Assembly: GCA_019828545.1 (NCBI GenBank)
Contig: JACVRA010000453.1
Location: 1 to 42,591, forward strand
DNA length: 42,591 bases
DNA from: Paracamarosporium sp. OC-R06-R3
Taxonomy: Eukaryota; Ascomycota; Dothideomycetes; Pleosporales; Didymosphaeriaceae
Direction: 5' to 3'
Program-made: the position numbers and the translations under genes
Notes under the pieces: generated by a model
What the model saw: the letters and a program-made list of their open reading frames with translations, nothing else
Databases searched by the model: none
Told to the model about the DNA's origin: nothing
Shown: positions 1-42,591 of the stretch, piece by piece
How the letters are laid out: each line of letters starts with the position of its first letter
Position numbering within the stretch: the stretch's first letter is position 1

Positions 1-86
1 CGAAGTGGCTCGGCACGCGCACAGACACGTTATCAAATCCAAACTTCTACCCGCGTACACAGTTCCGTAATCACAAAATAATTACC

Positions 87-1142
87 ATGCCACCACCAAG
101 ACCCAGGCCCTTACCAAAACCGACCAAAAAGGCTCCACCGAAACCGCAAAAAGGGAAAGCTTCTCCATCCGAGACTGCATCAACATCGACTTTGCCGTCC
201 GACCTGCAGCAACTCCTGCTTAACATCTTCAAGAATTCTTTTGCGGAGAGGCTCTCTTCAGACATCAAGCCGCTTCTGCAGGAAGTGAAAGGTCATCTTT
301 ACAATCGCGACTTTGCTGTCGCTTTCGGGAGAGAAGAGTACCTCGAGGCATATGCCCTGCGGTGGTCACCCAGTCGTGCGCTATGCTATCTGCAGATCTT
401 GCATGATCTGAAAGATGAGTTAAAGCTTCTTCAAGGTGTATCTAAAGAGACAGGGGATGCTGAGTGGAACGTTACCTGCCTGGGTGGAGGTGCAGGTGCC
501 GAAATCGTCGCTTTGGGTGGTCTAATGAAGCTATTAGGCCCGGTGGGCGAAGGGCACGGTGCTGGGCTTAAGACCACTGCAATCGATATCGCAGACTGGG
601 CGAAGGTCGTCGAAAAGCTGAGAGAAGGCGTCGTGAATAAGCCTCCGTTATCAAAATATGCGTCTGCGGCCGCACAGGAGGCGAATAAGGCGTTGACGGA
701 TCCAGCTTGCTTCAGCGTCGCGTTCCACCAGCATGATGTTTTGAATACGCCGTTGGAGACTTTATCTGAGCTTGTAAAGGGCGCGGATCTGGTCACGCTC
801 ATGTTCACGCTCAACGAACTGTACACCACCTCTGTGTCGCTCACGCAGAAATTCCTACTTGATCTCACCACAAACCTCGCACCAGGAGCGCATCTCCTCG
901 TCGTAGATAGCCCAGGTAGTTACTCAACCGTCAGCCTGAACGGAACAGAGAAAAAATACCCGATGCAGTGGTTGCTAGACCACACCTTGCTCGACACAGG
1001 CGCCAAAGCGCGTGACGAACCGAAATGGGAGAAGGTAAAAGAGGAGGAGAGCAAATGGTTCAGATTAGACGAAGGGCTCCGGTATCCTATCGAACTGGAG
1101 AACATGCGGTACCAGCTGCACTTGTATCTCAGGCTAGGATAA
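87..1142 (+). CDS. BMT6: 25S rRNA (uridine-N3) methyltransferase, Bmt6 family
   Basis: Single-exon gene of 351 residues. The family member in yeast, Bmt6, is a SAM-dependent enzyme that makes an N3-methyluridine in 25S rRNA in the nucleolus. The N-terminus (1-35) is basic and proline-rich, typical of a nucleolar or RNA-binding tail. A glycine-rich SAM-binding motif, CLGGGAGAEI, lies at 131-140. It is followed by an acidic strand with DIADW and by the family motif with FTLNELY. The C-terminal block has a WFRLDEGLRYP-like stretch and ends in YLRLG. The start is the first ATG of the frame, just after an A-rich leader (AATTACC before ATG). Length and motif order fit the fungal family and I see no break. 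Membership in the Bmt6-like family is fairly sure; the exact target base is inferred from the yeast protein. Confidence 0.85.
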   Translation: MPPPRPRPLPKPTKKAPPKPQKGKASPSETASTSTLPSDLQQLLLNIFKNSFAERLSSDIKPLLQEVKGHLYNRDFAVAFGREEYLEAYALRWSPSRALCYLQILHDLKDELKLLQGVSKETGDAEWNVTCLGGGAGAEIVALGGLMKLLGPVGEGHGAGLKTTAIDIADWAKVVEKLREGVVNKPPLSKYASAAAQEANKALTDPACFSVAFHQHDVLNTPLETLSELVKGADLVTLMFTLNELYTTSVSLTQKFLLDLTTNLAPGAHLLVVDSPGSYSTVSLNGTEKKYPMQWLLDHTLLDTGAKARDEPKWEKVKEEESKWFRLDEGLRYPIELENMRYQLHLYLRLG

Positions 1143-1540
1143 ATGGACCGACCAAGCAAACACGCCGCGTTCCTTGCTGATGATTCGAAACCCACGACAT
1201 ACCGACGGCGTACAAGCCTATCCACGCGCTCTGCATCCGCGCTCGAGGGTTGCATCCGCCCGCCATCAGAATGTCACATTGGCCGGCGCTGCCCAAAACA
1301 GGACACCAAGAGGTTGTGATACATCAACAACATTCCGGGTGCCGTGTAACGCACTCCGGATATAACGCTCCCCACACGACACGACACGACAGCACTTACC
1401 CCGCCGTAACATCCCTTGGATAAGAGAACCAAACCACCCCCTGACTCTAATCCCCGCCTTCCATCACCACCACCCACTTACTCGTCCATCCACCCATCCA
1501 CCCACTCATCCATCCATCACACATCAAAACTCCCACCAAA

Positions 1541-1813
1541 GTGACAATGTGCCTCCCGCACCTCAAAACCCTCATCTTCAAATCCCAGCCTACGCACTCA
1601 GACACGGACCCAACCACACAGTCCACACCCGCCATCCCGCCGATGCCCCAGCGCCAGAACTCCCGCGGCGAATACACGCGCGAGAAACCGTGGCACAGCG
1701 GCGGCAAGTCCGGCGCTAAGATCCTTGCGCGAGCGGTAAGCCACGCTTTTGTTAGTGAGAAGGAGTGGACGAGGGGCATGGTTGTGGGGTATGGTGGGGT
1801 GTGGGAGCGTTGA
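1541..1813 (+). CDS. small hypothetical protein (doubtful)
   Basis: Open frame of 90 codons; an alternative start at 1547 gives MCLPHLKTLIF. I do not recognise it. The middle part, with NSRGEYTREKPWHSGGKSG and then AKILARAV, is hydrophilic and looks more protein-like than a random frame, and it sits in a C-rich upstream context common for fungal 5' leaders. A GTAAGC donor-like site at 1736 could end an exon after ILARA, in which case the rest of the printed frame would be intron. No partner exon was found. Either a short fungal-specific protein or chance. Confidence 0.3.
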   Translation: MTMCLPHLKTLIFKSQPTHSDTDPTTQSTPAIPPMPQRQNSRGEYTREKPWHSGGKSGAKILARAVSHAFVSEKEWTRGMVVGYGGVWER

Positions 1814-2709
1814 GTATTAAGAGGGGGAAAATAGAAGGGGAGAGGAATGAAGGGATGGGATGGGTGCGATGCGAAAGAAGGGGTTGGAAGGTGAAATTGA
1901 TGCTGGGATGAGATGAATCGAGTGAGCTGAGCTGACGTGTGAAGGAAGGAAAAAGATAGGCGGCTTAAATGTTTGTTTGAGGGGGGTGGGGAGGGAAGTG
2001 TTATTGATTTGAGCTTCAGGAAGGATAAGAATGACGAGGAAGTGTCGAAGTAAGAGAGAGGGCAGAGCGAGCGGCGTTGATTGGACTTGTATGCACGCGG
2101 TTCAAGCTTGGTTGTAAAGTGAATGCTGAATGCGAGATTTGTCGTGTTTTTATGTTGTTCCTTTTAACGAGAATATTGGCGTTGAGATCGGACAGATGCC
2201 TCCTTACTTACTTGATTCTTATTAGGTACTTTGTTCGTTGTCCTCAGTTCGTCATCGTTTCACACTACGCTTCTCGACTTCCCTCCTACTCAAGCCCCAA
2301 AAACCATACCCATCTCCACCGCACGACTCGCGCCCATACATTACCCATCCTACCATATCCCGTCTTCCAAATATCTCACCGTTTAAACATAAACATAGCG
2401 TTGCAACCAGACGAATGATCCCTAGACAAGCAGATAAAAGGTGCAATGAACGAGGACCAATGAGGATAAATGTTCGAATAGATATATATACGTATACATA
2501 GTAAGAAAACGTACGCTGAAAAAAAGAAAACCGCTATCGTACTCGCTCATACTCATACTTATACCCCATACTTTTCCTTTCCTTTCCCTTCCTATTCCCA
2601 ACATTCCGATCCACTCCGCAACACCAACGCCAACACCCGCAGCCAAACCACCCACTATAATACACCAACCCACACACCCTATCACTACAAGTAAACAACC
2701 AACCTACCC
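1814..2709. other. intergenic, no gene seen
   Basis: This stretch lies between the small frame and the 3' end of the WD40 gene on the other strand. It is G-rich on the + strand at 1820-2060 and C/T-rich around 2560-2760, with no frame that looks coding. It probably holds the 3' untranslated region of the WD40 gene. Confidence 0.5.
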
Positions 2710-5700
2710 TCACACCCCACCCCCACACCTAACACAAATCCTCACCCCAACGCCCTCCCCGCCAACTACGCCCCCAACCCCTCTTCTCCTCTTCCACTCT
2801 CTCCCCCCACACCCCTTACACTTCTCCCCCTCCTCCTCAGCACTAAGATCACTAACCTCACTACTCAACCGACTAACCACGCTCTCATTCCTGCCCCTCA
2901 GCTCAGGCCTCTCTTCCTCGGCGGTCCTCGGCGCAAGATACCCGTTGCGCTCCGCGTGCTGGACTTTCGAGCGCACGTTCCAGAAGGCCCAGGATTGACC
3001 GTTGTAGATGGAGAGCGGATTGGAGAGGGAGGGGGTTAGTTGGTTGTGGGGGGCTTTTACAGGGTCGAAGGTTGAGGGGTTGCGGGGTTTCGAGGGGGTG
3101 GTGTCTTTTGAGGAAGGGGGTTCGGTGACGAGGGGGATGGTCGGGCGGTCGATGGAGAGAGATGTTTTGGGCGTGTTGGTGCTGGGGCCTGAGGATGTTG
3201 TTTGGAGGGTGGGGATTGGGGCTAGACCTGGTGAATCTGAGGGGCGCGTGGATGTCATGCTCGTGCGGCTTTTGGACTTGCGAGGCGAGATGCTGCGGCC
3301 GATGCTGCGGCGGGGGGACTCGAGGCCTGAGTGTGCGAGGTCCTGCCGCCAAGACATGATGCGTTCGTTGGGGGGTTGCGTCGATGTGCTGTCGCGTCTT
3401 GTGCGGGTGGTGCGGGTTGAGACGATGCTGCTTGGGCGGCCGAGACGCATGGAGCCTGTACGACGAGAGAGGAGGGACGCGGCATCCCAGTTATCGGTCA
3501 GTCGGACGCGTTTGTGATATGCACAGTCTTGACGGTAGACTTTGATAGCGCCGGTGTAGTCTGCGGTTACGATGATGTGGCCGTCCGTATGCTGGGAGTC
3601 AAAATCAGAGTGTGTCCAACAAAAGTAATGTAAGCAATTCGTCAAGTACGTACCGCTGATCGCGCAAGATACGCCGGACTCTCGGCAACCTTCCTGAAGT
3701 TTGCTTCCGTCGGCGTAGGCTGCACAGATCCCGCCTCTGTCGGCGGCTTCGAGTCATTCATCGAGTCCTCGCGCGCAACCAGCGTAACCGGCGGCGGATT
3801 ACACAGATCGAATATCGGATCCTCAGAAGCACTGAGCAGTTGCCTCGTCTTAAGCGGTGCAATCGTAGCACACGTTGTAATAGAGCAATGAGCCTCGAAC
3901 ATTTCCATAGGCCTTTGATTCCTCTTCTCGCCCTCGAACCCATTCGTTGACCATATATACGCCTTGCGGTCCTCGCTCCCGCAAATGATATGCTCGGTGT
4001 CGTCTGCAAACGTGGCTCGTATCTGACTGCAATTGTTCTCGTGTCCGCGGAACTTCATCTCGAGGTTCTTCTCCCTGAGCCCGTAGACGCGGATTCTCGA
4101 GTCGTTGCTCGTTATCAGCAACTTTACATCACCGGTCGTACTACCAGGCGGCCAGCAGACCGCTTGTATACCCGTGATCTTGCTTCCCTTAGCATTCTGT
4201 CCTCTCGTGGACTTTACGTGGATCTGACTCTGCCACTTGAGCCCTTCCGTGTCGTAGAACACGCAGAGACCGCCCAGTGTCCCAGCTATGCATGTCTTTC
4301 CGTCTGGCGTGAAGGCAACCGAGGTGATCATATCTGGCAGAGATACCGCATACGCCACAGACTTATCCGGTATACTCCAGAGTCGCAATTTAGTATCCAG
4401 GGACCCAGCGAGGAAGAACCGATCATCCCTCGGATGAAACTGAATGGAAGGCACGAAATCATTGTGCTTGAAGGTGCACAGTGTCTCGTTGCGAGTGATA
4501 TGCCAAAGCCTCACCGTCTTATCCATCGACGAGGAAAGAAGGAAGTTATTCTTACTCCAGCTCAGATCCAGTATCGTCGACGTATGCCCCTGGTATTCGC
4601 GGTACGGCTTCTGCTGGAAAACAGGCGCACTGAGTCTCGTCCTCGCACTAGAATTATGCTCCTCGTTCTCGTGGGCTCTCCGATCCTCGGGCGTTGCAAG
4701 AACAGCCCAGACACGCACGACTTTATCCTGCCCACCTGCAGCCAAATACTTCCCATCTTTGCTGAACTCGGTCGCCCAAATTGGATTGTGCAACGCCGCG
4801 GCCCCAGACTGCGCGTTCGAGCTTGTCGTGCTAATGCTTAACCTTTTTTTCTCCGGCTTAGTCCTCAACTCCTGTGCCAGGAACACGCGATCGAATTCCC
4901 TCTCTTTCTTATACTTGCTTCGCATCTTGATATACGCTGGTGGCTGCGGGTGCTTTGGGCTGAAGCCCAAGTTGTCGACGGTATGGCTGAAGATCTGAGC
5001 ATCCATGCCCTCCGGTCGCGGGTCCCAGTCTCCTGCCTGCGAGCCATTATCCTCGGTGCCTTCGAGGGTGCCTTTCTTTTTGGTGCCTATGAACCGAGAC
5101 AGGAATGAGACGCCTTTCCTGTTAGTCGGGTTAGCGTGTGAGCCTTGTATAGCGGTTGCTCCGCCCCCTTACGCAAGCTACACGAGCAGCATAAACGATA
5201 TAAGGAACGATCACCAATTGGGCGATGCTTGCGAGTCTACATTACTACCGCTTTGGGGCATGTAGTTTGCGAAGCCCTGCGAAGCCTTACAGAGCCTTGC
5301 GGACCCGCGTATACATGCGTACTCGTAAAGGACCGTATATGCTCACTTTTTGTCTGGCTTTATTCCCCCACCGTTGATCTCCCGTACTGGCGTATCGCTC
5401 GTGAACTTCGTATCCGCCCTGCCATCCTGGGGACTCGTCGGCGACTGACCGGTCGCTTCGGCATTCTGCGCGCGGAGTTTCTGGACCGTGAGTGAGGTAT
5501 TTGTTCGTTGTAAGATTTGCTGATGCCTGAGTTAGCCTTGCGCGCTGCCGCCGCAACCCCAAAATGTACATACTTGCGACAGCGGGTCAATAGACGGCTT
5601 CGTTCTACCCTCTACACTCGCATCCTTTCCCGGTTTCGACTCGCCGTTCGACTGCGCGCTCGCGGTTGTCGCCGGGTTTCGCAGTTTTGCACCGAGCTTG

Positions 5701-5887
5701 CTTCCGTTTGCGAGAGAGCCTACAGTGGTACTTAGCATCAGCATTGCGGCGCCCAGGTTGCGTCTGGAGTCGCGCGCGACGTACCGTCACCTTTCACCGA
5801 GAACTTGCCTGTGTCCTGGCGCTCCAGTGGACTCGCATCTTTCGGGTGTGGGTCTGCAGCCCTGATCTTTGGGAGGACGTCGGCCAT
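2710..5887 (-). CDS. WD40-repeat protein of the Dgr2/WDR44 type
   Basis: Five exons on the minus strand: 5887-5785, 5719-5574, 5519-5347, 5118-3654 and 3591-2710, giving 922 residues. The N-terminal ~140 residues are disordered and contain DPLSQ followed across an intron by QILQRTNTS. Next comes the family motif GVSFLSRFIG (about 143-152), then MDAQIFS at 179. WD40 repeats run from about 250 to 660, for example DKVVRVW, MDKTVRLWHI, DTKLRLWSI and TGAIKVYR. A serine-rich tail ends in two CxxC pairs (C887/C890 and C915/C918), a probable zinc knuckle. Yeast Dgr2 and human WDR44 (a Rab11 effector) are the nearest named relatives, so a role in membrane traffic or signalling is only inferred. The 5' end is uncertain: open stretches with possible splice sites continue upstream to about 6340, so the true start may lie there. 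Confidence 0.82.
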
Positions 5888-6936
5888 TGGCGTTGGCGAT
5901 GCTTATCAAGCTTCATCCCAGAAGAATCATGTGCGATTCGTTTTATTGCTATGCGCTGTCCCTGCTGCAGAGGCCGCGAGCGGCACAACAACACCAGAAC
6001 CCCTCGTCCGGAGCCGCCAGTTGCGTGCGGTCAGTTGCGCATGCAGCGCTGCATGCGTATGAGGTTATTTCGCGTCGTCGGGGGTGCTACTGGAGCGCTG
6101 CGAGGGACTCTTGCAGTCTTGTGTTGCCCGCGGAAGTGAGCGGAGCTGTCAACAGCTTATCGATAATCTTTGTCAGTTGTACCGCGGCACCGTCGACATT
6201 TGGCTTGTTGGTCTAATGTCTAGTCGAGTTTGTATCTCCAGTGTTGCCCTGACAGAAGCGATGGGTGAGATTCCCGAGGGCTCGCTACTGTTGTTCGCCC
6301 GGTCAGTTCGGCCGTCGACGTCATGAATCCGTTCCCGAGGCGACTTGCGACTGACTGCAGCCCATGCGGGAATACGCATTAGTGGCGAATTCCGATACCC
6401 TCATGTCGCAGCCCCCGCATAGACAAGAGTTCGAGAAGCCGGGGATGTATCTGGGATCCAATAGGACCTTTCTACCCCAGAGACACGGACCCCAGTCGCG
6501 GTTTTCGGGCTTACAACCATGTTGCAGGTACAAAGACGCATCGCCGAGTCAGAACATCACGTAAGAAGCACCCGGCGTAGCACAGATATGTAAAGTCCAG
6601 ATAGATCATTATCCAATTCGCGAGTGTTTTATGCTATCCCATCCCGCCTACCACCCACCTGCCATGATATTCATTCGCGTCCTCGCGTCCCTCATCACAA
6701 TCCAAACACCCGCCCTGAACGCCGTATAATCCAATCTGCAAACAACCAGGTATCAAAAGCAGGCCGCTATTCCGGCGATATACTCCCTGTGCCGTGTCCG
6801 ACTCCGACAATGCAGAGGGGAGAAGATATGCAAAACAGAAGGGTAACCCAGTACCCATGCCCCAAAAACAGAGAACGGAGATATACATAAAAGGGTAATA
6901 ATGAGATGCAATGCAACAAGGTGTAAAAGAAAATGT
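5888..6936. other. 5' region of WD40 gene and 3' region of rnr2
   Basis: This is the upstream region of the WD40 gene and the downstream region of rnr2, both on the minus strand. Several short serine/proline-rich stretches on the minus strand between 5940 and 6340, including an ATG at 6336, could be extra 5' exons of the WD40 gene. I could not join them with consistent frames. I see no independent gene. Confidence 0.4.
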
Positions 6937-8240
6937 CTAGAAGTCTTCGTCGAAGGCGAAGTCTCCAGACATGTTCTTGCTTTCTTCTGCTGGTGATGAG
7001 GCACCGGTCGAGGCCTCGTGCTTCTTGGTGCTGGCCATGACACCAGCCTTCTGGTAGTCGCCGACACGCTTCTCGAAGAAGTTGGTCTTGCCTGCGAGCG
7101 AGATGTTCTCCATGAAGTCGAAGGGGTTGGTGGCGTTGTAGACCTTGGAGTTGCCAAGAGCCAACAGGAGGCGGTCAGCGACGAACTCGATGTATTGGCA
7201 CATGAGTGTCGCGTTCATGCCGAGCAAAGCGCAAGGCAAAGCCTCGGTGAGGAACTCCTTCTCGATGACGACGGCCTGAGTAATGATGTCCTCGACAAGC
7301 TGCTTGTCGGGGCGGGTCTTGAGCAGGGAGAAGAGAAGGCATGCGAAGTCAGTGTGCATGCCCTCGTCACGAGAGATCAGCTCGTTGGAGAAGGTAAGAC
7401 CGGGCATCAGGCCACGCTTCTTGAGCCAGAAGATGGACGCGAAAGAACCGCTGAAGAAGATACCTTCAACAGCAGCGAATGCGACAAGGCGCGTCGCAAA
7501 GGTAGAGCTCTTGTCTGAGATCCATCGCAGAGCCCAGTCGGCCTTCTTGCGAATGCAGGGAACTATGACACGCGTTAGATACACGTCGCGTGTGGTCAAA
7601 GTGGGGCAATTTACTGTTGTCAATGGCGTTAAACAAGTATGTACGCTGCTTAGGCTCGCTAATGTATGTGTCGATCAAGAGCGAGTATGTTTCCGAGTGA
7701 ATGTTCTCCATCATGATCTGGAAGCCGTAGAAGCATCGTGCCTCAGGGATCTGTACTTCTCCGCTGAATCGCTCAACCAGGTTCTCGTTGACGATACCGT
7801 CTGATGCTGCGAAGAAAGCGAGGACGTGTGAGATGAAGAAGCGCTCGTCGTCGTTCAAGCGCTTGTTCCAGTCGTGAAGGTCTTTGGAGAGATCGATCTC
7901 CTCGGCGGTCCAGAAGGAGGCTTCGGCCTTCTTATACATTTGCCAGACCTATAAGAGAAGATGTTAGCAAACATGTACGTATGACGCGATATAACGCGTG
8001 TACTCTAGCATTGACGCGTCGACTTACATCGTGGTACTTGATTGGGAACAAGACGAAACGGTGGGGGTTCTCCTGTAGGAGAGGCTCGTGTGCCTCTTCC
8101 TCCTTGATTGTGGCTGCGGTAGTGGGCTTCTTGGGCGCGTCGTCCTCGACGATATCAGGTATGCCGACAATGGGCTTGTACACGTTCTCTTTATCTGCCG
8201 AAGACTCGAAGTTGAGCTTCTTTACAGGAGAGTCGGACAT
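6937..8240 (-). CDS. rnr2: ribonucleoside-diphosphate reductase small subunit
   Basis: Three exons on the minus strand: 8240-8028, 7948-7615 and 7562-6937, giving 390 residues (yeast Rnr2 has 399). It is the R2 subunit that houses the di-iron centre and tyrosyl radical used to make dNTPs. The expected residues are all present: iron ligands D121, E152, H155, E215, E249 and H252, and radical tyrosine Y159 in IHSETYSLL. The acidic, aromatic C-terminus FAFDEDF is the tail that docks to the large subunit. The N-terminal 70 residues are variable, as usual. Introns are 79 and 52 nt with GTAAGT and GTAAAT donors. The start is [11 protein letters not shown] at 8240. Many ACGCGT boxes upstream and inside both introns suggest MBF-type G1/S control. 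Identification is secure. Confidence 0.97.
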
Positions 8241-8275
8241 CTTTAATGTGTTGATTGCTGATACAGCCTATATGC

Positions 8276-9269
8276 ACGCGTTAGTAGACGCGTCTATACA
8301 GTGCGAGGTGGATACGCGACGGACCATCTTCGAGGGTGTTATCTGGACGGCAGACATTGTGTGTGGGAAATGTGTATAAAGGCGACGATGGTCCTTCAGT
8401 AAAGCGGACGTGCAAGTAAGAAAGTATGAATCGTTCTGAAAGTGGTGAACTGATGATGCTGTGGATGTTGTGGGAATAAAGAGCGACGCGGCTCTTAAGA
8501 ATACGCTTTCGCGGTCACGTGTTAGCGCGAAGGGCTTGAGCTTCCCGAGGGGCGCTATGACGCACGTGCATTGTCGAGTGTTTTCTCGGCATCGTCAATC
8601 ACACCTCAACATGGCGCTGCAGCCTGCCGCACAATTGCAGGCTTCATTCGATTACCCTAGGTAACACGACACGCGCTTTTCAACGATACCAATATCATCT
8701 TCTTTTTTGATCGGGGACGCGACAAAAACCATTTCCAAAGACGCTCATCGCGTCGCCAGCCACGGCTTTTGGACGTCCGAGCTTGAACGCGTCGTGTAGC
8801 AGACGCGCTCTGATTCGGCCCAAGACCCACCACAACATGGCTCTCCGCGCCTAAACAGACCAGCCTCTGCTGAAAGCTGTGCCGCGCCCAGTCCCAGTTG
8901 CATTTGGCGGCTGAATCTGACCCCACCGACTTGGGACCATTGTCCGAGACGCGTTACAAGAGCTTCGTTGCAAGATGACAGGCACATTACAAATCAGAGG
9001 TTGATCCACTGCATTTTATCAACTCTGTGGAGCAACACATATCTCCAAAGCATTACAAAGATGACGTGAAATTTATGTATGCTCGCAGAACGCGTAGAGG
9101 TTGAAGTTACGCGCGTTGATCTTCGGATCAGCTCGGATCAGATAAGATTTTTCAGATGGCTAATCTGATGCGATAGTGGGGCGACACGGGGATCTTCGTT
9201 TCGTCACACCACGGTGGCTTGTGTGGAACGTGCTCGTTGCCCGATGGATGGACGCGTCGCAGAACGCGT
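8276..9269. promoter_or_regulatory. cluster of ACGCGT (MCB-like) boxes upstream of rnr2
   Basis: Exact ACGCGT hexamers start at 8276, 8288, 8787, 8949, 9090, 9252 and 9264. Three more lie inside rnr2 introns (7570, 7994, 8014). Partial ACGCG matches occur near 7983, 8314, 8803, 9110 and 9436. The hexamer is the MluI cell-cycle box bound by the MBF factor (Mbp1/Swi6) in fungi, which drives ribonucleotide reductase genes at G1/S. One hexamer per about 4 kb is expected by chance, so ten in 1.7 kb is a strong excess. No gene is seen in 8241-9386. Confidence 0.75.
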
Positions 9270-9386
9270 CAAGAATCACACATGTCATTGACTGTTGCCC
9301 GGTGTGTCGTACATGTTGCCGTCATACTTGAATCAATTGGGACTACCAATATATGTCATTCATAGCCCTTTGGTTCATATAAAGCA

Positions 9387-12300
9387 TTACATGCTGGCGT
9401 TTGCGCAGCTTTCATCGCGCTCAGCGTCTGGAACGCGCTCACGGTTCCGAAGGTTCCAGATTCTTTTCGGAAGTGTTAATATTTTGAAAAAGTCTGGCTT
9501 CTCGGACGTCTCTGGCTTTTCGGGCGTGTCTTGCTTCTTAAACATGTCTATGTTGAATGCAATCAGAACGAGCGGCAGTGTAATAGCTGCAGAGATCGAG
9601 ACTATGGTAATACATAAGTATCACGATTGAAACGAGGCAAAGCTTGTATTCTTACACATAAACTTCGAGACATAGCCTAAGCTAAGACGATCCTGTTGGC
9701 TGCGAGGAAATTCCGCAATGTCAATGGCAAAGAAGGCAGCCATAAACGACAGAGGCAGCTTTGGGGAGTTAGATTACAAACTCTGGTTATGGACGAAGAT
9801 AGACTTACAAATACAATTGTAACGATAGTGAAAACCATCAACGTATCCCCTTGTTTCTGTGCAGCCTTTGTTAATGCAAGTGATTGCTCTGCTTGCTTGA
9901 TGGACTGCGCTGCCTGCTCGCTCGCAGACTGAGCATCTATCAAATTGGTTTGTTTTTGCTTAAAGTCTACGAGGAAGTCAACCTAAGAAAATTAGCCATC
10001 TCTCTTGTATGAAAGTTCCGAATTTGCCTACGGCCTGATGAGCTTTCTCAGCACGTTGAGCCATCTTATCGATTCGATCCATGCTCAGCTGAACGGCATA
10101 AATCGGAAGACTTGTCCCCCTCAGATCGCCGCCAATATGCCAAACCTCGCTCACTGAGTGAGTGTCCTCGACTGTTTTCGGGTCTTGTGTCATAGTCTCA
10201 ATACTTGCCCGACTCGACATGCTCTCCTCACCTTCACTCTGCTCGTCGTCGGCATTTGATCGGGCTGCACTAGCAACCACAGTGGCTCTCGGTTTCCGAT
10301 GAACTGACCGGATAATCCTATCCATGGTCGTTAGAACCTGTTTCTGGTCCTTGTATAGCTCCGACATGATATTGAGTTCGTCCTGAATGTCCTTGATCTC
10401 GTGGAGTAGTTTCATTTCTTGGCCGATCTTCAGTTCCTTCATTACATCCTGTTGGTCTCTTTTCATCGCTTTACGGAAGTCGTCGAAGAGTTTCGTTTCT
10501 TGGTTAACCTGCGCAAAGCCTAATTACTAATAGAAGCAGGAGAAGAAATCAACAGTACTAACCACATCGCTTATAGAGATCTCATAGATCTCTGGGAACT
10601 GTAGCATTTCTTCGGTGCTGATACTATCAAGATATGATCCAGAGCAGTTACTCGCGATAACACCGGCTAGGTCGTAGGCTGTTTTGACGTAAGACGGATT
10701 GTCTTCTACATATGCCAAGATACGCTTGAACATATCGGTTATCCCCTCAGGATCCGGATCTTTTTCGGAAGCTTCTTTTTCGAGAGCTTGTCGTTCGGGG
10801 AAACACGTTATAATTGTGTCAGCTCGACCATCAGTTCCGACTAGTACCCATAGCCATAGTTGGTCAACCATCGTGATCACGCTTGCTTTGTTTTCGCAAT
10901 ACTTTTTCCTATAGCGGCTCAAAACCTGGCGCTTATCCCGTTTATTGGTATCTTCGAGTGAGTGATAGTAATACTGATCCAAAGTGCGGCGGACGTGCAA
11001 TGGGTGGTCATCATTCAAGTAGTGGTAGGGGAAATTCTGTGTCACATCTTCGCTTTTCGTCTCGTCTTCTTCGGGGCGCTTCGTTATCTTGAGTTGTTGT
11101 TTCTCTCTAAGTTCCATTTTCTTGAGTTTTTGCTCTTGTTTAAGAAGCTTCGCTATTTTGAGTTGTCGCGCCTCCACCTCCCAATGAAGGTATGGCATCT
11201 GGGCATCGAATGAGACGAGACTAAAATGCATTGAAGATTTAACTCTTACAAATAGAACCAATTCCTTATCGCAGCTAAACAGTTCTGCTCCCTGATCGCC
11301 GTCGCTCGTTGAAGCTAGAAATGCGATCAGCTTAATTAGAGTCCAGGTGTTAACCCATGACACAGAGTTTTTCTAAATAAGAGAACTCACAGTTAACCCT
11401 TGAGATATTTTGACAGAGTGACCGCATATATCGAGCGTGATGGGCATCTCGAGCTGGACCCAGACCGTGGAGCTGCCGCGCAGCCCAACGATGTGGCCTT
11501 AGAATATCAGGCTGTCCCGGAAATTTGTATAGCTTATGCATAAGTACCTAAGTAAATGACACTTTAGTTCTCGCACATGTAAGGGGTATTAAGGTACTTA
11601 ATACCTCCACCCATCTCATCTGGCCAGTTTTAATTTGGATATAATCTTTAAAGGTTAAGCAAGTCACTTACATTGTTTGCTGGAAGGTGTATCCATCTGA
11701 AGCGATGTTCCTGTTGAGCCTTTGGTGTTCCTGTCTGCTTCAGGAATTTCTTTACCGAAATAAATTCTCTACGCCATGGCTTTATACTCCCAGATTCTGA
11801 GACGAAGTCCACCACTTTTGCCTTGAAAACATCATCATCGTCTTTGTATTGCCAGTCGGAACCTGCCAAGGTACCGCCAATAACCGCTCTTGCTAACATA
11901 TCGTGAATCTTGTGACCCTCCCGATTCTCAGGAATCGCCTTGAGTAATTCATCCGACAACGTTGGCTTTGCATTTCCAAATATCAATGTCTGCACAACAT
12001 CTGAATGTCTCTTCTGTACCGCATAATACAGCGGTGTATACTGGTTTCTGTCTTTCGAATTTGGATCAGCAGATTCCTTGAGTAACAGCTTGACTACAGC
12101 CGCATGCCCATGCCCTGAAGCCCATGACAGCGGTGTTCGGCCTCCTTTGTCAGTAAAATCTAGGTGAACATTCCGGTTTTCGAGCAACAGCCTGACCACC
12201 GCCGTATGCCCATTCCCTGAAGCCCATGACAACGGTGTTCGGCCTCCTTTGTCAGGAGAATTTGGGCGAACATTTTGGTTTTCGAGCAGTAGCTTGACCA

Positions 12301-13510
12301 CCGCTGCATGCCCATTCCCTGAAGCCCATGACAACGGTGTTCGGCCTCCTTTGTCAGGAGAATTTGTGCGATCATTTTGATTTTCGAGCAGCAGCTTGAC
12401 TACAGCCTCTTGTCCGTCCATTACAGCTAGCGACAGCAGCGTTCGGCCTTCATCATCCTTGTCGCTCAAAGGAGAGTCGACAAAAGCGCCAGAGTTATCC
12501 GTAACGAGGATCTGGTAACATTTTCCCATCAAGGCTTGCATTGTCTCATCGCGTAGATAACCCGTTACCCGCTCCTTCTCTTTACCGAGCTGAGCTTGGA
12601 CCCATTTCACGTATTCCGGCTTGCCATTCTTGTCTAAGAACTGCTTTGACTCTGTTCCGTAATGTTGAGCGGTTGCCTCTAGGAAGCGGTCCTCGAAGTA
12701 CTCTCTATAGATGCCAAGGGACTCGAACGAGTCGATGACAGATTTGAGGCAAGGTTGGTTGACATTCTGGCCATCTCGATGCCTTTCAATGTGCGCAAGG
12801 ATTGTGTCGATGACACGCTCGATAAGACTCCTCCGATCACCTTGATCTTCTCCGTCGTCTTGGTCGTCTCGGTTATCAGTGAACATGAACCCCTTCCACT
12901 GCTCCATGTGAAGCGTATAGATTTCATAGCCAACCCTTAGACGACCCTCAGTTATCTCCCATTGTATATAATGTCGGTTTAGATATCTGAGAATATCATT
13001 GTTTTTCTGAGAGGCGACTAAGTATCGACTCCATTCTTCGACGTAAGATGTGATGAGAACCTCGTCTTTGAGGTCTGCCAACAATCCCTGCACGTAGTTC
13101 AGGCGTTCATTCAGGTAGTCGACGAGATAACGGTAGAGGTCTTTAGCGGGCCCAAATTTAGCGGGCCCAAAGGAGTGCATGGCGCTTTTCTGCTTTGTGC
13201 AATACCTAAAGACAGCTGAGTAAAGTCTTATATCTGTCCCGGGACCTATATCGTTGGCCATGATTTTATCGAGGTCATCCTTGATTTCTCCCAGTCTGTG
13301 GGAAGTAAGTTTAAGATCCGAGGTTACTTATGCACTTCATATAGGTCTAAGTTAAGAAAATAGATTAGTCCCATATGGAGACTGGCAGTACAGCGTGACG
13401 CTTCCACAAGCATTGCGGTCTAGAAGGGCCAAGGTCATAGCAAAATCAATACAATGAGAAAGATGGACTGACGTTTCTCGAGCTTCTTCTTTGGATAATA
13501 TGGCCGCCAT
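9387..13510 (-). CDS. cullin N-domain / ankyrin / CorA-like membrane fusion protein
   Basis: Nine exons on the minus strand: 13510-13473, 13295-11672, 11619-11605, 11547-11391, 11314-10563, 10508-10032, 9982-9809, 9758-9656 and 9601-9387. They total 3555 nt and 1184 residues, with every phase consistent. Residues ~14-285 match the N-terminal repeats of CUL1-type cullins: LYSAVFRYCT, then EEWSRY, ILRYLNRHYIQWEITEG, YEIYTLHMEQWK, DGQNVNQPCLKSVIDSFESL and TESKQFL. About five ankyrin repeats follow (~292-458). From ~540 comes the fungal CorA-like module: FRWIHLPANN (545-554), HARYM (596-600), MPYLHWE (651-657), RRTLDQYYY (~720), DQLWLW (762-767), a long helical segment, and two membrane segments near 1069-1092 and 1112-1130. 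The helix end reads FFAIDI where CorA proteins have GMN. Cullin, ankyrin and HLPANN lie in one uninterrupted exon, so this is not an artefact of joining. The RBX1-binding and neddylation half of cullin is absent. Function unknown. Confidence 0.88.
12109..12414 (-). repeat. three 102-bp tandem ankyrin-coding repeats
   Basis: Copies begin at about 12109, 12211 and 12313, exactly 102 bp (34 codons, one ankyrin repeat) apart. They share long identical blocks such as GAAGCCCATGACA and GTTCGGCCTCCTTTGTCAG. Ankyrin repeats usually diverge at DNA level, so near identity points to recent expansion or gene conversion. Confidence 0.85.
13142..13171. repeat. perfect 15-bp tandem duplication in the cullin-coding exon
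   Basis: The unit TTTAGCGGGCCCAAA occurs twice without a gap. On the coding strand it makes the repeated peptide FGPAK-FGPAK just before the DLYRYL helix. In CUL1 this place is a flexible loop, so the duplication should be tolerated. Confidence 0.9.
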
Positions 13511-14145
13511 GGGAGGTAAAGCTGCGCGGTCTGGGGTACGGCCGAAGGTATACGTTGATAATTGTGTTAGAACACGCGAAGGGGTTCTTTAGAGTCTAGT
13601 GACGGGCGAGTGGGTTGCGGATGGTGAGTCGGAGAAGAAAGTGTGGAAAGAACAGCGGTAAAGGCGGAGCTGGAGGCAGGTTTTGAGCCAGATATCGAGT
13701 CTCGAGTCTACGAAAGCAACGCTGTTATATGAATCAGATTAAACATACGTGTAGAAATCATAGGGGAAGGGCGGAGGAGAAAGCATGTGTTGGATTTCTT
13801 TGGGGAAAGATCAGGCTGCTATGAGCTGCACACCATTTACGAATCTGTGTCCCAGTTTTAAAAGCTCGGGATTACCGAGCTCGCTTCAGCCTCACCTGTG
13901 TAGGATGTCAAGCCTTCCACCCAGCACATTCGTATCTCAGCCGCCCTCACGAAGAATAAGCAAAAAGGCAAACCACACTAATGCGAACTGCTCGCCTTCA
14001 TTGCGTTAGTCGACGCTTGCGATGATGCAGAGTCTGCATCGTTGTATGTTTAGGGCAAATCTCAGTCCCAATAAGTAGATTGCTGCGGATAAAACTTCAA
14101 TGCTTCACCGGATGGTAGATGAGGGGGAAATCTTGAAAAGATCAT

Positions 14146-14640
14146 TGCATATGCAAGCTGCGAAGAGCTCTTTTATCCTAGCACATGAATACATTTCAGG
14201 CGATCACTCACCACACCACTCGCTTGTACGATGGAATAGATTGGCTTAGGTTGAATCACGAAACTCGATCCGTTTTCAGCCTTACCACCTTCTATCTCTA
14301 CCACTGCATGTTGTCCCGGGAGGGTGGCATGGTATACTTGAAGATTGGCCTCATGAGCCGAACACTGGTGACTAATACTAAAGAACTATAGTTCACTGTA
14401 TATGTAAACTGCGAAGAAAGCTCTGTATCCTAACACATTGATGCACTTGATATGGCCGCTTACCATGCCACCTGCGTGTAAGACGGAATAGATTAGTTTC
14501 GGCTAAATAGAGGAACTCAATCCATTCCCGGCCTTACCACCTTCCATCTCTACCTATGGCTGACGCGATGTTATATCAGTCACGTGTTAGCTCATCCAAT
14601 GAGAAGCTTCACTGCTGCATGTTGTCCCGAGAAGAGGGAT
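14146..14640. repeat. diverged tandem duplication
   Basis: Copy A (14146-14302) and copy B (14397-14554) align over about 157 bp at a 251-bp offset. Examples are GCTGCGAAGAGCTC against ACTGCGAAGAAAGCTC, GGAATAGATTGG against GGAATAGATTAG, and CCTTACCACCTTC in both. A following block, GCATGTTGTCCCG, is at about 14307 in A and about 14616 in B, where B has roughly 55 extra bases before it. Many differences are C/T or G/A transitions. Confidence 0.6.
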
Positions 14641-15896
14641 GACCAGGGTAAGCGGAGAACGGGTGGAGCTGACGGAATACGAAGAGAACGTGGGAGGGTG
14701 AAAAGCATGTCTAGTACTTATGTCGGTCAGCAAATATCAGTCGCCCAATCAGCTCATCTAGCTGGTAGGGATTAGGATGAATAAAATCAAGCATACAGAG
14801 GTTGACGTAAGGCTGGTCAAGATCCAGCAAGTACCGCTCCCACCTTGTCCAGCCAGTTAACTGATCTCAATCAGAACAATTGTAAGTCAAATTAGAATAG
14901 AACTAATTGGGCATTTCAATGTTTTTTGAGCGGCGTAGGTAGTCATAGTAGGGAACGAGATGAACTGAAGACGAATCTGCACACAACATCTGTTAACTAC
15001 GCATCTACCGAACTATTATGAATCTACTAGAGATTCATTATCCCATCTATAGCGTTAGACCCATACCTCCAGTACGGGGTGGGCCCCAAGAGCATTCAGC
15101 TGATCTCGTCACCCCAGTGAGTGCTAACATGCAGTATGCTAACGAACCGGTCAGACAGGATCCTCAAACTCGCTTCTCCTCGATACGACGTCCATCCCCT
15201 AGCCACAAAACACAAATACGTCCCCCACGTTCCACGACACACATATACCACGCAGTGCAAAAACCCACCTACCAGTTCTCAAATCAGCCCCACCAAACCA
15301 GACCCCAACCAACGATACGCTCTACCAGAGCAGAACTCCACGCCAACAATCTAGAAAGAAAGAAATAAAAAACAGTATCCAGACTACACAGATGTGACAT
15401 AAAGACTCCATATCCATTATCGCTACGAGCAATTTCAGTCAGACTAGCCGAGCCCGTAGAATACTGTGTCAAAGCGAGGCTCTCCAACTGCGGTGATCTC
15501 ACTACTTCCCTCCCTCCCCCCAAACTTAAACACCCTACCCACACACCCCGACTACCCTACCCCTCCACCTCCGCCCCCAAAAACAACACTAATTCCCCCA
15601 CCCCAATACATACACATCACCATCCTCACTACCCCGCCAAAAAGAAGAAGAAATGGTAGTGTACCACGTCCCCAATCCAAACGCACCACTATCAATCCAC
15701 AAAGCGCGTGACCGACCCACCCGCCCGCTCAGGTCAATGTAATGTGTAAGAAAGTGATACGCGTATACGTATGTGAATATAGTGATGGATCCAGGGGATT
15801 CACACGTGTACATATACAGGGCAGAAGAGTGAGTGAGTAATACACGTACGTACGCCACAGTCAATTAGTCAGAATTCTAGGTCCAGCTGTATGTGT

Positions 15897-15924
15897 GGGG
15901 GAGGGAGGGAGGGAGGGAGGGAGG
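15897..15924. repeat. (GGGA)n microsatellite
   Basis: About six GGGA units in a row. It lies in the gene-free region downstream of the kinase gene. A similar tract occurs near 28861-28881. Confidence 0.9.
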
Positions 15925-16150
15925 ATGATTGTACGTAACGTAACAAGCCACGAATAGAAACAAGGACAAAACGATGCCAGTCAAGCAAGAAACAGCACAG
16001 TACCACCTCAACCGAGCGCTTAATTTAACAATAGATTGATTGATAGATTGATAAACCGACCGCGCTACCAGTACAGCACGCCATGCATATTCATTTCAAT
16101 ACACTTGACTAAACCAGCAAAACACACCTCAGCACCTACGCTACCCACCC

Positions 16151-16196
16151 AACAACACAACACAACACAACATAACACAACAACAACAACAACAAC
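16151..16196. repeat. CAACA/CAA microsatellite
   Basis: Consecutive ACACA and CAA units downstream of the kinase gene, probably in or near its 3' untranslated region. Confidence 0.85.
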
Positions 16197-16596
16197 GCTA
16201 AACCGAACCTAACCATCGCCCAAGAGCTCAAGATGCACAGCGCCATGCCACGCCATAACATCCAGCTGAAAACACGGGAGCGGGGTATCCAAAACCAGAA
16301 CCATAACCAAGCCAAGCCATACCAATGGCGAACCAGAGGGGGGCGCAAATGCGACAAACGACCGAGAGAAATTTTTGAGCGAAACGATGCATAAAAGGGG
16401 GAAAAGGACGTCAAGCCCACGTGCAGTGTACATAGTGTAGTGCAAAGGATGCCGGGTATCTGAGTGATGGCAATCAACGCGAATGCGCTTCCTGCCGTCG
16501 TGTCATGGGTATGAATAGCGTGGACCTCAAACGCCGGGTAGTAATATGTAGTATTGATGGCACAAGCTGAACGTCCCAACATTGCTTAGGCGGGAC

Positions 16597-18483
16597 TCAA
16601 GAACCCGCGAGCCACGGCCTGTCTACGTTTTCGTACCGCTGCGAGCAGCCGGCTAGCCAGGGACACTCGAGGATGTCGTGGACGGTCCAGCGACTTTCGG
16701 CGTCGACCTCCAAACACCCTTTGACCAGGGCGATTGCGTCTTCGGCATCGCTCTCCTGGAGCGCGTTTGAGTTCCGGAGGGCATCGAGATCGTACTCGCC
16801 GTTCTGGATCTTGACGGCTGTCCTTGCATCCAGGCCTTCGTTGAACGGCAACAGCGCCGTAAGAAGCGCGTACACGACGACGCCAAAGGCCCAGACGTCC
16901 GCCGCGGGAGAGAATACGGGTACACCTGCGGTGAACAGCTCCGGCGCTGCGTACTGCAAACTGCCAGCAATGCATGTGCTGGTACCAGACGGCCCGATGT
17001 TGTGGTTGGTACCGACGGTCTGCGGTTCAGGGCTATCTCGTTGGTCGCTGACGATGAAGTCTGCCATGCCGAAGTCGCACAGCAGCACGTCGCCGCCGTC
17101 GACATCCGCCCGAGGACCCGTCATGTCCAATAGACAGTTTTCTAGCTTGATGTCGCGGTGCACGACTTGCACGTCGTTGTGCAGGTAACGCATTGCTGAT
17201 GCAATCTGATACGTATAGCGCTTCGCCAAATTGCGCGCAAGTCCGTTTTCCTTGTTTTTACGCATCCCGCGAACCAGATCGTAGAGCGTGCCGCCCTTGT
17301 TCAACTTTGTGATGCAGAATGTGGCAAAATCGGTAGTGTACACCCGCAGCAGGGGAAGGATGTAAGCATGTCGTAAGAAACGCCATATTTCCACCTCGTG
17401 ATCAAATTGCGTTTGAATTTGATCGTTTTCTAGCTCGGACTTATCCTCGACTTGCTTGCGAACAATCTTGACTGCGTTGGTCACTCTCTTTCCATTCTCG
17501 AAGCTCATCACCTCCTTCACAAAACTGAACCCGCCCCAGCCGATTTGCTTTCCGATAATATACTCCCCATCGTACCCTATCCCTTGGCCTTCGTCGTCTG
17601 GCTCTGGGGGCTTGAGTGGACCTTGAGTCTTGTAGCTGGCCAAGAACGATGCTGCCGGCGACATGGACGACAACGAGCGACCTGTACGAGTTGAAGACCG
17701 GCGGCTCCCTCGTCTCAACATGCTCTCGCCTTCTCCGACTTGATAACTCTTTGAGCGAGCTGGGGGACTACGCCTCTTCGACCCACCCATCTGCGGGAAT
17801 CCGATGGGAGAACTATTATGCAGTGGAGATAAGATGTACTTGGACGGCATGTCTCGGGGGGTGTGCACTTCTTCCAACGGCGAAGCCGTCGCTTCAGAAG
17901 TCAGGGATGCAACGTTGTCGTTCAGCTCTGCATCTGCGGCAAGCTCGTCGACGGTGGTCGGGAGAAGAGGATATCTTGAACCATGCTGCTGCCGCTGGGG
18001 ACGTCTTTGGGGACGCATTTGCATGTCCAGGTAGCCGTGCTCGCTCGAACCGTCGCTGTCGAAGCTGCGCGGGTGCGAGCTGGGCTTGGGCAAGGGTACC
18101 TCGATGGCATGGCGGTTGCCGCTGTCAAGAGTGACTTCATGGCTGAAGCTGATCGATTTTGCTCGTCGTCGGAACTGGGCTTCGATGTCGTCTTCTTCGC
18201 TGCTGCTACTGGTGACAGCAACGGCGGTGTCGGCGTAGGGCTCGCGGGGGTTTGAGCCGTGAGCGTCGCGCCTTATGGGGATGGCATGGGCGTGGCGGTG
18301 CTCGTCGGCGTCTGCAAACTCTGCCGACAGTTGGGACTCGGTAGCGCCATTCTGGTGGGTGTCGCGCCGGATGGACGCGAACGTGGAGGGGATGGGCTTA
18401 GGCGTCGAGGTATCGATCTTGAGCTTCTGGAAACTGTGTGAGGAACCCGAAATTGGGGCCATGTAATCGGCAGGCAAAGTCAC
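16597..18483 (-). CDS. serine/threonine protein kinase, fungal Nnk1-like
   Basis: Single exon, 628 residues. The first ~300 residues are disordered, rich in Ser, Arg and Pro, with many potential basophilic phosphosites. The kinase domain spans about 307-615. It has a glycine loop GWGGFSFVKEV (315 on), catalytic lysine K339 in NAVKIV, the aC glutamate in EVEIW, HRD at 442-444 with K446 and N449, DFG at 470-472, APE at 513-515, and a DVWAFGVVVYALLTALLPF helix. All catalytic residues are present, so the enzyme should be active. The sequence just before the domain (SFLASY, then DDEGQGIGYDGEYIIGKQIG) resembles a fungal group that includes yeast Nnk1, linked to nitrogen signalling. That assignment is from memory and moderate. 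A second Met at residue 8 is an alternative start. Confidence 0.88.
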   Translation of the reverse strand: MTLPADYMAPISGSSHSFQKLKIDTSTPKPIPSTFASIRRDTHQNGATESQLSAEFADADEHRHAHAIPIRRDAHGSNPREPYADTAVAVTSSSSEEDDIEAQFRRRAKSISFSHEVTLDSGNRHAIEVPLPKPSSHPRSFDSDGSSEHGYLDMQMRPQRRPQRQQHGSRYPLLPTTVDELAADAELNDNVASLTSEATASPLEEVHTPRDMPSKYILSPLHNSSPIGFPQMGGSKRRSPPARSKSYQVGEGESMLRRGSRRSSTRTGRSLSSMSPAASFLASYKTQGPLKPPEPDDEGQGIGYDGEYIIGKQIGWGGFSFVKEVMSFENGKRVTNAVKIVRKQVEDKSELENDQIQTQFDHEVEIWRFLRHAYILPLLRVYTTDFATFCITKLNKGGTLYDLVRGMRKNKENGLARNLAKRYTYQIASAMRYLHNDVQVVHRDIKLENCLLDMTGPRADVDGGDVLLCDFGMADFIVSDQRDSPEPQTVGTNHNIGPSGTSTCIAGSLQYAAPELFTAGVPVFSPAADVWAFGVVVYALLTALLPFNEGLDARTAVKIQNGEYDLDALRNSNALQESDAEDAIALVKGCLEVDAESRWTVHDILECPWLAGCSQRYENVDRPWLAGS

Positions 18484-19386
18484 TTTGGGTGCAGACCTCA
18501 GGTGTGCGCGAGTATTAATATACGGCGCCCGTGGGGTGAGGCTGGCGGGTGGGCGGAGGGTAATGTGCGAGGGTAATGGAATCGGCCTGTGCGACTAGCG
18601 GAGCGGCAGGAGGGATGGACGGCGCCGCGGCGAGCGGCGGGGCGCTCGGCGGCTGCGGGCTCAGGTAACGGTCGCGGAGGGTGAGGGCCGCTGCAAAGAT
18701 GCGAGGAGGAAGAGGACGAGGTGGTGTTGCTGGCGACGATGGCAGCAGGCAGCAGAGGTTCTTTGTCTGAGGGTCCGGGCGACGCGGGCGAAGGAACGTT
18801 TTGACTACCTGCAAGCGACAAGCGACCCCACGCCCGGAGCGCGCCGGCGAGGGTCGAGGAAACTTTAGCGGGGACACGTGAGCCATGGACCACCTTGATT
18901 CATTTCATTGCAGCTGGCCTCCGCCTATCGCGGGCAGACGATGGTAAGCTCGAGTGGGAGGAAAGAGAGTGGCCGCACATCACTCGGCGTAGGACATGAT
19001 ATCATCTACACACACACCCATGCATGTGACGGCGCGGAGCAACGACTTCGCAGCAGCCAAGTCGGAATCATCTAACTCGGGCCAAAGAGCTTTCTTCCAA
19101 GACGTGCCCAGAGAGAGATGCATGCAGCAATCGATACGACGTTATCCGACCACTGTTTTTGTTTTTATGCACAACTTTGTCATGCATAATGATTTGCCCA
19201 CATGTGAGTCAGCCAATAGGCAGCAGTGGTCATGCGGAGAAGGAAACGTCCAATCAGCCAGTAGCCCTCCACGCTACGTCTTACGAAATAGGGCTTTAAG
19301 TTGAACTATCATCTCAATGTAGTAGGGAAAGGCAGCTGAACAAGACCATATGCATCAGGTAGGACACGCAGTAGCTTACGCTTGAT
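18484..19386. other. promoter region of the kinase gene
   Basis: Gap between the kinase start and the end of the peptidase gene, both on the minus strand. It is GC-rich with purine tracts at 18540-18860. It contains CCAAT-type boxes on the + strand (GCCAATAGG at about 19213 and TCCAATCAG at about 19250). The frames seen on the minus strand at 18498-18893 are Pro/Ser low-complexity and probably upstream leader sequence, not a gene. Confidence 0.45.
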
Positions 19387-21441
19387 TCATGGCTTATGGT
19401 TGCTTAGTCTTTGCCTAGCGAAAGCTGCCACTCGTCCGAGCATGTCAAGCGCATGCGCTCGTTCTACAAAAATGTGTGGTTCACGCGGGTAGGCAATGAA
19501 CTGGCATGGCCAGCCATACTCAAGACACCCTCGGTAGAACCCGACGGACTGTGTCATTGGCACCCGAACGTCTGCTTCGCCATGCAGAAGCAGCAAGGGC
19601 ACCATGCGGTCCTTCTCCATCTGAGCCATGTGCCAAACCGGTGAGCCTTTACGAGCACTGACATCGGTCGGAGAGGCCAGCCATGGAGCCGTACCAGCCA
19701 GTTCTTTCTCTGCCCAGGGGATGTCTGAAGACATGCAGAGCATATCCCAGTCGGAGACACCAGCGCCGCAGATGGCTCCTTTCAGCGGGAAACCCAGCCT
19801 CGTTGACGATAAGAAGCTTAGAAATCCACCTTGACTCCAACCCGCAACCAGGATATTGCACGATGCTACAAGACCTTGGTCTATTGCTGCATGTGTGATG
19901 TCGACAATGTCTTGATAATCTTTACTGCCCATCTTGCCCAGTGTTTCCAAAGCGAATGCATCTCCATGGCCGCTGCTACCGCGGTAGTTGGGACACAAGA
20001 CTGAGTAGCCAAGCGACACAAGCAACGGAGCCCAGCAGTATGAAGTGGGGTCAAAGGTGAAGGAGCTACGCTCGTAGGGGCCCCCGTGCAAATTGATGAT
20101 AGTACCTTTCGACTCGCTGCAATTGTTTTGCAGCGGTGTGATGAAGACGGCGTCGAGAGCTTGGCCGTCTGTCGCCGTGCAATGGATCGGTCGCACGTTC
20201 CGAAGATATGCTTCATCCAAAGCTTTCGAGTGGGATGAGAGCTTGGTCAGATGTTCGGCCTTGCTTCCATCTTTGTAATCCCACGAAAAGACTTCCCATG
20301 GAGCGCAATCTTTCGCCATGATTGCAGTGGCACTGATGACGTTGTTAGAGTAAACAAGGCAGAGAGCATTGATTACGTAGTCATCTTCGAGGGATATAAC
20401 CCGATTGCTGCATGTTGCGCTCAGGAGCTCAACGCAGTCGTAAAGTCCATTCTGGATTACGACGGCGGCAAGCTGTTGACTCGCGATTGGAACAAACAAC
20501 GAAACGTCGTTGTCGACTCCATACAAAGACCGTTTCCATTCGCCTGAGCTTAAAGTCAAAGTATAGATCGCCATCGCGGAATTGCACCTGCCAGGCGTGG
20601 CACTTGCTTTGAATAGGATCTGATCGCCTAGCCACACCGGAGGCCCATCCACTTCACCGGGGAAGTGGCAAATGATACTGGACGTTCCATCGATGACACT
20701 GAACCGGCCAAACGAGACGCCGTTCTTTCCCGATGTAATTTTCTCCGAGCTCTTCGTCGTCGTGTAAAGTATTTCTTTTCCTGTTGAACTCCACGCGAAA
20801 GCTTGAACGTGGAAGTTGCCCCGAACCAGAGTCTGGATCTTTTTTGTCTTCACATCTAGCGCTTTTAGTTGACCTAATGAAACATCCTCCCCGTAGACAC
20901 GAGCGTCATCGAGATTGTCCTTTCTTTGCTTTTGGTCGGCCGTTTCTTCTTCTGCCACAATATAGGCAAGGATATCACCTTCGGGACTCCATGAATACTG
21001 AGCAATTGGTCGCTTGTGGTCGAGCGGCGTCAGCGGAATCGGAGTTTGAGTAATAGCTTCGTCGTCAGAATCGAGGCAAAGCTGATATATCTCACAAGAA
21101 TTGCCAGCCTTATGTCTGTCGGAGATGAAGGATATGCTCTTTTCACCGGGGACGAATTGAGGTGATTGATCGTGAAACGAGCCTTGTGTCAGGCGACGCG
21201 CCGAATCTGCTTGTCCCAGCTCAGCCATCCAGATGCTTGCGCGAAATTCGCAGTGCGGATGCTTGTACTTCGGCTGCAGCGTATAGAGAACATGCTTAGC
21301 ATCGAGCGAAACAGCAAGATCTTGGGGGACCTTCCAATCCACGATATCTTCCGGAGTTAGACCTGGATATTCTTGGAGATCCTGTTGCAGCATATCTGCA
21401 ATATCTGGGTCTTGGATCGAGAGTTGGATTCGGAGGTCCAT
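19387..21441 (-). CDS. S9-family serine peptidase, acylaminoacyl-peptidase-like
   Basis: Single exon, 684 residues. The N-terminal two thirds form the beta-propeller typical of prolyl oligopeptidase-type enzymes. It includes a WD40-like segment with SPQFVPGEKSISFISDRH and YSWSPEGDILAYI. The C-terminal alpha/beta hydrolase domain (~430-684) has the oxyanion-hole motif HGGPY, the nucleophile S536 in GWSQGG, D624 in HGEADVRVP and H656 in EPHIF, so the catalytic triad is complete. There is no signal peptide, so it should be cytosolic. Acylaminoacyl-peptidases release N-acylated residues from peptides. Dipeptidyl-peptidase V is a related family, but that enzyme is secreted. Substrate is unproven. 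Confidence 0.9.
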   Translation of the reverse strand: MDLRIQLSIQDPDIADMLQQDLQEYPGLTPEDIVDWKVPQDLAVSLDAKHVLYTLQPKYKHPHCEFRASIWMAELGQADSARRLTQGSFHDQSPQFVPGEKSISFISDRHKAGNSCEIYQLCLDSDDEAITQTPIPLTPLDHKRPIAQYSWSPEGDILAYIVAEEETADQKQRKDNLDDARVYGEDVSLGQLKALDVKTKKIQTLVRGNFHVQAFAWSSTGKEILYTTTKSSEKITSGKNGVSFGRFSVIDGTSSIICHFPGEVDGPPVWLGDQILFKASATPGRCNSAMAIYTLTLSSGEWKRSLYGVDNDVSLFVPIASQQLAAVVIQNGLYDCVELLSATCSNRVISLEDDYVINALCLVYSNNVISATAIMAKDCAPWEVFSWDYKDGSKAEHLTKLSSHSKALDEAYLRNVRPIHCTATDGQALDAVFITPLQNNCSESKGTIINLHGGPYERSSFTFDPTSYCWAPLLVSLGYSVLCPNYRGSSGHGDAFALETLGKMGSKDYQDIVDITHAAIDQGLVASCNILVAGWSQGGFLSFLSSTRLGFPLKGAICGAGVSDWDMLCMSSDIPWAEKELAGTAPWLASPTDVSARKGSPVWHMAQMEKDRMVPLLLLHGEADVRVPMTQSVGFYRGCLEYGWPCQFIAYPREPHIFVERAHALDMLGRVAAFARQRLSNHKP

Positions 21442-22011
21442 GTGGTTGATATGAACGTGGGCTTATGTTCAGCTGTGGAAAGGTATGTCCTTTCTGTGGG
21501 TTAGTGTATAGGCCTGTGTGAAGAAGCCCCGCTTGAATTAGCGAGACGATGAGATTACGGCTTGCGTAAGCCTTACAGCAGCAGCAGACGTATCATCGAT
21601 GTGCAGGAAGGTAACTTTCCTGCAACAAATATGCAAAGCGTAATATAATATGGTTGGCGAATACATGGAATAAAGCACGTATTGAACTACATCCTAGCTC
21701 GACACTAATGCAGCTAATTCTCAGAATTACGCTTGACCTCTGACAAGCTTCCGAATGTAGCAAATCCACTAAGTGTCACGGGGATATGCCAGGGAACAGG
21801 TATAAGTAATAAGTAAGTGTATAAGCTACGGGGTATCAGTGGCTAAGGAGGGTTCACTATCTAGGTAAGCAGGCCATGTGACCATCGCACTTACCACACT
21901 AAGAGATGCCAACAGCAGACTCAGGCTCAAGTCAACAATTACAAGTTTTCCGTGTCCTCCTTTTTGGGTAGCATTCTCGCCGGTATATACATTGTGCTCG
22001 TTAGTCTCTGC
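21442..22011. other. intergenic, no gene seen
   Basis: Upstream region of the S9 peptidase gene (minus strand). It is moderately AT-rich with no convincing frame. It runs into the pseudogene remnant that follows. Confidence 0.45.
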
Positions 22012-22786
22012 CTAGTAATGCAGCAATGTTTGGTGCAAATCTCCACTCTGAAGCCGGTCCTCCAGGATCCGAGGTAGGTCAATAACCATTTCGTTTCTGC
22101 CACGCTTCTCAGGATGGAACACCTCTCATTCAAAGTTAGAACCGTATTACACCGAAAGCTAAGAATAGTGAGACTACGATGGTTGCGGTTGCAAGGCCTG
22201 ATATCGTCAGTAATAAGTCTGCGAACACTGAGAGGAGAACGTACCCAAGCTATCTCGTATGCCTACACTGAAGCATGCCTAAACAATCTCACGTGGCAAG
22301 CAGTCCAAGCGAGCGCGATATTAACTAATCATATATCGATTGTCAGAACGTGCCTAATGGCATAATTTGGTCCTACTTTGTCAACATCAAAGCCGCGTAG
22401 GGCATCTACGTTGTCTCGCATATGATCTGCAAAACGCCCTTGAACCATGGCTGCAATGATTGCAGACGCAAAGGTGATAGCAACGGACGAGAAAACATGC
22501 TACGCTCCGTAAAGTGTCGCTTGAGCTGTACTCTATGACCAGCGAAGGGATCATGAGCTATACTATGTGACTTGAATACATAGTGATCTTGACGAACGCA
22601 GCCAGTTCCAACCTATTATTTGCGCACATAAGAAGCACACTGCTAAGATGGTCTATCCTCGGAATCTCACTACCCCGAGAGCTAAGTCAGGTCTATGAGT
22701 GAATCATTGTCACTGTTGGTGCTTGGACCAGGCTGAATTTGTGTCTCCATCTCGCGCTCATCGTGTTGGAGCCGTGGACGCGCCAT
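22012..22786 (-). pseudogene. probable remnant of a multi-pass membrane transporter gene
   Basis: Reading on the minus strand, an ATG at 22786 opens a hydrophilic stretch starting MARPRLQHDEREMETQ and ending in a stop after 34 codons. After several stops, another frame near 22480-22324 reads FSSVAITFASAIIAAMVQG then DVDKVGPNYA, like the end of a membrane transporter. A canonical intron-like element follows at 22244-22198 (47 nt, GTACGT donor, CTGAC branch, CAG acceptor), then TATIVVSLFLAFGVIRF, a hydrophobic helix, and VFHPEKRG. The order (N-tail, missing core, last helices) suggests an MFS gene with a large internal deletion and stops. The family call is tentative. Confidence 0.35.
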
Positions 22787-23632
22787 TGTTCACTTAGTTC
22801 CGACGCGTTAACAGATTTGGCCGACTAAGAACAGTAGTTGTGTGTAGGGTGGGGAAAAGTGGGCTCGCGCCAACTGGCAGGGTGCTTGGCGCAGAGATCA
22901 CGTGTCTTGTCTTGCTGTAATTACCTGCTTGGACGACGATCAGCAGCAATGGATGCCATTGCGTGGAACGGTGCAATTTAGAGCCATTTGCAGAGCGTTG
23001 CTAAAGTGCAAGGTAATTAGATCTCAGAGTCATGGTCAGGAGGGACGGCAGATCACTCAGCACAGTCCATAATATGGTCTATACAGGCAAAATAACAAGA
23101 ACACAACACGGAGACTCAGATTTATAATAGCGGGGAGCAGCGACTTTGCAGTGACTATAATATGCAGGGAAAACGGGAGAGTGGAGCGAGTAGCGACGAA
23201 ACACGACTGTTATATTAACGAGTGCCCGAGTCTTATGGCATGACGTCGACGGAGCTGCTGTACTTAGCGCCAGGGGACACACGCCCAGCAACACCAGCAG
23301 TAGCAGAGCAGCAGCAGCAGCAACTCGAGCCTAATTTCGCAGCGCAGGCGGCTCCTAGGTGAACCCTGGGCAGTGCTGTTGAGACCCGACGAGGCGAGGG
23401 CGAGGCTTCCCATGCGCTCGCTGGCGCGCCTGCTACCCGAACCGGCTAGGGCCCACCTGGTCTGTTGTCTTGCTGCTGCACGACGCTATCGTATCGCAGC
23501 AACCCTCATCTCATCATCCAGACCCAGCCCTCGCACCCGAAGTCGGCGTCGCTGCACGCATCCCGAGCTCCCCGTCGCCGCCATACCGTCCCCGAGACGT
23601 CGACTGGCCCCCCAGCTGTGACGTTGCCCGCC
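22787..23632. other. upstream region of vac8
   Basis: About 850 bp with no confident gene. A short CAG-rich tract lies near 23291-23322. From 23370 the DNA becomes GC- and CT-rich, as expected for a fungal promoter and 5' leader. Frames that run through the vac8 start here are chance overlaps. Confidence 0.45.
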
Positions 23633-25632
23633 ATGGGGCTGTCCAGCTTTGCTTCGAAGCTCTTCGCGACCTGCTGCGGCGGTACGCTCCCCGCCAAACA
23701 CGACCCTTCCATCGGGCCCCATCGCTAACCCTGCCCTCCAGGCCGCTCAAAGGACAGCATATACGACCCCGTCCTAGCAGACAGCGAGCGGGAGGCCGTC
23801 GCCGACCTGCTGGGCTTCTTGGAGAACGTCAGTCTGCCGCCCGTTGCTCCGTCAAGCACCTACTGACCGCCCCAGCGAGCCGAAACAGACTTCTTCTCGG
23901 GAGAACCCCTCCGCGCATTGAGTACCCTTGTATATTCAGACAACATCGATTTGCAAAGATCGGCGAGCTTGACCTTTGCCGAGATCACCGAAAGAGGTAC
24001 CTCTCTGCCTCCGCTGCCCCACGGCTGGCGCTAACAGCTGCTTTGCAAGATGTCAGAGAAGTCGACCGCGATACCCTCGAGCCCATCCTGTTCCTGCTCC
24101 AGAACCCAGATATTGAGGTTCAGCGTGCCGCAAGCGCTGCCTTGGGCAACCTCGCCGTCAACAGTACGTCTGCCGCACAAACTTTACCATACCTCTGCTC
24201 ATAGATATCAGCCGAGAACAAGGTCGCCATCGTGGCGTTGGGAGGACTGGCACCCCTGATCAAGCAGATGAACTCGCCGAATGTCGAGGTGCAATGCAAC
24301 GCTGTCGGATGCATCACGAACCTAGCAACACACGAGGATAACAAGTCCAAGATAGCTCGATCTGGCGCTCTGCAGCCATTGACCAAGCTGGCAAAGTCCA
24401 AGGATATGCGGGTGCAACGGAATGCGACCGGCGCATTGCTCAACATGACACACTCAGGTACGGAATCCGAGCATTGCGGTGTGGCATGTGCTGATGATTG
24501 TACAGACGACAATAGACAGCAACTAGTTAACGCAGGCGCTATCCCGGTTCTTGTCCAGCTCCTCAACTCCACGGACGTCGATGTCCAATACTACTGCACG
24601 ACAGCTCTCAGCAACATCGCCGTTGACGGCAGCAACCGTGCTAAACTCGCCCAGACCGAAGGACGTCTTGTGCAGTCGCTAGTCCACCTTATGGAATCGT
24701 CGTCACCGAAAGTTCAATGTCAGGCCGCGTTGGCACTACGAAACCTCGCTTCGGACGAACGCTACCAGCTGGATATCGTGCGCGCTCGAGGGCTGCCATC
24801 TCTTTTGCGACTATTGCAATCGTCCTACCTCCCGCTTATTCTGTCCGCCGTTGCATGTATACGAAACATTTCCATCCACCCCGCTAACGAATCTCCTATC
24901 ATTGACGCTGGCTTCCTTCGGCCTCTGGTGGATCTGCTTGGCTCAACGGACAACGACGAGATCCAGTGCCACGCCATTTCTACCCTTCGAAATCTCGCTG
25001 CTAGTTCAGACAAGAACAAGCAATTGGTTCTTGAAGCCGGTGCTGTACAGAAATGCAAGCAACTGGTGCTGAACGTCCGTCTGGCGGTGCAGTCAGAAAT
25101 GACGGCAGCCATTGCGGTGCTCGCCCTCAGTGAAGAGCTGAAGCCTCACCTGTTGAGTCTCGGCGTTTTTGATGTGCTGATACCCCTTACGGAATCCGAT
25201 AGTATCGAGGTTCAAGGAAACAGTGCTGCCGCCTTGGGAAATCTCTCGTCTAAAGGTAAGACTTCTGTTAGAAACCGATGAAGTTTCCGCTAACAGAAGA
25301 TAGTGGGCGATTATACCATATTCATCCAAAACTGGACACAACCGGAAGGCGGAATCCACGGATATCTCCGCCGCTTCCTTGCTAGTGGGGACCCAACGTT
25401 CCAACACATTGCTATCTGGACACTGCTTCAGCTGCTTGAATCCGAGGACGACCGGTTACTCGAACTCATTGCCAAGTCAACCGAGATTGTACGCATGGTG
25501 ACGGACATCTCGGAGCGCAATATTGAATCAGACGAGGAGGATAATGAAGATGGCGAGGGCGAGGTCGTGAGCCTCGCACGCCGCTGTCTCGAGATTCTGG
25601 GCAAGTCGCCAAAGACCCTCATGGAGGGCTAA
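23633..25632 (+). CDS. vac8: vacuolar armadillo-repeat protein Vac8
   Basis: Seven exons: 23633-23681, 23742-23827, 23876-23996, 24050-24163, 24212-24457, 24506-25255 and 25304-25632, giving 564 residues (yeast Vac8 has 578). Vac8 is an armadillo-repeat scaffold on the vacuole membrane, used in vacuole inheritance and fusion, nucleus-vacuole contacts and selective autophagy. The N-terminus MGLSSF has Gly2 for myristoylation, and C14-C15 can be palmitoylated. Armadillo repeats run from about residue 80 to 520, with motifs such as [46 protein letters not shown] and [15 protein letters not shown]. The tail is acidic ([12 protein letters not shown]) and ends in a short helix. Intron lengths are 60, 48, 53, 48, 48 and 48 nt. 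The start is chosen because only this ATG gives the MG N-terminus and correct phases. Confidence 0.96.
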
Positions 25633-26302
25633 ACTTCTGGATCGCTTCATTATACCCATTTTCGAAATTTTCATTCCTGACTCTCATTTGACGTTTTGCT
25701 GCCACGGGTTTCCTCTGTTAGTCCCATGCTCCCGCATGGCTTGGATTGGCGGCGTTTCATGGAGCAAGTTGTTATCGACATTCATAGCGAGCATGGGCGG
25801 AGCTAGGTCTCTTTATCGTTTCCGGCATACCAAGGTCTCATTGTATTTTGTCTGGTAGGGGACATCTTTGCCTTGCGAAGATTGTAATTGTTAGTTTGAA
25901 CGACGGACTAGAGGCGCTTCGCACATGTTTGTGTGTCGCTGCGGCAAGGTAGAATATGAACGATTTATGCAAGCCTTTCAGGCTCTTGAAGACATGGTTT
26001 GGAATCGTTGACTTGGTTTGTGAGTGTTCCGTATGGGTAAAGAAGAGATGCCGATAGTGTGTGAGTGGTCGATCCTCCATCCTGGGCTGACATAGGTGTC
26101 TGGATGCTTGTACGAAGATCCCTTGTTCAAAGTCCCTTGGTCACCCAACGCGTAGGTCAACTTTAGCAATACTGCCCCTCGAGTGACGTTCTGCTTAACG
26201 TGGGCAGGTTTAAGCGAGGCCGATATCGATAAGAGCTCACATTTTCTAGAACATGGAAACTTTGAGTCAACCTCACCTTTGTACACACGACAAATTCCCA
26301 CA
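25633..26302. other. intergenic between vac8 and rpc53
   Basis: This holds the 3' untranslated region of vac8 and the promoter of rpc53. I see no further gene. Confidence 0.5.
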
Positions 26303-28238
26303 ATGCCACCAAAGGCTGTGCCACCGAGAGGGAGAGGGAGAGGACGCGGTCGAGGAACTGGCCGAGGAGGTGCGGCATCAACGCGACCTGGGACGGACTC
26401 TCCTGCCCCACCATCACAGCAAGCCGAGTCGCAAGCTGGCGCTGCACCGTCGGAGCCAGCAGTGATACCAGATCCAGCAGCGCTTCCGAAGATCGAGGAT
26501 GGTGCGAATGCGGATGCAGCTGTTGCTGCGACAGTAGAAGCGTCGTCGACCGAGCCATTGTACGTCTTAAACTACACCACTCGGGACATGCCGTTGACTT
26601 CTTGCCAGATCGGTTTCCTCTACACCAGTGCCTGAGTCTTCTGCACCACCTAGTGGACGACTGGCTAGTGTTAAGAGCGCCGGACCAGCATCGCGATCCG
26701 CATCGCCTGCCGTACGACGCGGCGCGTCGATTCGAGGGAAGAAACCCATGCTCCTGCCCACCAACGCTGGCCGAAGAAGTAAAGAAGAGCGCGAGGCTCG
26801 AAATGCCGCAGATTTGCAACGCGAACGGGAGCGGAACAAAGAGCGCGATGCGCTGGCTGCAAAGAAACAGAAGGCGGTAGAAGCTGCAGAGAGACGTGAG
26901 AAGATGAGGAATGAAGGCAGGGGAAGAGGGGGTCACACGGGTGTTTCTTCTTTCTTTGGCGGTCATCGACCAGGCAAGTGTTCTCTAAATGCTGCTTATC
27001 TGGAGTTGTTCTGACACTTCACAGACAGGAACCGAGCCGGCACGAGCGGCGGTTATGGCGGAGGATCTGGCTCCAGGGAAACACGCGTCAAGAAAGAGGA
27101 TGATGATGCGGGACCAGGAGTCAAGAGAGAACGTGGCGGCTATGTATCGTCGGATGACGATGATGATCAGAATGCGGAGTTCCCTAGGAAGAACATCGAC
27201 TTTATTGAATTATCATCGGACGAGAACGAGGCTGAACCCGCACCGAGATCACATGGATATCTGCCTATTCGTATTGGAAGAAAACCACACAAAGAGAAGG
27301 CATTTGGCATCAACACGGACGCTAGTACAGAGGCCTCGGCGAACACCACGCAGCAAGCTGGAGCATCGAGTGGTTCAGCTACCGAGACTTCTCATAAAGG
27401 AAAAGGAAAAGCAAAGGAGGTAGAAATCACGGGCGAGAGCAAGTCATATAAAGGCGTATGGCAGGATTCAGACGGAACAGATGATGCCAAGGTCAAAGCA
27501 GAACCTATTTCCAGCGATGACGAGACGGCACAAAGGGAGCAAGTAGGCATTGGCACCGCCCCCATCAAAGCCGAACAATCTCCAGAAAGAGAACGGAAAC
27601 CGAAGGTCCAGAGCAAGGCAGTACCGAGCTTCCAAACGGACGAAGAGCGCCAGGAATGGGAACGTATGCAGTACAATCTCGTCGGCATGCGGAAAGAACT
27701 TGGTCCTCCAGAAGATGAAGCACCAGCGGTCGATGCATCCGGCGACGTCAGCATGGTCGATGCCGTCGCCAACGCCAGCAAACCCAGCGTCCGCGACGAC
27801 CACACCTACCTCTTCCAGCTCCCACCCATCATGCCAGAGCTCCTAGCACCCGGACAAGTCAAAATCAAACAAGAACCATCCGACGCGCAGGCCACGCCCT
27901 TACCATCAGCACCAGCACCGAACGGCCAACCAGCCATCAAAAAAGAAGAAGAGTTCTCCGACCCGCGCGCAAACACCGGCACAGGCGCACGTTTCGCCAG
28001 CGGCCGCGTCGGCAAACTGCGCGTCCACAAGTCCGGCCGCACGACGCTCGACTGGGGCGGCACCAGCTACGAGATTGGCCCGGGGAATCCCTCGTCGTTC
28101 TTGCAGGAGGTTGTCTCGCTTGAGATTACGCCCGAGGAGAAGCGCGTGGTGCCGGAGGATGCGGGCGAGGCGTTTAGTTATGGGCGGATTAAGGAGAAGT
28201 TTGTTGTTACGCCGGATTTTTCGCAGTTGTTGGGGTGA
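26303..28238 (+). CDS. rpc53: RNA polymerase III subunit Rpc4 (Rpc53)
   Basis: Three exons: 26303-26559, 26609-26973 and 27025-28238, giving 611 residues. Rpc53/RPC4 forms a TFIIF-like dimer with Rpc37 on Pol III and helps termination and reinitiation. The N-terminus is an Arg-Gly stretch (RGRGRGRGRGTGRGG). A KKPMLLPTNAGRRSKEER segment and a highly charged helix follow. The middle is acidic and disordered with several potential sumoylation sites of the form VKxE. The conserved C-terminal Rpc4 domain begins near 530: GRVGKLRVHKSG, LDWGG, then FLQEVVSLEI and FSYGRIKEKFVVTPDFSQLL. Intron 1 is 49 nt with GTACGT. Intron 2 uses a GC donor (AG|GCAAGT). An upstream frame-compatible Met exists, but the MPPKAVPPRG start fits the family. 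Confidence 0.92.
26974..27024 (+). other. GC-AG intron in rpc53
   Basis: 51-nt intron with donor CAG|GCAAGTG, branch-like CTGAC about 13 nt before the end, and acceptor CACAG. Using it joins GGHRP to DRNRAG in frame; no GT donor nearby gives the right phase. Confidence 0.8.
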
Positions 28239-28598
28239 GTGGGTTGGGTTTTGGGTTGAGGGGGATAGGGGAGGCGATTACGTGTGCATGGGATGGCGTT
28301 TGCGAGAGTTTTAGGTGCATTTTGGGCGTTGAGTTCATGGTTACGGACTGCGGAGGCGGTCTGGCTTTTCTTGCGACTGGTAGTTATGAGTGCGTATGGA
28401 GAACGAGGCGGATAGATGCTCTGCTATACTACCATATTCACGCTACCGCGAATGCGGATGTAAAGTTCACCTTCGTCTCCTTGCTAGCTGTATACACCTC
28501 GTTATCGCCGTCTGGGTATGTGTAAGGTACTTCTATTCAAACATATACTACTTTCATATTCTGTTGTATTGCCCGGGGTGGGGGATTGGGGGGAAGGA

Positions 28599-28627
28599 GG
28601 GTACGCAGTATGGTAAACTGCGTACCC
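28599..28627. repeat. perfect 11-bp inverted repeat with 7-nt loop
   Basis: Arms GGGTACGCAGT (28599-28609) and ACTGCGTACCC (28617-28627) are separated by ATGGTAA. Flanks are purine-rich on the left and pyrimidine-rich on the right, so the stem can extend with small bulges. It lies about 360 bp after the rpc53 stop. Confidence 0.85.
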
Positions 28628-30837
28628 CCCTCCCTTCCGTCCTCTCCTCCCAATACTTACTTGTTTATCTACAATCCTCCCAGCTTAGCTCCATCCAACT
28701 CCGTCCAAAACGATCTAGTGCTCTACCCTGCTGGATGTACGGCACCTGGCTGATACGCTTACACACTTTAGATGAGGCTTTGTCTAGACTGGATAGGGAG
28801 GCTGGGTTTTGGGTTTGGAGGGTATGTTATGCGGGTTCATGGGTTGTGGGATGGGAACTTGGGAGGGAGGGAGGGAGGGAGGAGTTCAGTTTGAGCTGGA
28901 GTGTGCAGCTAGTATGGTGTCGGAGAAGGGGTAAATATACGTTCATTGCTAAGGTGGGCTTGTTAAGAGGTGTGGAAGGGAGTTTGAATCTGGGTGTATT
29001 GTATATATGAAGTTGTGGCGTTTTTGAGTTGGTTTCTGGTAGGTAGATAGAGAGATAGGTATATATTTTTTTTTGCTAGAGACGGGAGCGGAGTGGGTGT
29101 TGCGGTGGGCTTGTTGGGCGTGTGGTGTAAGTTGATCTCTGGTCTACGGGGAGTGTAGTGTGTACATGCTCGCTCTTAGCAGGTTCAGGTTCAAGTGCAG
29201 GGCATCCAAGGTCGCTGAGCTTCTATGGTTAGTCGTTTTTGCTAAGTAGGCAAATGGATAGATTTCCCTGTCAAGAAAGCGATGCGGTCGCACAAAGTAT
29301 ACGAATGGATCTGGCGTGAGTGTAGTACTCCGAAGAAATGCAATATATTTTTTATCTCTAGTCTACATCGAGTGCAGCTCGCGAGATGCATGCATATGCG
29401 GGTTGGATCGATTACTGCATGCGGTGGGATCTGCGGCTGGGGTAATAGGGCGTTATGCGTGCAGGTGTCTGGCCGAGATGGTAAGGTGTGAAGTGCTTGC
29501 AGGTTCCCCGGGTGAACGTCTGTTCTTACCCCGCGCTTTGGCGATGCAACGTTGATATTTGTGTAGCTGCGTTTCCACCAGTGAAAGATGGGTGAGATTC
29601 CAATACTGTAAGGCTCCTACTGTTTATGGGAGGTGCTGTGAAAATAATCACGTCGGAAGGTTCACGATGGCGGAAAGTTTAGGTCACCAGACCAAACCAG
29701 GAATTAAAAACTTGACCTTGAATTTCAGCTTGAAGCCGAGGCTACACGACCCAATACTTAGAAAAATGCGTAGTACAGCTAGCGATCAGCTTACGCTCGC
29801 TCGTGCAAAACCAAACATCTGGCGAGCTAGACGACTCTGCACTACCACCACCACACCGTAACTCTTCAACACCATCACGCGGATCGTGAATCTTTGCGCC
29901 GAGCCTTCTTCGCAGATCGGCGCCTTCTCCCGCTTCTGCGTCTTTGGCCCCCGCCCATCACATGTCGATCCTTCATCATCAAGAGGCTAGCCTACGGTTT
30001 CAGGAAATGCTTGCTGTGCACGTCACTGGCCAAGAAGCTGACCACGAGGATTTGAAAGCGCAGTACTTTCCGAGGAGCGAGCACCTCCTGAGCACAGCCT
30101 CGCGTGCCTTGACTTCGGCCTGCTGCGGGACCTTACACTAACTAAGCTTGCTAGGCGCTGCAGATCGAGCGGCTATGTACCGCCGTTGCGCCCCCAAAGG
30201 ATGTTCCGAGATTTGCTGTTTCAGAGCTTGACTCTTGCTGCGTACCTGCCCTGTTGTAATTCGCTTACGATGACTTGAGACTCGTTCAAATTGTCCAAAG
30301 GATGCGACTGCGGCTCTTCGAAGGCAGTGTTTGAGCGAGAGATTTTGGGCTCCTCATGTGGCGCAAGCATCCGGAGTGCATACTTGCTTGCACAAATTGG
30401 GCATGTCGTCAAAGTCTACATCCCTGTTCCTTTACTCTATATGCTCTTGGTGTGGCAGACCTACTTCCTATTGTCGGTAGCGCTTATACGAAAAGAACCT
30501 TTCGAAGTTAAGATGGACGTTCACGCCATGCCGCCATGTGCAGGTACCCCCTCTACCGCCACACGCCAGAGTGCCACGACCTCAGACCAAGGCTGCACTG
30601 CTGTTGGCGGTAGTCGATCCGCCGATTTACGTTTTCTTCCTCGTTGTACCCTGTGTCGCAGGCGTCTCTGCGCACTCTCGATGTCACTCATCGCGACTAG
30701 TCCACTTTTATTTGCTTTCATCTCGACCAGGTAGGTCGTCACTTTCCAAGAATAGTCAGGTGCCCCACCCTTGTTCCTCAGCCCTGTTCCTAGTCTGTAA
30801 GGCAAGCCGTTTCGTCTCCACGCGCTATACTACCCTC

Positions 30838-30844
30838 TATATAA
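30838..30844 (+). promoter_or_regulatory. TATA-box-like element of gtaA
   Basis: TATATAA about 85 bp upstream of the gtaA ATG, a usual distance for a fungal gene with a short leader. It is placed by sequence only. Confidence 0.5.
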
Positions 30845-30929
30845 CATCTCATTACTCCTGGTCTGCGGAGGAGACGTTCATTCACCCTCTCAACACCGGC
30901 TCTGGGGTAGTTGTCATTCTTTAGGGATC

Positions 30930-33309
30930 ATGCGCATTTCATCGTTCAGCATCTTAAGTGGCCTGGCCAGCCTCGCTGCCAGCGAGTCGACCTTTACCCC
31001 GGCACGCCCTCCGTCTCTCCCTTTGGCAGTCAAGAGTCCCTACCTCAGCACGTGGTTTGCGACCGGAAAGAATGGTGGCAACGGAGGTTATCTACCCGGT
31101 CAATGGCCGACATTTTACACGTACGTTGGTCGGCCCTTCCCTATCAAGCTTCAATCTAACGTCTGTATAGCGGCCAGGTTGTAGCGTGGACTGGACTCAT
31201 CCGTGTTGACAACAAGACTTTCACCTGGCTTGGAGCCCCTGATGTTGACAGTGACCTTGCGAACCAGACCGCCTTCGAGTACACCAGCTCCAAGAGCATC
31301 TTCACAATCGACGTCGACGACAAGGTCACACTAAAGGCTAGCTTCATCTCGCCGCTCACCCCGAAAGATCTCCAGCGCCAGTCTTTGATCGCCTCATACC
31401 TTTCCGTCGAAGTCACGTCTAAGGACGGCTCTGACCACGATGTTAAGCTGTACACTGACATCTCAGCTGGTAGGTGGTCATGACAAAATATCCGATGACC
31501 AGGTTCCGTATAGCGAGCTACTCTAGGTTGCGCCACGAGTCACCGACTGTACGGGAACTGGTCGTTGGTGTAGTATCGTGTTTGAAACATGTACTAATCT
31601 GGAGTAGAGTGGATCTCAGGTGACCTTAACGCGGTAGCACACTGGGACTATGATACGACCGGCAATCTTTCATACCACAAGCTTTGGAAGCAGAACCAAC
31701 AGCCTTTCAATGAGGTCAACGATCGTGCTGAGTGGGGCAACATCGTAAGTCGTTTTGGTGCGGTTAGACGAGAAACAAGCTAAAAGTCCATAGTACTACA
31801 CGACTGATACCACAGATGGCTTGACTTACCAGTCTGGTTCGGATCAAGACGTGCGCAGTGCTTTCGTTTCCAACGGAAAACTTGCCGACTCTAAAGATAC
31901 CAACTTCCGCGCCATCAATTCAGACTGGCCCGTGTTCGGCTACGCACTCGACCTTGGTACTGTAGGAGAGCAGGCAGCAACTACCCTGTTCTCGATTGGT
32001 CTTTACCAGGAAGAAGCCATTCAGTTCCTTGGAAAGGACGGTGATACCGTTTTGCCGTCTCTCTGGAAGAGCTACTTCAGCGATGATGTTGCTGCCCTCT
32101 CGTTCTTCCATGCGGACTTCTCCGAGTCGAACGAGCTCACATCTGCATTCGATGATCAGGTTGAGAAGGACTCGAAAGCCGCTGCGGGTGACGATTACGC
32201 TGTCCTCACGACGCTTGCTGCTCGCCAGGTTCTGGGAGCTACTCAGCTGGTCGGTACCCAGGACACGCATTACCTGTTTCTCAAGGAGATCTCCTCGAAC
32301 GGCAACACCCAGACAATCGATGTGATATACCCTGCGACGCCTTTCTTCTACTACGCCAATCCAGAACTTGTCAAGCTGTTGCTCGACCCGCATTTCGAGA
32401 ACCAGGAGAGCGGTCATTACCCCAACAAGTGGGCTATTCATGATCTTGGGACGCACTATCCCAATGCAACGGGTCATGCAGATGGCAACGATGAGCACAT
32501 GCCTGTTGAAGAGTGCGGCAACAACATCGTCATGGGTAAGTACTCACACCCTGTGTAGGTTGTATCGATGAACTAGTCGGATGCTGATATGGCGAACAGT
32601 GTTGAAGTATGCTCAAACCGCGAGTGACACGGACTACCTCAAACAACACTACACCATCCTCAAGCAGTGGGTTGAGTACCTCGTTGAGGACAGCCTCTAT
32701 CCGTCTGAGCAACTATCAACCGACGATTTCGCTGGTCACCTGGCCAACCAGACTAACCTTGGCCTCAAAGGTATCATCGGCATTGCAGCCATGGCGGAGA
32801 TCTCAAAACTTGTTGGCGAGGACGGTGACGCGGATAACTACACCTCTATCGCAAAGGACTACATCGCCAAGTGGGAGGACCTCGGCGTGAACTCCACCGC
32901 CAGCCCGCCTCACTCTATGCTTAACTACAACAACGGCTCCACCTACGGCCTTCTGTACAACCTCTACAATGACAAGCTCGTCGGCACGAACCTTGTCCCT
33001 CAGCACATCTACGACGACCAGTCCGATTTCTACCTTACCGTTGCAAACGAGTACGGCGTAGATCTCGACACGCGTAACAAGTTCTGGACCAAGGGTGACT
33101 GGGAAATCTTCTGTGCTGCCATCGCCAAAGAAGAGACGCGCGACATGTTCATCAGCAAGTATGCCAAGTGGGTGAATGAGACGCCGAGTCCTAACGCGTT
33201 CTCCGACCTGTACATGACCAACAATGGCGACCAGACGCCCATAAACTTTAGGGCGCGACCTGTAGTAGGAGGCGTGTTCGCGCTGCTTGTGCTGGATGGC
33301 GATTCGTAA
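30930..33309 (+). CDS. gtaA: secreted glutaminase GtaA
   Basis: Five exons: 30930-31120, 31171-31469, 31608-31744, 31794-32535 and 32600-33309, giving 692 residues, the usual length for the fungal GtaA family. The enzyme hydrolyses L-glutamine to glutamate and ammonia outside the cell. A signal peptide (MRISSFSILSGLASLAAS) is followed by FTPARPPSLPLAVKSPYLSTW, the typical mature start. Family landmarks include WTGLIRVD, WISGD, HWDYDTTG, NWPVFGYALDLG-like SDWPVFGYALDLG, FFYYANPEL, WAIHDLGTHYPNATGH, MPVEECGNNIVM, NLGLKGIIGIAAMAE and KFWTKGDWEIF. Many N-glycosylation sites are present (e.g. NKT, NQT, NLS, NAT, NST). Introns are 50, 138, 49 and 64 nt. Identification is confident; such genes often respond to nitrogen source, though I did not identify regulator sites. 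Confidence 0.95.
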
Positions 33310-33796
33310 GTGTTGTGTTTGTGTCTTGTTGGTGTAAGACTGGTGGGTAGAAGGAAGGAGACAGTGAGCGGTGTGATAGATGGTGGTGCACTGCACTGAT
33401 GACTTATGATCCTATAATGATACCATTAATTTCTCTTCTTCATACATGTTCGTTTGCCGCTGGTGATGGTTATACGTCGTTCGTATGAAGTAGCTCGTGA
33501 TTTCGTACTTGTCTACAGTAACAGAGGTAATGCTGATTCAGTGGCTTGGAATTGGTCCGGCTCGACTTAGAAACCAAACATGTTACACAAACGAGATCAC
33601 AATCCTGGAACTTCTCGCAGGTGTATTGCTGAATGGTATCATTGACATCTAAACCAATCGCCTCGCCACACAGGCAACATACTTCCGCCCCCCACCAATT
33701 TTGCCTATCCACTATCCATCAGATGATCCTACATAAACGCCAAAGCGCCGACACATGCTTAGTATACCTGACTAACTACGCAGACCTTCTCCATCT
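33310..33796. other. convergent 3' region of gtaA and ebp2
   Basis: Both neighbours end into this gap. On the minus strand, 33470-33712 reads through a short frame with CCLCGEAIGLDVN, CEKFQDCDLVCVTC and CYCRQ (several CxxC pairs), which could be a chance or decayed zinc-finger piece. No start or splice context supports a gene. Confidence 0.4.
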
Positions 33797-35130
33797 CTAC
33801 TTCGACTTCATCCTCCGGCTCTTACCCGGCCTCTTCGCCGCACCGCCCACCTTGCCCTTCATCTTCTTATGTGAGAAGCCGCGGCCGTCTGCGCTTGACA
33901 TAGCGTCGTTGCTCTTCGCGTGCCGCTTCTTCCCACCGAAGCCGTACTTCTCGTTCTTCTTCTGGCGCTTGAAGTTGCCGCCACCCTCGCCGCGACGCTC
34001 GGGCTTGTCGGTCTTGTCCAGCTCGACGTCGAAAAGATCTTCTTCGTTGGTGTTGCTTAGTTCGGCGCCGGAGCGTTCTATTATGTTGTTAGTCTTTGCT
34101 CGTGGAATCAAACCGAGATGGAACAAGGATGAATGTATGGAAGGATGGATGAAAAACACGTACTCCTCTTCAACTGATTAATCTTATCGAGCGTATCGCG
34201 CTTCTCCTTCGCCCTCTCCTGCAACTTCGCAACCTGGACCTGCTTCCCGAATTTCTTGAGGTCGCGCTGTTTTCTTGCTTCGGCCGAGGCCTTCTTCCCC
34301 GCCGCCTCGTCCATGAGCTTCTGCTTGATCTTGCCCATGTGCTCGTCGCTCTTGACCATCTCGGCGAAGTAGTCTGCCGGCCGCGAGAACGGGGCGCCCT
34401 CTTTCTTGAGCAGGCCCCGCGCGTCTTTCACCGCGGAGAGCGCTTGTTTGTAGAATGCGAGCTCGCGGTTGAGGTCGTCGTCTGCGTCTGCGATCTCGAC
34501 GTCTTCGTCGGTCGTAAGCGACATGTATTCTGAGAAGGCGAGCTTCGAGTAGGGGAGTTTGATGCGGTTGAGGGCGGCGGTAAGGGCAGAGGTGTTGTTG
34601 ATGGTGAGCCGCTGGTGCGGTATGATGTCTGCTTTGTCTTCGTCGGCGAGCGACTCGATGTCAGAGAGGGCGATGTCATCTTCGTCGTCTTCCGCTTCAT
34701 CGTCGTCCTCCTCATCGTCGCCGCCCGCGCCCAATGCTTCTTCCTCCGAGTCTTCTTCGTCATCTCCGCTGACGTCGCTTTCGCTGTCCTCAAGGCGCGA
34801 GAGATCGAATGCGGGGCCCTCCTCTAGATCATCATCGTCGTCGCTGGCGTCCCCTTCCTCGCTGTCGTCCGTCTCCCATTCAGGCTCTTCCGCCGCCGCC
34901 GCAGCTTTCACGCCGTTCGCCTTTCCCTTATTCGCCTTTCCTTTGCTCTTTGCTGGGGCCTTCTCCTTTTGCTCTAGAGCAATGCCTCCCTCTTCTACCT
35001 CATCGTCCTCTACCGGCTTTTTCTGTTCTTTTCGCTTGCGCGCGTCTTTTTCCTGCTTGCGCTGCTTCTCGAGCTTGATGTTGCGGCCTTTCTCGTTGTC
35101 GAGCGCGGTTTTGAGTTTGCTGCGGGCCAT
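33797..35130 (-). CDS. ebp2: rRNA-processing protein Ebp2
   Basis: Two exons on the minus strand: 35130-34164 and 34077-33797, giving 415 residues. Ebp2 is a nucleolar factor for 27S pre-rRNA processing and 60S assembly. The N-terminal half is basic (1-80), then strongly acidic (about 85-170, long D/E runs). The conserved domain follows from ~175: ALNRIKLPYSKLAFSEYMSL, DEDVEIADADDDLNRELAFYKQ, then FSRPADYFAEMVKSDEHMGK and AEARKQRDLKKFGKQVQVAK. The tail, coded by exon 2, is Lys/Gly/Arg-rich (KRQKKNEKYGFGGKKRHAK, RRMKSK) as in other members. The intron is 86 nt (GTACGT to ATAG) and splices to LKRKRSGAEL. Identification is confident. Confidence 0.95.
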
Positions 35131-35467
35131 GTTGCAATCGTAGTTGTATGAATCGAATCGAGACGAATGCGACGATTGCGTATAGGAAATGTGTCGCGCG
35201 TAGTTTGTAGTTCCAAAATTCGAGCTCGAAATCTTGGCGCAAAGAAAGTTCTGCCGGGGCTAGCGGAAGGCGGTGTGGAGCTGGGAGCAGCCGAGGCGCA
35301 TCACGTGGCATTTCGACGTCTAAGCATTCACTGTTTCTGCGGGACTACAGTACGCTGCTACCCCTGTGTTGTAAGGAACTTATTGCTTCCTCTGCATATT
35401 ATTACGCAGGAAGCTGTGCGCTACGGGCGTTGACCTTTTCATCGGACTCTCCAAACATCATACCACC
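35131..35467. promoter_or_regulatory. shared divergent promoter of ebp2 and the HSBP1-like gene
   Basis: The 337 bp between two start codons pointing apart must hold both promoters. No clear TATA box or other named site was recognised. Confidence 0.55.
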
Positions 35468-35808
35468 ATGTCAACACGCCCCTCAGCCGACCGCTCCACA
35501 AGTGACGGCTCGGTACGCATACCCTTGATGCTCTCACCACATGCTAACGAAGCACTATTAGGCTCTGAACTCGAGCACTGACAGCTCGACAGAGCTTCAA
35601 CAAGTCGTAGACGACCTTCTGACACAACTTCAAAGCAAGTTCACCAACGTTAGTAGCGAGTTGCTTGCAAAGAGTGAGTTGATATGCTAGCTAGCGAAGA
35701 TAGAGAGTTGACAAAGATGCAGTGGAGGACATGTCGCGGCGGCTGGATAATCTTGAGGCTACGATTCAGACTGGGGAGGGGAGCAAGGCTTCTGGGTCGA
35801 GCAAATGA
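35468..35808 (+). CDS. heat shock factor-binding protein 1 (HSBP1)-like
   Basis: Three tiny exons: 35468-35512, 35562-35673 and 35723-35808, giving 80 residues. Human HSBP1 is a 76-residue coiled-coil protein that binds the trimerisation domain of HSF1 and dampens the heat-shock response. It is also related to WASH-complex assembly. The shared core is visible: ELQQVVDDLLTQLQSKF, then SSELLAKMEDMSRRLDNLE, with the heptad pattern and DDMSxRxDxLE-like motif of the family. The N-terminus is Ser/Thr-rich. Both introns are 49 nt with GTACGC and GTGAGT donors; CTAAC marks the first branch site. The gene is too small to show in a simple long-frame scan. It is divergent from ebp2. Confidence 0.88.
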
Positions 35809-36280
35809 GCTGCCAAGGCTTTTAGGCTTTTCTATGAGTTGTAGTAGGGATCACTCTGTTGTCGTGAGGGCTGTTGGGGTCGATTCTTACGTTATGTTTC
35901 TGTTGCTCTGGCGTTATAGGATAGATCACGAAAAGGCGTGTCACGCTCTCGGATATAGTAACAGCTATCCGAAGCACATGTATTGAGGGTTGGAAGAATG
36001 GCAGCAAATACGTATTTTGAATGATATGAATACGTTATACATCTCGTCGTAGGCACACCAATCTATCAAGGAAGAATGCTCCAAGATCAACACTATATCA
36101 ACATCCCCCGGGATAGTACCGCTGGATCTTAGCTTTCGGTACAATTAAATCGTCCTTGAATGCGACTTAACGCCGTCATTTATCATGCCATGTACCATGG
36201 TAATCGTTATGTCTTTTCCGTTGTCCCGTGTCTCTGATTTTGTACCGGCGGTATCACAGAATCACCTTATCCCTGTTCAT
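35809..36280. other. convergent 3' region, no gene seen
   Basis: Between the 3' ends of the HSBP1-like gene and the PDI gene. No coding signal; probably the two 3' untranslated regions. Confidence 0.5.
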
Positions 36281-37424
36281 TTACAATTCGCTCTTCTCGT
36301 CCTCCTCAGCCTTGGGAAGGAACTTGCTCAAGATGTTGCTCCTGCTCACCAAGTCGTCAAGCTTCTCAGCAGCAAGATTGCCCTTGCCGATGAGGCCCTG
36401 CAACCGCTTGTACTCCTTCTCGGCATAGCCCTCGTTCTTGCTGCTCTTCTCAAACACCTTCACGTAATACTGCGCGTACTTGTCCTTGAGGCTTTCGGCG
36501 ACCTTCTTCGCCTCCTCCAGGCCGCTTGCGTAGGCGCCCTTGGACTTGGAAACGATGGTGTCGAGGGCTTCGATGGTGCCACCAGCAGCATTAAGACCGC
36601 CGCCGACAGCACGGTATGTACCAGCGTTGGTGTTGAGGAAGTCAACGAAGTCAGCCTCGGCGCGAGCGCCTTCGTAGGGAAGAGGCTCGGTGGTGCCCTT
36701 CTTGAAGTACTTGATGGTGGGGTACGAGGAGACACCTTGCTCTGAGGCAAGGGCTTTGCTGTTCTCGGCTTCGGCGTCAACCTGAGCAATAAGAACACCC
36801 TGCTCGCTGGCGAAAGTGTTGGCGAGCTGTTCCCAGGTCGGCTTGAGGTTCTTGCAATCTGTATACGTTAGCATCCTCTACTTCAACATGCTTATTTTGC
36901 AACGTACGTCCACACCAGGGTGCCGTGAAAGCAACAAGCACATCCTGATCCTTTCCAACCTTCTCCTTGAAGCTCTGGTTATCCAGAATCACCACATTAC
37001 TAGGCAGCTTCGCCTTGACCTTAGCTCTTACACCGCTTTTCTCCTGCACGAACTTCTGTAGACTGTCGAGGTCTCGTCCGCTGTCATATTCCTTTGGTGT
37101 ATCGCTCTTTCCATCGAACCACTTCAGTGTAGGGAAGCCCTGTACGCCGAACTTCCTTCCCAGATCCTTATGAGCATCCGCATCGACCTTCGCAATGGTG
37201 ACCTTGTCCTTCGCGTGTAAGTAGTTTGTGGCGAGCTCTTCGTATACGGGCGCAAGGTTCTTGCAGTGTCCGCACCATGGGGCGAAGAACTCTACGAGAG
37301 CGGGCTTGCCGGACTTTAGCACGACATCGTCGAAGTTCTTGGGCGTGAGCTCGAGGACGTTCTCGGCGGAGACGAAAGCCGGCAGCAGCGCGATGGCTAC
37401 CGGTAACAGGCGATTGAAAAGCAT
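36281..37424 (-). CDS. tigA: ER protein disulfide isomerase, TigA type
   Basis: Two exons on the minus strand: 37424-36908 and 36858-36281, giving 364 residues, the size of fungal TigA/ERp38 proteins. It forms and rearranges disulfides in the ER lumen. A signal peptide (1-20, ending VSA) leads to two thioredoxin domains in tandem. Their active sites are CGHC 51-54 (FFAPWCGHCKNLAPVYEEL) and CGHC 171-174 (FTAPWCGHCKNLKPTWEQL); the second is split by the intron. Each domain has its cis-proline motif (GFPTLKWF and SYPTIKYF). A helical C-terminal D domain (about 270-350) follows, as in ERp29-type proteins. The protein ends in KSEL, a weak variant of the HDEL/KDEL retrieval signal. The intron is 49 nt with CTAAC branch. 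Identification is confident. Confidence 0.94.
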
Positions 37425-38045
37425 TTTGGTATGTTGCGAAGCTCCAAGGGCGATTGGGGCCTCAGGTTGTTGTTGTTATAGTAGTGGGAGCTGGAGCTGG
37501 AGCTTTTGATGTTGGTGGTGCGGGCAAGTGGCAGAGGTCTTGGCAGTGGACACCTTGCGTCAAATATGGGATTGATAATCGGCGGTCGACCTGAGATATG
37601 AAACCAATAAGCGGCAGATGGATTTCGAGGCGTCTGTGGATCAACGGAAGCCCTTGGGAGGCCTTTCCACGTAAGATGTTCTATGAACGGCGACTGAGCA
37701 GGTGCTCTTTCACGGTAAGGGCATGTGCAAAAGTAAGCTATAGCTCTAAATGTAGTCGTGCCTAGCTCTTTGCTTTGGAAACTAAGAGTATTCTTTGAGG
37801 ATTCAACAAAATACAGCGTCGGATGGAATGTTTAATGACGGTGTATTGCCCTGTGATATGTATGACAACAATCAACTGTCCTAGACTGTTGACCTAGAAC
37901 TATAATTCAAACCGAATGCATGCCAGTCCTTCCCATGGGTATCAAACTATTTCTCAGACAAGCACTCAACTGCTGTCCAGAGCTAATCCTCAAGTCCACC
38001 GCTGAAACCGCAAAAACCCGCGCGCCCGACGATATCGCATGCATC
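37425..38045. other. promoter region of tigA / 3' side of thioredoxin gene... intergenic
   Basis: Both neighbours are on the minus strand, so this is the tigA promoter. The thioredoxin gene lies further right and ends at 38046. No coding frame is convincing. I did not find a clear unfolded-protein-response element. Confidence 0.45.
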
Positions 38046-38510
38046 CTAATTCAATGACATCTTCCAGTTATTCCCACCCGTCATGCCATAGCTCCCACTG
38101 ACCGTCTTCTCATCCTCAACCTTCTTCTCCTCCACCTTTGTTTCCACTTTCGCAGCCGGCTTCTCCTGAGCCGATGCACTTTTCACATCCGCTGTGATCT
38201 TCTCGACACTCCGCTTCAACGCCGGTGCATTTGCGCTTTTGATCTCCTCAATCTTCTTGCCATCCTTGAATATCAGGAAGGTCGGTACAGCGGAGATCTG
38301 GTATTGCGCAGCGAGTTCGCGTTGCTCATCGATGTTGATTTTGACGAAGGCGACTTTGCCAGGCACGGAGTTGGCTTTCGATAGCTGCTCGTAGACGGGC
38401 GCGATGGCTTTGCAGGGCGGGCACCAGGTTGCGAAGAAGTCGGCGATGAGGTAGGTATGGCCGTTGGCAAAGGTGCGGAAGTGTAAGGGTGCGCTTATTT
38501 CGGTCACCAT
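38046..38510 (-). CDS. thioredoxin with charged C-terminal tail
   Basis: Single exon, 154 residues. One thioredoxin fold (about 1-105) has active site CPPC (30-33) in ADFFATWCPPCKAIAP, and the cis-proline motif AVPTFLIF. Classical thioredoxins have CGPC; CPPC is seen in some fungal cytosolic ones and shifts the redox potential. The tail (about 108-154) is Lys/Glu/Ala-rich (KPAAKVETKVEEKKVEDEK) and ends GNNWKMSLN, an extension beyond the usual ~105 residues. There is no signal peptide, so cytosol or nucleus is likely. The role is general dithiol reduction with thioredoxin reductase. It neighbours the tigA PDI gene, but the two are separate transcription units in different compartments. Confidence 0.9.
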   Translation of the reverse strand: MVTEISAPLHFRTFANGHTYLIADFFATWCPPCKAIAPVYEQLSKANSVPGKVAFVKINIDEQRELAAQYQISAVPTFLIFKDGKKIEEIKSANAPALKRSVEKITADVKSASAQEKPAAKVETKVEEKKVEDEKTVSGSYGMTGGNNWKMSLN

Positions 38511-39398
38511 TTTGCGGGGTTACGCTGTGAAGAGGGGTCGGTTTGACGAGGTTTGCCAACTGCGATAGGTAGGCGGGATAAAATCTATTCGAAATCCTAC
38601 GTGAGCTGTGTTCATCAGTGAGGATGTTTTACAGTATAACACGATCAGTTGCACGGTTTTATACAACTGGCTCGATGGCGCAATCGCGTAGAAGCTTCTA
38701 CTATGATTTGCGTGGGCTGAGGAAGTTGACGATGAACGTTAGGGTCTGGGCTAAGGCTCATTAGTCATCGCTCCCGTAGTACAGATCGATTGCGGTACCC
38801 AACTCTCCAATCTACTACTTCAAATGAGAAACACCAGAAACGTCCCTATGATAGAACTTTTGCAGTTACATCCGTGTTTGTGTGGCTTTAGAAATGGTAC
38901 ATGCACAGGCCGTGCAGTACGATGCATGAAGGTTCCATCTATTAGTCTTTGCAGAGCATATACCGGGTAACCCACACAGTACACGTGGGTATACTCAAGT
39001 AACACATACTACGTTGGTGAATGGTGTTCTTGCTCCATTGTACGTTTCTAAATCATTGTGCACCTCTGTTGGCTTAATGAAGCAAGCAGCTACTGACAAG
39101 CAATCCTCATTCACACTCGGCATTCGTTGTGTTTGCCGCTCCGAGATTACACATCACTACTACATCGTCACATCCATTTTCATACATGTCAGCGTTGCAG
39201 AGTAACGAGCATGCAAGATCTGGCGGTCTTTTGTACCAGGGAGCGTAGTCAAGAAACGCAGTTGGTGACATGGCCCTGCTTGAACATCATGCCTTATGGA
39301 TGAGGCGACACAACCAGCATTTTCACAATTAACTCTACTGCGTCGCATGATTCGACTGTATGCGGCATGACACCTACCTTTCCTTATCGGACGGGTGT

Positions 39399-39435
39399 TG
39401 TCCCACCTTGTTTTTTACAAGGCTCTTTTGGGACA
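39399..39435. repeat. two-segment hairpin
   Basis: Outer arms TGTCCCA (39399-39405) and TGGGACA (39429-39435), inner arms CCTTG (39406-39410) and CAAGG (39418-39422), with a T-rich loop and a six-base bulge. It may be chance or part of an old repeat. Confidence 0.6.
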
Positions 39436-40098
39436 CATCCCCTTATACGGTAATTCGTATCAGCATCTCCACCCCGTGGTGGGATGATCTTCTACCGGTC
39501 CCCACTGTGGATAGAAGCTCGAACTTCGGGGCCCCATACTCCCTATCCGCGACGATCGTGAAGGTTAAATTGGATCAACATTGAGCAGCGCCGTACTTTC
39601 TAATTATGATTGCTTTTCAGCTCCCTAAATGCACGCGCGTAAATACGTCGAGGAACAGCATTCACATGCACTTTATCGGTCATCGGCCTATATACCGGTC
39701 GTTTTCTAGAAGAGCATAACAGGCAAGGCTAGCTTCCATGAAACGTGCGCCGTTTGGACTGATGCAGAATCTTGGCATTCGGCAACTCCCAAGCCTGTCA
39801 CGGCACTTCAGCCCTGTCACTCTGTCAAAGCGTAGGCGGCTGAAACCTTTTTGCTTCTTGTTGATCAAATACTCCTGGAGTAGCGCGTTCTCATCGATGT
39901 TTCGAGCCAGTGGGACATCCATCATTGCCTGGATGCCGTATTTGATATGACCTTTCAGATGTCACTTCAACACTAAGAGCTGGTCTCGACTTTCATTTAC
40001 GAGTATTCCTTTTCAGAATTTTTGTTCATTCTCTTTTCTTAGTATTCTATTCGTCGGGCTGCTGGCAGTCCTCTTTTTATTTCACTACATTCATTTCC

Positions 40099-40106
40099 TA
40101 TAAATA
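40099..40106 (+). promoter_or_regulatory. TATA-like element beside the MFS start
   Basis: TATAAATA ends only 7 bp before the ATG at 40114. If it is the working TATA box, transcription would start inside the first exon. The in-frame ATG at 40144 (residue 11) could then be the true start. Confidence 0.35.
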
Positions 40107-40113
40107 CTACAAC

Positions 40114-42197
40114 ATGGGTCTCGGCGTTTTAGACGATCCCCATATGGCCTCGCCGCCTGGTACCTACACTATTGGCGCGAAAGAGTCCGGTAGGTATCCC
40201 CTATCGATTCATTGTCCGTTATTGATGTCCGCATACAGAGGACCAAATGAAGGATAGCTCACTGAAGCGCGACGGCGACATAATTCTTCAACCACAACCT
40301 TCGGACGATCCAAATGATCCGCTTAATTGGTAAGACCATGTGATAACGTATTTGCGTCTTAACTAATATGAGCTAGGTCTCGAGCTTGGAAAGGTACCAC
40401 ACATAGTAGAAAATAGCTAAAGGCAACTGCTAATAGATTTCCAGAGTCCATAATACTTATCCTTGCTTTCGCTTCTGGCGTCACTACTGCGTGAGTGGCT
40501 ATGGAATTCAGTATATCGATCTGGATTACTAACTCATTCAGCCTTGGTCCAATGGGTAAGTCTGGCTTTACGCACATCATCTATCCTGATACCAGTTCAT
40601 TGTATCGTAAAGTAGCTATGAACGTATATTTCAGTGACACTCTGGACTTCTTGAGAGTCGAAGATAGCACAGCACCTGCCAGTCACTCAGCTACTGACTC
40701 ATACTACGTCTGTAGTCACACCTGGCCTTCAAGTTATCGTAGCAACGTACAACGTATCTATTGATCTCGCATCGAGTCTGATCATTGGATTTTTCGCTTT
40801 TTGGATCGGCGCTACTACATTTTGTACGTTCAGTCTGACGGAGCTTCGTTCCTGCGAATCAACAAAGCGCTAATGTGTCCAGTCACTGCATCCGGGGCTA
40901 ACATATGGGGCAAACGACCTTTCCTATTCATTTCAGCTGTGGTGCTGTTCCTAACATGTCTCTGGGGCCAAATGATTGGATCAGTTCATGTAAGCACTCC
41001 AACAACATCAAGATCGTAGTCTTACGAGTAAAGTCGTTCCCGCAACTCGCTGCCATGCGAATTATACAAGGTATCGCGTCAGCACCGCTTGAGACGCTTG
41101 TCACATCGACCGTTTCCGATTTGTTCTTCGTTCACCAAAGAGGCACCCGTCTTTCTATCTGGGGCATGATGCTAGCTTCCGGCGTCTTGCTTGGTCAAAC
41201 AATTTCTGGTGCTATCATTCAGAACCTTAGCTTCGAGTCAACTTTCGGTATTTCAGCCATCATGTACGTCCCAATCTTGGTCGGTCTTTACTTTGTCGTG
41301 GTAGAGACGACCTACAACGGTCCTCGCAATGGAGAATCTAAGGTCCAGATCGAAGAGAAAGGGTCTTTCTTCGAAGTCGATACAACAGAGAAAGAGACCT
41401 ACCGTGACAAGTTGCGACTATTCCGCGGCCGCCTCTCACCGGAGTCATTTTGGAAAGGTGTATGGAAGCCGGTGCCGCTCATTGCCTATCCTGCGGTCCT
41501 ATTCTCAACGGTCGTCTACGGAACATATTTTACGTTCCTGTTGACTATTTCGGTCCTGGCGGTCACAGCACTCTCGCTACCCCCGTACAACTTGAATCCC
41601 GCACAGATCGGCCTTACGAACATCCCGCTTCTCCTCGTTGGATTCATCGGCTCACCCCTTTCCGGTTGGATGGCCGACTGGGCCGCTAAGTTTATGGCAC
41701 GCCGCAACAAGGGCGTTTTCGAGCCCGAGTTTCGACTTACCCTCATGCTCGTTGCCGTCCCCTTCGCTACCGTCGGCTTCATCGGTTTCGGCTACTCACT
41801 TCATAATGCTGCTTCCATCTATCAAGTCATGGCGTTCTTTTCAGTCTACTCGTTCTCCGTGCCATTTGCTTCGCAGGCCTCTCTCACGTACGTCATTGAT
41901 TGCCACCCTACCGATGCCAACCAGGCTTTCGTCACCATCAATTTCACAAAGGCGGTGTTCACGTTCTTGGCTACTACGTATGCAAATGGATGGATGATGC
42001 AGGTTGGCCCAAAGACGGTGTTTGTGGCGTTGGCTTTGATCAACTTGGGAGTTTGCTCGTTGACGATTCCAGCATACATATTCGGAAAGCGGTTTAGAAG
42101 CAAGGTGAGCATTTCGTCGATGCTTTATCATAGACTTTACTAATTATTATTCTGCTAGGTCGCACGTAGTAGCTTTGGGCAGAAGATGTCAGGATAG
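40114..42197 (+). CDS. MFS transporter, drug:H+ antiporter (DHA1) type
   Basis: Nine exons: 40114-40189, 40239-40329, 40377-40393, 40445-40490, 40542-40555, 40716-40823, 40883-40989, 41034-42104 and 42159-42197, giving 522 residues with consistent phases. It is a 12-helix plasma-membrane exporter of the fungal group with an N-tail ending in QPSDDPNDPLNW. Helix 1 reads SIILILAFASGVTTALGPM. Then YNVSIDLASSLIIGFFAFWIGATTF leads to the loop motif GANIWGKRPFLF, the usual place of the MFS A motif. RIIQGIASAPLETLV is the helix-4 motif region. A charged central loop (~270-315) has KETYRDKL. The second half has TNIPLLLVGFIGSPLSGWMADW. The protein ends KMSG. Exons 3 and 5 are 17 and 14 nt. Substrate unknown. 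Confidence 0.88.
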
Positions 42198-42400
42198 GCG
42201 GTGGTGTCCTCGGTGACACTAAGGATAGGAAGAACATTTCAGGCTTTTCATGAGATGCATCGGTAGTACGAATATAGTTTTCAGCGGCTCTGTTATAGGT
42301 AAAGAATATGGAATCTACGCTCGTTTCAGGTTTGATCAGGCGCGTGCATATCAACTATTCGGACTACCATGTAGAAACTCATACATGAAAATAGAACTAA
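42198..42400. other. gap between MFS gene and transposon
   Basis: About 200 bp of AT-rich DNA with no gene. It contains the 3' untranslated region of the MFS gene. Confidence 0.5.
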
Positions 42401-42410
42401 CGTACTTGAT

Positions 42411-42440
42411 AAGCGAGCGCGCCGGACAAGCGAGCGCGCC
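42411..42440 (+). repeat. direct repeat in transposon terminus
   Basis: AAGCGAGCGCGCC twice with a 4-bp spacer (GGAC). Short subterminal direct repeats are common binding sites for transposases of this superfamily. Confidence 0.85.
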
Positions 42441-42480
42441 ACCCCATGAGCTTTTCGCGACGCGTCATCTATCAACAACA

Positions 42481-42591
42481 ATGGCTCAACCACCTATTAC
42501 CCAATCGCCCTACAACGAAGCAGATATTATCCTAGCTATCTCCGCTCTTAATCGCAATTAAATTCGGAGTGAGAGATGTGCTGCTTCTACG
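42481..42591 (+). pseudogene. N-terminus of a pogo/Fot1-like transposase, interrupted
   Basis: The frame starts MAQPPITQSPYNEADI and continues LAISALNRN, the beginning of the psq-type helix-turn-helix DNA-binding domain found in fungal pogo/Fot1 transposases. Codon 27 is TAA. After it the same frame stays open to the window end (IRSERCAAST), and this matches the next part of the domain. From memory, related proteins have Gln here, so CAA to TAA, a CpA to TpA change, is the simplest cause. The protein is cut by the window edge. The copy is probably dead. Confidence 0.7.

Follow-up and report, generated by a model that had tools for sequence, protein, structure and literature searches.

A predicted fungal protein that joins the N-terminal half of CUL1 to ankyrin repeats and a CorA-like tail

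Results

The window, a stretch of 42,591 nucleotides of DNA from Paracamarosporium sp. OC-R06-R3, carries on its minus strand a gene (9387..13510) which our splice model divides into ten exons encoding 1167 aa, with the ATG at 13510 and the end of the stop codon at 9387. Pfam analysis of the spliced protein showed the N-terminal half of CUL1 followed by ankyrin repeats and a CorA-like tail, and upheld both the coordinates and the domain order of the original prediction. All nine introns predicted from the sequence have GT-AG ends (9/9). The exon count of nine given earlier had to be corrected, as a 15-bp micro-exon encoding MRWVE (11605..11619, minus strand) makes ten. This micro-exon completes the family motif PANNMxWVE, which is found in the same or nearly the same form in the relatives P0004, P0005, P0008 and P0015.

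Exon 1 (13473..13510, minus strand) comprises MAAILSKEEARE plus 2 bases and is homologous to CUL1 exon 1 by the position and phase of the first intron. Exon 2 (11672..13295, minus strand), delimited by its splice junctions and covered by a stop-free stretch of 558 aa, holds both the cullin part and the ankyrin repeats in a single open frame. The Pfam stretches for the two lie only 11 residues apart, so that the cullin homology runs directly into the repeats, as had been claimed, and no choice of splicing can part them. A separate cullin gene beside an Ank-CorA gene was thereby ruled out. At the level of the DNA, the CUL1 half is fused in frame to Ank-CorA-type sequence.

The neighbouring genes (window 3-1139 and 6940-42140) are of housekeeping type, judging by Pfam matches on ten open frames: a methyltransferase, a ribonucleotide reductase small chain, a protein kinase, an S9 peptidase, an ARM-repeat protein, RPC4, glutaminase A, EBP2, a thioredoxin-type protein and an MFS protein. 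Just upstream of the gene lies a 129-bp direct repeat (14174-14302 and 14426-14554; 73% identical, starts 252 bp apart). Scans of the window for tRNAs and Rfam families gave no matches.

The cullin N-terminal domain (12470..13288, minus strand; aa 16-288) covers cullin repeats 1 and 2 and the start of repeat 3. It matches PF00888 with E 1e-42 over profile positions 3-250 of 620 when the full protein is searched, and the best match of this piece among solved structures, by sequence search, is CUL1 (1ldk_A, E 2.5e-25). This bears out the assignment of residues ~14-285 as CUL1-like cullin. A profile search without a significant cullin match in residues 1-290 had been named as a reason to abandon that assignment; the PF00888 match is significant, and the cullin stretch reached 146.9 bits in a whole-genome profile scan. 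The fold of this part was predicted to be intact. The RBX1-binding C-terminal cullin homology region is missing, since PF00888 stops at profile position 250 and the remainder of the protein is ankyrin and CorA, and the neddylation domain PF10557 was not listed for the full protein at E values up to 10. Both absences agree with the earlier reading.

Eight cullin-profile matches were obtained in the genome (43.1 Mb, 337 contigs). They comprise three cullin genes (one split into four pieces), the window locus and a match to the C-terminal part of a cullin only, at C88, which we read as APC2-like. The window copy is nearest to the CUL1-type gene at C3, with 43% identity over 258 aa (E 6e-42). This CUL1 itself matches ascomycete CUL1s at 63-66%. 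An origin from another cullin was rejected, as the listed loci besides the CUL1-type gene gave E 0.2 or worse. The first introns of the C3 CUL1 and the window gene coincide in aligned residue as well as in phase (RA(T)|W vs RE(T)|L), which implies that the N-terminal half derives from a genomic copy of CUL1; a retrocopy is excluded by the retained intron.

After copying, the cullin half has changed fast: its end branch is 4.16 against a median of 0.4, in a tree where its position is without support. The loop that holds GGAHLLG in CUL1 carries a perfect 15-bp tandem duplication reading FGPAK twice (13142..13171, minus strand; Tandem Repeats Finder and alignment). Codon positions 1, 2 and 3 differ from the genome's own CUL1 in 120, 93 and 168 of 283 codons, and 62/100 CUL1-invariant columns are retained. 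As third positions differ most and these invariant columns are kept, free drift cannot have prevailed in this half throughout its history. Part of the codon-position signal comes from the CUL1 partner, and the signal therefore does not date the constraint.

The presumed Skp1-binding face was then compared with 14 CUL1s: the genome's own, P0001, P0124-P0129 and P0132-P0137, among them three from fish, one from an aphelid (P0132) and one from a worm (P0136). The adaptor stretches (aa 34-51 and 103-130) were our own choice, because a CUL1-Skp1 contact list was not found in the available parts of PMC3616122, PMC9507964 and PMC5462531. In these stretches the window protein keeps 13/21 CUL1-conserved columns, the same fraction as the 49/79 kept elsewhere. 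Every CUL1, when tested against the others, retains at least 80% of the adaptor columns (lowest 16/20), and 7/18 are retained by each of P0002 and P0003, both taken as CUL4-type although only P0003 carries that name. The Skp1-contact claim of the original prediction is weakened. Helix 5 retains its YLNRH core, with a CUL1-invariant Arg replaced by Trp (aa 125); helix 2 retains only 4/8 conserved columns and shows Asn to Arg and Tyr to Asp, the tyrosine being Tyr42 in human CUL1 numbering. Judged by its residues, the presumed face seems neither specially kept nor specially lost, so that the counts fit Skp1 binding as well as its loss, and they weigh against a straightforward competitor of SCF that has been well preserved.

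The ankyrin repeats (11981..12436, minus strand; about aa 300-451) were identified by the Pfam Ank families, with Ank_2 matching best at aa 300-391 (E 2.2e-57) and Ank_4 at aa 402-451. They include a 102-bp tandem unit present in 3.2 copies (12080-12407; Tandem Repeats Finder) with 88% matches, a figure that refers to DNA, whereas the repeat criterion published for NLRs (PMC4986451) is set at the protein level, at more than 85% identity along 100 aa or more.

The CorA-like tail (9549..11866, minus strand; about aa 490-1114, the 5' edge being approximate) matches PF01544 at aa 1037-1104 (E 3.6e-6), exactly at the 27-bit cut-off. Modelled on a relative, the part after the ankyrin repeats is predicted to adopt a whole CorA fold, with a cytosolic funnel, a stalk helix and a pair of membrane helices (at aa 1052-1070 and aa 1096-1114). 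The Pfam match and the predicted fold together support the CorA-like module with two membrane helices that had been proposed. The GMN pore motif is missing, the window protein having AID in its place, and GMN was seen in 0/113 of the relatives that could be read (7/120 were unmatched by the pattern). An active Mg2+ channel was excluded by this loss.

In its order of ankyrin repeats and then a CorA-type tail the protein resembles the fungal Ank-CorA family. Those relatives of the tail that carry a species name are fungal. The top-scoring relative, P0004, shows 46% identity across 53% of aa 530-1120. N-terminal parts differ among these proteins and the nearest relatives have other N-termini; a cullin domain was found in 0/120 relatives (the best 120 of 653 matches, from 7987 scored candidates sharing most words). 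When the whole of exon 2 was used, its ankyrin and cullin relatives aligned poorly together. Protein searches gave no cullin-Ank-CorA orthologue among 3 matches, the best 120 of 653, and 14 matches, and a function for the Ank-CorA family was not found described in the open-licence literature searched.

The same genome has further Ank-CorA-type genes at L039 (1732-5946) and L040 (3784-5445). In the former a weak Hydrolase_4 match, below cut-off (E 2.3e-4), precedes the ankyrins, and the latter is similar by eye. Seven Ank-CorA relatives among the best 120 of 653 carry PF22893 (P0012, P0020, P0024, P0026, P0033, P0044 and P0049). Several of these are named ubiquitin-like, a possible second link of the family to ubiquitin-type domains.

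Fourteen matches were obtained when long proteins carrying the N-terminal domain of CUL1 were searched for. In 12 of them the neddylation domain is listed, and these are complete cullins. The other two, both fungal, suggest that the N-terminal half of CUL1 also occurs, free of the catalytic half, in SesA-cullin and NACHT-WD40-cullin proteins, which is new. P0130 (1012 aa, from a metagenome; 3 members, 4 contigs) has SesA at aa 13-132, the cullin part at aa 185-491 and a C-terminal region free of Pfam matches. It retains 90/100 CUL1-invariant columns, with 19/21 in the adaptor stretches, and is therefore a better candidate for Skp1 binding than the window protein. P0131, from [Neocosmospora] mangrovei (1905 aa), has NACHT-type families, WD40 and a cullin part at aa 1547-1847 from which the helix-2 segment is missing; it may be a true fusion or two genes merged by annotation. 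The cullin matches end at profile positions 250, 284 and 311 of 620 in the window protein, P0130 and P0131 respectively.

A single clade of these three was weakly rejected (p-AU 0.024), with long branches in play and in a single test carried out once the proteins were known. Paired origins are compatible with the tree test (window with P0130, p-AU 0.159; P0130 with P0131, p-AU 0.196), and grouping of the window copy with its own CUL1 was not rejected (p-AU 0.479). Our reading is that receptor-type proteins have taken up this CUL1 half more than once; two of them may share an origin.

Discussion

The reading we favour, with a probability of roughly 0.4, is that the protein is a membrane-anchored receptor in which the cullin part serves as bait, an integrated decoy for presumed proteins, foreign or regulatory, that target SCF. 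The CorA-fold tail would give a pentamer, as in CorA, with the N-terminal parts in the cytosol, and such a pentamer would hold several cullin arms at one membrane. Lacking the parts for RBX1 binding and neddylation, the protein could not ubiquitinate. Whatever binds or modifies CUL1 would engage the false cullin in its place, and the ankyrin repeats would relay the resulting change to the membrane portion.

A bait is favoured because putative integrated decoys have been published for fungal NLRs, whose ANK repeats are positively selected, and because the window gene has its own 102-bp repeat unit. As in such decoys, a domain has been copied, here from CUL1 as the common intron indicates, onto a host, an Ank-CorA protein that would act as the receptor. 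Of the three functions suggested at the outset (holding Skp1 and F-box proteins at a membrane, competing with SCF ligases, or serving as bait for something that attacks SCF), the last gains most, with two further receptor-type proteins now found to carry the CUL1 half. Against a bait, the locus lies among housekeeping-type genes and not in a receptor cluster, the fast branch of the cullin part fits decay too, and no NACHT or NB-ARC domain was listed for the full protein in a Pfam scan at E up to 10, so that the window protein is not an NLR.

The main rival, somewhat unlikely, is that the protein is instead a natural dominant-negative CUL1, capturing Skp1 and F-box proteins at the membrane and either lowering local SCF activity or reserving the F-box proteins. 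Its anatomy matches the engineered dnCul1, which is free of the C-terminus and, in the text available from PMC3020946, takes Skp1 and substrate receptors in competition with Cul1; cullin repeat 1 is given in the available part of PMC9507964 as the receptor-binding part of cullins 1-5, and both the predicted fold and the helix 5 core are intact. The adaptor columns, however, which the 14 CUL1s keep so well, are kept here no better than the rest, and conserved residues of helices 2 and 5 are replaced. Loss of any link to SCF, leaving the cullin repeats as a mere helical binding surface or spacer, would agree with the long branch, with the variable N-termini of the family and with an invariant-column count (62/100) that lies between those of the CUL4-type cullins (45/93 and 46/90) and the CUL1s. 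Such recycling is unlikely, for generic scaffolding would not be expected to put the same CUL1 half into three receptor-type architectures, in one of which, P0130, 90/100 columns survive.

Accidental joining in a single lineage, of a gene unexpressed or unselected and on its way out, is improbable. The lack of an orthologue in the protein searches, the very long branch and the other N-termini of the nearest Ank-CorA relatives would fit it, but 1167 codons are open across ten exons whose splice sites match the consensus, even though the length has changed several times relative to CUL1, and third codon positions differ most. The gene model was derived from sequence alone, and public annotations do contain merges and extensions (P0127, P0128 and P0129 are full CUL1s with long N-terminal extensions). 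That two neighbouring genes or an assembly join were read as one is nevertheless barely credible, given that cullin and ankyrin share one uninterrupted exon entered from a CUL1-type first intron.

Returning to the bait reading, a broader version of it is possible, if doubtful: fungi would time and again place a copy of CUL1's adaptor-binding half on receptor-type proteins, and the window protein would be the membrane form, a pentamer of CorA fold whose false CUL1 arms in the cytosol trap invaders that hijack SCF and signal their presence. If this is true, the protein is a dominant-negative cullin of natural origin that has become an immune sensor. Seen alongside the SesA-cullin and NACHT-WD40-cullin proteins, it would mark SCF as a target of fungal parasites, and integrated decoys would reach past NLRs to the Ank-CorA proteins, a family common in fungi.

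Among titles and the starts of abstracts in the open-licence literature, a cullin-ankyrin-CorA protein was not found described, in line with the original statement that no described protein with this domain order was known to its author. The word 'cullin' is absent from the available main text of PMC12258605 and from the available parts of PMC4986451 and PMC12881547; in those of PMC9815663 it occurs solely as an author's name, and in PMC5819176 the sole text match is 'culling'. Integrated domains are known already; an Ank-CorA protein with half of CUL1 attached did not come up in that literature.

With CUL1, including its own (G000:C3), the window protein shares cullin repeats 1-2, the position and phase of the first intron and the predicted fold, and it differs in the missing RBX1-binding and neddylation parts, in sequence (about 41% identity) and in the altered helix-2 residues. 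With fungal Ank-CorA proteins ('ankyrin repeat protein/Mg2+ and Co2+ transporter CorA') it has in common the ankyrin repeats, a WIHLPANN-type motif and the GMN-free CorA-fold tail, but none of these (best 120 of 653 matches) has a cullin domain. The CorA Mg2+ channel shares the predicted fold and differs in having the GMN pore motif. P0130 and P0131 likewise carry the CUL1 N-terminal half free of its catalytic half, and both are receptor-type proteins. P0130 differs in having SesA in front, no ankyrin or CorA part and better kept adaptor stretches, and P0131 in having the cullin at its C-terminal end, a missing helix-2 segment and possibly a merged gene model.

The label 'cullin-repeat' may cover Exo70-type domains, which are not cullins. 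A 'cullin-repeat' is named among the integrated domains of wheat NLRs in the available text of PMC7422411; there too a cullin-repeat-like domain is joined to an immune receptor, in plant proteins. Truncated CUL1 has hitherto been a laboratory tool for blocking SCF: dnCul1 without its C-terminus displaces Skp1 from Cul1 (PMC3020946, available portion). The window protein likewise has the N-terminal part only; dnCul1 differs in being a soluble laboratory construct. If evolution has truncated CUL1 in a similar way and tied the piece to a membrane, the result would be an SCF decoy or antagonist of natural origin.

A parallel to the favoured reading is seen in fungal NLRs. SesA is among their N-terminal domains (PMC9815663), and their ANK repeats show positive selection and, in part of the cases, high internal identity (PMC4986451). 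NLRs of Sordariales that carry a CHK-2-like kinase have been put forward as containing putative integrated decoys (PMC12258605; all three as far as the accessible text goes). In these NLRs, as in the window protein, the domain of a core cellular gene is placed on a receptor-type protein; the window protein differs in having no nucleotide-binding domain, in the gene copied, which is CUL1, and in carrying the copy at its N-terminal instead of its C-terminal end.
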